This document shows positions 1 through 64,000 of a stretch of DNA of 64,000 bases, in pieces. The stretch comes from Rhodospirillales bacterium BBD 1991-14. Lineage in GTDB: Bacteria; Pseudomonadota; Alphaproteobacteria; Kiloniellales; Kiloniellaceae. Within the stretch, counting starts at the first letter, position 1. Each line of letters opens with the position of its first letter. The DNA lies in NCBI GenBank assembly GCA_001657395.1, contig LYSY01000001.1:682001-746000 (forward strand), written 5' to 3'. Below the pieces are notes generated by a model. That model saw only the letters and a list, made by a program, of their open reading frames with translations. It did not search any database and had not been told where the DNA came from. A program made the translations under genes and the position numbers.

Positions 1-2
1 TC

Positions 3-3000
3 AGCGGCGGGGCGCACAACGATGTGCTGAGCGGCGGCGCCGGTGCAGATGTCTTGCAGGGTGGTAGCGGCAACGATCTGCTGTACGGCGAACTGGATGA
101 CGACAGCCTTGCCGGGGATGCCGGCAACGACACCCTTTATGGAGGGGCCGGTAACGATACGGCCGTTTTCAGCGGCGACCGGGCCGACTATCAGGTCACC
201 GACCTGGGTGGGGGCGCGATAGAAGTCACCGACCTGCGGGTCGGCAGTCCCGATGACACTGACATTCTCTTCGATGTGGAGAATCTGCAGTTTGCCGACG
301 GCACGGTCACCGCGGAGGAAGCCCTGTCGCCGGACGCGGTCGAGGGCGCCCATCTTCTGAAGGTTCTGGCGGACGGTTCGGTTTCCGGGGATCTGGACAC
401 GGTGACGGTCGCGGTGAGCCTGGTCACCGACGTGGCCCACGGCGCCCTCACCCTCAACGCCGACGGCACCTACAGCTACACGCCGACCATCGGCTTCACC
501 GGCGTCGACAGCTTCGTCTATCTCGACGACGGGGTCGAGCGGACGGTGCGCATCGAGGTCGGACTGGCCGGCACGGGCCCGGCGCAGCTGGTGAACAACC
601 TGACCGGCGAGGCGGAGTCCTCGGCCGACCTGATTGCGCTGTCCGGCGGCGGCTATCTGGTCACCTGGGTGGTCTCGAGCAGTGCCGCCAACCAGGGCGT
701 CTTTGCCCAGCGTTTCGACGCCCAGGGCAACGAGGTCGGCGCTGAGATCTTCATTCCCAAGCCTGGGAACCCCAACGTCTCAGCCTTCAACCCGACGGCC
801 ACCGAACTGGCCGATGGCACCTTCGTGCTGCTCTGGCAGTTCGGCAATGCCAACGACCCGGGCCTGCGGGCCCTGCGCTACGCGGCCGACGGTACACAGC
901 TCAGCGTCAGCGAGGTGGACATCGACGGCGGGCCGCGCGGCGAGCGCTCGCCGGAGATCACGGCGCTGGACGACGGCGGCTACGCGGTGGTCTGGGACCG
1001 CAATCAGGACTTCGACGACATCCTGGTGCGGAGCTTCGATGCGGACGGGACACCGCGGACGGTGGCGTTGTCGCTGGATGCCGGGGGGAACAATTCTGTT
1101 CCGGTGATCGAGACCCTGCCGGGCGGCGAGTTCCTGGTGGTCTGGGTGGCCAACAGCGGGTCCGATGTGGTGGCGCAGCGTTTCGATGCGGCGACGGGCA
1201 CGGCGATTGCCGGCGGCGACAGTGTGCTGGCGACGGCGGCGGTCGGCCAGGCGATCGGCACGGTGGATGTCGCCTTCCTGGCCAGCGACAACTACGTGGT
1301 GACCTGGTCGGAGAGCAATGCGGACGGCGACGGCTTCGGGCTGCTGATGCGGGCTTTCAACCCGGACGGCACGCCGCTGGGCGCGGCCTCAGCGGTGAAC
1401 ACGAACCAGACGGGCGACCAGCTCACCCCCTCGGTGACCGAACTGCCCGGCAGCGGCGGAAACTTCCTGGTGACCTGGGTGTCCAGCGTCGGTGTGCTGG
1501 GCAGCGAGATCCGGGCGCAGGCCTTCACCGACCACGGCACGCCCCTGGGCGACGAGTTCCTGGTCTCGGTGGGGCTCGGCGGCGACCAGACCGATCCCGA
1601 GGTGGCGGTTCTGGAGGACGGCCGTCTGGCCTTCAGCTGGAGCGGCCCGGACGACACCGGCGACGGGATCTACACCCGCATCGTCTCGCTGGGCACTGAC
1701 CTGCACGACAACCTGCAGGGCGACGGCCAGGCCGACTACCTGCTGGGCTTCGGCGGGGCGGACGTGCTCACCGGCAACGACGGCGATGACGTTCTGGTCG
1801 GCGGCGCCGGCAACGACAGCCTGACCGGCGGCCTCGGTGAAGACACAGCGGTGTTCAGCGGCAACTTCGCCGACTACCTGATCACCGACCTGGGCGGCGG
1901 CAGCTACGAAGTCATGGACCTGCGCACCGGCAGTCCGGACGGCACCGACCTGCTGGTCGGTGTCGAGGCTCTGCAGTTTGCCGACCAGCTGGTCGACCTG
2001 ACGGCCACGGTGGCGGTTCAGGGCGACCATCTTCTGCGTGTGCTGGCGGACGGTTCGGTTTCGGGCGACCTGGGCCTCACCGGTCCGCCTTTGAGCCTGG
2101 TGAGCGACGTGGCAAATGGGTCCCTCACCTTCAATGCCGACGGCACCTACAGCTATACGCCGAACATGGGCTTCAGCGGCTTCGACAGCTTCGTCTACGA
2201 AGGCGGCGGGGTCGAGCGGACGGTGCGCATCGAGGTGGGTCTGGCCGGCACCGGTCCGGCGCAGCTTGTGAACAACCTGACCGGCGAGGCGGAGTCCTCG
2301 GCCGACCTGACTGCGCTGTCCGGCGGCGGCTATCTGGTGACCTGGGTGGTCTCCAGCAGTGCCGGCAACCAGGGCGTCTTCGCCCAGCGCTTCGATGCCC
2401 AGGGCAACGAGGTGGGCGCAGAGATCTTCATTCCCAAGCCGGGGGCCCCGAACGTCTCGGCCTTCAACCCGACGGCCACCGAACTGGCCGATGGCACCTT
2501 CGTGCTGCTCTGGCAGTTCGGCAATGCCAACGATCCGGGGCTGCGGGCCCTGCGCTACGCTGCCGACGGCACGCAACTCAGCGTCAGCGAAGTGGACATC
2601 GACGGCGGGCCGCGCGGCGAGCGCATGCCGGAGATCACGGCACTGGACGACGGCGGCTACGCGGTGGCCTGGGACCGCACGGACGACCAGGGCAACGACG
2701 ACATCCTGGTGCGGAGCTTCGATGCGGACGGGACGCCGCGCACGACCGCGCTGTCGCTGGATGTGGGGACGACCAACAAGGCGCCTGCAATCCTGACGCT
2801 GCCGGGCGGCGAATTCCTGGTTGCCTGGGTCGCCGACGGGGGCACGGAAATCGCCGGCCAGCGCTTTGACGCGACAACCGGCCAGCCGCTGCCAGGGGGG
2901 CCCTTGACCCTGGCGGCGCTGGCCGTCGGAGAGCCGGCGGGAACGGTCGACCTTGCTTTCCTGGAGGGCGGACGGATCCTCGCCGTATGGTCGCAGAGCA

Positions 3001-3818
3001 ATGGCGACGGCGACGGCTTCGGGCTGAAGATGCGGACCTTCAACCCGGACGGGACACCGGCGACCGGTATCTTCGGGGTCAATGAGGCAACCGCCGGGGA
3101 TCAGCTGACGCCCTCCGTGACGGAACTGCCGGGGAACGGCAGCTTCCTGGTGACCTGGGTTACGGATGATGGAATCTCGGACAGCGGGATCTATGCCCGC
3201 GCCTTCACCAACAACGGCATCCCCGTGGGCGAAGAGTTCCTGGTTTCCGCCGGCGTCAGCGGCGCCCAGACCAATCCCGAGGTGGCGGTTCTGGAGGACG
3301 GCCGTCTGGCCTTCAGCTGGAGCGGCCCGGACGACACCGGCGACGGGATCTACACCCGCTTGATGTCGCTCGGCACCGACTTGCACGACAACCTGCAGGG
3401 TGACGGCCAGGACGACTACATTCTGGGCTTCGCCGGCGCCGATGTGCTCGTCGGCAACGGCGGCGACGACACCCTTTCCGGCGGCGCGGGCGCCGACACG
3501 CTGATCGGCGGCGCCGGCAACGACGTCTTCGTCTTCAGCGGTGAGAGCGGCAGCCTCTTCCAGTCCGGCGATCTGATCGACGGCTTCGACGCCACCGGCG
3601 CCGACAGCATCGACCTGGACGCCTTGCTCGACAGCTTTGCAATCGCCGATGTCGACCGCAGTACGCGCGTCGAGGTCCAGCAGGCCGGGACGGGCCAGGA
3701 CGCCGTGATCGCTCTGGATACCAATGGTGATGGTGTCTTCAACGGCGTGGTCGCCACCGTCATCAACGTGACCGGCGATCTGGACCAGAACGACCTGAAT
3801 CTTGGCACACTGGTCTAG
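3..3818 (+). CDS. RTX-type secreted exoprotein with internal tandem duplication, 5' end outside window
   Basis: The frame is already open at base 3 with RTX glycine/aspartate nonapeptides (GGAGADVL, GNDLLYG, GAGNDT), so the true start lies upstream; the GTG at base 24 is only the first start-like codon inside the window. From that codon the order is: RTX repeats (residues 1-52), a cadherin/tandem-95-like domain (about 105-180, motif DGTYSYTP), several copies of a roughly 50-residue beta repeat of the type GYLVTW...GVFAQRFDAQG (190-560), RTX (563-612), a second copy of the same arrangement (620-1120), RTX (1123-1160) and a C-terminal domain rich in Asp, Leu and Phe. That last part resembles the C-terminal secretion target of type I (HlyBD/TolC) exoproteins. 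Such proteins bind calcium outside the cell and are often adhesins or surface proteins. No enzyme domain is visible in this part and no secretion genes are in the window. The class is secure; the function is not. Confidence 0.9.
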   Translation, partial: SGGAHNDVLSGGAGADVLQGGSGNDLLYGELDDDSLAGDAGNDTLYGGAGNDTAVFSGDRADYQVTDLGGGAIEVTDLRVGSPDDTDILFDVENLQFADGTVTAEEALSPDAVEGAHLLKVLADGSVSGDLDTVTVAVSLVTDVAHGALTLNADGTYSYTPTIGFTGVDSFVYLDDGVERTVRIEVGLAGTGPAQLVNNLTGEAESSADLIALSGGGYLVTWVVSSSAANQGVFAQRFDAQGNEVGAEIFIPKPGNPNVSAFNPTATELADGTFVLLWQFGNANDPGLRALRYAADGTQLSVSEVDIDGGPRGERSPEITALDDGGYAVVWDRNQDFDDILVRSFDADGTPRTVALSLDAGGNNSVPVIETLPGGEFLVVWVANSGSDVVAQRFDAATGTAIAGGDSVLATAAVGQAIGTVDVAFLASDNYVVTWSESNADGDGFGLLMRAFNPDGTPLGAASAVNTNQTGDQLTPSVTELPGSGGNFLVTWVSSVGVLGSEIRAQAFTDHGTPLGDEFLVSVGLGGDQTDPEVAVLEDGRLAFSWSGPDDTGDGIYTRIVSLGTDLHDNLQGDGQADYLLGFGGADVLTGNDGDDVLVGGAGNDSLTGGLGEDTAVFSGNFADYLITDLGGGSYEVMDLRTGSPDGTDLLVGVEALQFADQLVDLTATVAVQGDHLLRVLADGSVSGDLGLTGPPLSLVSDVANGSLTFNADGTYSYTPNMGFSGFDSFVYEGGGVERTVRIEVGLAGTGPAQLVNNLTGEAESSADLTALSGGGYLVTWVVSSSAGNQGVFAQRFDAQGNEVGAEIFIPKPGAPNVSAFNPTATELADGTFVLLWQFGNANDPGLRALRYAADGTQLSVSEVDIDGGPRGERMPEITALDDGGYAVAWDRTDDQGNDDILVRSFDADGTPRTTALSLDVGTTNKAPAILTLPGGEFLVAWVADGGTEIAGQRFDATTGQPLPGGPLTLAALAVGEPAGTVDLAFLEGGRILAVWSQSNGDGDGFGLKMRTFNPDGTPATGIFGVNEATAGDQLTPSVTELPGNGSFLVTWVTDDGISDSGIYARAFTNNGIPVGEEFLVSAGVSGAQTNPEVAVLEDGRLAFSWSGPDDTGDGIYTRLMSLGTDLHDNLQGDGQDDYILGFAGADVLVGNGGDDTLSGGAGADTLIGGAGNDVFVFSGESGSLFQSGDLIDGFDATGADSIDLDALLDSFAIADVDRSTRVEVQQAGTGQDAVIALDTNGDGVFNGVVATVINVTGDLDQNDLNLGTLV

Positions 3819-3830
3819 TCGGTAAAACAG

Positions 3831-3862
3831 GGGGCGGTGGTGCCGGACAGGCACGCCGCCCC
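3831..3862. terminator. Bidirectional stem-loop terminator between convergent genes
   Basis: GGGGCGG at 3831-3837 pairs with CCGCCCC at 3856-3862, and GTGCC pairs with GGCAC inside it, leaving a small internal bulge and a GGACA loop. It lies 12 bp after the RTX stop codon and is followed by TTCTGT on the plus strand and by CTGTTTT on the minus strand. The T tracts are weak, so termination is inferred from position and stem strength. Confidence 0.55.
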
Positions 3863-3876
3863 TTCTGTCGTGCGCG

Positions 3877-4371
3877 CTACACCTGCGCCGCTATCCAGAC
3901 ACCGCCGAACAGGGCCGCGCCGTAGACCACGTGGTTGACCAGGGCCACCAGCGGCGGCATCCAGGGCTTGGGCGCCAGCCGTCCCATGACGCCGATGCCC
4001 AGGCCGGGCTGCATGATGAACCAGGGGATGACGACCGAGGCGGCACCGAAGACAAGGCCATTCAGTAAGGTCGCCGGCCGCTCCAGGATGAAGACCATCA
4101 GTCCTAGATAGGCAAAGCCGTAAGCGACGCCGATCAGGTAATGCATAATCCAGCCGATGGCCGCCTCCCCCGGGACCGCCGCGGTCTCGGCGATCGGCCG
4201 GTGGATCAGCCGGCCGCGCGGGATGTAGGCGAACCAGCGCCCGATAAGGCCCCAGTTTGCGGCCGGAACACCGGCCACGGCCTGGAGCAGGCGCTGCCAG
4301 AGATCGAGCACCACGGTTGCGAGAATGCCGGCAACGACGGCCTGCAGAATGAAGCTTCCGGCGGGTATCAC
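3877..4371 (-). CDS. DUF2938 family integral membrane protein
   Basis: This is a 164-residue hydrophobic protein with four probable membrane segments, around residues 5-25, 75-97, 102-122 and 140-160. Length and pattern fit the DUF2938 family of unknown function; the conserved-looking features are an N-terminal helix followed by DLWQRL, then GWIMHY and a late NHVVYGA. The start is GTG at 4371, preceded by AAGGA. The beta-hydroxyacid dehydrogenase gene ends 55 bp upstream on the same strand, so the two may share a transcript. I cannot give a biochemical role. Confidence 0.75.
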   Translation of the reverse strand: MIPAGSFILQAVVAGILATVVLDLWQRLLQAVAGVPAANWGLIGRWFAYIPRGRLIHRPIAETAAVPGEAAIGWIMHYLIGVAYGFAYLGLMVFILERPATLLNGLVFGAASVVIPWFIMQPGLGIGVMGRLAPKPWMPPLVALVNHVVYGAALFGGVWIAAQV

Positions 4372-4426
4372 AGAACGTCCTTCCCTCGCCGCGGCGACCA
4401 GGGTCAGCAGATAAAGGCGGTTGGGA

Positions 4427-5296
4427 TCAGTCTTGGGCCATGAGGTGCATCAGACTGGAGGTGTCCCAGCGATTGCCGCCGCGGGCCTGGATCTGGGCAT
4501 AGAACTGGTCCACCAGCGCCGTGACCGGCAGTCGCGCACCGTTGTTCTGCGCCTCGGCCAGGCAGATCCCGAGATCCTTGCGCATCCAGTCGACGGCGAA
4601 GCCGAAGTCGAACTTTCCTGCGCACATCGTTGTGGCGCGGTTGTCCATCTGCCAGGACTGGGCTGCACCCTTGGAGATGACTTCGATCACCTTTTCCATG
4701 TCGAGGCCCGCCTTCTGGCCGAAGTTCATGCCTTCGGAGAGCCCTTGAAGCAGACCGGCGATGCAGATCTGGTTCACCATCTTGGTGAGCTGGCCGGCAC
4801 CCACGGGCCCCATCAGGGTGACCGCCCGGGCGAAGGCCTCGATCGCCGGACGGGCCCTGTCGAAGGCGCCCTGGTCGCCGCCGCACATCACGGTGAGTTG
4901 GCCGTTTTCCGCGCCCGCCTGACCGCCGGAGACCGGTGCATCGACGAAGGCGATGCCGCTTTCCGCGCCCTTGGCCGCCAGTTCGCGCGCCACCTCGGCC
5001 GATGCGGTCGTGTTGTCGACCAGGATGCTGCCCTCGCCCATTCCGGCAAAAGCACCCTCCGGGCCCAGGATGACGCCGCGCAGGTCGTCGTCGTTGCCGA
5101 CGCAGGAAAACACGATCTCTGCGCCGGCGGCCGCTTCGCGCGGCGTTGCCGCAGCGCTGCCCTTGTGCTGGCCGGTCCAGGTCTGTGCCTTTGCCGGCGT
5201 GCGGTTGTAGACCGTTACGTCATGGCCGGCAGCGGCCAGGTGTCCGGCCATGGGAAACCCCATGACCCCAAGCCCGATGAAGGCAACCTTGGTCAT
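4427..5296 (-). CDS. NAD(P)-dependent beta-hydroxyacid dehydrogenase (3-hydroxyisobutyrate / tartronate-semialdehyde reductase family)
   Basis: The 289-residue protein has an N-terminal Rossmann fold (GLGVMG at 8-13) and an all-helical C-terminal domain. The family substrate loop is present as DAPVSGGQAGA (119-129), and the catalytic lysine is K172 in GQLTKMVNQ. The family oxidises or reduces 3-hydroxyacids such as 3-hydroxyisobutyrate or tartronate semialdehyde with NAD(P); the sequence alone does not separate these. The ATG at 5296 is chosen because it begins the canonical MTKVAFIGLG start; the frame stays open upstream to 5614, but that stretch is Arg/Ser-rich and not protein-like. The upstream 244 bp (5297-5540) lie between divergent genes and probably hold the promoters; I see no clear motif. 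Confidence 0.88.
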   Translation of the reverse strand: MTKVAFIGLGVMGFPMAGHLAAAGHDVTVYNRTPAKAQTWTGQHKGSAAATPREAAAGAEIVFSCVGNDDDLRGVILGPEGAFAGMGEGSILVDNTTASAEVARELAAKGAESGIAFVDAPVSGGQAGAENGQLTVMCGGDQGAFDRARPAIEAFARAVTLMGPVGAGQLTKMVNQICIAGLLQGLSEGMNFGQKAGLDMEKVIEVISKGAAQSWQMDNRATTMCAGKFDFGFAVDWMRKDLGICLAEAQNNGARLPVTALVDQFYAQIQARGGNRWDTSSLMHLMAQD

Positions 5297-5540
5297 CGTC
5301 GACGTCTCGCTTCTGCTCTGCTGTGAACTCTGTCGTAGGATGGATGGCGACTGGCCGGGAGCGTAAAGAGAGCGGCTGCGGCCTGCAAGGCGCCACAGCG
5401 CAGACCAGGGTTGCACGGCGAAGCGTACAGGCGAGCGCGAGGCGGCCCCGAAGGCATGTGCCACAGGTTGCCGCGAATTTCCCATCTGTGCCAGGATGCG
5501 GTGCCGGCGGAAGCTGGACCGAAGGCAGTGGTGGGGAGCC

Positions 5541-5927
5541 ATGCTCAGAGTTGCGACATTTGCCGGCAAGGGCCGGGGCGTCGAGGCAACCCGGGCGATC
5601 GCCTGCGGCACCATGATGGAACGGGCGCCGGGTCTAAGGCTGCCGGGCCATCAGCGGCAGCTGATCGACCAGACGGGCCTTTTCCCATACTACTTTGCCG
5701 AGCCCGCCGCTTTCACGGCCGGCGCGGCATACGATTGTCTTATGGCCTTCGGGTGTCTGACCTGCTGCAACCACGCCGACGACCCCAATGCAGCCGTCAC
5801 CTGGACCGAGGACAGCATCGGCCTCTGGGCCGAACTCCATGCTTTGAGGCACATTGCCGAAGCGGAAGAAGTAACGCTCCGCTACACCAACATATCCGAG
5901 TATCGCGCAGCGGACCTGTTTATCTAA
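5541..5927 (+). CDS. Small SET-domain protein (putative lysine methyltransferase)
   Basis: The 128-residue protein consists of little more than a SET fold. The first strand has GKGRGVEATRAI, matching the GRGVFATRDI-type start of SET domains. The middle carries NHADDPNAAV, corresponding to the NHSCDPN S-adenosylmethionine/knot motif, and the end has EEVTLRYT, corresponding to EELTYDY. The usual catalytic tyrosine region is therefore close to Y119 (EEVTLRYT). There is no pre-SET or cysteine-rich post-SET region. The ATG at 5541 follows GGGGAG and is preferred to the in-frame ATG at 5496. SET proteins methylate protein lysines; in bacteria targets are mostly unknown (ribosomal proteins, secreted effectors, DNA-binding proteins). 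It stands alone, with different functions on both sides. Confidence 0.82.
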   Translation: MLRVATFAGKGRGVEATRAIACGTMMERAPGLRLPGHQRQLIDQTGLFPYYFAEPAAFTAGAAYDCLMAFGCLTCCNHADDPNAAVTWTEDSIGLWAELHALRHIAEAEEVTLRYTNISEYRAADLFI

Positions 5928-6095
5928 CGGCGCGATTACTAAGCCTCCCTATCACCTGTAAGTATATGTCCCGCCGAGACTTTCCGTGTCTGGAAAGGAA
6001 AATTAAACGTACTCTGTGATTGAATTCCAGCTTCGGCGGGCATGTAGGGCCCGCACGTCCGCTGGGCGTAAACGGGGGCGATTGGGACCTTTTCA

Positions 6096-6671
6096 ATGAC
6101 TTCATCAGGACCGCAGGCCTTGGCATCGACAGCCGATGACGCCGCCGTCTCGCCCGATGGGGCCGTGGCCAAGGCCCCCAATGCCGATACCCGCCCAGCC
6201 TTCACCGGTACCTACCGCTTGCTGGTCAAAGGCAAGAACATCAACGAAGACACTCTGCTGGCGACAGATTATCTGAACCATTTCAATGAAATAATCATGC
6301 TTCTTGAGATGGTTCCTTCGATGCCCGAGTGCTTTGAGGACTGCCAGGAATGGCAGCCGAAGGACTACGCCGACCATTTCCGGGACAGCTGCTTTTCGGA
6401 CGCGGAACTGGCCATTCTGGCCTATGAGAACGCTCCGACGAACTACCGGCAGGCCTTTGACGCCACGGTTGATCAAATGAACCGCCTGATTGCCGACTCC
6501 ATGCCGAAGATCAAGGCTGCCGTCGATGCCGGTGAGGAAGGCCCTCTGCAAATGACCGTGGAGGGAGTCACCCGCAGGCTTCAGAGCTTCGTCGACGTCG
6601 CCTCTTCGATCATCAACGGCAACATGGACACCCTGGATCAGACCCAGATCGACAGCGTGATGAACGGTTGA
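6096..6671 (+). CDS. Hypothetical acidic protein of 191 residues
   Basis: I do not recognise a named family. Residues 1-35 are low-complexity (Ala, Asp, Pro, Thr) and look disordered. Residues 38-191 look folded and mainly helical, with no signal peptide and no membrane segment. Notable short blocks are DYLNHFNEII, MPECFEDCQEW (two cysteines) and DHFRDSCFSD. The net charge is clearly negative. The ATG at 6096 has only a weak GGGA upstream. The preceding 168 bp (5928-6095) contain a local AT-rich patch at 5930-6025 that may hold its promoter. It is probably a cytosolic protein, with function open. Confidence 0.7.
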   Translation: MTSSGPQALASTADDAAVSPDGAVAKAPNADTRPAFTGTYRLLVKGKNINEDTLLATDYLNHFNEIIMLLEMVPSMPECFEDCQEWQPKDYADHFRDSCFSDAELAILAYENAPTNYRQAFDATVDQMNRLIADSMPKIKAAVDAGEEGPLQMTVEGVTRRLQSFVDVASSIINGNMDTLDQTQIDSVMNG

Positions 6672-6715
6672 TCCGTTCCGGGGGGCGCCTCCTCTCTTCG
6701 TCTTTGGCAGCCGCC

Positions 6716-8209
6716 TCAGGCCCGATGCAGCTGATCGCCGCCGGGTCGCCTGTCGATCAGTCTCCGCAAGGCCTGCAGGCCCGGCAGGATGCTTTCCGGC
6801 TTCACCGATGAAAAGCCCAGACGCATGAAATTGCGCGGCGGCTTCTTGGAAAGAAAGTGCAAAGACCCGGGCTCGATCACGATCCCCTCGCCCAGGGCTT
6901 CGCGGGCCAGGACGTCCGTATCCAGGCTGCGCGGTCCTTCGAGCCAGAAGCTCGTGCCGCCGCAGGACGGGCGCGGTGCGAACTGCGGCAGATACTTGGC
7001 CAGCCCCTCCCCCATGATTTCCCAGCGCGTGCGGAAGTCGCGCTGAAGGCGGTGCACCAGGGCGTCGTAGTGACCGCCGGCAATGAACAGCGCCATGGTG
7101 CGCTGGTTGTTGGTGGCCGGGTGGCGCAGCATCAGGCGGCGCAGCATGCGCGCCTCGTGAATGAACTCCTCGGCCCCCACCATGTAGCCCATGCGCAGAC
7201 CCGGACCGAGATACTTGGAGAAGCTGCCGATGTAGATGACGCGGCCGGAGCGGTCCATGGCCTTCAGCGCCGTGGTGGGTGCGTGCAGGAAGTTCGCCTC
7301 CGCCTCGTAGTCGTCCTCGATCACCAGGAAGTCGGATTTCTGGGCGCGCTCCAACAGCGCCATGCGCCGCTCCAGAGGCAGGGTGACGGTGGTGGGCGAC
7401 TGGTGACTCGGCGTCACGTAAGCGCAGGCGCAGCCGTCAAGGCGGTGGTCCACCACGATCCCTTCCTGGTCGACCGGTATGGGGCGGACCTGGGTGCCGT
7501 TGAGCGCGAAGATGTTGCGCGTATCGACATAGCCCGGGTTTTCCACTGCCAGCGTCCGCCCCGGCCCCGCCAGCAGTTCGGCGATCAGGAAGAGCGCGTT
7601 CTGCGCCCCCAGGGTGATGAGGATCTCCGAGGGCGCGGCCTTGATGCCGCGGCGCGGCAGCACGCGGGTCCTGATCTCCTCGATCAGACGGGAGTCGTCC
7701 TCGTTGAAGTTGTCTTCGGTCCACTTCTGGATTGCCTCGACGCCCAGTGCCTGGCGCGAGCACATGCGCCAGGTCGAAACCGGAAAGAGGTTCGGGTCCG
7801 GCTGGCCGTAGATGAAGGGATAGGGATAGCGCCGCCAGTTCCGCGGCTTCTCCACATGGACAAGCTCCGAGGGGCGCAGGCGCAGGCGGTGCCACCAGTC
7901 GACCGACTGGCCAGCCTCCGGTTCCGGAAAGCCGGCCTTGGTCTCTGTCTGCTGGAACACCATGTCCGTGTTGACGAAGTAGCCAACGCGCTCCCGCGAG
8001 ACCAGCAGGCCCTCGTCGGCCAGCGCCTGATAGGCCAGCACCACGGTGTTGCGCGAGACCCCCAGCGACTGGGCGAGGCGGCGGCAGGACGGCAGGGGAT
8101 CGCTGCCCGAGAGGCGTCCGTCGATGATGGCATCGATCAGCTGACGACGCAGCTGGGCCTGCAGCCCCAGATCGCTGTCGTGCCGCACGGGAAAGATGAA
8201 GTCGCGCAT
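6716..8209 (-). CDS. MocR/GabR-type GntR regulator with aminotransferase-like domain
   Basis: The 497-residue protein fuses a GntR winged helix (about residues 12-75, with LAQSLGVSRNTVVLAYQ as recognition region) to a fold-type I aminotransferase domain (about 110-480). The PLP lysine is in SFSKYLGPGLRMGY and the aspartate that pairs with the pyridine nitrogen is in VIEDDYEAE. MocR regulators use PLP and an amino ligand (GABA, taurine, pyridoxal) to switch transcription, usually of neighbouring amine or vitamin genes. Here it lies on the opposite strand, 665 bp upstream of the polyamine-type ABC importer, so amine-responsive control of that operon is possible but inferred. Length and motifs are complete. 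Confidence 0.87.
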   Translation of the reverse strand: MRDFIFPVRHDSDLGLQAQLRRQLIDAIIDGRLSGSDPLPSCRRLAQSLGVSRNTVVLAYQALADEGLLVSRERVGYFVNTDMVFQQTETKAGFPEPEAGQSVDWWHRLRLRPSELVHVEKPRNWRRYPYPFIYGQPDPNLFPVSTWRMCSRQALGVEAIQKWTEDNFNEDDSRLIEEIRTRVLPRRGIKAAPSEILITLGAQNALFLIAELLAGPGRTLAVENPGYVDTRNIFALNGTQVRPIPVDQEGIVVDHRLDGCACAYVTPSHQSPTTVTLPLERRMALLERAQKSDFLVIEDDYEAEANFLHAPTTALKAMDRSGRVIYIGSFSKYLGPGLRMGYMVGAEEFIHEARMLRRLMLRHPATNNQRTMALFIAGGHYDALVHRLQRDFRTRWEIMGEGLAKYLPQFAPRPSCGGTSFWLEGPRSLDTDVLAREALGEGIVIEPGSLHFLSKKPPRNFMRLGFSSVKPESILPGLQALRRLIDRRPGGDQLHRA

Positions 8210-8311
8210 GATCCTTTTGCCTGCTAAGAGCGCTCAGTACAGGCCAGATTAGGGGCCCTGAGAGGGCGGCTCAAGCCTGCCCCTGCATGGCAATCCGGCC
8301 GCTTCTTCTAC

Positions 8312-8689
8312 CTAAGGTTCCCGCTCGCCCCGCGCTATGGCGCGGAAATGGCGGCTGGCGCTCTCGCCCTCGTCCCGGCACCACGCCCTGAAGCCGCCCA
8401 GGCCGCGATTGCGCCACTCCTCGTCGGCTTGCACCCAGCCTTTGATCCGCTGACGCCGGGCCGCCTCGGCATCCAGGCCCGCGCGTTCGGTGATGGCCGC
8501 CAGTTCGCGGCGGAAGCCCCGCTCGACCTCCAGGTCCAGAGTCCCGCAATAGCTTGTAACAGCGTAGTCATAATCCACTCGGGTCAGACCGCGTTCCGTA
8601 GCGAGCGCCGGCGGTGCGGCGGCGAGCAGAGCGGTGGCGGTCGAAATGGCTGCAAATCCAGGCAACTTAAGGCTGGAGGTGAACCACAT
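8312..8689 (-). CDS. Small secreted protein with two cysteines, unknown function
   Basis: The predicted 125-residue product has a signal peptide (MWFTSSLKL, then a hydrophobic run ending near APPALA, residues 1-31) followed by a charged helical mature part of about 94 residues. The mature part has two cysteines, in SYCGTLD and AWCRDEG, that could form one disulphide in the periplasm. The ATG at 8689 is preferred over the longer frame to 8809, because GAGGA sits 9 nt before it and the signal peptide then begins at residue 1. It is divergent from the solute-binding protein gene at 8875. I do not recognise the family. Confidence 0.6.
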   Translation of the reverse strand: MWFTSSLKLPGFAAISTATALLAAAPPALATERGLTRVDYDYAVTSYCGTLDLEVERGFRRELAAITERAGLDAEAARRQRIKGWVQADEEWRNRGLGGFRAWCRDEGESASRHFRAIARGEREP

Positions 8690-8874
8690 GTGGCGGGTCC
8701 TCGAGGTCAAAGACGGACTGGCACCATGGGTGCCGAGGAGTTGGCCTTGACACCTTTCGAAGCCCACTGCCAGAGTTGGCCTAGGCTCTATCGCTATAGC
8801 GCAAATCAATCAATAAATCGCCTGTCCGGGTCCGGGCGGCTATCCACACGGCATTGTCTGAGGGGAGAACGAGC

Positions 8875-10047
8875 GTGAGTACGAGACGGAAACTGACATC
8901 CAGTATGAAGACCCACCAGGCGGCACGAAGCTTTACGCGCCGCCGCCTGCTGAAACAGGCCGCTGCCGGCGGTGCGATCGCTGCCGTGGCACCGGCGATT
9001 GTTAGCCCTGCGGCGCTGGCTTCGTCCGGCGAACTGGTGGTGATGAACTGGTCTGACTACCTGCCGAAGACCTTCCTCGAAGGCTTTGAGAACAAGACCG
9101 GCATCAAGATCAAGCATACCCCTTACGGCTCCAACGAGGAGCTGCTGAACAAGATGCGGGCCACAAAGGGCCGCGGCTTCGACCTTGTCGGCCCCACTGT
9201 CGACCGCGCCGGCGAGTGGAAGCCCCTGGGGCTGCTTCAGCCCTTTGACATGAGCCGCATCGACACCTCCAAGGTCGTTCCGGGCCTGCTCAAGGGCTCG
9301 ACGGACGGCTGGACCTGGGACGGCGGCAACCATCACCTGCCCTACCACTGGGGCACGGAAGCGCTGGCCTGGCGCACCGACAAATGGCAGCAGGACTACG
9401 CCAACCTGTCTTACGGCGACCTCTGGTCCGACGATCTCAAGGGCCGGGTCATGGGTCGTCCGCACTCCATGATGCTGGGCATCGGGCTTTACCTTGACGC
9501 CTCCGGGAAGGTCCCGTCCAACCGCATGCTCGACGCCTACAAGGACGAAGAGAGCATGCGCCGCATCTGGGACGAGATCACCAAGTTCGCTGTCGAGCAC
9601 AAGCCCTGGGTAAAGCAGTTCTGGAACGACGCCGACGCCCAGATCAACGGCTTCATGCAGAACGATGTGGTGCTCGGTCAGACCTGGGACGGCCCGCCGC
9701 TGCGCCTGAAGTCGGAAGGCAATCCGGTGACCTACATGGCGCCCCAGGAAGGCGCCCTCACCTGGCTCGACGGTCTGGCGATGCCCATCGGCGCCAAGAA
9801 CACCGACGAGATCTACGAGTACATCAACTACGTCTACGACCCCGAAGTGAACGGCCTCATCGCCAACGAGACCGGCTACAACCCGGTCGCGGTCGGTGCG
9901 GAGAACCATCTCTCCGAGGCCAGCAAGAAGAACTTCTCGGAAGCCTATCCGGGGGATGCGCTCGACCGCCTGTGGTGGTGGCCGCCGTCGGAGCCCTGGT
10001 ACACCGAGATCCGCGCCGAGTACCGCGACAAGTTCGTCGCTGCCTAA
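8875..10047 (+). CDS. potD: Periplasmic solute-binding protein of a polyamine-type ABC importer
   Basis: The 390-residue protein belongs to the PotD/PotF spermidine/putrescine binding family (cluster D). It opens with a twin-arginine-type export signal, SFTRRRLLKQ followed by an Ala-rich hydrophobic stretch ending at SPAALA. The mature part begins with GELVVMNWSDYLP, the classic first strand of this family, and ends with the WWWPPSEPWY segment. The GTG at 8875 is chosen because GGGGAG lies 8 nt upstream; an in-frame TTG at 8854 has no such site. It is the first gene of the operon D-A-B-C. Substrate could be putrescine, spermidine or another cationic compound; the sequence does not settle this. 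Confidence 0.88.
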   Translation: MSTRRKLTSSMKTHQAARSFTRRRLLKQAAAGGAIAAVAPAIVSPAALASSGELVVMNWSDYLPKTFLEGFENKTGIKIKHTPYGSNEELLNKMRATKGRGFDLVGPTVDRAGEWKPLGLLQPFDMSRIDTSKVVPGLLKGSTDGWTWDGGNHHLPYHWGTEALAWRTDKWQQDYANLSYGDLWSDDLKGRVMGRPHSMMLGIGLYLDASGKVPSNRMLDAYKDEESMRRIWDEITKFAVEHKPWVKQFWNDADAQINGFMQNDVVLGQTWDGPPLRLKSEGNPVTYMAPQEGALTWLDGLAMPIGAKNTDEIYEYINYVYDPEVNGLIANETGYNPVAVGAENHLSEASKKNFSEAYPGDALDRLWWWPPSEPWYTEIRAEYRDKFVAA

Positions 10048-10074
10048 GGACGGATGCGGTAAGCTTTGCGTAGC

Positions 10075-10100
10075 GGGTCCCGGCCTTGCGGCCGGGACCC
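10075..10100 (+). other. Perfect 11-bp stem-loop between the binding-protein gene and the ATPase gene
   Basis: GGGTCCCGGCC pairs perfectly with GGCCGGGACCC around a TTGC tetraloop, 27 bp after the solute-binding protein stop codon. No T tract follows, so it is unlikely to be a strong intrinsic terminator. Such hairpins after binding-protein genes commonly shield the 3' end of a processed mRNA, so that the binding protein is made in excess over the membrane components. That role is inferred from position. Confidence 0.6.
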
Positions 10101-10213
10101 TCTTGCCGTGAGACCAAGAGCCGTCGTCTGAGCGCCCGACTAAAGAGGTGCAGCGGCCTTGCGGCGACCCCGCGGTCTTCGCGGAACAGGGATGTAAAGG
10201 GGGACAGGGTGGC

Positions 10214-11305
10214 ATGAGCGCCGATGTCGAGCTCGACCACGTGACAATTCGCTTCGGCGAGTTCACCGCCGTGCAGGACGCCGATCTCAAGATCGAAGAC
10301 GGTGAGTTCTTCAGTTTCCTCGGGCCATCCGGCTGCGGGAAGACAACGATCCTGCGCGCTATTTCGGGCTTCCTGGAGCCGACGAGCGGCGCGGTGCGCA
10401 TCGGCGGGCGCGACATGCAGGGCATCGGGCCGAACAAGCGGCCGACGGCGCTGATCTTTCAGAACCTCGCGCTTTTTCCTCTGATGTCGGTCGCCGACAA
10501 CATCGCCTTCGGGCTGGAGGTGCGCGGCGTCGACAAAGTGGAGCGGCGCAAGCGCGCCGATGAACTGCTGGAGCTGACTGCCCTTGACGGTCAGGGCGAC
10601 AAGAAGGTCAGCGAGCTTTCAGGCGGCCAGAAGCAGCGCGTCGCCATCGCCCGGGCGCTTGCCGTGGAACCCGATGTGCTGCTGCTCGACGAGCCGCTCT
10701 CCGCCCTTGACCTCAAACTGCGACAGCACATGCGCACGGAGCTGCGCGCGATCCAACAGCGGGTCGGCATTACCTTCATCTACATCACCCACGATCAGGG
10801 TGAAGCCCTCACCATGTCCGACCGGATCGCCGTCATGAGCGACGGCGTGATCCAGCAGGTCGGAAGCGGCACAGAGGTCTACGAGAACTCCCAGACGGCT
10901 TTCGTTGCGTCCTTCGTTGGAGAGAACAATCCGTTTTCCGGGAAGGTCGTCGGCCTTGAAGGCTCCCATGCCCTGGTGGATACCGCCTTCGGGTGCCTGC
11001 GCGGGCGCAATCTGCGCGACATGCAGGTCGGTCAGGAGGCCATGCTCTTCGTACGGCCGGAGTCCATGACCCTGGCCAATGGCCAGGGCGGCGGTGAGAA
11101 CGTCATTGAGAGCCAGGTCCTGCACAGCGAGTTCGAGGGGTCCTTCTTCTCGGTCTTCATGAGGGGCGAAGGAAGCAAGGACATTGTCATGTCCATGGCC
11201 AACACCGGCGATCTGCCGGAATTCAAGGGCGGCCAGGCGGCCAGAGTGGCTTTTCGTGCGGAGCGGGCCCTGGTGCTGCCCGCTGGAGAAGTGGCGCATG
11301 AGTAG
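10214..11305 (+). CDS. potA: ABC importer ATPase, polyamine type
   Basis: The 363-residue protein has Walker A GPSGCGKTT (about residue 38), Q-loop in IFQNLALFP, signature LSGGQKQR, Walker B VLLLDEPLSALD and switch histidine in YITHDQGEA. The C-terminal third (about 240-363) is a TOBE-like regulatory domain. The order of motifs is that of PotA/CysA-class importers. The ATG at 10214 follows AGGGTGG and gives the usual start MSADVELDHVTIRFG; the frame is open from 10148, but that part is poorly protein-like. It powers import by the two permeases that follow. Confidence 0.9.
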   Translation: MSADVELDHVTIRFGEFTAVQDADLKIEDGEFFSFLGPSGCGKTTILRAISGFLEPTSGAVRIGGRDMQGIGPNKRPTALIFQNLALFPLMSVADNIAFGLEVRGVDKVERRKRADELLELTALDGQGDKKVSELSGGQKQRVAIARALAVEPDVLLLDEPLSALDLKLRQHMRTELRAIQQRVGITFIYITHDQGEALTMSDRIAVMSDGVIQQVGSGTEVYENSQTAFVASFVGENNPFSGKVVGLEGSHALVDTAFGCLRGRNLRDMQVGQEAMLFVRPESMTLANGQGGGENVIESQVLHSEFEGSFFSVFMRGEGSKDIVMSMANTGDLPEFKGGQAARVAFRAERALVLPAGEVAHE

Positions 11306-11348
11306 GGCAACAGTCCGCTTTCCGACCCGGCCTGGGTGGTACTGCTGA
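11298..11348 (+). CDS. Possible 16-codon coupling ORF between ATPase and first permease
   Basis: An ATG at 11298 lies inside the last codons of the ATPase gene (overlap 8 bp). It opens a 16-residue frame that ends in TGA at 11346-11348, overlapping the ATG of the permease by one base (TGATG). The encoded peptide has no recognisable features. It may carry ribosomes from the ATPase stop to the permease start, which has no good ribosome binding site of its own. Chance is a real alternative. Confidence 0.3.
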   Translation: MSRATVRFPTRPGWYC

Positions 11349-12259
11349 TGTCCGCCTTTTTCCAGCGCAACGGCGCCGTCATTTCCGCCTACCTCATTCT
11401 GGCGGTCCTCTTCTGGGTCGTCATGATGATCGTCCTGCCGCAGGCCTACATGCTGAACTTCTCGTTCCGCCATGACCTGCTGCCGAACGAGATCGGCGGC
11501 CCCAAGGACGTCTACACCCTCAGCAACTACGAATACCTGTTGTTCGGCCGGCCAGGTGACGAGGAACTGTTCAACTACCTCCACCTGGAGGTTTTCCTGC
11601 GTACCATCGTCGCGTCGATCTTCGTGACACTGCTGAACTTCGCCCTCTGCTACCCCATCGCCTACTACATTGCCCAGGTGGCCAAGGGCGGCTATGCGCG
11701 CTCCATGATCCTGCTGCTGATCCTGCCCTTCTGGGTGAACGAGATCCTGCGCGCCTTTGCCTTCCGCATCCTCTTCGGCACCTCCGGCGTCATCAACGCC
11801 TTCCTCCAGACCATGGGCATCATCGATCAGCCGATCGATTTCATGCGCGCCGACGTGGCGCTCTACGCGGGTCTCACCTATGCCTACATCCTGCTGATGG
11901 TCTTCCCGCTCTATAATGCGATCGAGAGCCTGGACCACAATCAGGTTGAGGCGGCGCGCGACCTGGGCTCCCCGTGGTGGCGCATTCACTGGCGGGTGGT
12001 GATGCCTCACGCCAAGGCCGGCATTGCCTCCGGCTGCACGCTGGTGTTCATGCTCTCCGCCGGCGCCCTCGCCGCACCGCAGATCCTCGGTGGCCCGTCG
12101 AGCCTATGGTTCACCCAGATCATCTATCAGTGGTTCAACACCGGCGGTAACTGGGCGCAGGGTTCGGCCTATGCCATCGTCCTGCTGCTCGCGTGTCTGG
12201 TCTTCGTCCTGACGGTAATGCGGCTCTTCAAGGTCAGCCTGGGAGAGATCGCACGATGA
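11348..12259 (+). CDS. potB: ABC importer permease (PotB type)
   Basis: The 303-residue inner-membrane protein has six predicted membrane segments. It carries the EAA motif facing the ATPase, in the form EAARDLGSPWWRIHWRVVMP (about residues 203-222). The large periplasmic loop after the first segment contains NYEYLLFG, typical of PotB-like subunits. The ATG at 11348 overlaps the stop of a 16-codon frame; the GTG at 11336 in the same frame is an alternative giving four more residues, and neither has a strong ribosome binding site. It ends by an ATGA overlap with the next permease, so the two are translationally coupled. Confidence 0.88.
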   Translation: MSAFFQRNGAVISAYLILAVLFWVVMMIVLPQAYMLNFSFRHDLLPNEIGGPKDVYTLSNYEYLLFGRPGDEELFNYLHLEVFLRTIVASIFVTLLNFALCYPIAYYIAQVAKGGYARSMILLLILPFWVNEILRAFAFRILFGTSGVINAFLQTMGIIDQPIDFMRADVALYAGLTYAYILLMVFPLYNAIESLDHNQVEAARDLGSPWWRIHWRVVMPHAKAGIASGCTLVFMLSAGALAAPQILGGPSSLWFTQIIYQWFNTGGNWAQGSAYAIVLLLACLVFVLTVMRLFKVSLGEIAR

Positions 12260-13152
12260 CGTCGACCGGCATTCAAAGGCTGATGATCGCCTTCTACATC
12301 CTGCTGTTCTTTCTCTTTCTCTTCGCGCCTCTGTTCATGATGGGGGCTGCGGCCTTCAACGATGTCAACTTTCCGCAGGTCGTGCCCTGGCAGGGCTTCA
12401 CGCTGAAGTGGTTTCCGGCCCTCTTCGACGACGACCTGATGATCGAGGGCTTTGTCAATTCGATCTGGATCGGCCTCGGCGTGGTCTGCCTCTCCGTACC
12501 CATCGGGCTTGCGGCTGCCATCGTCATGACCCAGGTGCACAGGCGGCTTCAAGCCATCTACTACACCGTGGTGGTGTCCCCGGTGCTGATGCCCGGCGTG
12601 ATCCTCGGCATCTCCACGCTGGTGTTCTGGGACAAGCTCGGCACCTTCATGGATGCCGAGTACGAGAGCTTCTACTACAGCGGCATGTTCCTCACCATCA
12701 TCGGTCAGTCGACCTTCATCTCGGCCTATACCATGCTGATCTTCCTGGCCCGCCTGCAGCGTTTCGACCGCACCCAGGAGGAAGCGGCCCTGGACCTGGG
12801 CGCGACCCACGTGCAGGTCTTCTGGAAGATCCTCATTCCCTTCCTGCGGCCGGCCATCTTCTCGGCCATGGGGCTCGCCTTCCTAACATCCTTTGAGAAC
12901 TACAATACGACTGTATTCACCATCCAGGCGGAGAGCACGCTGACCACCGTGCTGGCAGGCAAGGTGCGGATGGGGACCCAGCCGGACCTCGCGGCGCTGG
13001 CGGTGCTGATCATCGCCGTGACCCTGGTCGGCGCCATCGCCATCGAGGTGGCGCAGCGGCGCGAGCGGCGAAAGGCAGAGGCCGCGCGGGCCGAGGCCAA
13101 GCGGCTGGACAACGCCACCGATATGGCCATGGCGGGCCAACCTGCCCAATAG
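12256..13152 (+). CDS. potC: ABC importer permease (PotC type)
   Basis: The 298-residue inner-membrane protein is the second permease of the importer. Membrane segments begin at about residue 10 (YILLFFLFLFAPLFMMG), and the EAA loop reads EEAALDLGATHVQVFWKILI. SFENYNTTVF in the penultimate region is characteristic of PotC-like subunits. It has an unusual C-terminal tail of about 35 residues, rich in Arg, Ala and Glu (QRRERRKAEAARAEAKR), likely cytoplasmic and helical. The ATG at 12256 overlaps the previous stop codon by ATGA. It is the last gene of the operon. Confidence 0.88.
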   Translation: MTSTGIQRLMIAFYILLFFLFLFAPLFMMGAAAFNDVNFPQVVPWQGFTLKWFPALFDDDLMIEGFVNSIWIGLGVVCLSVPIGLAAAIVMTQVHRRLQAIYYTVVVSPVLMPGVILGISTLVFWDKLGTFMDAEYESFYYSGMFLTIIGQSTFISAYTMLIFLARLQRFDRTQEEAALDLGATHVQVFWKILIPFLRPAIFSAMGLAFLTSFENYNTTVFTIQAESTLTTVLAGKVRMGTQPDLAALAVLIIAVTLVGAIAIEVAQRRERRKAEAARAEAKRLDNATDMAMAGQPAQ

Positions 13153-13261
13153 GTCCGGCCTAATGGATCTGACCCAAAAACGGGCCCGATTGCCGATAAA
13201 GCTGCGTCCTTTTGCGGGGCCGTGCGTCTAACCGGAAAAGCAACTCGGAAGGAGCGATCCC

Positions 13262-13699
13262 ATGCGCCTGCAACTGGCCCTCAATGTCCGCGACATCGAT
13301 GCTGCGGTCGACTACTATTCCAAGCTGTTCGGCGTAAAGCCGCACAAGCACTACGACAGCTATGCGAACTTCGCGATCCAGCAGCCGCCGCTCAAGCTGG
13401 TGCTCTTCAGGAATCCTGAGGCCCAGGAGCGTCTGCATCATGTCGGTGTCGAGGTCATGGATGACAGCAGCGTCAGGACCACCCTGCGCCGCCTCACCGA
13501 GGCCGGCGTGGTCGACGAAGTGCAACGGGAGGAAACCTGCTGCCATGCCACGCAGGACAAGATCTGGTCGCGCGAGCCCGACGGCCTGCGCTGGGAGTGG
13601 TACCGGATCACCGACGACGCGCCGGTCGAGGCGGTGGACAGCCTGGGCAAGACCTGCTGCACGGAGGCTGCGGGCGATGGCAACCGCGGCTGCAGGTAA
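13262..13699 (+). CDS. ArsI/CadI family glyoxalase-fold metalloenzyme
   Basis: This 145-residue vicinal-oxygen-chelate protein matches the ArsI (C-As lyase)/CadI family. It has NVRDIDAAVDYYSKLFGVKP at the start, HHVGVEV (metal-ligand His), and the family hallmark cysteine pair in EETCCHATQDKIW, followed by SREPDGLRWEWY with the ligand Glu. ArsI breaks the carbon-arsenic bond of trivalent organoarsenicals; the cysteine pair binds As(III) or other soft metals. A second cysteine pair (KTCCTE) and a last Cys occur in the tail. The ATG at 13262 follows AAGGAG. A sigma-factor gene starts 24 bp downstream, probably in the same operon. Substrate is not proven. Confidence 0.82.
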   Translation: MRLQLALNVRDIDAAVDYYSKLFGVKPHKHYDSYANFAIQQPPLKLVLFRNPEAQERLHHVGVEVMDDSSVRTTLRRLTEAGVVDEVQREETCCHATQDKIWSREPDGLRWEWYRITDDAPVEAVDSLGKTCCTEAAGDGNRGCR

Positions 13700-13723
13700 G
13701 ATCAACCCCTTGGCGGAGCGGCA

Positions 13724-14332
13724 ATGACGGAGGCGCGCGCGCTGACGGCGGAAGCCTGGGCGGACTTCGAAAGCCGGCTCAGGCGCTACGTGCGCCGGCG
13801 CGTCGCCGCCGCAGCGGTGGACGACGTGGTCGGGGGCATCCTGCTGCGCCTTGTCCAGCATCAGGGCGACCTGATGGCGGCACGCAACCCGGTGGCCTGG
13901 GCCTACCGGGTTGCCGCCAATGCGGTCACGGACCATCACCGCCGCCGCGCCAGCGAGCGCCAGGCGCTGACCCTACAGGCGCAGGTCCAAGCCCAAGAGG
14001 TCCAAACCCAGGAAGAAGGCGCCGCCCCGCCCCAGACTGCCGATGAGGAGTCTTCGGCTGCTGCGGACCTGGCCCGCTGTCTTATCCCATTGATCAAGAA
14101 CCTGCCCGCACCCTACGGCGAGGCTTTGCTGCTGACGGAGATCGAGGGGCTGACCCAGGCGGCCGCGGCGGAGCGGCTCGGCTTCTCTCTCTCCGGCATG
14201 AAATCCCGGGTGCAGCGCGGGCGGCGCAAGCTCAAAGCAGCCCTCCTGGGCTGCTGCACGGTCCAGACGGACCGGCGCGGGGCTGTGGTCGACTACAGCT
14301 TCCGCCCGGGCGGCAAAGCGCTGCGCTGCTAG
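13724..14332 (+). CDS. sigZ: ECF sigma factor, SigZ-like
   Basis: The 202-residue protein has an N-terminal sigma-2 region (about 8-75, including VAWAYRVAANAVTDHHRRR), a Gln/Glu-rich linker (85-110) and a sigma-4 region (about 120-180, LTQAAAAERLGFSLSGMKSRVQRGR). The tail GCCTVQTDRRGAVVDY is typical of SigZ-type ECF factors and carries a cysteine pair; the last residue is also Cys. No anti-sigma gene is adjacent. It follows the ArsI/CadI-like gene by 24 bp, so metal or arsenical control is a plausible inference. Start ATG 13724 follows GGAG. Confidence 0.82.
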   Translation: MTEARALTAEAWADFESRLRRYVRRRVAAAAVDDVVGGILLRLVQHQGDLMAARNPVAWAYRVAANAVTDHHRRRASERQALTLQAQVQAQEVQTQEEGAAPPQTADEESSAAADLARCLIPLIKNLPAPYGEALLLTEIEGLTQAAAAERLGFSLSGMKSRVQRGRRKLKAALLGCCTVQTDRRGAVVDYSFRPGGKALRC

Positions 14333-14454
14333 GGCTTCGTCGGCGCGACCTTCCTCATCAGCGCCAATTGCGGCGGCAAAATTCTCCGCTATGATTGGCG
14401 TAGAAGCGACCACCGCAGCAAGGCCGGTGGCATCAAGAATAGGGGAAGGCAAAC

Positions 14455-15435
14455 ATGAGCATACTTCACAAGGCCCTGGCGGGTCTGGCTTTGGCGACTC
14501 TGCCGTTCGGCGCGTCAGCCGCCGAGATCAAGTGGGACATGGCGAACGAGTACAACGATACCTCGATACACGCCGAGGGCGATCGCCTGTTCTCCACCAA
14601 GCTCGCCGAGATGACCGGCGGCGCCATTGAGATCACCCATCACTTCGGCGGCTCCATCGGCTTCAAGTCGAAAGACCAGCTGGATGCCGTGGGCGACGGG
14701 GCCCTCCCCATTGCCAACACCTACGTCGGGCCTCTGGGCGGTATCGACCCGATGTTCCTGCTGCCTTCCCTGCCCTTCCTGGCCAAAACCGCCGACGAAG
14801 CACGCCGGCTGCTGGACGTTGCACGGGCGGACTACGAGGCGATCTTCGCAGCCAACAATCAGAAGCTGCTTTGGGCTTCGCCCTGGCCGCCCTCGGGCAT
14901 CTGGGCCAAGAAGCCGGTCGACAGCGACGCGGCGATCACCAACCTGAAGATCCGCACCTATGACGCCAACGGCACCATCACGCTGCAGCAGGCCGGTGCG
15001 GCGCCGATCCAGCTGTCCTGGGCCGACGTGGTTCCGCAGCTTTCGACCGGTGGTATCGAGGCGGTGCTGACCTCTGCGGAAGGCGGCACAAACGCCAAGT
15101 TCTGGGAGCATCTCTCCCACTTCACCGAGGTGAACTACGCCATGCCGCTCAACATGGTGCACATCAACCTCGACACCTGGAGCGATCTCTCCGCCGAGCA
15201 CCAGGCCGCCGTGCTGGAAGCGGCCAAGGCAGCGGAAGACTACGTCTGGGAAAAGGTGGAGGCGCGCGTTGCCCAGAACTACTCCGATATGAAGGCGGCC
15301 GGCATGACCGTCGTCACCGGCGTCAGCGACGACTATCTGGTCGAACTGAACGCCGCCGGCAGCAAGGCGCGCGAGGAATGGCTGGCCAAGACCGGTGCCA
15401 AGGGCGAAGCCATCCTTCAGGCCTTCAACAACTGA
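14455..15435 (+). CDS. dctP: TRAP transporter substrate-binding protein
   Basis: The 326-residue protein has a Sec signal peptide (residues 1-22, ending GASA) and the DctP fold. Features include GGSIGFKSKDQLDAVGDG after the first lobe, the conserved arginine in LKIRTYDANG that usually binds a substrate carboxylate, and the TGGIEAVLTS segment. The ATG at 14455 follows GGGGAAGG. It is the first gene of a complete three-gene TRAP system. Substrates of the family are mostly organic acids; which one is unknown here. The 122 bp before it (14333-14454) contain no clear site that I can name. Confidence 0.9.
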   Translation: MSILHKALAGLALATLPFGASAAEIKWDMANEYNDTSIHAEGDRLFSTKLAEMTGGAIEITHHFGGSIGFKSKDQLDAVGDGALPIANTYVGPLGGIDPMFLLPSLPFLAKTADEARRLLDVARADYEAIFAANNQKLLWASPWPPSGIWAKKPVDSDAAITNLKIRTYDANGTITLQQAGAAPIQLSWADVVPQLSTGGIEAVLTSAEGGTNAKFWEHLSHFTEVNYAMPLNMVHINLDTWSDLSAEHQAAVLEAAKAAEDYVWEKVEARVAQNYSDMKAAGMTVVTGVSDDYLVELNAAGSKAREEWLAKTGAKGEAILQAFNN

Positions 15436-15476
15436 GGCCGCGCGGGGCACGGCACGGACGGCCGCAGGGTTAGCCG

Positions 15477-16025
15477 GTGTTCGAACGCATCGTGGGCTGG
15501 ATCAGCCGCTGTGCGGGCGCACTGGCGGCCCTGCTGCTCGTCTATCTCTTTCTGCACATCCTCTATGAGATCGTGCTGCGCAGCGCGTTCGATTCCTCCA
15601 CCTTTGTCCTCGACGAGTTCGTCGGCTACGCGGTCGCCGCCATGACCTTCCTGTCCCTCGGTTATGCCTTGGACAAGGGCGCTCTGATCAGGGTCGATCT
15701 TGCGGTGGGGCGGATGCACGGGCGCCCGCGCCGCTGGGTGGAGCTGCTCTGCATCCTCGCGTCCTTCGCCATGACCGGCTTCTGTGCCTGGTGGGTGGGG
15801 CGCGACGCCCTCCGGCACTGGACCCGCGGGTCGGTGTCCGAAAGCATCGCCGAGGTCCCGCTATGGATCCCCGTCGGTGCGGTGTGGCTGGGCCTGCTGC
15901 TCTTCATGCTGCAGTTGCTCGCCTACTTCCTGCGGGTCGCGAAGGGCGGCCCCCTGGTCGGCCAGGACGTGGCGGACCCGGGCCTGGCAAAGCCAGGCGT
16001 TACAGACCCAGGCCAGGCGGACTAG
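15477..16025 (+). CDS. dctQ: TRAP transporter small permease
   Basis: The 182-residue protein has four membrane segments (about 12-32, 48-66, 86-106, 130-152), as expected for DctQ. It starts at GTG 15477, 41 bp after the binding-protein stop, and ends with a Gly/Pro/Asp-rich cytoplasmic tail in which a short ADPGLAKPG-like unit is repeated. It forms the membrane complex with the large permease, which starts 12 bp later. Confidence 0.87.
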   Translation: MFERIVGWISRCAGALAALLLVYLFLHILYEIVLRSAFDSSTFVLDEFVGYAVAAMTFLSLGYALDKGALIRVDLAVGRMHGRPRRWVELLCILASFAMTGFCAWWVGRDALRHWTRGSVSESIAEVPLWIPVGAVWLGLLLFMLQLLAYFLRVAKGGPLVGQDVADPGLAKPGVTDPGQAD

Positions 16026-16037
16026 GCCGGCTGCTCG

Positions 16038-17342
16038 ATGGACGCGCTGCTCTCCGGTCTCATCGTCCTGGTGCTGATCCTGCTGTTCCTGGGATCGGGG
16101 ACCTGGGTCTTCGTCAGCCTCCTGCTGGTGTCCACCTGCGGGCTGATCCTGGTGCTGGACTTCCCGCCCCAGCGCATTGGCGTCATCCTCGGCAAGATCC
16201 TCTTCCGCAGCGCCAGCTCCTGGGAGCTGGCGGCGATCCCCCTCTTCATCTGGATGGGGGAGATGATCTTTCGAACGAACATCTCGGAACGGCTGTTTTG
16301 CGGCATCACGCCTTTCGTCGCGCGGGTGCCCGGCGGACTGATCCACACCAACGTGGCCGGCTCGACGCTCTTCGCGGCGGTCTCCGGCTCCTCCGCGGCG
16401 ACCACCGCGACCATCGGCAAGATCACCACGGTGGAGTTGAAGCGCCGCGGTTACGACCAGTCGCTCTCCATCGGCTCCCTCGCCGGGGCCGGCAGCCTGG
16501 GCCTGCTGATCCCGCCCTCCATCGTCATGATCATCTATGGCGTGCTGGCAGAGGTCTCGATCTCCCGGCTCTTCGCCGCCGGCGTTCTGCCGGGTCTGCT
16601 GGTCGCCCTGCTCTACTCCAGCTACATCGGCCTGCGCTGCGCCGGGCGTCCGGACCTCGCCCCGCGCGAGGACGGCGACGGCCGCGGTCTGCTGGCGGCG
16701 ACGCTCGACCTGCTGCCGATCGTCTCGCTCATCGTCGTGGTTCTGGGGGCGATCTACTCCGGTCTCGCGACCCCTTCGGAGGCCGCCGCCGTCGGGGTCG
16801 CCGGCACGCTGCTGCTGAGCCTGCTGCTGCGCCAGCTCACCTGGCGCCTTTTCGTCGACAGCCTGATGGGGGCGGTGCGGACCTCGGCGATGGTCTGTTC
16901 GATCCTGGTGGCCGCCGCCTTCCTCTCCACCGCTATGGGCTACATGCATGTGCCGCAGGACGTCGCCGCCGCCATCGCGGCCATGGAGCTGGGCCCCTAC
17001 GAACTGATCGCCATCCTGGCGGTCTTCTACATCATCCTCGGGCTGTTCCTGGACGGCATCTCCATCACCGTCATGAGCCTGCCCATCACCCTGGCGCCGG
17101 TCGTCGCCATGGGTTTCGACCCCATTTGGTTCGGTGTCTTTCTGGTGCTGATGGTGGAACTGGGGCAGATGACCCCGCCGGTCGGCTTCAACCTCTTCGT
17201 GCTGCAGGGGCTGACCGGCGAGCCCATCAACCGGGTCGCCGTCGCCGCCCTGCCCTTCTTCCTGCTCATGGGCCTGGGCGTGACCATGATCACGGTCTGG
17301 CCGGAGATCGCGCTCTGGCTGCCCAGCGCGCTCTTCGGTTAA
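16038..17342 (+). CDS. dctM: TRAP transporter large permease
   Basis: The 434-residue protein of about 11-12 membrane segments is the sodium-coupled transport subunit. Family marks include AGSTLFAAVSGSSAATTATIG (two adjacent parts, GSTLFAAVSG and SSAATTATIG) and GSLGLLIPPSI, both substrate/ion-site loops, and LGLFLDGISI and GQMTPPVGFNLF later. It is complete. It converges with a small secreted-protein gene; the 90 bp between (17343-17432) include a T-rich stretch but no convincing hairpin. Confidence 0.9.
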   Translation: MDALLSGLIVLVLILLFLGSGTWVFVSLLLVSTCGLILVLDFPPQRIGVILGKILFRSASSWELAAIPLFIWMGEMIFRTNISERLFCGITPFVARVPGGLIHTNVAGSTLFAAVSGSSAATTATIGKITTVELKRRGYDQSLSIGSLAGAGSLGLLIPPSIVMIIYGVLAEVSISRLFAAGVLPGLLVALLYSSYIGLRCAGRPDLAPREDGDGRGLLAATLDLLPIVSLIVVVLGAIYSGLATPSEAAAVGVAGTLLLSLLLRQLTWRLFVDSLMGAVRTSAMVCSILVAAAFLSTAMGYMHVPQDVAAAIAAMELGPYELIAILAVFYIILGLFLDGISITVMSLPITLAPVVAMGFDPIWFGVFLVLMVELGQMTPPVGFNLFVLQGLTGEPINRVAVAALPFFLLMGLGVTMITVWPEIALWLPSALFG

Positions 17343-17432
17343 GCTTGAACCAAAGGAGGCGGCGCCCGTCGAAACCGCTTCTTCTTTAACAATCGGCTTG
17401 TCAGCTATCTGCCAAAGCGACCTCCAGTCAGG

Positions 17433-17852
17433 TCAACCAATTGTTCCCGTGTACTTGCACTTATACTCGATACGGAGCATCCCGGTTTCTGGACTCAACA
17501 GCACTTTGTTGACGTCGATGCCGATAGTGACCCCCGTGAGTGTTGGCTCCGGACACTGGATCACGGGGGAAAGGCAGGTCATATGCTGCAGATGGCCTTT
17601 GTAGGACCCGCTGTTGTAATGCTTCAACTCGGTACGGGTAAACCCGGTCAGGCACAGTGGTTGAGACGCAGCGGGCTTGCCGGGGACCGCGGGTTTGTTC
17701 ACCGGTTTACCCGCCGGGCTGGGCTTCTCCTTTTGCTTCGGCGCGAACTGCTGGAAGCCTTGCTTCTGGGACTGGGCATCGGCCGTTTCAACTGAGTTGG
17801 CGAGGGCTGCCACGGTCACGGCGGTTGCAGCTAGCAAAAGTAAACGCTTCAT
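17433..17852 (-). CDS. Small secreted four-cysteine protein, unknown function
   Basis: The 139-residue product has a signal peptide (MKRLLLLAATAVTVAALANS, cleavage near ADA/Q). A Lys/Pro/Gln-rich linker with tandem KP repeats follows (about 28-64). The compact C-terminal domain of about 70 residues has four cysteines (PLCLTG, MTCLSP, IQCPEP, YKCKYT) that could make two disulphides. The ATG at 17852 has an excellent AGGAGG site, so the longer frame up to 17996 is not used. No family is recognised. It stands alone between the TRAP operon and an aminotransferase. Confidence 0.68.
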   Translation of the reverse strand: MKRLLLLAATAVTVAALANSVETADAQSQKQGFQQFAPKQKEKPSPAGKPVNKPAVPGKPAASQPLCLTGFTRTELKHYNSGSYKGHLQHMTCLSPVIQCPEPTLTGVTIGIDVNKVLLSPETGMLRIEYKCKYTGTIG

Positions 17853-18274
17853 ACCTTCCTCCTGGTCACTAGGTCGACGAGGCGATGCCTCTGGTCGTTT
17901 CGTAGGTCGTGGGCCAGGAAAGGTCGGTTCGGCCAGATGTTTGGCTTTCGATCTATGTAAGCGCTTGATGCATGGGCAAGCTGCCGAGGTCTTCATAACC
18001 AGGGGCGGATTGCTCGGTGTTCTTGATGAAATCGGTGGGTCGGTTCAGTCGACGCAGATACCACCGACCACAGCGGCGATTGGCGGCAGGCCGTAGGGTT
18101 GCTTGCTCGCGTCAACACACCTTTGGGTTCCCGCTACACCGACGCGATCTTCATAGTCGAAGAGGCACAGCGCTTTAAAGCGTTGTGCCTCTAGGTCACT
18201 CTTTACTCTCACGCCCGACATCTACTGATGAACAGGGGCCAAGTCTTTTTTGCTCTGGTCAAAAACTCCGGCCT
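17853..18274. other. 422-bp intergenic region
   Basis: This lies upstream of the small secreted-protein gene and downstream of the aminotransferase gene, both on the minus strand. It should contain the promoter of the former and the terminator of the latter. I see no convincing coding frame, no tRNA and no standard T-tailed terminator. The one outstanding structure is the 32-bp palindrome at 18161-18192, listed separately. Confidence 0.5.
18161..18192. repeat. Near-perfect 32-bp palindrome
   Basis: The arm AGAGGCACAGCGCTTT is followed directly by its reverse complement with one G-T wobble out of 16 pairs and no spacer. It lies about 80 bp after the aminotransferase stop codon. Without a loop or T tract it does not look like an ordinary terminator. 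It could be a protein-binding site or a remnant of a mobile palindromic repeat. Confidence 0.75.
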
Positions 18275-19594
18275 TTAGTGCGTGGCGAGTACGCCGCGCA
18301 GCTTGGTGAAGATCTCGTCGATATGGGCGTCTTCGCAGATCAGCGGCGGCGAGACCAGGGCGCAGTCGCCGGTCATCTTCACCATGGCACCGGCATCGTA
18401 GAGTTCCTGCATCACCCGCATGCCGCGGGCACCAGGCGCATCCATCGGCGCCAGGTCGACGCCGCCCATCAGACCGTAGCCGCGGATGTTCGCGACCACC
18501 GGCAGGTCCCTCAGGGAGAACAGCGCCTCCTGGAACTTCGGCGTCATCTTCTCGGAATTCCCGACGAGATCCTCTTCCTCGAAGATGTTGCGCGTGGCAA
18601 TGGCTGCGGCAGAGGCCACGGGGCAGCCGGAATAGGTATAGCCGTGGAACAACTCGATGCCGTTGCCCGGCGTTGCCTCGGTGATGGCCTCGTAGACGTG
18701 ATCGGCACAGGCCACGGCGCCCATGGGCACCACGCCGTTGGTCAGGGCCTTGGCCATGGTGATCATGTCCGGCACCACGCCGAAGGCATCGGCGCCGAAC
18801 TGCTTGCCGGTCCGCCCGAAGCCGCAGATCACTTCGTCGAAGATCAGCAGGATGCCGTGGGTGTCGCAGATCTCCCGCAGCCGCTGCAGATAGCCCTTCG
18901 GCGGGATCAGCGCGCCGGTGGAGCCGGCAATGGGCTCGACGATGCAGCAGGCGATCTGGTCGGCACCGTGCAGCTCTACGAAGCGCTGCAGGTCCTCGGC
19001 CAGCTCTGCGCCGGTCTCCGGCTGACCCTGGACGTACTCGTGCTCCGGCAGATGGGTGTGGCGCAGGTGGCAGGCGCCCGGCAGCCCCAGGCCGAAAGCC
19101 TTTTTGTTGTTCAGCATGCCGGCGACGGTGAGGCCGCCGAAGTTCACGCCGTGATAGGCCCGCTCGCGGCCGACCAGGCGCAGGCGCTGCCCCTCGCCCT
19201 TGGCCTTGTGGTAGGCCAGCGCGATCTTCAGCGCCGTCTCCACGGCCTCCGAACCGGAGTTGGAAAAGAACACGTGGTTCAGGTCGCCCGGGGTGACGGA
19301 GGCGATCCGCCGGGCCACTTCGAAGGACGCCGGGTGGCCGAACTGGAAGGGCGGCGCATAGTCCATCTTGGTGAGCGTCTCGTTCACCGCTTCGGCGATC
19401 TCCCGCCGGCCGTGGCCGGCCGCCACACAGAACAGGCCGGCGGAACCGTCGATCACCTGGTCACCGTGGTCTGTCGTGTAGTACATCCCCTTGGCGGCAG
19501 TCAGGATGCGCGGATTGGCCTTGAAATGCCGGTTCGAGGTGAAGGGCATCCAGTGCTGTTCCAGAGAATTCGGAATCGGCGGAATGACGTTCAT
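18275..19594 (-). CDS. Class III (omega-amino acid:pyruvate type) aminotransferase
   Basis: The 439-residue PLP enzyme of the class III (AT-II) fold begins EQHWMPFTSNRHFKANPRI, the usual opening of omega-amino acid/beta-alanine:pyruvate aminotransferases. It has SGSEAVETALKIA (phosphate cup), LLIFDEVICGFGRTG (Asp binding the pyridine nitrogen) and the catalytic lysine in MAKALTNG. Such enzymes move the amino group of beta-alanine, GABA, putrescine or similar amines to pyruvate, giving alanine. ATG 19594 is chosen as the last start before the conserved opening. An alanine dehydrogenase gene lies close by, which could recycle the alanine. The exact amine donor is uncertain. Confidence 0.88.
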   Translation of the reverse strand: MNVIPPIPNSLEQHWMPFTSNRHFKANPRILTAAKGMYYTTDHGDQVIDGSAGLFCVAAGHGRREIAEAVNETLTKMDYAPPFQFGHPASFEVARRIASVTPGDLNHVFFSNSGSEAVETALKIALAYHKAKGEGQRLRLVGRERAYHGVNFGGLTVAGMLNNKKAFGLGLPGACHLRHTHLPEHEYVQGQPETGAELAEDLQRFVELHGADQIACCIVEPIAGSTGALIPPKGYLQRLREICDTHGILLIFDEVICGFGRTGKQFGADAFGVVPDMITMAKALTNGVVPMGAVACADHVYEAITEATPGNGIELFHGYTYSGCPVASAAAIATRNIFEEEDLVGNSEKMTPKFQEALFSLRDLPVVANIRGYGLMGGVDLAPMDAPGARGMRVMQELYDAGAMVKMTGDCALVSPPLICEDAHIDEIFTKLRGVLATH

Positions 19595-19709
19595 CGGCCC
19601 ATCTTTCCCAAGAGTTGCTGATCTTGGCGCCAGTCTAGTCGGGCGTCCCGGCCCGGAGCCAGACCCAATTGGCCGCGATTTATGAGGCCAGTTGGCCAAC
19701 GCGGAGCTG

Positions 19710-19736
19710 AAAAAAGCCCGGAAAACCGGGGTTTTT
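19710..19736 (-). terminator. Intrinsic terminator after the transhydrogenase gene
   Basis: On the minus strand the hairpin CCCCGG-TTTT-CCGGGC is followed by TTTTTT (bases 19715 down to 19710). It starts 17 bp after the stop codon of the transhydrogenase gene. On the plus strand a T5 run follows the same hairpin, so it may work both ways. It separates that gene from the aminotransferase gene. Confidence 0.75.
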
Positions 19737-19752
19737 GATTTCGGCCAGGGGC

Positions 19753-21063
<1,311 letters not shown>

Positions 21064-21189
21064 TGAACGCAGTCTCCCGGACCTTTCTCGCCTTCGAGGA
21101 AGCTGGCACAGCGTCCGGATCGTGACAAGGCGGTGGAACTGGGGCACCTTCAGCGGGAGTGCCGCACCGCTTACAAAGAGGGCCCTTCG

Positions 21190-21927
21190 ATGACTGTTGA
21201 TTCCGATGACCAGCTTGCGGGCCTCAAGCGTGTGGGGCGGGCGGTGCGGGAAACCCTGGCGCTCATGCGCGGCCTGGCCCAGCCCGGCATCACGCCGCTG
21301 GAGCTGGACGAGATCGGACGTGCGAAGCTGCGGGCCTTCGGCGCCCGGCCAGCGCCGGAGCTGGCTTATGGGTTCCCCGGTGCAACCTGCATCAGCGTCA
21401 ACGATGCCATCGCCCATGGGGTGCCGGACAACCGCCCGTTCAAAGCGGGCGATCTGGTCAACATCGACGTTTCAGCGGAGATCGACGGTTACTGGGCCGA
21501 TAGCGGCGCCAGCTTCGCGATCGGTTCGGCGAGTGCGGAAGTCCGCAAGCTCTGCCGCACGACGCGAACGGCCCTGCAACGCGCCATCGGGAGTGTCCGC
21601 GCCGGGCGACCGCTGAATGTCATTGCGCAGGCCGTTTGCAAGGAGGCGCGCCGCGCGGGCTTTCGCGTGATCCCTGAACTGGCCGGCCATGGTGTCGGAC
21701 GGTCTGTTCACGAAGCTCCGACGGTCTCCAACGTTTATGATCCCGCAAACCGGCAGAGGCTGCACGAGGGCCTGGTCATCACCATCGAGCCGTTTCTGAC
21801 CAAGGGAAGCGGTTGCATCTACCAAGCGCAGGACGGTTGGACCCTGAAGACGTCAGACGGCGCCCTCGCTGCCCAGTTCGAGCACAGCCTCGTCGTGACC
21901 AAGGGACAGCCGGTCATCCTGACCTAG
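21190..21927 (+). CDS. map: Type I methionine aminopeptidase
   Basis: The 245-residue pita-bread metalloprotease has all five dinuclear metal ligands visible: Asp in [10 protein letters not shown], Asp in YWADSG, His in [10 protein letters not shown], Glu in ITIEPFL and Glu in QFEHSLVV. It cleaves the initiator methionine from new proteins. The N-terminal zinc-finger and SH3-binding extension of eukaryotic forms is absent, as expected. The ATG at 21190 follows AGAGGG. It is divergent from the transhydrogenase gene. Several residues near the substrate pocket differ from typical housekeeping forms, so this is perhaps a second Map; other copies cannot be seen from this window. Confidence 0.87.
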
Positions 21928-21964
21928 CCCGAGTACCCAGGAGTCAAAGGCTTATGCTTTCGTT

Positions 21965-23083
21965 CTAGAGACCGAGTGCCTCCTCGGCCGGCATGTAGTC
22001 GAGGTTGTGGGCTTCGGCGACGGCCTTGTAGGTGATCTTGCCGCCGGCGACGTTCAGCCCCTCCTTCAGGTGCGGGTCTTCGGCCAGGGCGCGGCGGTGC
22101 CCCTTGTTCGCAAGCGCCAGGGTGAACGGCAGGGTGGCGTTGTTGAGCGCAAAGGTCGAGGTACGGGCCACAGCGCCGGGCATGTTGGTCACGCAGTAGT
22201 GGACGGCCCCCTCCTCCACGTAGGTGGGCTCCGCATGGGTCGTCCCGCGGGAGGTCTCGAAGCAGCCGCCCTGGTCGATGGCGATGTCCACCAGCACCGA
22301 GCCAGGCCGCATCTGGCGGATCATCTCCCGCGTGACCAGCTTGGGGGCGGCGGCACCGGGCACCAGGACCGCGCCGATCACCAGGTCGGCGCCGACGACG
22401 TGCCGCTCGATCGCATCGACCGTGGAGTAGATCGTGTTCAGCATGGGGCCGAACTGCAGGTCCAGTTGATAGAGGCGCTCCAGGGAGCGGTCGATGACGG
22501 TGACATGGGCCTCCATGCCCATGGCCATGCGCGCCGCATTGGTGCCCGAGACGCCGCCGCCGATGATCACCACCTTGGCGGCCGCCACCCCCGGCACGCC
22601 GCCCAGCAGCATGCCGGAGCCGCCCTGCTCCTTCTCCAGGCAGTGGGCGCCGACCTGGACCGACATGCGCCCCGCCACCTCGCTCATCGGCGCCAGCAGC
22701 GGCAGGCCGCCGCGGGCATTCGTCACGGTCTCGTAGGCGACGGCGATGCAGCCGGACTCCATCAGGCCCCTGGTCTGCTCAAGGTCCGGTGCGAGATGAA
22801 GGTAGGTGAAGAGGAGCTGGCCTTCGCGCAGCCGCGCGTATTCGGCCGGCTGGGGCTCCTTCACCTTGACGATCATCTCCGCCTGCGCAAAGACCGCCTC
22901 GGCGTCGCCGAGAACTTCGGCGCCGGCCTGGCGGTAATCGTCGTCGCCGAAGCCGATACCCTCCCCGGCGGTGGTTTCGACCACGACCTTGTGGCCGTGG
23001 TGGACCAGCTCGCGCACCGAGGCCGGGACCAGCCCGACCCGGTACTCGTGGTTCTTCACTTCCTTGGGCACACCCACCAGCAT
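21965..23083 (-). CDS. ald: Alanine dehydrogenase
   Basis: The 372-residue protein has the canonical N-terminus [20 protein letters not shown] with the substrate arginine (R15) and the lysine in IVKVKEPQ. The His of THLAPD type appears as YLHLAPD, and the Rossmann NAD site is [10 protein letters not shown]. The enzyme interconverts alanine with pyruvate and ammonia using NAD. ATG 23083 is preferred to ATG 23092 because the AGAGGGA site is then 9 nt away rather than touching the codon. It may return alanine made by the nearby aminotransferase to pyruvate. The 299 bp upstream (23084-23382) hold no clear feature. Confidence 0.93.
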
Positions 23084-23382
23084 TGCCTGCATTCCCTCTG
23101 CCAGAGCCTGTCTTATCAGGGGGCCTTGCCGGTCTCCCCGCTCTGCGCGGAGGGGAAGACTTCTGCGCCTGGATCAGCGCGAGCAAACACCTGCGCGGCC
23201 CCTTGTTCGCCGAAACCTACGCCTGGAGCATGACCGGGCGCCAGAGCCAGATTCAGCCAGTCCCTGATGCCAGTAAACCCTTGCTTCGACCCTTGAATTC
23301 AGCCGATTCCGGCTGCGGGATGCCTTGATCTGCGTCACCGGGGTCTGACGCCGCGCAGGCCTCGTTTCAGGCGCCTGGGCCG

Positions 23383-24189
23383 TCAGTCCTCTGCCAGCAG
23401 CACGTCGAAGAGCGCATCCCAGCTCGGCGTGTCGGGCGCCATGAGAAGACCCAGCTCGCGGTAGCGGTCGGCGCGGTAGGGCTGCCTGTCGAAACAGCGG
23501 GAAAAGCCGCCGGCCTCCCGGTGCAGCAGCGTGCCGGGCACATGGTCCCAGGGCATCAGGCGGGTGAAGAGACTGAAGTGCATCGCACCCTCCGCAAGGC
23601 GCAGGTACTCGGCACCGGCACAGCCCAGCGACTTCACGGCACGAACGCGGCCTCGGCGCCGGTCGACGCGCCGGCCCAGTTCCCTGGGAGCATAGCTGGA
23701 GGCATGAAGGCTTCCGCTCATGGCTTGCGGGCGGTCCGGCCGCGCCGCCTGAAGGCGTTGTCCGGCCATCCAGGCCCCCGACCCGGCCTCCGCCACGCCG
23801 AAGCGTCCGCTCGCGGGTTCCAGAATCCAGGCAGCCCGGCTCTCCCGGCGGGACACCAGGGCCACCATGATGGCAAAGGCCTCACGGCCACGGGCGAAGT
23901 TCCGGGTCCCGTCGATCGGGTCGATGATCCACAGCGTCTCTTCGCTGTCGAGGTGACCCATCAAGGCGGGGTCTGCGTGAACCCCTTCCTCGCCGACCAC
24001 CAGGGAGCCGGGCAGCAGATCCAGAAGCCGTGCGCTCAGTGCCTTCTCGACGGCAATGTCCGCGGCGGTCACCAGCTCGCCGGCCGCCTTTTCCTGGATG
24101 TCCCCGGCCTTCAGGTTGCGGAATCGCGGCAGCGCTTCCTGCTCGGCAACCTCGCTGATGGCGTCTGCGACTTTCTGAATATCGAGCAA
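23383..24189 (-). CDS. Inositol monophosphatase family protein
   Basis: The 268-residue protein carries all family metal-site motifs: VVGEEG (Glu ligand), DPIDGTRNFARG (motif A, with two Asp) and MPWDHVPGTLLHREAGG (motif B). It removes phosphate from inositol-1-phosphate or from related compounds (3'(2'),5'-bisphosphate or histidinol-phosphate) with magnesium. TTG 24189 is taken as start because AGGGGG lies just before it and the protein then begins MLDIQKVADAI; no ATG lies near. The frame is open to 24369, but that part overlaps the groEL terminator. Substrate is not certain. Confidence 0.83.
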   Translation of the reverse strand: MLDIQKVADAISEVAEQEALPRFRNLKAGDIQEKAAGELVTAADIAVEKALSARLLDLLPGSLVVGEEGVHADPALMGHLDSEETLWIIDPIDGTRNFARGREAFAIMVALVSRRESRAAWILEPASGRFGVAEAGSGAWMAGQRLQAARPDRPQAMSGSLHASSYAPRELGRRVDRRRGRVRAVKSLGCAGAEYLRLAEGAMHFSLFTRLMPWDHVPGTLLHREAGGFSRCFDRQPYRADRYRELGLLMAPDTPSWDALFDVLLAED

Positions 24190-24239
24190 GGAACCCCCTG
24201 GAGCGGGCTGACCGCCATGTGTGCAGGCGTGGACGGTGC

Positions 24240-24275
24240 AAAGAAGAAAGGGGCCGCGGCGATGACCGCGGCCCC
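24240..24275 (-). terminator. Intrinsic terminator of groESL
   Basis: On the minus strand GGGGCCGCGG and CCGCGGCCCC form a perfect 10-bp stem with a 6-nt loop, followed by the pyrimidine-rich tail TTTCTTCTTT. It starts 29 bp after the groEL stop codon, which is a normal distance. Confidence 0.8.
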
Positions 24276-24304
24276 CTCTGTAAGGCTTGGTGGGCCCGGG
24301 CTGC

Positions 24305-25972
<1,668 letters not shown>

Positions 25973-26260
25973 TTATTGCATAACGCCCATGATGTCGGAT
26001 TCACGCATGATCAGCATGGTCTTACCGTCCAGCTTCACTTCCGTGCCCGACCACTTGCCATAAAGGACCTTGTCGCCCTTCTTGACGTCGAGAGCCGTGA
26101 CCTTGCCGTCGTCGCTCCGCGCGCCGGAGCCGACAGCAAGGATCTTGCCCTGCATCGGCTTTTCCTTGGCCGTGTCCGGGATGATGATGCCACCGGCGGT
26201 CTTTTCCTCTTCCTCCAGCGGCTCGACCACGACACGGTCATGCAGAGGCCTAAATTTCAT
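25973..26260 (-). CDS. groES: Co-chaperonin GroES (Cpn10)
   Basis: The 95-residue protein begins [20 protein letters not shown], has the mobile-loop region [17 protein letters not shown] that contacts GroEL, and the roof region GARSDDGK. Start ATG 26260 fits the family; the frame is open to 26296. It is the first gene of the groESL operon, with a 5' untranslated region of about 105 bp that contains the CIRCE element. Confidence 0.98.
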
Positions 26261-26341
26261 TGAACTCCACCCTGTGTGAGTTGGATTGGATCGCAAACGA
26301 CCCCGGTCGGACCCGCCAGGCGGTACCCCGGGATACGGTTA

Positions 26342-26368
26342 TTAGCACTCCCTAGAGGTGAGTGCTAG
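26342..26368. promoter_or_regulatory. CIRCE operator (HrcA-binding inverted repeat)
   Basis: TTAGCACTC, nine bases, then GAGTGCTAG. The consensus is TTAGCACTC-N9-GAGTGCTAA, so 17 of 18 arm positions match. It lies just downstream of the groES promoter, where HrcA repressor blocks transcription until heat stress. The hrcA gene itself is not in this window. Confidence 0.95.
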
Positions 26369-26372
26369 GCAG

Positions 26373-26401
26373 CATATAGAAGGCACGCCGGAAAGAGTCA
26401 A
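26373..26401 (-). promoter_or_regulatory. Sigma-70-type promoter of groESL
   Basis: On the minus strand: -35 TTGACT (26401 to 26396), a 17-bp spacer, -10 TATATG (26378 to 26373). Transcription would start at about 26366, at the edge of the CIRCE element. The -35 hexamer overlaps the stop codon of hflX (26398-26400). Confidence 0.8.
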
Positions 26402-27750
26402 CCGCTGTGCAGTTGATTTTCGATCGCGCTTTCCAAGGGGTCTGCGTCTTCGGGAAATTCTGCTTCTTGTTCAGCGAGTTCTGGGAAGAGCTTCAGATAT
26501 CGCTGAAAATCCGGCTGGGCGATCTTCACGGTCACACAGGCGACGAGGTCATCGTCCTTCCGCTCCAGCACCTCGGCATGATCGTAGAGCCAGGAAAGGG
26601 CCGCCCCTTCGCTGACAGGCAGGCGCAGTGTGCGCTGTACACGCTTGGCGGAGAGCGCCTGGTCGATCATCGCCAGCACGTCTCCGCAGCCCTCGCCCGT
26701 CAGGGCGGAGCAAAGGACTGCCGGTGGCTTCCCCGCGTCCCTGAGGGCGAGCCTGGAGCGGTCCTGCGGGCCGAGAAGGTCAGCCTTGTTCAAGACCTCC
26801 AGCAGGTGGGTGGCATTCTCGGTCACGCCGAGGTCGCCCAGCACCGCCTTGACGTCGGCTTCCTGGGCCCGGCTGTCGGCATGGGCGATGTCGCGCACAT
26901 GCAGGATCAGATCGGCCTCCAGCACCTCCTCGAGGGTGGCCCGGAAGGCGGCGATGAGGTCGGTCGGCAGGTCGGAAATGAAGCCGACCGTATCCGACAA
27001 GATCACCGTCTGACCGGAGGGCAGAACGACCCGGCGCATGGTCGGATCGAGCGTGGCAAAGAGCTGGTCCTGCGCCAGCACCTTGGCCTCTGTCAGGCGG
27101 TTGAACAGGGTGGACTTGCCGGCGTTCGTGTAGCCGACGAAGGCGACCACCGGATAGGGGACGCGCTGACGGGCGCCGCGATGCAGCCCGCGCGTGCGCT
27201 GGACCTGCTTCAGCTCCTTCTTCAGCCGGGTGATGCGTTCGGTGATCAGACGGCGGTCAATCTCGAGCTGGCTCTCGCCGGGGCCGCCCATGAAGCCGAC
27301 ACCGCCGCGCTGACGCTCCAGGTGTGTCCAGGACCGCACGAGGCGTGACCTCTGGTAGCTGAGGGCTGCCAGTTCGACCTGCAGCTTGCCCTCCTTGGTC
27401 CGCGCCCGGGCTCCGAAGATCTCAAGAATAAGACCCGTCCGGTCGATCACCTTGCACTGCCAGGCGCGCTCAAGGTTGCGCTGCTGCACGGGCGTCAAGG
27501 CGCTGTCGACAATGACCACGTCGATCTTTTTCTCGGCGATGGTCTCGGCCAGCCGCTCCACCAGGCCGCCGCCGATCAGGGTGGCCGGGCGCACTTGCTT
27601 GACCGCCGCAACCTCCGCATGCTCGACGCCCAAGCTGATCGCCGTGGCCAGACCGACCGCTTCCTGCAGGCGGGCCTCGGGCGCCCGCAGGCTGGGCTGG
27701 ACGCCCGGCTGCAGCAGATCCGGATGCAGGACCAGCGTTCTGTCTGTCAT
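26398..27750 (-). CDS. hflX: GTPase HflX
   Basis: The 450-residue protein has the HflX N-terminal domain (about 30-200, with GGPGESQLEIDRR just before the G domain) and a TRAFAC GTPase domain. The latter has P-loop GYTNAGKSTLFNRL, switch II DTVGFISDLP and NKAD. HflX binds the 50S ribosome and splits stalled ribosomes under heat stress. It lies downstream of hfq on the same strand, an old and conserved pairing. No ribosome binding site is visible before ATG 27750; a 6-bp GC hairpin (27760-27774) sits just upstream instead. Confidence 0.95.
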   Translation of the reverse strand: MTDRTLVLHPDLLQPGVQPSLRAPEARLQEAVGLATAISLGVEHAEVAAVKQVRPATLIGGGLVERLAETIAEKKIDVVIVDSALTPVQQRNLERAWQCKVIDRTGLILEIFGARARTKEGKLQVELAALSYQRSRLVRSWTHLERQRGGVGFMGGPGESQLEIDRRLITERITRLKKELKQVQRTRGLHRGARQRVPYPVVAFVGYTNAGKSTLFNRLTEAKVLAQDQLFATLDPTMRRVVLPSGQTVILSDTVGFISDLPTDLIAAFRATLEEVLEADLILHVRDIAHADSRAQEADVKAVLGDLGVTENATHLLEVLNKADLLGPQDRSRLALRDAGKPPAVLCSALTGEGCGDVLAMIDQALSAKRVQRTLRLPVSEGAALSWLYDHAEVLERKDDDLVACVTVKIAQPDFQRYLKLFPELAEQEAEFPEDADPLESAIENQLHSG

Positions 27751-27885
27751 GGCATGCGACGGCGCGCTGCGCCGCCCCTTCCGTATGAGCCAGCGATGCC
27801 TTCAGGGTTCATCGGTGCCCACCGGTCCCGTGACCGTGGCTGCGTACCCCGATGGGAACCCTGATCGAAACGAGGAGGATCGTTC

Positions 27886-28143
27886 CTAGCCCTGAGCCGC
27901 TTCTTCTTCCTTCGCCGGCTCGAAGAGCTGAACCGGAGTCGCGGGCATGACGGTGGAAATCGCGTGCTTGTAGACCAGCTGCGAATGCGCGTCACGGCGG
28001 AGGAGAACAGAGAAGTTGTCAAACCAGGTAACAATCCCCTGGAGTTTGACCCCGTTCACGAGGAACACAGTCACCGGCACCTTGTTTTTACGAATATGAT
28101 TGAGGAATACGTCCTGCACACTTTGGTTTTTTTCAGCGGCCAT
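27886..28143 (-). CDS. hfq: RNA chaperone Hfq
   Basis: The 85-residue Sm-like protein has Sm1 ([23 protein letters not shown] in two parts, [11 protein letters not shown] and [12 protein letters not shown]) and Sm2 with [10 protein letters not shown], the YKHA signature that binds uridine-rich RNA. The N-terminal [19 protein letters not shown] is typical of alphaproteobacteria. It ends in a short acidic tail. ATG 28143 follows AAAGG. It pairs small RNAs with mRNAs. The 200 bp upstream (28144-28343) are AT-richer than the surroundings and probably contain its promoter. Confidence 0.97.
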
Positions 28144-28343
28144 TTTTCGTACCTTTATTGTTTTTCTTAGTCGCGACTTGCTTTTCTTGATCGGCCTTTG
28201 CGCACCCAAATAAACGCTGTCGATCTTCGGCTTATGCACCTGACGCAAGCCGCGCCAAGTGAGACCTCAACGCCTTCCATAGCACGCAAGCAGCCAAATG
28301 GAAATTCATCGTCACAGCATAGGTGTGCGTGTTTGATGCGAAA

Positions 28344-29015
28344 TCAACCGTCTGGCTGGGCTGTCCGGGCGACCAGCGCTGCGAGACCGGGGCAATCCGC
28401 CACATGAGCCTGCGGCTCCGCCCCCGCGAATTCCCCCGGAGCCGGGGGATTTTCCCGCAGCAGGATTGCGCTGCAGCCGCTGTTTCGGGCGCAAAGCAGG
28501 TCGATGTCCGTATCGCCGACAAACCACACGGCAGGGCCGGCGGGAACACCGCTGCCCGCCAAAGCCAGATCGACGACGTCCGGGGCCGGTTTGTCCCGCG
28601 GCGCATCGGTCGCGCCCACCACGGCGATGAAGTGGCGGTCCCAGCCCAGGGCCTCCGCCTCCCGCCGCAGCAATACCCCCTTTTTGTTGCTGACGACGGC
28701 CATTGGCAGCCCTCCCCTTGCGACCAGGCCTTCCAGCATGGTCTCGGCCCCGGGAAAGGGGGTGAGCCGTTCCAGATGAGACTCCGAGAACGTCCTGTAG
28801 AAGATCTCGGTCGCCTCCTCGGCCCGCGCACCGAAAAGCTCGGGAAAACTGTCGCGCGCCGACTTGCGCACCTTCTGCCGCGCCTCCTCCAGGGTCCAGG
28901 GCCGCTGGCCCATGGTCTCGAAGGTGACCGTCAGGGCATGGTGAATCACGCCCCAGCTGTCGACCAGGGTGTTGTCCCAGTCGAAAAGGATCGCCGCAGG
29001 CGCCGGCAGGGTCAT
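28344..29015 (-). CDS. HAD-family hydrolase (phosphoglycolate phosphatase-like)
   Basis: The 223-residue protein has motif I FDWDNTLVDS (nucleophile Asp), a helical cap domain, motif II VVSNKKG, the lysine of DKPAPD, and motif III GDTDIDLLCA. These are the marks of HAD subfamily IA, such as phosphoglycolate phosphatase or beta-phosphoglucomutase. The start overlaps the stop of the preceding small gene by ATGA, so the two are coupled. The first motif aspartate has Trp after it, common in this subgroup. Natural substrate unknown. Confidence 0.86.
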   Translation of the reverse strand: MTLPAPAAILFDWDNTLVDSWGVIHHALTVTFETMGQRPWTLEEARQKVRKSARDSFPELFGARAEEATEIFYRTFSESHLERLTPFPGAETMLEGLVARGGLPMAVVSNKKGVLLRREAEALGWDRHFIAVVGATDAPRDKPAPDVVDLALAGSGVPAGPAVWFVGDTDIDLLCARNSGCSAILLRENPPAPGEFAGAEPQAHVADCPGLAALVARTAQPDG

Positions 29016-29395
29016 GGCCGCACCACGCTTACGGTGCGGGTGGGAACGTCCGGCGGCAGAACTCTGCTCATCAGGATCCGAAAGTACTCGAGATTGACCT
29101 CATAGAGGCCCGCAAGCACCAGGTCATCGGGGGCTGTCCCTCCAGCGAGCTCAAGCAATTGCTTCAGGCGCATACCGTCGATCCGGATCGTATTGCCGTC
29201 GTCGTTCCCGACAAGGAGTCGCATAAGGCGTCCCTTCAGGGTGGCCCGCTCCGCGATCTCCTGTTCACGCAGACGCAGCGAGTTGGACAGCGAGATCAAG
29301 AGTTCCTGATCGCTGTAAACGAGGCGCTGAGCCAGGTGACCGACCCCGGGTTTCATGACGGAGAGCAGTCGATAGGGTGATGCTTGGGCAGCCAC
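29012..29395 (-). CDS. Hypothetical protein of 127 residues
   Basis: I do not recognise the family. It appears cytosolic and mainly helical, with the block LSNSLRLREQEIAERATLK and a C-terminal LYEVNLEYFRILMSRVLP. GTG 29395 is taken as start since it lies 12 bp after the stop of the D-amino acid transaminase gene; ATG 29356 would give 114 residues and neither has a good ribosome binding site. It overlaps the HAD gene by ATGA. Tight packing between two expressed genes makes it credible as coding. Confidence 0.6.
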   Translation of the reverse strand: MAAQASPYRLLSVMKPGVGHLAQRLVYSDQELLISLSNSLRLREQEIAERATLKGRLMRLLVGNDDGNTIRIDGMRLKQLLELAGGTAPDDLVLAGLYEVNLEYFRILMSRVLPPDVPTRTVSVVRP

Positions 29396-29407
29396 CGGAA
29401 CTGCGCG

Positions 29408-30271
29408 CTAAGCGCTCTGCCGCAGCGACTGCATGTAGTCCATGTAGTGCTGGCGCAGCTTCGTCGTGAGAATTCCGGGGTGCCCGTTGCCGACCGGCTG
29501 GCCGTCGATCTGGGTGACCGGCAGCACGAAGGAGGTACTGGAGGTCAGAAAAGCCTCGCGCGCTGTCTTCGCCTCATCAACGGAAAACGGCCGCTCTTCG
29601 AGCTCGTAACCCTCGGCCCTGATCAGGTTCAGGAGGGTAATGCGGGTGATGCCGTTGAGAATGGCGTTGCTGGCATCACGGGTGATGACCCGGTTTCCCT
29701 CTGTGACGATCCAGGCGTTGGTCGAGGTGCCTTCGGTCACCTGGCCTTCGCGATCGACCTGCCAGGCCTCGTAGGCGCCGGCCTCTGCCGCGGCCTGCTT
29801 GCCCAGAACGTTGGGCAAGAGCGAGACGGACTTGATATCGCAGCGCGCCCAGCGCTGATCCGGCAGCGTGATCACCTTCAGCCCTTCCGACAGGACCTTT
29901 TCGCTGTGCGGCTTCATCTGACGGGTCATCATCACGAGCGCCGGCGTGGCGTTGTTGGGGAACTTGTGATCCCGCGGAGCGACGCCGCGCGTCACCTGCA
30001 TGTAGAGAAAGCCGTTGCTCAGCCCGTTGCGGCGCATCAGTTCCCGAGAAACCAGCTTCAGGGCCGGCCGGCTCATGGGCGCCTCGATCTGCAGTTCGGA
30101 AAGGGAGCGGTCCAGCCGGTCGAGATGCAAATCCTCATCGACGAGGATGCCGTTGTGGACCGGAACGACCTCGTAGACCCCGTCGGCAAAGAGATAGCCG
30201 CGGTCTTCGATATGCACCGCAGCTTCGCGGTGCGGTCTGTAGGAACCGTTCACATAGGCTTGTCGGGGCAT
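29408..30271 (-). CDS. dat: D-amino acid aminotransferase (fold type IV)
   Basis: The 287-residue PLP enzyme opens with AYVNGSYRPHREAAVHIEDRG in two parts and GYLFADGVYEV. It has the D-enzyme arginine/His region around LHLDRLDRSL and the catalytic lysine in CDIKSVSLLPN. TEGTSTNAWIV holds the phosphate. It transfers amino groups between D-alanine or D-glutamate and oxoacids, feeding peptidoglycan precursors. The branched-chain form (IlvE) is a related alternative, but length and the CDIKS motif fit the D-type. It lies downstream of trkA, as often in alphaproteobacteria. Confidence 0.87.
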   Translation of the reverse strand: MPRQAYVNGSYRPHREAAVHIEDRGYLFADGVYEVVPVHNGILVDEDLHLDRLDRSLSELQIEAPMSRPALKLVSRELMRRNGLSNGFLYMQVTRGVAPRDHKFPNNATPALVMMTRQMKPHSEKVLSEGLKVITLPDQRWARCDIKSVSLLPNVLGKQAAAEAGAYEAWQVDREGQVTEGTSTNAWIVTEGNRVITRDASNAILNGITRITLLNLIRAEGYELEERPFSVDEAKTAREAFLTSSTSFVLPVTQIDGQPVGNGHPGILTTKLRQHYMDYMQSLRQSA

Positions 30272-30332
30272 TAGCCGGATCTCTCCTGCTTGCGTTCGGG
30301 AAGCACCGGACTGTGGCGGCGCGCGGCTGAGA

Positions 30333-31709
30333 TTAGAAGAACTCCAGTTTCACGGCAAAGAGCTTCTCGACCTTCTTCACCGCCTCCGAGCGGGCGAAGA
30401 TCACAACCAGGTCGTTGGCCCGGGTAATGGTGTCGCCGCGTGGGATGATGACATCGTTGCCGCGCACGATGGCACCGACGATCACACCTTCCGGCAGCCG
30501 CGCCTCGCGGATCGGGACACCGACGAGGCTGGAGGTCTCCAAAGCCTCGGCTTCGATGACCTCGCCAAAACCCTCGCTCAGCGAGTGCACGGAGCGGATA
30601 CGGCCGCGCCGCACATGCTGCAGGATGGTGGAGACGGTGATCGCCCGCGGGCTGACGACGGTGTCGATTCCCAGCGTGCCGATCAGCGGACCATAGGAGG
30701 TTTTGTTGATCAGGGTGACAGCCCGCCCGCAGCCGTAGCGTTTGGCCAGCAGCGAGGTCAGGATGTTCACCTCGTCGTCGTTGGAAACCGCGATCACCGT
30801 CTCGGTGTTGGCGGCATTGGCCTCCTCCAGGATCTCGGTGTCGAGCGCATCGCCGTGAATGACCACGGTGCGCTCCAGCGACTGGGCCACCGTCTCCGCG
30901 CGGCGTTTTTCGACCTCAATCACCTTCAGGTTCACCTGCGGATGGTTCTTCTCCACCGCCGTAGCGAGGTTGAGGCCGATGTTGCCGCCGCCGACGATGA
31001 TGACGCGCCTGGCCTCCTGCTCTTCATGGCCGAAGGCGGCCATGGTGCGGTCCAGGTGGCTGGTGTCGGCGACCAGGTAGACGTCGTCGCCGACCTGCAT
31101 GTCGTCGTCCGGCGTCGGCACGAAGCCATGACCGTCGCGCGAAATGCCAATCACAACGATGTGCAGGTCGGGAAAAAGCGCCGTCAGCTGGCGCAGCGGC
31201 GTGTTGATGACCGGTGTATCCTCGGTGCAGTGCAGCCCGACCAGGGAGACCTTGCCGTCCGCCAGGGGCTGGACGTCGAAGGCCCCCGGCAGCTGCAGGC
31301 GCCGCTCGATCGCCTTGGCGACCTCGATCTCCGGCGAGATGATGACGTCGATGGGCATGTGGTCGCGGCTGAAGAGATCGGACCACATCGGGTCGAGATA
31401 GCTCTGCTCGCGCACCCTGGCGATCTTCGTAGGCACCTCGAAGATCGAATGGCAGATCTGGCAGGCGACCATGTTCACTTCGTCGGCGTAGGTGACGGCG
31501 ATCACCATCTCGGCATCCGCAGCGCCGGCGCTTTCCAGCACGTTGGGGTGCGACGCAAAGCCCACCAGACCCTTCACGTCCAGTGAATCGGTGATCTTTT
31601 CGACCAACTCGCGGGACTGGTCGATGACGGTGATGTCGGCGTTCTCGCTGGCCAGATAGCGCGCGATGTTGAAGCCGACCTGACCGGCGCCGCAGATAAT
31701 GACTTTCAT
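30333..31709 (-). CDS. trkA: Trk potassium uptake protein TrkA
   Basis: The 458-residue peripheral membrane protein has two RCK modules, each with a Rossmann NAD site (IICGAGQVGFNIA at 4-16; IIVGGGNIGLNLA at about 234) and a C-terminal TrkA_C domain. It gates the TrkH/G potassium channel in response to nucleotides. Length equals the standard TrkA. ATG 31709 begins the conserved MKVIICGAGQVG. It follows ntrX by 25 bp. Confidence 0.95.
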   Translation of the reverse strand: MKVIICGAGQVGFNIARYLASENADITVIDQSRELVEKITDSLDVKGLVGFASHPNVLESAGAADAEMVIAVTYADEVNMVACQICHSIFEVPTKIARVREQSYLDPMWSDLFSRDHMPIDVIISPEIEVAKAIERRLQLPGAFDVQPLADGKVSLVGLHCTEDTPVINTPLRQLTALFPDLHIVVIGISRDGHGFVPTPDDDMQVGDDVYLVADTSHLDRTMAAFGHEEQEARRVIIVGGGNIGLNLATAVEKNHPQVNLKVIEVEKRRAETVAQSLERTVVIHGDALDTEILEEANAANTETVIAVSNDDEVNILTSLLAKRYGCGRAVTLINKTSYGPLIGTLGIDTVVSPRAITVSTILQHVRRGRIRSVHSLSEGFGEVIEAEALETSSLVGVPIREARLPEGVIVGAIVRGNDVIIPRGDTITRANDLVVIFARSEAVKKVEKLFAVKLEFF

Positions 31710-31734
31710 GGATAACCCGCCCCTGCTCTCCCGT

Positions 31735-33126
31735 TCAGGCCCGGTCGACCGTGCCGACGCCGAGCGAGCGCAGCTTGCGGTGCAGGGCCGAGCGCTCCAT
31801 GCCGACGAAAGTCGCCGTGCGGGAAATGTTGCCGCCAAAGCGCATCACCTGGGCTTCGAGGTACTTGCGCTCGAAGACTTCCCGCGCCTCGCGCAGCGGC
31901 AGCGACATGATCTCCTCCCCGGTCTCCCCCGGCAGCGAGGCCGGCGCGGCAGCCCCGATCTCAGGCGGCAGCATATCGGGCCGTACGGCATCGCCGCCGC
32001 TGCCGGGCGCCATGATCAGAACCCACTCGATGACGTTGCGCAGTTGGCGCACGTTGCCGGGCCAGTCATAGGCCCGCAGCGCGGCGAGCGCATCATCGCT
32101 CAGGCGACGCGGCGGCAGACCCGCATGCTCGGCCGCGCGGTCCATGAAATAGGCCACGAGGTCGGGGATATCCTCGCGGCGGTCGCGCAAGGCCGGCACC
32201 TCGATGGGCACGACGTTCAGCCGGTAAAAGAGATCTTCCCGGAACCGCCCCTCCTCGATGAGGCTCGGCAGGTCGCGGTTGGTCGAGGCGATCACCCGCA
32301 CATCGACGGCGACCCGGCGGTCGTCACCGACCCGTTGAAAGGTCTGTTCCTGAAGGGCGCGAACGATCTTGCCCTGGGTCTCGATTGGCATGTCGGCCAC
32401 TTCGTCCAGAAGCAGCGTACCGCCGTGGGCTCTTTCAAAGGTGCCAACTTTTCCGGGAGAGTCGCTGCCGTCCAGGCCCGGCGCCGTGCCGAAAAGCTCG
32501 GGTTCCAGGCGATCGGGATGCATGGTGGCGCAGTTCAGCGCCACGAAGGGAGCGTCCGCGCGGTGCGACAGGGCGTGAAGCTGTCGTGCGACAACCTCCT
32601 TCCCTGCCCCGGCAGGACCGGTGATCAGAACGCGGCTGCCGGTCGGCGCAACCTTGCGGACGGCCTGGCTGACGGTGTGATACCACGGTGAAGAGCCGAT
32701 CAGGTCGGAGGGCTGCCCGGCGCGCAAACGCAGCTCCTCGTTTTCGCTGCGCAGTTTTGCCGCTTCGATGGCGCGCTGAACGATCAGCAGCAGGCGGTCG
32801 GACTTGAACGGCTTTTCGATGAAGTCATAGGCGCCCAGCTTGATCGCATTGACCGCCGTTTCGATGTTGCCGTGGCCCGAGATCATCACCACCGGCACAA
32901 GCGGATGCTCACGCTTGATGACGCGCAGCATCTCCATCCCGTCGAGCTTCGAGTTCTGCAGCCAGATGTCGAGAACGACGAGACTTGGCCGCCTGTCGCG
33001 CAGCATGTCAAAGGCCGTCTCGCTGTCGCCGGCGTCGCGGATCTCATAGCCTTCGTCCTCCAGAATCCCACGGATCAGGAGGCGTATATCCGTCTCATCA
33101 TCGACGATGAGGATCTCGTCAGCCAT
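31735..33126 (-). CDS. ntrX: Response regulator NtrX
   Basis: The 463-residue protein has a receiver domain (Asp in VVLDIW, about residue 53; Lys in EKPFK), an AAA+ domain (Walker A GPAGAGKE, Walker B GGTLLLDEVADMP) and a Fis-type DNA-binding C-terminus. The sigma-54 contact loop GAFTGA is missing: after ELFGT comes APGLDGSDSP. That is normal for NtrX, which acts mostly as a sigma-54-independent regulator. It pairs with NtrY, with which it overlaps by 8 bp, and controls nitrogen, redox and cell-envelope genes in alphaproteobacteria. Confidence 0.95.
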   Translation of the reverse strand: MADEILIVDDETDIRLLIRGILEDEGYEIRDAGDSETAFDMLRDRRPSLVVLDIWLQNSKLDGMEMLRVIKREHPLVPVVMISGHGNIETAVNAIKLGAYDFIEKPFKSDRLLLIVQRAIEAAKLRSENEELRLRAGQPSDLIGSSPWYHTVSQAVRKVAPTGSRVLITGPAGAGKEVVARQLHALSHRADAPFVALNCATMHPDRLEPELFGTAPGLDGSDSPGKVGTFERAHGGTLLLDEVADMPIETQGKIVRALQEQTFQRVGDDRRVAVDVRVIASTNRDLPSLIEEGRFREDLFYRLNVVPIEVPALRDRREDIPDLVAYFMDRAAEHAGLPPRRLSDDALAALRAYDWPGNVRQLRNVIEWVLIMAPGSGGDAVRPDMLPPEIGAAAPASLPGETGEEIMSLPLREAREVFERKYLEAQVMRFGGNISRTATFVGMERSALHRKLRSLGVGTVDRA

Positions 33127-35455
33127 GGCCTGCGGCTTTCTCGGCAATCGCCGGCGGCTCGTCGGCGGCCAATTGCGTGCCGCTTTCCAGCGCCTCGTCC
33201 GGGAGCGGGAAGATGAGACTGACGATCGCGCCGCCGCTGCTACGGTCCTTCAACAGCAGGCTGCCATGATGGTCTTCCATGATCTTTTTCACAATGGCCA
33301 AGCCAAGGCCGGTACCTCTTTCGCGCGTGGTCACATAGGGTTCCGTGAGGCGGCTTCGATCCTCATGCGGCAAGCCCTTGCCATTGTCCAGCACTTCGAT
33401 AACGCAGTGTCCATCTTCCACCCGCAGCTGCAGCTCTATGGTGCCGCGTGGCGCATCCGACCCGTCACGGGCATGGCGTCCTTCAATCGACTCGATGCCG
33501 TTCAGGATCAGATTCGTCAAGGCCTGAACGACCTGGCGGCTATCGCAGGCAAGCTGTACCGGCTCGGCCGGCAGTTTGAGGCTGAAATCGATTTCGTGAT
33601 GGGCGGTGCGCTGCAGGAACGCGGCCTGCTCAACCAGCTTGGTGATGTCCTCAGCCTGCATCGACGGCGAAGGCATCCGGGCAAAGGCCGAGAACTCGTC
33701 GACCATGCGGCCGATGTCACCGACATGACGCACAATGGTGTCGGTGCAGACCTTGAAGGTTTCTGGGTCATTGACGATCTGACCGACGTATTTGCGTTTC
33801 AGACGTTCTGCGGCGAGCTGGATCGGCGTCAGCGGGTTTTTGATTTCATGGGCAATACGCCGGGCGATATCGGACCAGGCGGCCTTGCGTTGCGCTGCCA
33901 GGAGCTGGGTGATCTCGTCGAAGGTCACGACGAAGCCCATAGTCGTACCGCCTTCGACTTCGGCGGAGATGCGCACCAGAAGAACACGCTCGGCACCACT
34001 GCTGTCGGATATGGTCAGCTGTTCCTGTGCAAGCCTGTGCGGCCGCGCCCGGGCCCTTTCAAGTAACGTTCCCATTGCCGGCAGCACGGCCGTCAGGGAC
34101 TTCCCCCGCAGGCTTTCCGACGATGACGACAGAAAATCGCAGGCCATGCGGTTGGCCAGGTTGATCCGCCCGGTATCGTCGAGGCCGATGACACCGGCGG
34201 ATACACCGCCAAGCACCGCTTCGATGAAACGGCTGCGGTAGTCGAGCTGGGCATTGGCTTCCAGGAGAGCGTCTTGCTGGCGCTCAAGCTGCCCGGTCAT
34301 CTTGTTGAAGGCACGGCTCAGATTGCCGATCTCGTCGCGCCGCGCCGGACCCGCCACCCTTGCCTTGAGATCACCCTTACCGACCCGTTCTGCCGTGGCG
34401 ATGAGGTTGCCGATCGGCCCTGTCATCTGGTTGGCAAAGGCGAGACCGATCCACACGGCGACCAACAGCAGGAGCAGCGCGACGACCAGGAAGATCAGAG
34501 CAAAGGTGATTTGCAGACTGAAGCGGCTGCCTTCCAGGTCCTCGTAGCGCTGAACCGCCCAGCGCGTGCTCTCCATGTGCCCGAGAACGCGCGAGTCCAC
34601 CAGACGTCCGATGTAAAGGAAGGCGTCCGCGGTCAGATCGAGCCGGACCAGGGCGCGGACCCGGTCTTCGCTCTCGGAGGTCATGATCGCCATGCCCTCG
34701 CTGCGCGCCCGCTCGAAGGCCCACTCGGGAATCTCGGGGTTGAAGGCCAGCAGGAAGCTCGAGGAGCGGGCCAGCATGCGCCCGGAGCTGTCATAGACCG
34801 CGGCCTCGGTCAGGTAGCGCAGGCTCGCCTGACGCGTCATCACGCTATTGAAGAGACTGGGGTTGTAGGTCAGGGCGACGCCGCCCCTGTTGAGCACCTG
34901 AGCGATCGCCAGAGCGTCAGCGGCAATCGTCTGCTGATGCTCATCCAGGTAGGCGGCCGAGACGGCACGCGAGTTCTTGATGGCCGTGGAGACGCGCTCG
35001 CTGAACCAGAACTCGAGGCCCAGGTTGAACATGATGACCGAGAAGGCCGCGACCAGGATCGTCGGTGCGACCGCGACCACCGAGAACAAGGCGACCAGGC
35101 GTCCGTGCAATCGTGAGCCGGCCCGACCCTTCTTCCGCTCGATCCAGAGGATCGCGAGCCTTCGGGTGATCAGGGCGGCCAGGCCCAGGATGATGACCAG
35201 ATCGACCAGCAGCAGAAGCAGGACGTGATCGGCGTTGGCAGCCACGGAGAGATTGCCGGTCATCGCGACGAAGGTCGCGATGCCACTGGTCAGGCCAGCG
35301 ACAAGCAGCACGATCGCCAGGCTTCGTTCCAGCTTGATCTGGCGTGCCCAGCGCACCAGCCTTGCGCTCCAGGTCTCGCCGCCGCCGGCCCCGGTCGTAT
35401 TCACCGCCTCGCCGATGGGGCCAGGGGCTCTGTCCGTCTGTTGTATATTTGCCAC
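33119..35455 (-). CDS. ntrY: Membrane sensor kinase NtrY
   Basis: The 778-residue histidine kinase has an N-terminal membrane part (about four segments, residues 44-145 and one near 310) around a periplasmic domain of about 150 residues. HAMP (about 330-385), PAS (about 400-500), HisKA with AHEIKNPLTPIQLA and HATPase with LDNGKGLP and GTGLGLAI follow. It phosphorylates NtrX. The start is GTG 35455, 3 bp after ntrC ends. It has the conventional alphaproteobacterial layout. Confidence 0.95.
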   Translation of the reverse strand: MANIQQTDRAPGPIGEAVNTTGAGGGETWSARLVRWARQIKLERSLAIVLLVAGLTSGIATFVAMTGNLSVAANADHVLLLLLVDLVIILGLAALITRRLAILWIERKKGRAGSRLHGRLVALFSVVAVAPTILVAAFSVIMFNLGLEFWFSERVSTAIKNSRAVSAAYLDEHQQTIAADALAIAQVLNRGGVALTYNPSLFNSVMTRQASLRYLTEAAVYDSSGRMLARSSSFLLAFNPEIPEWAFERARSEGMAIMTSESEDRVRALVRLDLTADAFLYIGRLVDSRVLGHMESTRWAVQRYEDLEGSRFSLQITFALIFLVVALLLLLVAVWIGLAFANQMTGPIGNLIATAERVGKGDLKARVAGPARRDEIGNLSRAFNKMTGQLERQQDALLEANAQLDYRSRFIEAVLGGVSAGVIGLDDTGRINLANRMACDFLSSSSESLRGKSLTAVLPAMGTLLERARARPHRLAQEQLTISDSSGAERVLLVRISAEVEGGTTMGFVVTFDEITQLLAAQRKAAWSDIARRIAHEIKNPLTPIQLAAERLKRKYVGQIVNDPETFKVCTDTIVRHVGDIGRMVDEFSAFARMPSPSMQAEDITKLVEQAAFLQRTAHHEIDFSLKLPAEPVQLACDSRQVVQALTNLILNGIESIEGRHARDGSDAPRGTIELQLRVEDGHCVIEVLDNGKGLPHEDRSRLTEPYVTTRERGTGLGLAIVKKIMEDHHGSLLLKDRSSGGAIVSLIFPLPDEALESGTQLAADEPPAIAEKAAGHG

Positions 35456-35458
35456 AGG

Positions 35459-36907
35459 CTATTTAAGGCCGCGAACCACCTGGATGTCCAGGTCCCGAAT
35501 CTTCTTACGCAAAGTATTTCTGTTCAGACCCAGCAGCTTGGCGGCGCGGATCTGGTTGCCCCTTGTGGCTGAAAGCGAAAGCTCGATCAAGGGGCGCTCC
35601 ATCTCGCGCAGAACGCGGTCGTAGAGTCCGGGGGCCGGCAGGTTGCCGTCATGGGCGGCGAAGTAGGAGCGCAGATGGTGTTCGACCGCGCTGCCGAGTG
35701 ACTCGGCCGGCGCCGAAACCTCCCGCTCTGTGCTTCCGCCCTCGCTCAACTCACCCGCGATTACTTCGACGCCAATGGTCTCCTGACTGTAGAGAACCGT
35801 GAGGCGTCGGACGAGGTTCTCCAGCTCGCGCACGTTGCCCGGCCATTGATAGGCGCGCAGAGCCTCCATGGCTTCGCTATCCAGGGTTTTGGCAGCAAGC
35901 CCCTCGTTCTGCGCCTGACCGAAGAAATGACGGATCAGTTCCGGGATGTCTTCGCTGCGCTCGCGCAGGGGCGGCAGACGGATCGGCACGACGCTCAGAC
36001 GGTAGAACAGGTCTTCGCGGAACAGGCCCTGGCGCACCATCTGCCGAAGGTCCCTGTGGGTCGCCGCGATGATCCGGACGTCGGCGCGGATCGGCGTACG
36101 CCCGCCCACCGTCGTGTACTCGCCTTCCTGCAGCACACGCAGCAGGCGGGTTTGCGCCTCCAGGGGCATGTCGCCTATTTCATCGAGGAAGAGCGTACCC
36201 CCGGCGGCCTGCTCGAAGCGTCCGGAAGACCGTGTCGTGGCACCGGTGAAGGCGCCCTTCTCGTGCCCGAAAAGCTCGCTTTCGATGAGCTCCCGGGGGA
36301 TGGCCGCCATGTTGACGGCCACAAAGGTGCCGCGCCGCCGCTTGCCGTAGTCATGCAGGGCGCGCGCGGCCAGCTCCTTGCCTGTACCGGACTCACCATA
36401 GATCATCACGGTCAGATCCGTCGGCATGAGGCGGGCCAGAACCCGGTAGATCTCCTGCATCGCCTGGGAGCGGCCGATCAGCGGCAGCTGCTCCTCGTCC
36501 TCGTCGTCTTCGCCCCCTGCAGTTGCGCCCTCCCCGCCTGCCGGCTCAGAGAGCGCGCGATTGACGACCGAGACGAGTTCGCGCAGGTCGAATGGCTTGG
36601 GCAAATACTCGAAGGCACCGCGCTCGGTGGCTTTGACGGCCGTCAGCAGGGTATTCTGGGCCGACATGACCAGGATGCGGAGGCTCGGCCGCAGCTTCTT
36701 GATTCGCGGGATGAGGTCGAGGCCGTTCTCGTCGGGCATCACCACATCGGTGATCACAAGGTCGCCCTCACCGTCACTCACCCACTGCCAAAGCGTCGCG
36801 GCATTACCGGTGGTGCGCACGACATGGCCCTGTCGTCCGAGAGCCTGGGTCAGAACGGTGCGAATGGCCTTGTCATCATCAGCGATCAGTATCGTTGCGG
36901 CGCTCAT
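35459..36907 (-). CDS. ntrC: Nitrogen regulation response regulator NtrC
   Basis: The 482-residue protein has a receiver domain (phospho-Asp in [10 protein letters not shown], Lys in LPKPFD), a sigma-54 AAA+ domain with Walker A GESGTGKE, the intact [15 protein letters not shown] loop and [10 protein letters not shown], and a Fis-type helix-turn-helix ([20 protein letters not shown]). It activates nitrogen-scavenging genes when phosphorylated by NtrB. The start overlaps ntrB by ATGA. Confidence 0.96.
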
Positions 36908-38058
36908 GCTTCGCGCACTCCGGCTTTACCGTTCTCCGGGCGATGATCCAGCGGGGCCATGGGCAGCATGACCCGAAACACAGTGCGGCGCGGCGCGCTG
37001 TCGAACTCGATCACGCCGCCATGATCGCCGACGATCTTCGCGACCAGGGCGAGGCCAAGCCCGCTGCCGCCGGCCTTGGTCGTCACGAAAGGGTCGAAGA
37101 GATGCGGCTGCAGATCCTCCGGAATGCCCGGGCCATTGTCCTGGATCATCAGTGTCAACGGCAGGTCGACCCGGCTGCCGCTGCCCGGTACTGCCAGGCG
37201 GACGCCTTGTTGGTAGCGTGTCGACAACAGGATCTCGCCGCCTTCCGAGGGCGCCGCCTCGGCCGCGTTCTTCACCAGATTGAGGATCGCCTGGATCAAC
37301 AGGTCGCGGTTGCCATAGACCGGCGGGAGCGAGGGATCGTAGCTTTCGATGAATCGCAGCTTGCGCGCAAAGCCACTTTCCGCCAAACGGCGCACATGTT
37401 CCAGAACCACATGGATGTTCACGGCCTCGCGGGCCAGCGGGCGCTGATCCGAGAACATCTCCATACGGTCAACCAGGGCGACAATGCGGTCGGCTTCCTC
37501 GCAGATCAGGCGCGTCAGCTGATGGTCGTCGGGCGCAGCATTCAGCTCCAGCAGTTGGGCGGCGCCGCGGATGCCGGACAGCGGGTTCTTGACCTCATGC
37601 GCCAGCATCGCCGCCATGGCCGTTACCGAGCGTGCCGCGTTGCGGTGGATCAGCTGGTGGTCGATCTTGCGGGCGATGGATCGCTCGTGGATGGAGACGA
37701 CGACGCTGCCCGGAACGTCCGCCATGATGGCGGCGTCGATGGATACGAAGTGCGATCCGATCTTCGGGCTGGTCAGCGTGACACCGCTTTCCGAGATGCT
37801 GTGGCCGCCGGTCCGCGCCTGGTGTATCAGCGCCACAACGGGGCTGTCCCCGGGCAGCAGATCCAGAAGCGGGCGTCCGATGAGCGTGGTCCGGGACGAC
37901 GCGAAGAACTGTTCGGCGGCCTGATTCACGAAACTGAGGCAGCCGTCCGCGTCCACGACGAAGAGCGGCACGGCGAGCGCTGAAAGCACCGCTCCCGCTT
38001 CCGGAGAGCCGCCGGTGTCCGATCCCCTGGCAATTGCACCTGCGGCCCGGGACATCAT
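36904..38058 (-). CDS. ntrB: Nitrogen sensor kinase NtrB (GlnL)
   Basis: The 384-residue soluble histidine kinase has an N-terminal PAS domain (about 25-130), HisKA with [19 protein letters not shown] and HATPase with [18 protein letters not shown] and GSGLGLAL. It phosphorylates or dephosphorylates NtrC depending on PII (GlnB). It has no membrane segment. It overlaps dusB and ntrC by ATGA on either side, so the dusB-ntrB-ntrC genes form one translationally coupled unit. Confidence 0.95.
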
Positions 38059-39053
38059 GCCGCCTTGGGCGCAAGCGCGGGTTCGAAGAGGGCGGCGATC
38101 ATGGCCTTGACCCTTGCCGGCTCTTCCTCGCGATTGACCGCCGCCCTGAACTCGGCGGCGCCGGGGAGCCCCTTGGCGTACCAGCCCAGGTGCTTGCGGG
38201 CGATGCGCACGCCGTTACGCGTGCCATAGAGAGCCAGCAGCCCCTCGTAGTGTTCGAGCATGACCGCAACACGCTGCTCCAGCGAGGGGTCCGGCGTGCG
38301 GATGCCGGAACGCAGGAAATCGATCACCTGGCGCAGCAGCCAGGGCCGGCCGTAGGCACCGCGTCCGACCATGACGCCGTCGGCGCCCGAGCGGCGCAGG
38401 GCATCCGCCGCCTCGTCCACAGTCGTGATGTCCCCGTTCACGATCACCGGCAGGCGAATGGCGTCCTTGACCGCACGCACGAAATCCCAGTCGGCGCTAC
38501 CGTTGTATTTCTGGCAGCGGGTGCGTCCATGGACCGTCACCATGCGCACGCCGCAGTCTTCGGCGATACGGGCGATGGCGGGGGCATTGCGGTGCTCGCG
38601 GCTCCAGCCGGTGCGCATCTTTACGGTGACAGGCAGGTCGACGGCCCGGACAACGGCATCCATGATGCGCCCGGCCAGGCATTCGTCCTGCATGATCGCG
38701 GACCCGCAGGCCTTGTTGGTCACCTTTTTGGCCGGGCAGCCGAAGTTGATGTCGATGATGGCAGCGCCCCGGTCGGCGTTGAGCCGGGCGGCTTCCGCCA
38801 TGACTGCGGGGTCGCTGCCGGCAAGCTGAACGGAGAGCGGAAATTCGTCGGCGCAGGAGCCCGACATCTTGCGCGATTCCTTCACCGACTGCTGCATCTG
38901 CCGGATCATTGCCTGGCTGGCAATCATTTCCGAGACCACGAGGCCGGCGCCGAACCGCTTGACGATCCGGCGAAACACCTGATCGGTGACACCGGACATG
39001 GGCGCCAGAATCACCGGATCGGCCAGCGCCTGCTTCCCGATCATAAGTGTCAA
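38055..39053 (-). CDS. dusB: tRNA-dihydrouridine synthase DusB (NifR3)
   Basis: The 332-residue flavoprotein has a TIM barrel with [11 protein letters not shown], the catalytic Cys in [19 protein letters not shown], substrate site [12 protein letters not shown] and FMN-binding [10 protein letters not shown]. It reduces uridine 17 or nearby in tRNA D-loops using NADPH. TTG 39053 is favoured because GGGAG is 9 nt upstream and the protein then begins [10 protein letters not shown] as family members do; ATG 39044 would be three residues shorter. It leads the nitrogen regulation operon, the classic nifR3-ntrBC order. Confidence 0.93.
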
Positions 39054-39303
39054 ACTGCATCACTCCCGGCGACGTGACGGCAAAGGCCGTGCGTCTCATG
39101 GATCCGAGGGCCCTGCGCAGCGGTGTCTGCCGGCACGCCCTTGTTGAAAGCTGGTGGCCTAAAACCTGCCCACGCAACGGCGTTCATGGCGCCTGCCGCG
39201 CACTCCCGGATCGGATTGATGCACAAAATTTGGGCGATGTCACGCCGATTGAAGGCCCTGGGGCGAGCGGATGGGAATTCTGCCCGTTTAGCGGGCAATC
39301 CGC

Positions 39304-39325
39304 AAAAAACCCCAGGAAACCGGGC
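39304..39325 (-). terminator. Candidate intrinsic terminator after the CcsA-like gene
   Basis: On the minus strand CCCGG-TTTC-CTGGG (with one G-U pair) is followed by G and TTTTTT. It begins 7 bp after the stop codon of the CcsA-like gene. The stem is short, so efficiency is uncertain. The rest of the 279-bp interval 39054-39332 shows nothing else I can name. Confidence 0.5.
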
Positions 39326-39332
39326 GTTACGG

Positions 39333-40133
39333 CTAGGAAACCAGAAATCCCGTCACGAACTTGACGCCGGGATAGGCCAGAGTGAGTAAGAGATAAGCAA
39401 CCAGCACCAGCCGGGCCGCGCGCCGCCCGCGCAGGCCGCTGCGATGGTGGAGAACCAGAAGCAGCCCGATGAAGCCGAAGGCGAGCAGGGACAGCAGGGT
39501 CTTGTGATCGAAGGCCAAGAGCGTCCCGGACGACACGTAAAGCTTTGATATACCGGTGATTATGCCCGCCGCGAGCACAATCTCCGCAGCCAGGAGGATG
39601 CGCAGAACCAGCCGCTCCGCGTCGCTGACGGAAGGCAGCATGCGGGTGAAGCTGCTGGGCGAACGGCGCTTCAGGGCGCCTTCCTGGATGAAGGCTGCGG
39701 TGGCCGCCACCGCAGCCAGAGTGCAGAGCCCGTAGGTCGCCACCGAAACGGCGATATGGACGGCAAGCCAGGCGTCGAATGCCGTGCTCAGTCCCGGTTC
39801 CCCGCTCAGCGGCTCCAGCCCGGTCCCCAGCACGCCGAGAACAAGGGCATAGGGCAACAGCAGCGGCGCCAGCCGCGAGGCCTCGCGCACAAGGGCCACC
39901 AGAAGGGCGAAGAGCGCCAGAGACACGGCAACCGCCAGCCAGAGCGCAGCGGGCAGGCTGGTTTCCCAGCTTCCGGCCAGGGCCACGACGCTGTAGCCCG
40001 CCGGGCCGACGATGGCCGCGGCCAGAAGCAGCCAGAACAGGCCGTCGCCGTCGGAAACCCGCCGCACGAAAGGCAGCACCGTGGCCGGCAGCAGCGAAAC
40101 CAGGGCCGAGAGCGATAAAGCTAGGGTACTCAT
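39333..40133 (-). CDS. CcsA/YpjD-like cytochrome c assembly family membrane protein
   Basis: The 266-residue protein of about eight membrane segments has the family features [18 protein letters not shown] (first conserved His) and [14 protein letters not shown] (second conserved His). WGRPLW-type motifs of true haem exporters are absent, as in the E. coli YpjD group. It may bind or handle haem at the membrane, but function in YpjD proteins is not established. It is divergent from ispDF, with 145 bp between (40134-40278). Confidence 0.82.
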
Positions 40134-40278
40134 GGTTGCTTCTATATATCACCTCTTGGCTGCGCCACCAGCGCCCACTAGGCTCGCCCCAGAACGAACA
40201 TCGAGTCCCGCCACCAGGCCCCGGCCCCCCGGACACCAGACCCGGAGACCAGCCCCCGGCAATCGGAGACCGCCCGAC

Positions 40279-41439
40279 GTGAGTACCGCAACAGCGCTGA
40301 TTGTCGCAGCCGGCCGTGGCCAGCGCTTCGGGACCGAACGCCCCAAGCAGTACGCGCCTTTGGGGGGCATTCCGGTGCTGCGGCATTGTCTCCTGACGTT
40401 CCTTGCCCATCCCCGCGTGGACGGCGTTCGGGTCGTTATCCATCCCGACGACCGGCCGCTCTATGACGAAGCGGTGCAGGGGCTCGATCTGGCCGAGCCC
40501 GTTCCCGGCGGCGGCAGCCGCCAGGAGTCCGTGCGCCTCGGCCTGGAGAGCCTCGAGCGGAACGCCCCCGCGTTCACCCTGATCCACGACGCCGCCCGCC
40601 CCTTCATCGACCAGGGCACGATCGACCGGGTGCTGGGCGCGCTCAGCGAACGCCCGGGCGCCATTGCCGCCCTGCCGGTGGTCGACACCCTGAAGCGCGA
40701 GGCTGATGGCCGGGTTTCCCGCACCGAAGACCGCAGCGGCCTGTGGCGGGCGCAGACGCCCCAAGGCTTTCACTATGACGCGATCCTGGCCGCGCACCGC
40801 GCCGCCCTGGGCGAAACCCTGACGGACGATGCCGCGGTGGCAGAGAAGGCCGGGCTGGCGGTTGCCCTGGTCGAAGGCAGCCCGGCCAACATCAAGGTGA
40901 CGACGCAGGACGATCTGGAAAGTGCGGAGCGATGGATCCGCAGTGCCCAGGCAACGGAGATGCGCGTCGGCCAGGGGTTCGACGTCCACGCCTTCGGCCC
41001 CGGCGACCATGTCATGCTCTGCGGCCTGCGCATCGGCCACGATGCCGCCCTGGTCGGGCATTCAGACGCCGACGTGGGGCTGCATGCCGTCACCGACGCC
41101 CTTTTGGGCGCGCTGGGGGCCGGCGATATCGGCAGCCATTTCCCGCCCGGCGACCCGCAATGGAAGGGCGCAAACTCCCGGATCTTTGTCTCCCACGTCT
41201 GCGACATGATCGCTGAGCGCGGCGGGCGGATCACCCACGTCGACCTGACGCTGATCTGCGAGCGCCCGAAGATCGGCCCGCACCGCGAAGCCATGCGCCG
41301 GCAACTGGCCACACTGCTCGAGGTGTCGGAAGACCGGGTCAGCGTCAAGGCGACGACGACCGAGAAGCTGGGTTTCCTGGGGCGCGGCGAAGGCGTGGCC
41401 GCACAGGCGACCGCCACCCTCGCTCTGCCAGAGGTCTGA
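40279..41439 (+). CDS. ispDF: Bifunctional IspD-IspF isoprenoid enzyme
   Basis: The 386-residue fusion has IspD in residues 1-225 (cytidylyltransferase; [19 protein letters not shown]) and IspF in 230-386 (MEcPP synthase). IspF has [10 protein letters not shown] with metal ligands Asp and His, [19 protein letters not shown], and DIGSHFPP. The two enzymes perform steps three and five of the methylerythritol phosphate route to isopentenyl diphosphate. Fusion is common in alphaproteobacteria. GTG 40279 is chosen after GGAGA; the longer frame from 40012 overlaps the divergent gene. Confidence 0.95.
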
Positions 41440-41461
41440 GGACAACGAACACCGGCGCGCT

Positions 41462-41953
41462 ATGGCCTCCCTTTCCCCCTGGCACCCGGCCTCCCTGCTC
41501 GCCACCTGGTTCGGCAGCGGATTGCTGCCCTGGGCGCCTGGGACCTGGGGCTCGCTGGCCGCCCTGCCCTGCGGCCTGTTGGTGCTCTGGCTGGCCGGAC
41601 CCTGGGCGCTGCTGGCCGCCACCGCCGCCGTTTTCGGGCTGGGACTTTGGGCGGCAGGGTTCTATGCCCAGATCCTGGCGGTGAAGGACCCCGGCGCCAT
41701 CGTGATCGATGAGGTCGCCGGCCAGTGGCTGGTGCTCTTCGCCGTCGCGCTGCAGCCCGATCATCTTTCCTGGCGGGAGGTTCTGCTGGCTTTCGTGCTG
41801 TTCCGGGTGTTCGACACCCTCAAGCCCTGGCCCGTCAGCTGGGCAGACCGCCACCTGAAGGGAGCCTTCGGCATCATGGCGGACGACATCGTGGCGGCAC
41901 TCTACGCCGCGCCGATTGCAATCGGCATTCTGTGGCTTTGGGAGAAGTCCTAG
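41462..41953 (+). CDS. pgpA: Phosphatidylglycerophosphatase A
   Basis: The 163-residue inner-membrane protein of the PgpA family opens with SLLATWFGSGLLPWAPGTWGS in two parts and has the acidic active-site element VKDPGAIVIDEVAGQW. FRVFDTLKPWPVSWADRHLKGAFGIMADDIVA (short pieces FDTLKPWP, KGAFGIMADD) completes the signature. It removes phosphate from phosphatidylglycerol phosphate. It lies 22 bp after ispDF and overlaps the next gene by one base. Confidence 0.94.
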   Translation: MASLSPWHPASLLATWFGSGLLPWAPGTWGSLAALPCGLLVLWLAGPWALLAATAAVFGLGLWAAGFYAQILAVKDPGAIVIDEVAGQWLVLFAVALQPDHLSWREVLLAFVLFRVFDTLKPWPVSWADRHLKGAFGIMADDIVAALYAAPIAIGILWLWEKS

Positions 41954-42447
41954 TGTTCGATCAGGCGTTGCTGAAGCAGGCCGAGGACCTGCTGGAGCGC
42001 TACCGCCAGGCGGACAAGCGGCTGGCGACGGCGGAGTCCTGCACCGGCGGCCTGATCGCCGGCTGCCTGACGGAGATCGCCGGCTCGTCCGACGTGGTGG
42101 ACCGCGGCTTCGTCACCTATTCCAACGCGGCCAAGACCCAGATGCTCGGCGTCTCGCCGGACCTGCTGGATCATCCCGGACCGGGGGCGGTCAGCGCCGA
42201 GGTCGCCGCGGCCATGGCAGAGGGTGCGCTCCAGGTATCCCGGGCCGACGTTGCCGTTTCGGCGACCGGCATCGCCGGCCCCGGCGGGGCGACCGAGACC
42301 AAGCCGGTCGGCCTGGTCTACCTGGGCTGGGCGCGGCGCGGCGCGGCGGCCGAGGCCGAACGTTTCGTCTTCCCCGGCGACCGGAGCGCCGTGCGTCTTG
42401 CCACCGTGACCGAGGCGCTGCGGCTTCTCCAGGGAGCGGTGTCCTAG
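41953..42447 (+). CDS. pncC: Nicotinamide-nucleotide amidase, CinA C-terminal type
   Basis: The 164-residue single-domain protein corresponds to the CinA/YdeJ/PncC amidase. The signature is AESCTGGLIAG with catalytic Ser and Thr, followed by DRGFVTYSNAAKTQMLGV and ATGIAGPGGATETKPVG. It deamidates nicotinamide mononucleotide, a pyridine-nucleotide salvage step. GTG 41953 overlaps the pgpA stop TAG by one base, showing coupling. The N-terminal CinA domain is absent, as in most proteobacteria. Confidence 0.93.
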   Translation: MFDQALLKQAEDLLERYRQADKRLATAESCTGGLIAGCLTEIAGSSDVVDRGFVTYSNAAKTQMLGVSPDLLDHPGPGAVSAEVAAAMAEGALQVSRADVAVSATGIAGPGGATETKPVGLVYLGWARRGAAAEAERFVFPGDRSAVRLATVTEALRLLQGAVS

Positions 42448-43176
42448 GTGTTTTGGCCGCCCGCCACACCACGGCCGCTGCCGGCGGTCAAGGTTTGGGA
42501 TGTCGTTCTGCTGATCGTGCTCTTCCTGGCCGTCGGCCTGGTCCTGGGTGCTCTCCAGGGTCCCCTCGCCGAGGCTTTCGGCAAGGAGCTGTCGCAGAAC
42601 GGCCTGGTGCCGATCCTGCTGCTGCAGTCCGGCAGCCTCATCCTGCTTGTCTATCTGCTCATTGTCGTCCGGCGGGGTGTGAGCTGGACCGACCTCGGCT
42701 TCCGGCCCGCCGACCGGGCGTGGTATCGCATTGCTCTCGCCGGCGGGCTGCTCTGCGTGCCGCTGGTCGCGCTCTCCCGACTGCTTCTTGAGCCGCTCAT
42801 CGGCGATGACTTCCAAAACCCGCAATTGGAGGTGCTGGGCGCAGGTGGCTTCGACTGGGCCAACCTGATCACGCTATTGGTCCTCGTCGGTCTGCTGGTT
42901 CCCTTCACCGAGGAACTGCTGTTTCGCGGCCTGCTCTACCCGCTGCTGCGCCGGCGCCTTTCCGTCGTTGTCGCAGCTCTCCTGAGTGCGGTCTGCTTTG
43001 CCCTGCTGCACTGGATCCCGCCGCTGGTGCCGGCCTTCACCCTGATGGGCATCATCCTGGCGATGGCGCGCGAGTACAGCGGCTCCCTCTGGCCGCCGCT
43101 GATCATTCACAGCCTCTTCAACTGCGTGAACCTGATCACCCTCTACACCGCGCTCGCCATGGGCCAGGCGGGCTGA
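42448..43176 (+). CDS. CPBP-family intramembrane metalloprotease
   Basis: The 242-residue membrane protein with about seven segments has the abortive-infection/CAAX-protease motifs: EELLFRG (Glu-Glu plus Arg), the His in LLHWIPP, and IIHSLFNCVN. It starts at GTG 42448 immediately after the pncC stop codon, so it is coupled to it. Bacterial members handle membrane-bound peptides or immunity factors; here the core-gene neighbours do not suggest a bacteriocin. Target unknown. Confidence 0.87.
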   Translation: MFWPPATPRPLPAVKVWDVVLLIVLFLAVGLVLGALQGPLAEAFGKELSQNGLVPILLLQSGSLILLVYLLIVVRRGVSWTDLGFRPADRAWYRIALAGGLLCVPLVALSRLLLEPLIGDDFQNPQLEVLGAGGFDWANLITLLVLVGLLVPFTEELLFRGLLYPLLRRRLSVVVAALLSAVCFALLHWIPPLVPAFTLMGIILAMAREYSGSLWPPLIIHSLFNCVNLITLYTALAMGQAG

Positions 43177-43192
43177 TGAAGCGGACCCATCC

Positions 43193-44380
43193 CTAGGGTT
43201 CTGTCACCTGCCGCAGATGTTCAGCCAGGTTCGCTCTGAGGATGTCCGCGGACGGCCCTTTGCCAAGGCGCAAGGCAACGCTGCCGCCGGCGGCCTCCTC
43301 CGGCCCGACCACGGCGAAGCCGGGGATGCCCAGGTTGCGGGCGTCCATCACTTTCTTGCCAAGGCGCTCGCCGCGGATGTCGGCAACAGCCCGCAGACCG
43401 GCGGCCGAAAGATCCGCCGCGACCGCCTCCGCATAGGCCGCCTGCTCCGGGCCGACGGAGGCCACCGCCACCTGGTCCGGGGCCAGCCAGAACGGCAGGT
43501 TTCCGCCGTGGTGCTCCAGCAACACGCCCAGGAAGCGTTCGATGCTGCCCAGCACGGCCTGGTGCAGCATGATGGGGCGATGCCGCTTTCCATCGCTGTC
43601 CGTGAAGGCTGCGTCCAGGCGTTCCGGTAAAACGAGATCGACCTGGATTGTGCCGCACTGCCAGGAGCGCCCTTTGATATCCCGCAGCACGAACTCCAGC
43701 TTCGGCCCGTAAAAGGCGCCCTCACCCGGCTGCAGCCTGTAGTCCAGGCCGGCCGCCGTGGCGGCCACGGCCAGCATGTCCTCGGCCCGGTCCCAGACCG
43801 CGTCCTCCCCGGCGCGCTGATCCGGCCGCGTGGAGAGCCCGACCGTCACGTCCTCGAAGCCGAAGCGGGCATAGACCGCCTTCAGCAGGCGGCAGAACTG
43901 CGCCACCTCCTCTTCCACATGCTCTTCCAGGCAGAAGATGTGGGCGTCGTCCTGCACGAAGGCGCGGGTGCGCATCAGCCCCAGCAGGGCGCCGGAGGGT
44001 TCGTTGCGCAGGCAGGCACCGAACTCCGACAGCCTGAGCGGCAGGTCGCGGAAGGAGCGCAGCCGGCTCTTGAAGATCTGGACGTGGCCCGGGCAGTTCA
44101 TCGGCTTGAGGGCACGCTGCTGGGCGCCGTCCTCGAAGACGAACATTTCTTCCGAGAACTTCTGCCAGTGGCCGCTGGCTTCCCAGAGGGCGCGGTCGAG
44201 GAGCTGCGGCGTCCGCACCTCCTTAAAGCCGGCGGCACGCATGCGCTTGCGGATCTCCTCCTCGATCAACTGGTAGATCACGAAGCCGCGGGGATGCCAG
44301 AAGATCATTCCCGGCCCCTCTTCCTGCTGGTGGAAGAGATCCATGCGCCGGGCGATGACGCGGTGGTCCTGGTCTTCCAT
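43193..44380 (-). CDS. thrS: Short threonyl-tRNA synthetase lacking TGS and editing domains
   Basis: The 395-residue protein aligns with the catalytic and anticodon-binding parts of ThrRS only; usual length is about 640. Motif 1 region lies at FWHPRGFVIYQ, motif 2 at LRNEPSGALLGLMR and motif 3 at GSIERFLG. The three zinc ligands that select threonine are kept: Cys in MNCPGH, His in QDDAHIFC, His in IMLHQA. The anticodon domain (about 295-395) is complete. The N1 (TGS-like) and N2 (editing) domains are absent, so serine misacylated to tRNA-Thr could not be cleared in cis. ATG 44380 has GAGAGAGG at 9 nt; ATG 44389 touches that site. An apparent Thr attenuator precedes it. It is probably a paralogue of a full-length ThrRS elsewhere. 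Confidence 0.9.
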   Translation of the reverse strand: MEDQDHRVIARRMDLFHQQEEGPGMIFWHPRGFVIYQLIEEEIRKRMRAAGFKEVRTPQLLDRALWEASGHWQKFSEEMFVFEDGAQQRALKPMNCPGHVQIFKSRLRSFRDLPLRLSEFGACLRNEPSGALLGLMRTRAFVQDDAHIFCLEEHVEEEVAQFCRLLKAVYARFGFEDVTVGLSTRPDQRAGEDAVWDRAEDMLAVAATAAGLDYRLQPGEGAFYGPKLEFVLRDIKGRSWQCGTIQVDLVLPERLDAAFTDSDGKRHRPIMLHQAVLGSIERFLGVLLEHHGGNLPFWLAPDQVAVASVGPEQAAYAEAVAADLSAAGLRAVADIRGERLGKKVMDARNLGIPGFAVVGPEEAAGGSVALRLGKGPSADILRANLAEHLRQVTEP

Positions 44381-44436
44381 TGTCTTCATCCTCTCTCGCG
44401 TTGGCGGAGCGTGCTGGAGACGACGGAACCGGAATC

Positions 44437-44466
44437 AAAAAAGGCCCCGTCGTTTCCGGCGGAGCC
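44437..44466 (-). terminator. Attenuator terminator in the leader of the short thrS gene
   Basis: On the minus strand GGCTCCGCCG, loop GAAA, CGACGGGGCC (10 positions, one G-U and one mismatch) is followed by TTTTTT. It lies 30 nt after the stop codon of the Thr-rich leader peptide and 56 bp before the start of the synthetase gene, so it can only end transcription before that gene is reached. Confidence 0.78.
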
Positions 44467-44516
44467 CCGTCTGGGTGTTGGTTCAAGCTGTCGAAATCAG
44501 CGCAACAAAACCCTCC
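44461..44516 (-). promoter_or_regulatory. Candidate antiterminator helix
   Basis: On the minus strand GGAG (44516-44513) can pair with CTCC (44464-44461) of the terminator's 5' arm. The nested pairs GGGT with ACCC (44513-44510 and 44476-44473) and GTTG with CAAC (44506-44503 and 44480-44477) share G44513 with GGAG, so not all pairs form at once. Forming it would break the terminator. A ribosome that reaches the leader stop codon would cover the upstream half; one stalled at the Thr codons would not. Proposed from complementarity only. Confidence 0.45.
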
Positions 44517-44580
44517 GCGGCCCGCCGGTGCGGGTCGTGGTAGTGGTGGTGGTCGCAGTGATGACGGCCAAGCGGTTCAT
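44497..44580 (-). CDS. Threonine-rich leader peptide (27 residues) of the thrS attenuator
   Basis: ATG 44580 opens a 28-codon frame: MNRLAVITA, then seven successive Thr codons (ACC ACC ACC ACT ACC ACG ACC), then RTGGPRRVLLR and TGA. Nine of 27 residues are threonine. The only protein-coding gene downstream on this transcript is a threonyl-tRNA synthetase. An in-frame ATG at 44592 would add four residues (MSLP). No ribosome binding site is visible, but a promoter 7 nt upstream would start the mRNA at or near the A of ATG 44580, which would make it leaderless, as known for trpL in Sinorhizobium. This fits a classical stalling peptide that senses charged tRNA-Thr. Confidence 0.72.
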   Translation of the reverse strand: MNRLAVITATTTTTTTRTGGPRRVLLR

Positions 44581-44587
44581 GGGCAGA

Positions 44588-44616
44588 GACATAGTCGATC
44601 CGGCGAGAAATGCCAA
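44588..44616 (-). promoter_or_regulatory. Candidate promoter of the Thr leader and short thrS
   Basis: On the minus strand: -35 TTGGCA (44616-44611), 17-bp spacer, -10 TATGTC (44593-44588). The distance from -10 to ATG 44580 is 7 nt, so the likely start nucleotide is that A. The -35 is one base from consensus and the -10 is weak (three of six). Confidence 0.5.
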
Positions 44617-44723
44617 GGATTGTTACCGCCTGGATACTTTGAAGGCTCAGGCCCGTTGCACCAGACGGCTCTTGCAAGCCTCGTGGTCCAGCGACCCGAA
44701 AGGCGGCCTTTTGTCCCATGTCA

Positions 44724-44806
44724 CCCTCGGGCTTGACCCGAGGGTCCATGTTTCGAGAGACCGGGTCTCTGGATCCGCGATGGATGCTCGGGTCAAGCCC
44801 GAGCAT
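44724..44806. repeat. Mosaic palindromic intergenic repeat
   Basis: Three palindromes follow each other: CCCTCGGG-CTTGA-CCCGAGGG (44724-44744), AGAGACC-G-GGTCTCT (44756-44770) and ATGCTCGGG-TCAAG-CCCGAGCAT (44784-44806). The outer two contain the same 17-mer in inverted orientation (CTCGGGCTTGACCCGAG and its complement), so the unit is a palindrome of palindromes, like a BIME. Such CTCGGGCTTGACCCGAG repeats recur in many alphaproteobacterial intergenic regions (from memory). It lies upstream of the thrS attenuator. Confidence 0.75.
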
Positions 44807-44849
44807 GACAGTGTTGGACGTAAGACTTTCGGCCTTCGCTTGGGGCCGG

Positions 44850-45158
44850 TCACGCTGGATCGGTGACCGGGGCGGTGGCGCGGGGCGATGAGGGCCGTGT
44901 CGCCGGGCAGAAACCGTTGGATGGCGGCGGCACCGCTACCCAGAGGGCGAGCACCACCGCCAGCAGAAGGTAATAGAGGCCGTGCCATCGGCTGGACGTC
45001 CCCCGGAAGCCGGACAGGATGTCGGCGGCGGTCGCGGCCTCCGAGGCCGGAACCATGATGGCGATCCCGTCGAGCGCCTGCGCGCGGTGCCAGGCGACAG
45101 AGAGGAAGTGGAGGGACTGGGCGAAGACCGGAATGCCGGCGGTCCTCAGCATCGCCAT
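44850..45158 (-). CDS. DUF2007-like small membrane protein, start uncertain
   Basis: From ATG 45158 the frame encodes 102 residues: a DUF2007-like (putative signal transducing) part with MLRTAGIPVFAQSLHFLSV and VPASEAATAADIL, one membrane segment (LYYLLLAVVLALWVAV, about 64-79) and a Pro-rich tail. The family similarity appears to continue upstream of the ATG (reading GWAYSSTDAGLA), yet no ATG, GTG or TTG occurs between that part and a stop codon. An ATC at 45227 has GGAGAAG 5-6 nt before it and could be a rare start, giving 125 residues. Alternatively the gene has lost its start. Confidence 0.5.
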   Translation of the reverse strand: MAMLRTAGIPVFAQSLHFLSVAWHRAQALDGIAIMVPASEAATAADILSGFRGTSSRWHGLYYLLLAVVLALWVAVPPPSNGFCPATRPSSPRATAPVTDPA

Positions 45159-45260
45159 GGCGAGGCCGGCGTCCGTGGAGCTGTAGGCCCAGCCAACGCT
45201 GACGAGATCCGGGTCCTTGCTGCTGATTGATCTTCTCCGCTGACCTTGGGATCAACCAAG

Positions 45261-45286
45261 CCGGCGTCACCCGGCCTTGACGCCGG
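45261..45286. repeat. 9-bp inverted repeat downstream of the COQ10/RatA-like gene
   Basis: CCGGCGTCA pairs perfectly with TGACGCCGG across an 8-nt spacer. It lies about 85 bp after the stop of the COQ10/RatA-like gene and has no T tail. It resembles the palindromic intergenic repeats nearby more than a terminator. Confidence 0.5.
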
Positions 45287-45369
45287 TCACGATAGCCGGA
45301 CGCCATGCACGCGTCGATAGAAAGACGATAGACTGTATTGCCGCCGCAGCGCTGGCAGCCCTTGAGGCC

Positions 45370-45855
45370 TCAGGGTTGGCTGCCGGTCTTGGCCAGGGAA
45401 GGCTGTTCTTCGCGCAGGCCGTTTTCACCGTGGAGCGCCCGGGCCCGTGTTTCGAAGGCGGCCACCATCCGGCGCACGGCCTCGTGGAACAGGGTCTCGA
45501 TGACCTTTTGCAGAATCTTGTTGCGGAACTCGAAATCGACATAGAAGTCGATCTGGCAGCCGTCCGGATGGTCTTCGAAAACCCAGTGGTTCTGAAGGTA
45601 CTTGAAGGGCCCTTCGGCATAGGAGACGTCGATGCGGTACTCCTCCGCGTTGGGATGGACCCGGCTGGTGAAGCGCTCGCGGAACATTTTGAAGCCGATG
45701 ATCAGGTCGGCGACGATCACCTCCTCCTGGCGCGACTTTATCCGCGCACCCAGGCACCAGGGCAGGAATTCGGGGTAGCGCTCGATATCGACCACGAGGT
45801 CGAAAAGCTGCCGCGGCGTATAGGGCAGGACGCGCTTTTCCGAGTGGGTAGGCAT
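45370..45855 (-). CDS. COQ10/RatA-type START-domain protein
   Basis: The 161-residue protein has the polyketide-cyclase/START fold: LPYTPRQLFDLVVDIERYPEFLPWCLGARI (short pieces YTPRQLFDLV and YPEFLPWC), then GFKMFRERFTSRV and FEFRNKILQKVIETLFHEAV. In alphaproteobacteria and mitochondria the homologue COQ10 carries ubiquinone to the respiratory chain; in E. coli RatA was reported to act on 50S subunits. The ubiquinone role is the better guess here. It is the last gene of the pdh-lip run, 35 bp after lipA. Confidence 0.87.
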   Translation of the reverse strand: MPTHSEKRVLPYTPRQLFDLVVDIERYPEFLPWCLGARIKSRQEEVIVADLIIGFKMFRERFTSRVHPNAEEYRIDVSYAEGPFKYLQNHWVFEDHPDGCQIDFYVDFEFRNKILQKVIETLFHEAVRRMVAAFETRARALHGENGLREEQPSLAKTGSQP

Positions 45856-45890
45856 GGCGGCAGACTAACCTGGGCGAGCTTGAGAAACCA

Positions 45891-46847
45891 CTAACCCGCC
45901 GCGGCCAGCTTGGCTTCCCGTGCCGCGCGCAGCCGGGCGAAATCCTCGCCCGCATGATAGGAGGAGCGGGTTAGCGGCGTCGCCGAGACCATGAGGAAAC
46001 CCTTGCCGTAGGCCATGGTCTCGTACTGCTTGAACTCCTCCGGAGTCACGAAGCGGTCGACCACGTGGTGCTTGGGCGTCGGTTGCAGGTACTGGCCGAT
46101 GGTGAGGAAGTCGACGTCGGCCGAGCGCAGGTCATCCATCACCTGCAGGACCTCTTCCTTGGTCTCGCCCAGGCCGACCATGATGCCGGACTTGGTGAAC
46201 ATGGCCGGGTCCTGGCGCTTCACCTCGTCGAGCAGGCGCAGGGAATGGAAGTAGCGCGCCCCGGGCCGGACCTCGGTATACAGCCGCGGCACAGTCTCCA
46301 GGTTGTGGTTGAAGACGTCGGGTCTCGCGTTCACCACCACCTCGACGGCCCCCTCCTTGCGCAGGAAGTCCGGCGTCAGGATCTCGATGGTCGTCTCCGG
46401 CGAGGCGTCGCGGGTCGCGCGGATCACCTGGGCGAAATGCTCGGCACCACCGTCGTCCAGGTCGTCGCGGTCGACGGAGGTGATGACCACGTGCTTGAGA
46501 CCCAGCTTCGCCACCGCCTGGGCGACATTGGTCGGCTCGAAGGGATCCAGCGCGCCGGGCTTGCCGGTGGAGACGTTGCAGAAGGTGCAGGCGCGGGTGC
46601 AGATCTCCCCCATGATCATCATGGTCGCGTGGCGCTGGGCCCAGCACTCCCCGATGTTGGGGCAGGCCGCCTCCTCGCAGACCGTGTTCAGCTTGTGGTC
46701 GCGCACGATCTGGCGGGTCGCGTGGTACTCCTTGGAGACCGGCGCCTTGACCCGGATCCAGGCCGGCTTGCGCTTCACCTCCTGGTCTGGCTTGTGGGCC
46801 TTCTCAGGATGGCGGACCCGCGGGGTCTCGGTGCTCTCGCTACTCAT
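45891..46847 (-). CDS. lipA: Lipoyl synthase
   Basis: The 318-residue radical-SAM enzyme has the auxiliary cluster motif [12 protein letters not shown] and the radical-SAM cluster [10 protein letters not shown]. The C-terminal conserved SSYHAGE ([10 protein letters not shown]) provides the Ser ligand. It inserts two sulfurs into octanoyl groups on lipoyl domains, including those of the pyruvate dehydrogenase E1 beta and E2 subunits encoded upstream in the same run. The start overlaps the CPCC gene by 8 bp. Confidence 0.97.
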
Positions 46848-47241
46848 CGTCTACCTGCTTTCCGCGCCAGTAGTACAGCTCCTGGCCAACATCATAGTCC
46901 GGTATGCTGTCAAAGTAAGACCTGCCATCCTCGGGGCCGGCAGGGAACTCACTTGCCTCGTCTCGCCGTAAAGGGCGCCATTTCGGATCGCGGCGGAACC
47001 CCTTTGCCTCCGCGGTCTCAAGTGGAAAGCGGCGCAGGGCCGCTTCCTGTTCGATCACCAGGGGACGATTTGGTCCAGCCGTGGCGAACGGGTAGCGCAA
47101 CTGGACCGCGCAGTCCTCCCAGTCACACAAGGGGCAGCACGTATAGCTTCCGGGCGTCTCCTCGAAGACCAGAAAACCACAAGCCGGACAGGGGAATAGG
47201 CTGTCTACAGACGCCTTCAAGGTCCCCACCCGCTTCCCCAT
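46840..47241 (-). CDS. CPCC-type cysteine-rich protein
   Basis: The 133-residue protein has an N-terminal zinc-ribbon-like region: [28 protein letters not shown] gives two Cys-x-x-Cys pairs (FPCPACG; CCPLCDW), followed by the [12 protein letters not shown] motif of the CPCC family. The usual CPCC tetrad is read here as CPAC. Zinc or iron binding is likely; no activity is known. It is wedged between lpd and lipA: its ATG overlaps the lpd stop by one base (TAATG) and its end overlaps lipA by 8 bp, so its translation is tied to lipoate genes. Confidence 0.8.
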
Positions 47242-48644
47242 TACATATGGATGACACGGTCGTAGGCATCAAGCACCGACTCGTGCATCATTTCCGAGAG
47301 GGTGGGATGCGGGAAGACGGTATGCATCAGCTCCGCCTCCGTCGTCTCCAGCCCCATGGCCACCACGTAGCCCTGGATCAGTTCGGTCACCTCGGCGCCC
47401 ACCATATGGGCACCCAGAAGCTGGCCGGTCTTGGCATCGAAAATGGTCTTCACCATGCCCTCCGGCTCGCCCAGCGCAATCGCCTTGCCGTTGCCGATGA
47501 AGGGGAAGCGCCCGACCTTGATGTCGTGCCCCGCCTCCTTGGCCCGTTTCTCGGTCAGGCCGACGCTGGCGACCTGCGGGTTGCAGTAGGTGCAGCCGGG
47601 GATCTGCTCCTTCTTCATCGGATGGACGTCGTTGAGGCCGGCGATCTTCTCGACGCAGATGACGCCCTCATGTTCCGCCTTGTGGGCCAGCATGGGCGGG
47701 CCCGCCACGTCGCCGATGGCATAGATGCCGGGCTCGGCCGTGCGGCCGTACTCGTCGATGACGATGCAGCCGCGGTCGGTTTTGACCTTGGTGGTCTCCA
47801 GGCCGATGTTCTCGATGTTGCCCTGCACGCCGACGGCGGAGATCACCCGGTCGACAGTGAGTTGGGAAGTCTTGCCGGCCTTGTCCTCAATGGTCGCGGT
47901 GACGCTGTCGCCGTTCTTCTTCACCGCGGTCACCTTGGTCTCGGTCATGATCTTGATGCCCTGCTTCTCGAACTGCTTGCGGGCATGCTTGGAGATCTCC
48001 TCGTCCTCCACCGGCATGACCTGGGGCATCACCTCCACTACGGTCACATCGGACCCCATGGAGCGGAAGAAGGAGGCGAACTCGATACCGATGGCGCCTG
48101 AGCCGATGACCAGCAGGTTTTTCGGCATGGTCTCCGGCACCATGGCCTCGAAGTAGGTCCAGATCAGCTTCTTGTCCGGCTCGATCCCCGGCAGGGCACG
48201 CGGGCGCGCGCCGGTCGCGAGAATGATGTGCGGCGCGGTCAGGTCGCTGATCTTCTTGCCGTCCTTGGAGACGCTCAGCTTGCCCGGGCCGTTCAGTTTC
48301 GCCTCACCGTCGATGACGGTCACCTTGTTCTTCTTCAGAAGGTGGCCGACGCCGCCGTTGAGCTGCTTGGAGACGGCGCGCGAACGCTGCACCACCTTGC
48401 CGAGGTCGAAGCCGACACCGTTGGCGGAGAGCCCGTAGGCATCGGCGTGCTGCATGTAGTGGTAGATCTCCGCCGAGCGCAGCAGCGCCTTGGTCGGAAT
48501 GCAGCCCCAGTTCAGGCAGATGCCGCCGAGATGTTCCCGCTCCACCACGCAGACCTTCATCTTCAACTGCGCGGCGCGGATCGCCGCCACATAGCCGCCC
48601 GGCCCGCCGCCGACGACAATCAGGTCGAAGTTCGTATCAGCCAC
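47241..48644 (-). CDS. lpd: Dihydrolipoyl dehydrogenase (E3)
   Basis: The 467-residue flavoprotein has FAD site VVGGGPGGYVAA, redox disulphide GGICLNWGCIPTKAL, NAD site VIGSGAIGIEFASF, IYAIGDVAG and the catalytic HPTLSE. It reoxidises the dihydrolipoyl arm of the pyruvate dehydrogenase complex with NAD. GTG 48644 has an ideal GGAGGG site; the frame is open to 48839 but the extra part is not protein-like. It is separated from pdhC by two secreted-protein genes. Confidence 0.96.
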   Translation of the reverse strand: MADTNFDLIVVGGGPGGYVAAIRAAQLKMKVCVVEREHLGGICLNWGCIPTKALLRSAEIYHYMQHADAYGLSANGVGFDLGKVVQRSRAVSKQLNGGVGHLLKKNKVTVIDGEAKLNGPGKLSVSKDGKKISDLTAPHIILATGARPRALPGIEPDKKLIWTYFEAMVPETMPKNLLVIGSGAIGIEFASFFRSMGSDVTVVEVMPQVMPVEDEEISKHARKQFEKQGIKIMTETKVTAVKKNGDSVTATIEDKAGKTSQLTVDRVISAVGVQGNIENIGLETTKVKTDRGCIVIDEYGRTAEPGIYAIGDVAGPPMLAHKAEHEGVICVEKIAGLNDVHPMKKEQIPGCTYCNPQVASVGLTEKRAKEAGHDIKVGRFPFIGNGKAIALGEPEGMVKTIFDAKTGQLLGAHMVGAEVTELIQGYVVAMGLETTEAELMHTVFPHPTLSEMMHESVLDAYDRVIHM

Positions 48645-48664
48645 AGTACCCTCCAAACGCCGGA

Positions 48665-49309
48665 TCAGCCCGGCGGGTTCCAGATGTTCGCATCGGGCGC
48701 GCGCCCGGTGATGAGATGAATGATCAGCGGCACCGCCCCGCCCTTGCCGTCCTTGGTCTGCAGCTTCGATAGCAGCCCGGCCTGGGTGTCGAAGACCGCA
48801 CGGAACGGCGCGATGGAGGACAAGAGGTCGAAGCGCCAAGTCCCCTGCTCCTCCTTGAAATGCACGGTGACCGGGATCGGTGAGCCCTTGAGGTTGGACA
48901 GCGACGCCTGGGCCTGGGTGCCGTTCACGCTGAAGGGCTCCGCCGTCAGCTTCTGAACCTCGTCCATGTCGAAGGCCTGCTGGTCCACGGCGTAGGCCAC
49001 CGGGTCGCTCTCCGTCATGGCGCGCAGTTGTGCGCCCGTCATGTTGTGGCGAAGCATCAGCACCGAGATCTGGTCCAGCAGTGGGAGGGCCCGCAGTTCC
49101 GCTTCCTCCATGGTCAGCGCCCGGTCGAGTGTCTGCGCCAGAAAGGCATGGGTGTCGGAGGCCGTGAGCCTGGAGGCCGCCGCTCCGTCGCCTTCCACCA
49201 GCGCCTGCTTGTAGGCGTCAAAGCTCTCGGCCACCGCCGCCGGCTCGGCAAGCGCAACACCGGGCAGCAACCCGATCAACAAGGTCGCGAGCCAGAGGCG
49301 CGGTCTCAT
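48665..49309 (-). CDS. Secreted protein of unknown function, paralogue 2 in the pdh operon
   Basis: The 214-residue product has a Sec signal peptide (MRPRLWLATLLIGLLPGVALA, residues 1-21). The mature part shares a clear pattern with its upstream neighbour: AVAESFDAYKQALVEGDGAAA near the start, a central LLDQISVLMLRHNM, AYAVDQ, a GTWRFDLLSSI strand and the ending ITGRAPDANIWNPP. No cysteines or catalytic motif are evident. It overlaps the first paralogue by ATGA and lies 20 bp before lpd. The fold may be NTF2/SnoaL-like or similar, but I cannot assign it. Confidence 0.75.
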   Translation of the reverse strand: MRPRLWLATLLIGLLPGVALAEPAAVAESFDAYKQALVEGDGAAASRLTASDTHAFLAQTLDRALTMEEAELRALPLLDQISVLMLRHNMTGAQLRAMTESDPVAYAVDQQAFDMDEVQKLTAEPFSVNGTQAQASLSNLKGSPIPVTVHFKEEQGTWRFDLLSSIAPFRAVFDTQAGLLSKLQTKDGKGGAVPLIIHLITGRAPDANIWNPPG

Positions 49310-49935
49310 GACGGCGGGCTCCAGATCTCCGGGCCGGCCTTGCGGCCGGTGCTGACTTCCAGCACCAGGAACAGAAACTCGTCCTCGCTCATGCCGGACT
49401 GGCGGACCGAGTATTCGATGGCGGTGCGCGTGATGTTCAGCATGCTGACAAGGTCCAAACGCCAGCGTTCCGCTTCCTTCAGGAATTGCAGCTTGAAGGA
49501 TGTCCTCCTGCCGTCCGGGGCCAGGACCGTTCCCGTCGCGGCGTCGCCCGTCACCTCATAATCGCCGAGTTGCAGGCGCTCGGCCCCCTCCTTGCCGATC
49601 CAACCCTGGTCCACGGCAAAGGCGATGATCTCCTCTCCGCTCATGCTCTCCATGCGCGACCGGTCGAGGCTGTGGCGCAGCAGCAGGACATTGGTCCGAT
49701 CCATTACATGGAGGGCATTCAAACCGCTGCGATCCAGGGTGAGAGCCTGATCGGCATACTCCCGATAAAGATCGTGCGAGTCCTGCGTCACGACGGCAGC
49801 GGCCTTTGCCCCGTCCGACGCCAAGATCGCCGTCCTGTAGGCCTGGAAACTCTGATCGACCGCTGTCGCGTCGGCGTGGGCCAGGGACGGCACGACAAGT
49901 GAGACGACAAGCAGCAGGACCGGCAGGCGTCGCAT
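49306..49935 (-). CDS. Secreted protein of unknown function, paralogue 1 in the pdh operon
   Basis: The 209-residue product has a signal peptide (MRRLPVLLLVVSLVVPSLAHA, residues 1-21) and the same mature pattern as the gene that follows: AVDQSFQAYRTAILASDGAKA, VMDRTNVLLLRHSL, AFAVDQGW, ERWRLDLVSML and a final STGRKAGPEIWSPP. The two arose by tandem duplication. It lies 33 bp after pdhC. A periplasmic protein pair inside a cytosolic pyruvate dehydrogenase operon is unexpected. Confidence 0.75.
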   Translation of the reverse strand: MRRLPVLLLVVSLVVPSLAHADATAVDQSFQAYRTAILASDGAKAAAVVTQDSHDLYREYADQALTLDRSGLNALHVMDRTNVLLLRHSLDRSRMESMSGEEIIAFAVDQGWIGKEGAERLQLGDYEVTGDAATGTVLAPDGRRTSFKLQFLKEAERWRLDLVSMLNITRTAIEYSVRQSGMSEDEFLFLVLEVSTGRKAGPEIWSPPS

Positions 49936-49968
49936 GGGGCTATCCCTTCCAGTGCAGAGCGATGGCCG

Positions 49969-51297
<1,329 letters not shown>

Positions 51298-51321
51298 GTC
51301 TTCGTTCCCTCTTCCGCCGGC

Positions 51322-52704
51322 CTAGCTGCGGTAGCAGACTTCTTTGGCGCCGGCGACGATGTCGTGCGCCTGCGGCAGGGCCAGGGCCTCCAGATTGGCG
51401 GCATAGGGCATCGGCACGTCGGCGCCGTAGACCCGCTTCACCGGTGCATCGAGCCAGTCGAAGGCCTGTTCCATGACCACGGAGGCCACCTCGGAACCGA
51501 TGCCGGCGTAGCCCCAGCCCTCCTCGCAGTTCACCAGGCGGTTGGTCTTCTGCACCGAGGCGATGATGGTCTCGGTGTCGAGGGGCCGCAGGCTGCGCAG
51601 GTCGATGACCTCGGCATCGATGCCTTCGGCAGCGAGGGTCTCCGCCGCTTCCAGGGCCTTGCCCACCATGATGGAGAAGGCGGTGATGGTGACGTCCTTG
51701 CCGGGCCGGGCGATGCGGGCCTTGCCGATGGGCACCGTCCAGTCGGGGCTGTCCGGCACGTCGAAGCTCTGTCCGTAGAGGATCTCGTTCTCCAGGAAGA
51801 TCACCGGATTGTCGTCGCGGATCGCGGACTTCAGCAGCCCCTTGGCATCGGCCGCCGAGTAGGGCGAGACCACCTTCAGGCCGGGCACGTGGGCATACCA
51901 GGAGGCATAGCACTGGGAGTGCTGGGCCGCGACCCGTGCCGCCGCGCCGTTGGGTCCGCGGAAGACCATGGGCGAGGAGATCTGGCCGCCGGACATGTAG
52001 TGGGTCTTGGCGGCGGAGTTGAGGATCTGGTCGATCGCCTGCATGGCGAAGTTGAAGGTCATGAACTCGACGATAGGCCTGAGGCCGTACATGGCGGCAC
52101 CGACGCCGAGACCCGCGAAGCCGTGCTCGGTGATCGGCGTGTCAACCACGCGCCGTGCACCGAATTCGTCCAGCAGGCCCTGACTGACCTTGTAGGCGCC
52201 CTGGTATTCGGCGACTTCCTCGCCCATCAGGAAGACGCGGCTGTCGGTGCGCATCTCCTCGGCCATGGCATCCCGCAGGGCCTCGCGCACGGTCTGGGTG
52301 ACCGTTGCGCCGGTCCATTCGGGCTCCGCAGCCGCCGGCGTTGCCATTGGGGGCGCCGCGGCGACAGGCGCTGCCGCCGGCGGGGCCTCGGCGGCCGGCG
52401 CTGCGGGTGCAGGCGGGGCCGCTGCAGGCGCCGCGGATACGGTGATGGCCGAAGCGTCTTCACCATCTTCCAGGAGGACGGCGATCACCTGGTTGACCGG
52501 CACCTCTTCGGTGCCCTCGGCCACCATGATCTTGCCGAGGACGCCCTCGTCCACAGCCTCGACCTCCATGGTCGCCTTGTCGGTTTCGATTTCCGCCAGG
52601 ATGTCGCCGGAGGAGACCTCGTCCCCTTCCTGCTTCAGCCACTTGGCCAGCTTCCCCTCGGTCATGGTCGGCGAGAGTGCCGGCATGAGTACTTCGATTG
52701 GCAT
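51322..52704 (-). CDS. pdhB: Pyruvate dehydrogenase E1 beta subunit with N-terminal lipoyl domain
   Basis: The 460-residue protein has a lipoyl domain at residues 1-80 (lipoyl Lys in [15 protein letters not shown], nearly identical to that of E2), an Ala/Pro-rich linker (about 95-135) and the E1 beta domain (about 140-460; [39 protein letters not shown]). This extra lipoyl domain is known in many alphaproteobacteria, first seen in Zymomonas and Rhizobium relatives. It lies 75 bp after pdhA. Confidence 0.95.
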
Positions 52705-52779
52705 GGTCCCTCCCGGGAGAGTGCATCCGGTGGCCGGGGCGTCGGAGCCGCCGCGCGGTGCCGGAACTGTCTTGAAGCC

Positions 52780-53808
52780 TTAGACGTAAACGTCGGTGTA
52801 GAGCTCGCTGGGATCGGGCTCGGGACTGGTCTGGGCAAAGTCCGCCGCCTCGGAGACGATGGCCTTCACTTCCTTGTCCAGTGCCTTCAGACGATCCTCG
52901 TCCATCACCTTGCGCTCGATCATGATGCCGCGCAGCCGCTCGATGGGGTCGCGCTCCTGGCGGACCTTCTGCACCTCTTCCTTCGAGCGGTACTTGGCGG
53001 GATCGGACATGGAGTGCCCGCGATAGCGGTAGGTCAGCATCTCCATGATGAAGGGGCCCTTGCCGGAGCGGGCATGCCCCAGGGCCTTCTCCGCCGCCTC
53101 GCGCACCGCCAGCACGTCCATGCCGTCCACCTGCAGGCCCGGAATGCCGTAGGCCTGGCCGCGGTTGTAGAGCTCGGTGCTCTTGGCCGAGGAGCGCTCG
53201 ATGGAGGTGCCCATGCCGTACTTGTTGTTCTCGATCACGTAGACCGCCGGCAGCGACCAGAGGGCGGCCATGTTGAAGGACTCATAGACCTGGCCCTGGT
53301 TGAGGGCGCCGTCGCCCAGATAGGTGATCGAAACGGCGTCTTCTTCCAGGTAGCGGTGGGCGAAGGCGAAACCGGTGCCCAGCGGCACCTGGGCGCCGAC
53401 GATCCCATGGCCGCCGAAGAAACGCTCCTCGCGGCTGAACATGTGCATCGAGCCGCCCTTGCCCTTGGAGTAGCCCCCGCTGCGGCCGGTCAGCTCGGCC
53501 ATCACGCCCTTGGGGTCCATCCCGCAGGCCAGCATATGGGCGTGGTCCCGGTAGGACGTGAGCACGGTGTCCAGCGGCCCCATGGCCGCCTGAACGCCCA
53601 CCACGACCGCTTCCTGGCCGATATAGAGATGGCAGAAGCCCCCGATCAGGCCCATGCCGTACATCTGTCCCGCCTTTTCCTCGAAGCGGCGGATCAGCAA
53701 CATGTCGCGGTAATAACTCTGGAGATCTTCGACCGAAACCTTGATCGGTGCCGCGGCGGCCTTGCGTTTACCGCCGCCGCGCGACGCTGTCGCTTTGGTG
53801 CTTGCCAT
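52780..53808 (-). CDS. pdhA: Pyruvate dehydrogenase E1 alpha subunit
   Basis: The 342-residue protein has the thiamin diphosphate motif GDGALNQGQVYESFNMAALW, the AFAHRY and CGMDPKGVMAELTGR loops, and the phosphorylation-loop-like YRYRGHSMSDPAKYRSKEE region (without kinases in bacteria). It decarboxylates pyruvate together with E1 beta. It is the first gene of the operon; an AT-rich upstream region with nested inverted repeats (53917-53952) may control it. The N-terminal 25 residues are Lys/Ala/Gly rich. Confidence 0.96.
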   Translation of the reverse strand: MASTKATASRGGGKRKAAAAPIKVSVEDLQSYYRDMLLIRRFEEKAGQMYGMGLIGGFCHLYIGQEAVVVGVQAAMGPLDTVLTSYRDHAHMLACGMDPKGVMAELTGRSGGYSKGKGGSMHMFSREERFFGGHGIVGAQVPLGTGFAFAHRYLEEDAVSITYLGDGALNQGQVYESFNMAALWSLPAVYVIENNKYGMGTSIERSSAKSTELYNRGQAYGIPGLQVDGMDVLAVREAAEKALGHARSGKGPFIMEMLTYRYRGHSMSDPAKYRSKEEVQKVRQERDPIERLRGIMIERKVMDEDRLKALDKEVKAIVSEAADFAQTSPEPDPSELYTDVYV

Positions 53809-53916
53809 AGGGGGCTCCCTGCGTTGCGCAAAGGGGTCAAAGGCGGTTCATCTCCGCCGGATTGCCGGCGCAGCTTAGCGCAACGGATGTAGGGATGCAA
53901 TCTTGGTTAATCTATT

Positions 53917-53952
53917 GAATTATATTGCATAATTATGAATTAACACAATATA
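53917..53952. promoter_or_regulatory. AT-rich nested inverted repeats upstream of pdhA
   Basis: AATTAT-N5-ATAATT (53918-53934) lies within TATATTG-N18-CAATATA (53921-53952). The stretch 53900-53960 is far more AT-rich than the rest of the window. It is about 110 bp upstream of the pdhA ATG and just after the ftsB stop codon, so operator, promoter, or weak terminator of ftsB are all possible. Confidence 0.5.
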
Positions 53953-53989
53953 CGTTAAGACCAAAGAAGGCGGCTCTTCCGGTCAGTCG

Positions 53990-54328
53990 TCAGGGCGCCG
54001 GTCGGCGCTGCAGGGCGGGTTCCAGAAAGATAACATGATCCCGCTCCGCGCCGTAATTCAAGATTGCCTGAGCGCGTTCTTCGAGGAGGTCGGGGTCCAG
54101 GGTCGCGCCCCGCAGCAGCGCCACCCGCCGCTCCAATTGACGGCGCTCATCCTGCAGGCTGTCTGCCGTGGCCATCACCTGGGCCTGCTCCTGCTTCAGC
54201 ATGATCCAGGCATAGAAGCCCCTGTCGCCGTTCATCGCATGGTAGGCGAAGTAGGCGACCATACAGGCCGCGAGGACCTGGGGCACCGCGGATCTGGCGC
54301 GGGTCTTGATCTCTCTGAGCAAGCGCAT
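53990..54328 (-). CDS. ftsB: FtsB-like septum formation initiator
   Basis: The 112-residue protein of the DivIC/FtsB family has a short cytoplasmic N-terminus, one membrane segment (about 15-33, AVPQVLAACMVAYFAYHAM) and a coiled coil (about 45-75, KQEQAQVMATADSLQDERR, then QLERRVALL). The LDPDLLEERAQAILNYG motif follows, a family hallmark. It links FtsL and FtsQ in the divisome. It lies between eno and pdhA, as in most alphaproteobacteria. The upstream DNA has an unusual array of GANTC sites. Confidence 0.9.
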   Translation of the reverse strand: MRLLREIKTRARSAVPQVLAACMVAYFAYHAMNGDRGFYAWIMLKQEQAQVMATADSLQDERRQLERRVALLRGATLDPDLLEERAQAILNYGAERDHVIFLEPALQRRPAP

Positions 54329-54338
54329 GACCGGCAGC

Positions 54339-54449
54339 GAATCACACCGCGATTCGCCCGGTCAAGCAAAAAAGACTCAAGGATTCCAAATAGATTCAGG
54401 AAAGAGTCCGGCGGCCCGGGTGTTCCGTCTTTGGACTCGTTTTGGACTC
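54339..54449. promoter_or_regulatory. Cluster of eight GANTC sites upstream of ftsB
   Basis: GANTC, the CcrM methylation site of alphaproteobacteria, occurs at 54339, 54351, 54374, 54382, 54393, 54404, 54434 and 54445 (first base). At about 66% GC, chance predicts about 0.35 in this length. Steps of 11 bp (54382-54393-54404 and 54434-54445) place several on the same face of the helix. The cluster starts 11 bp before the ftsB ATG and covers its likely promoter, so cell-cycle-dependent control is plausible. Confidence 0.7.
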
Positions 54450-54487
54450 TTCCCTGCCGCCCTCGGCGGCGCGACTGCCGTGGCGCG

Positions 54488-55932
<1,445 letters not shown>

Positions 55933-55974
55933 TCTCTTGACCGGGCTTCCGCGGCCCGGGCCGCGGTCTGGCCT

Positions 55975-57759
55975 TTAGGCCGCCTTTTCCTCATCCAGCT
56001 GGCGGATCCCGTCGAGGAAGCTCTGGACATTGGTCTTCATCGAGTCCGCCTGGCGCGACAGTTCGCCGGCAGCCTCCTGAACGTCCTTGGCCGAGCTTCC
56101 CGTCTCTTCCGCCGCCTGGGAAACACCGGCAACGTTCTTGTCGACCTCCGCCGTACCGGCGGCCGCCTGTTCGACGTTGCGCGCGATCTCCTGGGTCGCG
56201 GCGGTCTGCTCCTCCACTGCGGAGGCGATGCTGGTGGAGATCTCGTTGATGCTGGTGATCGTGGTGGCGATCTCCTGGATCTTGCTGACGGCACCGCCCG
56301 TGGCCTCCTGCATCTCGCCGATCTGGCGGGAGATGTCTTCGGTCGCCTTGGCGGTCTGGTTGGCCAGCGATTTCACTTCGTTGGCCACCACGGCGAAGCC
56401 CTTGCCGGCCTCGCCCGCCCGCGCCGCCTCGATGGTGGCGTTGAGGGCCAGCAGGTTGGTCTGCTCGGCGATGTCGGAGATCAGTGCCATGATCTCGCCG
56501 ATGCGCTGGGCCGCATCATCCAGGCTCTGCATCTCCGTATTGGCGCTTTGCGCCTGGGCAACGGCGCCCTGGGCAACCGACGTCGACTGTGCGACCTGGT
56601 TGCTGATCTCGGCGATCGCGTTGGACAGTTCCTCGGCCGCTGCCGCCACCGTCTGGACATTGGCGGAGGCTTCCTGCGAAGCCGCGGCAACCGAGCTTGA
56701 CTGCTGGGACGTCCGCTCCGCGGTCGAGGTCAGCGAGCCGGCGGTCGACTGCATCTCGGTGGCCGCTGAGGAGACCGTCTCCAGCACGATCTGGATCTTC
56801 TCGTCGAAGTCGCGGGTCAGGTCGGCCTGGCGCACCAGACGCTGCTTCTGGCGCTCTTCCTCGGCCTTCTGACGCTCGGCCAGCTCGTTGGCCTTGATCG
56901 TCGTCTGGCGGAAGACCTCGATGGTCTGGGCCAGTTCGCCGACCTCGTCCTTGGTGTCGACCTTCAGCTCGACCGAGGTGTCGCCATCGGCCAGCGCCTT
57001 CACGGTGCCGACGGCGCGGCCCAGCGGCCGGGAGAGCCCGTTGGCCATGAACCAGCCAAGGCCGAGGCCGACAACGATCCCGATCCCGGAAACGGTGGCG
57101 AGCAGAACGAAAGCGCGTTTCTCGTCATCTTCGGCCTGCAGGGCGGCGGCCTCGGTAAAGGCCTCGAGTTCGGCGACCAGGTGCTCCAGTTCCTTGCTCA
57201 GGACATCCTGCTCGGCTTCAACCGCCTCGGCCTTCTCCTCGACCTCCAACAGCGCGCCGGAGTCGATCAGAGTAAAGATCTCGCGCGCATGGACGACGTA
57301 GTCGTGGTGGTGTTCTGCAATGACCGTGAGCTGTTTAAGGACGCTTTCCATCTCGGCGCGCTGTTCAGCCGTATGCACCCGCTCGATGCCCGACTGCGCC
57401 AAGTCCTTGGCTTTTTTCAGCTCAGTCTCGGCCACCTCGTTGAGGGCGTCGAAGTTCTCGCGCGCGCTCAGATAGAGGTCCTGGGCGTGGCTGTCCGACC
57501 GAATCATCGGCGCCAGGCGCAGGGCCCGCTCGAAGAGGATCGCCTTTTCAAGCTGCGCCACGGTCAGCATCGAGACATGGCTGGTCAGCGGAACGTCGAC
57601 CTCCGCGAGGTCGGCGATCTCCGTGCCGATCAGATCCAGTTTCCACAGCGTGATGGCGGCGTTGACACCAACAATCGCCAAAAGCACGCCGACGAGCCCG
57701 AGAATCTTAGCGCGCAGCTTCAAGTTCCCGAGATAAGAAAGAACACTAAACTTAGTCAT
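55975..57759 (-). CDS. Methyl-accepting chemotaxis protein
   Basis: The 594-residue receptor has membrane segment 1 at 18-39, a helical periplasmic sensor of about 175 residues (40-213, like a four-helix bundle), membrane segment 2 at 216-237, and HAMP at 238-290 ([21 protein letters not shown]). A cytoplasmic coiled coil follows with the conserved hairpin tip [20 protein letters not shown]. No C-terminal NWETF-type CheR-docking pentapeptide is present. It signals to CheA/CheW. Insertion between eno and kdsA is not the usual order for this region. Ligand unknown. Confidence 0.94.
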
Positions 57760-58170
57760 GGCCCGCTCCGATCAAGATTGCTCCACCCACTCGATCGCCG
57801 ACCTCTCTCATTTTTTTCTAATCTAAACGTCATTGATGGATCATTGATTAATCTGGAGCGATTATAGCGATATCGCGTAGAGGTTGTCTTTCAAGGAACT
57901 TTTTATATTAGAAACTTCTAAGTCATTGATGCCCGGTCATTTGTTTGACCCTCTCCTCCTCGCGGAGGAGCGTCCCCGCTCGGGCAAGGCAGGCCTGGTG
58001 CGCAAAAAACACTTTCTTCAGGCGGCTGGGCGGTCAGGGCCGTTTGTTGGCACGTTGCCTCCGCCTCGGCTTGCGATAACGCAGGGCTGCGGCTATGAAG
58101 CTGCCTCCACTGATCGGCCGGCACTGCAGAGACCGATCAAATCCGGATTGGCGGCGATGAGGCGAAGACG
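57760..58170. promoter_or_regulatory. 411-bp divergent intergenic region with TCATTGAT repeats
   Basis: This is between the divergent chemoreceptor and kdsA genes. The octamer TCATTGAT occurs three times, at 57830, 57841 and 57923; the first two are 11 bp apart. On the minus strand a TATAAT (57866-57861) lies next to the palindrome GCGATATCGC (57867-57876) and could be the -10 of the chemoreceptor gene; no matching -35 at 17 bp is clear. The region 57805-57925 is AT-rich. No coding frame is convincing. Confidence 0.45.
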
Positions 58171-59031
58171 ATGCAGCTCACCCTTGAGCGATGGGGACTT
58201 TCACTTGGCGACGGCCAGCCGCTGTTCTGCATTCTCGGCCTCAATGTCCTCGAGGACCTCGCTCTGGCCTTGGAAACGGCCCAGGAACTGAAGCAGATCA
58301 CCGCAGAAATGGGTCTGCCGCTGGTCTTCAAGGCCAGCTTCGACAAGGCCAACCGCTCTTCGTTCAAGAGCTTCCGCGGCCCCGGTTTGAAGACCGGGCT
58401 GGAGATCCTTGCGGCGGTGAAGGAGCGCGAGAACCTGCCGATCGCAACGGACATCCACGAAGCGGACCAGGCGGAGGCCGTGGCCGCCGTGGCCGATCTG
58501 GTCCAGATCCCGGCCTTTCTGTGCAGGCAGACGGATCTGGTGGTGGCCGCCGCCAAGGCGACCGCGGCCAAAGGCGGGCTGTTGCACGTCAAGAAGGCGC
58601 AGTTTCTGGCTCCCTGGGACTGCCATAGTATTCTCAGGAAGATCGAAGAGGCCGCCGGCCCCGGCCTCACCGTCCTTTGCGAACGCGGCACCGCCTTCGG
58701 CTACAACAATCTGGTGGTCGACATGCTGAGCATCCCGGCGATGCGGCAACTGGGCGTGCCGGTCACCATCGACGCGACCCACGCGGTTCAGCTGCCGGGG
58801 GCCCGGGCGGACTCGGACGGAGTGTCCACCGGCGGGCGCCGCGAGGGTGTTCCGGTCATCGCCGCCGCCGCGGTCGCTGCCGGTGCAGACGGCGTGTTCC
58901 TGGAGTTTCACCCGGACCCGGACAAAGCCCTTTGCGATGGCCCGAGCTGCCTGCCGCTGGCCGGCGCCCGCGAGGTCCTGGGCCGCCTCAAGGCGCTGCA
59001 CAGCACGCTGCATCAGCGCAACGCGGCCTAA
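58171..59031 (+). CDS. kdsA: KDO 8-phosphate synthase, metal-independent type
   Basis: The 286-residue TIM-barrel enzyme condenses phosphoenolpyruvate and arabinose 5-phosphate for lipopolysaccharide. Motifs are FKASFDKANRSSF, FRGPGLKTG, PAFLCRQTDL, HVKKAQFLAPWD, FGYNNLVVDM and HPDPDKALCDGPS. The usual metal cysteine is replaced by asparagine in LGLNVLED, as in E. coli, which marks the metal-independent class. ATG 58171 follows GAGGCGAAG. It converges with pyrG. Confidence 0.95.
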   Translation: MQLTLERWGLSLGDGQPLFCILGLNVLEDLALALETAQELKQITAEMGLPLVFKASFDKANRSSFKSFRGPGLKTGLEILAAVKERENLPIATDIHEADQAEAVAAVADLVQIPAFLCRQTDLVVAAAKATAAKGGLLHVKKAQFLAPWDCHSILRKIEEAAGPGLTVLCERGTAFGYNNLVVDMLSIPAMRQLGVPVTIDATHAVQLPGARADSDGVSTGGRREGVPVIAAAAVAAGADGVFLEFHPDPDKALCDGPSCLPLAGAREVLGRLKALHSTLHQRNAA

Positions 59032-59088
59032 GGCGACAAGACGCCGCTTCCCGGGCGCCGCTTCCGGGGCCAAGTCTCGGAAGGCACC

Positions 59089-61030
<1,942 letters not shown>

Positions 61031-61390
61031 TTACTGGGTCGGGACCGAAGGTTCGGTCGGGACCGCCGGCTCTGCCGGAGCGACCGGCGCGGGCATGCCG
61101 CCGTGTCCGGCCGCAGGATCGTCGAAGATCGAGCGCTGCCCGCTGTCGCCGCCGGCCAGGATGGTCAGGACGATACTGCTGGCCATGAAGCAGGCCGCCA
61201 GGATGGCCGTCGTCCTGGTGAGCAGATTGGCGGTTCCACGGCCGGTCAGAAAGCCACCCATACCACCGGGGCCACCGCCACCACCGCCGCCGCCGATCCC
61301 CAGACCGCCGCCTTCGCTGCGCTGAAGCAGCACCACGCCGATCAGGGCCAGGGCGATCAGAATGTGGATGACCAGGAGTACGCTTTCCAT
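61031..61390 (-). CDS. secG: Protein translocase subunit SecG
   Basis: The 119-residue membrane protein has two segments (about 4-22 and 60-80), with the conserved VVLLQRSEGGGLG and the Gly-rich loop before TNLLTRTTAILA. The C-terminal 30 residues are Pro/Ala-rich. It joins SecY and SecE in the export channel. It lies between tpiA and pyrG, the common alphaproteobacterial order. Its upstream 246 bp contain two short palindromes (61453-61466 and 61465-61479). Confidence 0.94.
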   Translation of the reverse strand: MESVLLVIHILIALALIGVVLLQRSEGGGLGIGGGGGGGGPGGMGGFLTGRGTANLLTRTTAILAACFMASSIVLTILAGGDSGQRSIFDDPAAGHGGMPAPVAPAEPAVPTEPSVPTQ

Positions 61391-61573
61391 GTCGCTCGCT
61401 CGCTGAACCCAGCGCCTTCGAATTCAAGTGTTCCGGCAAGGGCCCCTGGCAGCCAGAAGCTTCTGGCGGCTTTGCCGCCCGGCACCGGTGTCAGGACCCT
61501 TTCGGCTGACGCGTTCAGCCCTGACCCTGTGAGCCATAGCCCTGATTGCCGGCTATGTAATGGCTTCCAGCCC

Positions 61574-61596
61574 GAAAAACCAGCAAAAAAGCCGGC
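61574..61596 (-). terminator. Candidate intrinsic terminator after tpiA
   Basis: On the minus strand CCGGC, loop TTTTTT, GCTGG (one G-U pair) is followed by TTTTTC, about 40 bp after the tpiA stop codon. The stem is short, so strength is doubtful. Confidence 0.45.
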
Positions 61597-61636
61597 TGTG
61601 CCGCAGGACTCCAGGCTGGCCAGGGCAACCGCGGCC

Positions 61637-62383
61637 CTACGGACAGGCCTCGGCAATGGCCAGGAAATCCGAGGCTTTGAGGCTGGCGCCACCGACCAGC
61701 GCGCCGTTGACGTTTTCCTGGGCCAGGAGCTCGCCCGCATTGCCGGGTTTGACCGAGCCGCCATAGAGAATGCGTACCTGCTCGGCCCCCTCGCCCACCA
61801 GGCCACCCAGGACCTTGCGCACCTCGGCGTGCACCTCCGCCACATCGTCCGGGGTGGCGGTCCGCCCCGTGCCGATGGCCCAGACCGGCTCGTACGCCAC
61901 GACCAGCCGCTCGGCGGCCATGCCGACCGGGACCGAGCCCTTCAACTGACGCGCAATGACGCCGAGGGCCTGACCGGCCGAGCGCTCCTCCAGAGTCTCG
62001 CCGACGCAGACGATGGGAACCAGACCGGCGGCCAGTGCCGCCTCGGCCTTCGCCCGCACCAGGGCGTTGTCCTCGCCGTGGTCGGCCCGCCGCTCGGAAT
62101 GGCCGAGAACGACGTATCCGCAGCCGAGATCGCGGAGCATGCCTGCCGAAACATCGCCGGTGTGGGCGCCCGCCGCGGCCGTATGGCAGTCCTGCCCGCC
62201 AAGCCGCACGACGCCCTGGCCGAGGGCATCAGCGACAGCGGAAAGATGCACGAACGGCGGGCAGACCAGCAGCTCGCAGGGCAGAGCGCGCCCGTCCACA
62301 CCGCTGAGCACCTCCTGCGCCAGGGACCGGGCCTCGGCCAGCGTGCCGTTCATCTTCCAGTTTCCAGCGATCAGCGGCGTCAT
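61637..62383 (-). CDS. tpiA: Triosephosphate isomerase
   Basis: The 248-residue TIM barrel has the active-site Lys in IAGNWKMNG, His in VLGHSERR, the catalytic Glu in VAYEPVWAIGTG (loop 6 follows) and ILYGGSVKPGN for the phosphate. It interconverts dihydroxyacetone phosphate and glyceraldehyde 3-phosphate. ATG 62383 gives the canonical MTPLIAGNWKMNG; the longer open frame is not used. It is divergent from the ppiD-like gene. Confidence 0.96.
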   Translation of the reverse strand: MTPLIAGNWKMNGTLAEARSLAQEVLSGVDGRALPCELLVCPPFVHLSAVADALGQGVVRLGGQDCHTAAAGAHTGDVSAGMLRDLGCGYVVLGHSERRADHGEDNALVRAKAEAALAAGLVPIVCVGETLEERSAGQALGVIARQLKGSVPVGMAAERLVVAYEPVWAIGTGRTATPDDVAEVHAEVRKVLGGLVGEGAEQVRILYGGSVKPGNAGELLAQENVNGALVGGASLKASDFLAIAEACP

Positions 62384-62671
62384 TCCCCAAGGCCCCCATT
62401 CCACGGTTGTGTGCTTTTTTGCGGGAGGTTGTCCTAACACAGGCGCTTGCGCCCGGCCAATCCCCGGGGGCAATCTCCGGTGGCCGATCCCCCGCAGCCG
62501 GCGGCGGCTGCCGGGCGGCTGCATGCCACCGCCGCCCCCGCCACCTCAAGTGTCTGAGAAGAACCGGATTTGCCTGTTGCCCGCCTGGGGGCGGGTTTCT
62601 AAACTGCCGCCGCTTTCACAGCCGCCGAAACCCGAGCATAAGGCCCCCAACGGAAGACCCAGGCGCAAGCG

Positions 62672-64000
62672 ATGAAAAACCAGAAGCTTATCGTCAAGAT
62701 CGTGATGTTCCCCCTGTTCGCACTGCTGATCCTCAGCTTTGCGGTCTGGGGCATCGGCGACATCTTCCGGCCCCAGGGCCACAACCAGAGCGTCGCGGCG
62801 GTGGGCGACACGCTGATCGACCAGCGCAGCTTCAGCCAGGAGTTGTCACGCGAGATCGCCACCATGAGTCAGCGCTTCGGGACTCAGCTCACCCCCGAAC
62901 AGGCGCGGGCCTTCGGCATTCCGCAGCAGGTGCTCAACCGCATGATCAGCCGGGCGCTGCTCGACGAAGCGGCGAACGAACTGGGCCTGATGATCACCGA
63001 AGAGCAGATGCGGTCGCAGATCCTGGACAACCCCACCTTCCAGGGCCCGACCGGCGGCTTCGACCGCAACCGCTTTGCCCAGGCGCTCCAGTTCAGCGGC
63101 ATGAGCGAGGCGCAGTTTCTGGCCATCCTGTCCGGCGACACCAAGCGCCAGCAACTGACCCAGGCGGTGACGGAGGCGGCGGTCGCGCCGCAGAGCATCA
63201 CCGAACGCCTCTTCGCCTACCGTGAGGAGCGGCGAACGGCCGACTACCTCGTCATCCCGAATGACAGCCTGGGAGAGCCGGGCGAGCCCGACGGCGCGGC
63301 GGTCCAGGAAACCTACGAAAGCGCTTCGGGCAGCTTCATGACGCCGGATTACAAGGAGATCACCCTGGTGCATCTGCGCGTCGCCGACGCCATGGACGGG
63401 ATTGCGGTTTCCGAAGAGGTGTTGCTGGAAGAATTCGAATCGCGCCGTGACGAGCTTTCCCAGCCCGAGCGGCGGGACGTGGTCCAGGCCGTGCTGCCGG
63501 ACGAAGCCGCGGCCCAGGCTCTGGCCGATCGGCTTTCCGAGGGGGCTGACTTTGCCGCGGCGGCTGAGGCCGCGACCGGCCGGGCTCCGGTTTCCCTGGG
63601 CTTCATTCCGCAATCGGCTCTGCCGGCCGAACTCGGCGGGCCGGTCTTCGACCTGGAGCCCGGCATGCCGAGCGCGCCGCTCCAGAGCCCGCTCGGCTGG
63701 CACGTCGTGGTCGTCAACGAGGTTGAAGAGGGCCAGGAGGCCGAGCTCGAAGACCTGCGTGGCCAGCTCAGCGAGCAGATCGCCCAGGCGCAGGCGATCG
63801 ACCTCGTCATCGAGCAGGCCAACCGCTATGACGAGGCCATTGCCGGCGGCATCGCCATCGAAGACGCAGCTGCGACCCTTGGGATCGAGGCGCGCCGGAT
63901 TGATGCCATCGACAGCCAGGGCCGCGACGCCGCTGGCAGCCTGGTCGAGAGACTGCCCGCCCTCGACGAGTTCCTCGAGCTCCTCCGCACCACGGCCATC
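62672..64000 (+). CDS. ppiD: SurA/PpiD-type periplasmic folding factor, 3' end outside window
   Basis: The first 443 codons are present and the frame is open at the window edge; family members have about 630 residues. A single N-terminal membrane anchor (residues 7-30, VKIVMFPLFALLILSFAVWG) precedes GDIFRPQG and a SurA_N-like helical chaperone domain (about 40-200, FSQELSREIATMSQRFG, VLNRMISRALLDEAA). A parvulin-like region around 205-360 then follows (PVSLGFIPQSALP, LQSPLGWHVVVV). It helps fold proteins leaving the Sec channel. ATG 62672 begins a typical MKNQKLIVK. Location next to tpiA-secG is usual in this group. Confidence 0.9.
   Translation, partial: MKNQKLIVKIVMFPLFALLILSFAVWGIGDIFRPQGHNQSVAAVGDTLIDQRSFSQELSREIATMSQRFGTQLTPEQARAFGIPQQVLNRMISRALLDEAANELGLMITEEQMRSQILDNPTFQGPTGGFDRNRFAQALQFSGMSEAQFLAILSGDTKRQQLTQAVTEAAVAPQSITERLFAYREERRTADYLVIPNDSLGEPGEPDGAAVQETYESASGSFMTPDYKEITLVHLRVADAMDGIAVSEEVLLEEFESRRDELSQPERRDVVQAVLPDEAAAQALADRLSEGADFAAAAEAATGRAPVSLGFIPQSALPAELGGPVFDLEPGMPSAPLQSPLGWHVVVVNEVEEGQEAELEDLRGQLSEQIAQAQAIDLVIEQANRYDEAIAGGIAIEDAAATLGIEARRIDAIDSQGRDAAGSLVERLPALDEFLELLRTTAI

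Follow-up and report, generated by a model that had tools for sequence, protein, structure and literature searches.

A conserved threonine leader, very probably a transcription attenuator, in front of a short threonyl-tRNA synthetase gene

The short synthetase gene and its leader

The minus strand of the 64-kb window (the whole stretch of DNA that was analysed) carries a gene for a short threonyl-tRNA synthetase (ThrRS), here called thrS2, preceded by a small reading frame and a series of RNA hairpins. Table 1 presents an overview of these features. The thrS2 product, about 395 amino acids in length, comprises the class II catalytic core and the anticodon-binding domain, and is identified as a ThrRS by its match to NCBIfam TIGR00418 (453.5 bits). 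It has neither the TGS domain nor the editing domain of a full-length bacterial ThrRS, and its extent is the same as that of the truncated E. coli ThrRS construct 1evk. Neither the zinc ligands (Cys/His/His) nor the arginines of motifs 2 and 3 vary among the 22 short ThrRS compared, so that the short enzymes should, judging by their sequences, be active and zinc-dependent. With the ligands invariant, zinc sparing was rejected as the reason for a spare ThrRS.

The earlier note on this DNA did not mention that thrS2 is a truncated paralog beside two full-length copies, whose frames comprise 655 and 677 codons in the source genome. The 677-codon frame (L003, contig C8) is the third ThrRS copy of that genome, full-length and divergent, and groups with a copy from an Azospirillaceae MAG (L025) rather than with the family's own ThrRS. 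A second, full-length ThrRS is present in 20 of the 23 genomes with a short thrS, and the remaining three are assemblies that are 81-88% complete. In a tree of 131 proteins, the short ThrRS form a single clade with a branch SH-aLRT of 100, a value to be read with a long-branch warning.

Table 1. Features of thrS2 and its leader region, in window coordinates.
Feature	Position	Strand	Remarks
-35 hexamer TTGGCA	44611..44616	minus	TTG kept in 22/23 relatives
-10 hexamer TATGTC	44588..44593	minus	17 nt from -35; ends 7 nt before leader AUG
Leader ORF MNRLAVITATTTTTTTRTGGPRRVLLR, then stop	44497..44580	minus	27 codons; no Shine-Dalgarno; predicted leaderless; homologues at all short-thrS loci
Control codons, seven Thr in a row	44533..44553	minus	9 Thr in whole leader ORF
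1:2 (pause/protector) hairpin CCCGC-ACCG-GCGGG	44521..44534	minus	5' arm overlaps end of Thr run
Segment 2, CGGCGGGCC, antiterminator 5' core	44519..44527	minus	nearly invariant
Inner antiterminator stem, 5' arm GGGTTTTGTTGCGCTG	44498..44513	minus	folding against shuffles
Inner antiterminator stem, 3' arm CAGCTTGAACCAACACCC	44473..44490	minus	folding
Segment 3, GGGGCTCCGCCG	44457..44468	minus	pairs with segment 2 in antiterminator, with segment 4 in terminator
Terminator hairpin	44443..44468	minus	GC-rich; followed by TTTTTT at 44437-44442
Segment 4, CGACGGGGCC + U6, intrinsic terminator 3' arm	44437..44452	minus	
thrS2, short threonyl-tRNA synthetase	43193..44380	minus	conserved start MEDQDH at 44380; alternative in-frame ATG at 44389

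Reading of the minus strand confirms the order of parts first proposed for this site, namely a promoter (TTGGCA-17-TATGTC), a 27-residue leader with seven consecutive threonine codons and, after an antiterminator and a terminator with TTTTTT, thrS. A purine-rich Shine-Dalgarno sequence lies between the U run and the thrS2 start. As an attenuator would, the short reading frame holds consecutive codons for the amino acid of the downstream gene, and nowhere else in the window, in any of six frames, do six or more threonine codons follow one another. Under a first-order Markov simulation, 0.017 runs of at least six are expected per 64 kb, and a run of seven appeared in none of 60 simulations, so that the seven-codon run is not expected by chance. 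Among the leaders of relatives the threonine codons are ACC (85), ACG (43) and ACT (13), and within the run the entropy is 1.01 at third positions against 0.36 and 0.58 at the other two, as expected if the peptide sequence rather than the DNA is conserved. The peptides have conserved C-termini and freely divergent N-termini. Some relatives have few threonine codons, with three in L172 and four in L170, L168 and L175.

The promoter is placed in a consistent manner. In all 23 leaders the best sigma-70-like -10 element ends 6-10 nt before the AUG and no Shine-Dalgarno sequence precedes it, and the promoter spacer is 17 in 18 of them. The 1296 control ATGs average 4.6/12 hexamer matches and the leaders 8.2/12, and scores of at least 8 occur at 78% of leaders and 0.7% of controls. 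Given the spacing of the -10 element and the missing Shine-Dalgarno sequence in all 23 cases, the leader mRNA is likely leaderless, with its start at or beside the AUG. Upstream of the promoter, inverted repeats are found at window positions 44720-44810 around CTCGGGCTTGACCCGAG and CCCTCGGGTCAAGCCCGAGGG. A related copy is located upstream of the ortholog in L088, and these repeats are probably a dispersed palindromic element.

Distribution and pairing of the element

The short thrS genes were collected by protein similarity alone, and at each of the first 12 loci a leader rich in Thr and a terminator occupy the corresponding position. The seed set drew on short orthologs within the genus (n=4, 80-95% identity), other families of the order (n=4) and other orders (n=3), with leaders such as MISFAVITATTTTTRNGGPRGVLLC, MIERFAAVQTTTTTTRKGGPPCFALR, MARHFVTTTTTTTTCLGGPCRMVVR and MHRVAHLCTTTTTTTRFGGPDGVVMR. 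A covariance model, R1, was built from 12 short-thrS upstream sequences and used to scan 385 genomes of the class. In an independent survey of these genomes at the protein level, the matches listed, which extend to E about 2e-142, include at least 12 ThrRS frames of fewer than 520 codons, and an R1 match lies directly upstream of all 12 (four already in the first set, eight additional). Protein searches also located the same module on large plasmids of Burkholderia arboris and Caballeronia sp. SBC1 (MNARFVTTTTTTTTTANGGLGGGCTS; MNSHFFTLTTATTTTTFSGGSSGGRAR), an occurrence in the Burkholderiaceae that suggests horizontal transfer. In total, all 22 short thrS loci that protein similarity alone brought up carry the element, in several alphaproteobacterial orders as well as in Burkholderia and Caballeronia. 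Further R1 matches precede short thrS in another family, in genomes of 6-9 Mb, and in a single genome from outside the class. None of 60 non-short thrS loci has an R1 match upstream, the best score there being 18.5 bits and situated elsewhere; among thrS loci, the short form alone is immediately preceded by the element. Comparison with relatives had been proposed as the check on this site, and the Thr run, the promoter position, the terminator, the 1:2 hairpin and the antiterminator are found in all short-thrS relatives.

Outside thrS loci, R1 matches upstream of asd, the gene for aspartate-semialdehyde dehydrogenase (L140, L142, L150, L152, L154, L155, L157, L163 and L164, each at about 1420-1610 on the match strand). 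The asd leaders are rich in Lys, Thr and Met, as in MMRFATKTTTTKTTTFGGPARTCA, MLTLNLKRKTTKKTAIGGASRGSAR and MIRIATTTMTTKKATRFGGLPRGMS, and S. meliloti SEP5 (PMC10117765) is probably the same element. A family of leaderless-looking short ORFs (L149, L158, L185, L186, L189 and L190; e.g. MIKTSCASWTRKHMTRSRWAVEGVVR) shares the hairpin and terminator architecture, and the same terminator follows leaders with MTRSGG or HSGG motifs (L141, L146, L148 and L159; e.g. MFAQMHARKNAAMTRSGGPCGEFVR). Outside the class, the gene that follows the threonine leader, MNQPRIASTTTTTTARGGS, and the terminator of L187 (about 1420-1620) is not thrS but encodes an isochorismatase-like hydrolase. In L188 (about 1440-1610), a leader of the same architecture, MRSFRIQLVNLLPTASGGPVRDVVR, lies about 0.7 kb upstream of an ilvC-like gene. 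The weak matches L127, L130, L131, L132, L134 and L135 (about 28-33 bits) have no convincing leader ORF and were taken as chance.

The RNA pairings were examined in 23 sequences aligned to R1. In this alignment, which is fitted by construction to the OFF structure (1:2 hairpin plus terminator) and consists of related sequences, 97.1% of the cells are paired. Six pairs changed on both sides, the covariation score was reached by none of 500 shuffles, and sliding the structure out of register lowers the paired cells to 29-57%. Taken separately, the terminator helix is 97.4% paired across the 23 sequences and the 1:2 hairpin 96.5%, the latter with two-sided changes at three of its five pairs. The U tract is weak in the relatives L115 and L116. 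The 1:2 hairpin, absent from the earlier note, closes the logic of the attenuator, being placed where a ribosome on the control codons would disrupt it.

The antiterminator and the intrinsic terminator share a strand and are mutually exclusive. Since a fixed-column count gave no two-sided changes in the core pairs of segments 2 and 3, this helix was judged by individual folds, and its core, GGCGGGCC/GGCCCCGCC, is present in the minimum free energy structure of all 23 sequences. The inner antiterminator stem is stabler than dinucleotide shuffles in 22 of 23 (mean z -2.3). Both the near invariance of segment 2 and the missing two-sided changes would follow if each segment is tied to two partners, segment 2 to 1 and 3, and segment 3 to 2 and 4. 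The antiterminator first drawn for this site needs revision in part. Its GGGT/ACCC and GTTG/CAAC pairings do lie in the inner stem, but GGAG/CTCC is not the core; it is not conserved and, when forced, reaches -22.5 kcal/mol against -33.5 kcal/mol for CGGCGGGCC with GGGGCTCCGCCG.

Attenuation and its alternatives

Taken together, these features make it very probable that thrS2 is governed by ribosome-mediated attenuation of transcription, as in the trp and thr leader-peptide systems. In the mechanism that we infer, which extends to the start site, translation of the leader, stalling, the efficiency of termination and induction by low charging of Thr-tRNA, RNA polymerase would start at or beside the leader AUG and a ribosome would translate the leaderless message. 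With plentiful Thr-tRNA, the ribosome would reach the stop codon and sit on the inner antiterminator strand, leaving segments 3 and 4 to form the terminator, and transcription would end before thrS2. With scarce Thr-tRNA, it would stall in the Thr run, its footprint hiding the 5' arm of the 1:2 hairpin, and segment 2 could then pair with segment 3 while segment 4 is still to be transcribed, so that polymerase would read through into thrS2.

This logic was modelled by folding with the nucleotides under a ribosome masked, the front edge being set 12 nt past the A site. The complete leader of the window is predicted to form the antiterminator for stalls at eight of the nine Thr codons, and the terminator when the ribosome is at the stop or absent. 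At equilibrium, the complete leaders of most relatives return to the terminator; stalling favours the antiterminator at any codon in only 9 of 29 species, and at a majority of codons in three, the window included. Because so few switch at equilibrium, the attenuation model needs co-transcriptional kinetics. In partial transcripts that end at segment 3, a stalled ribosome gives the antiterminator at most Thr codons in 29 of 29 species, against 9 of 29 with the ribosome at the stop and 10 of 29 with no ribosome. These predictions support the attenuation logic, short of proof, and the covariation and the modelled folding agree with the stall in the Thr run proposed in the earlier note.

One improbable alternative is that the leader yields a trans-acting small RNA or peptide, as with rnTrpL and peTrpL of Sinorhizobium, and that control of thrS2 is secondary. 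A terminated leaderless transcript would resemble rnTrpL (PMC7298713), and the conserved C-termini of the leader peptides could be read in the same way. However, it is the conserved RNA segments that determine the C-terminal residues, the N-termini diverge freely, and among thrS loci the element is confined to the position directly before short thrS. A product acting in trans would in any case be compatible with attenuation. Slightly less probable still is that the promoter and terminator merely fix a constant low level of expression, the Thr run having no sensing role. While every species has a strong terminator, and equilibrium folding prefers it in most of them, such an arrangement would not account for Thr codons kept through synonymous changes or for the upkeep of a costly three-way complementarity, and the similarly built asd leaders carry Lys and Thr codons instead. 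ThrRS genes are commonly controlled by a T-box in Firmicutes and by a translational operator in E. coli, but a T-box, a riboswitch or an E. coli-type operator is very hard to credit for thrS2, since no Rfam family is significant in a 2-kb stretch around the site and the short ThrRS does not have the N-terminal domains. In that Rfam search, the T-box model had no match at the site, the enterobacterial thr operon leader (Thr_leader) had none at E up to 1, and the sole match was a spurious ctRNA (19.5 bits).

If attenuation induces thrS2 at low Thr-tRNA, the spare ThrRS would be a backup for the full-length enzyme, induced by starvation or inhibition. A bolder and rather doubtful extension is a mobile emergency synthetase module in which either starvation or inhibition of the main ThrRS, sensed by the attenuator as a lack of Thr-tRNA, would lead to expression of a ThrRS that does not proofread. 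Such a module would allow translation to continue at the cost of serine misincorporation for threonine, unless the full-length ThrRS edits in trans.

Relation to known attenuators

The pheST operon of E. coli is the classical synthetase attenuator. With pheST and the E. coli thr, trp and his leaders, the thrS2 element shares the run of cognate codons, the alternative 1:2, 2:3 and 3:4 hairpins and the intrinsic terminator before the gene, and with pheST it also shares a synthetase target. It differs from the E. coli leaders in its threonine signal, its truncated ThrRS paralog as target, its predicted leaderless start and the lack of a match to Rfam Thr_leader.

The earlier note knew of no such control for a ThrRS. 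This is too strong, since attenuators have been proposed for thrL-thrS of Streptomyces lividans (PMC8079986) and predicted for trpS and leuS of Streptomyces (PMC1262725). In S. lividans, a leaderless 18-amino-acid ORF with two Thr was proposed from RNA-seq as a threonine-dependent attenuator, with termination described as unclear (PMC8079986); here, in contrast, the Thr runs are long, the terminator and antiterminator are clear, the ThrRS is a short paralog and conservation is broad. Attenuators are also predicted for Bacillus hisS paralogs, on the duplicated copies (PMC2965389), and a leader CDS precedes trpS in Caulobacter (PMC4117421). Like thrS2, Streptomyces trpS and leuS and these Bacillus and Caulobacter synthetase genes follow leader peptides, but they concern other amino acids and the module of an editing-less short ThrRS is not among them. 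In the literature accessible without subscription, no description of a threonine attenuator before an alphaproteobacterial thrS was found.

Turning to alphaproteobacterial leaders, the trpL mRNA of Sinorhizobium meliloti starts at its AUG (PMC7298713, PMC10117765), and SEP5, with six Thr and three Lys codons, precedes the aspartate (semialdehyde) dehydrogenase gene (PMC10117765). Unlike thrS2, both trpL/rnTrpL and SEP5 serve biosynthetic genes and not a synthetase. In the T1/T2 pair of Anabaena, the accurate ThrRS is constitutive and the editing-deficient one inducible (PMC4787780), which shows one way in which two ThrRS of this sort can work side by side. T2 retains an impaired editing domain and responds to zinc (PMC4787780), whereas the short ThrRS has no editing domain, keeps its zinc ligands and is apparently controlled by the charging of Thr-tRNA.

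The thrS2 leader offers a clear and testable case of an alphaproteobacterial synthetase gene controlled through a leader peptide by the charging of its own tRNA, and it would place a clade of editing-less ThrRS paralogs in a regulatory context. With a predicted leaderless start, translation of the leader can be tested directly in these bacteria, and R1, which finds related attenuators before asd, can help in the annotation of small ORFs. For synthetases, control by a leader peptide is already known or predicted elsewhere, and the alphaproteobacterial threonine module is a well-conserved and strongly supported addition to it.
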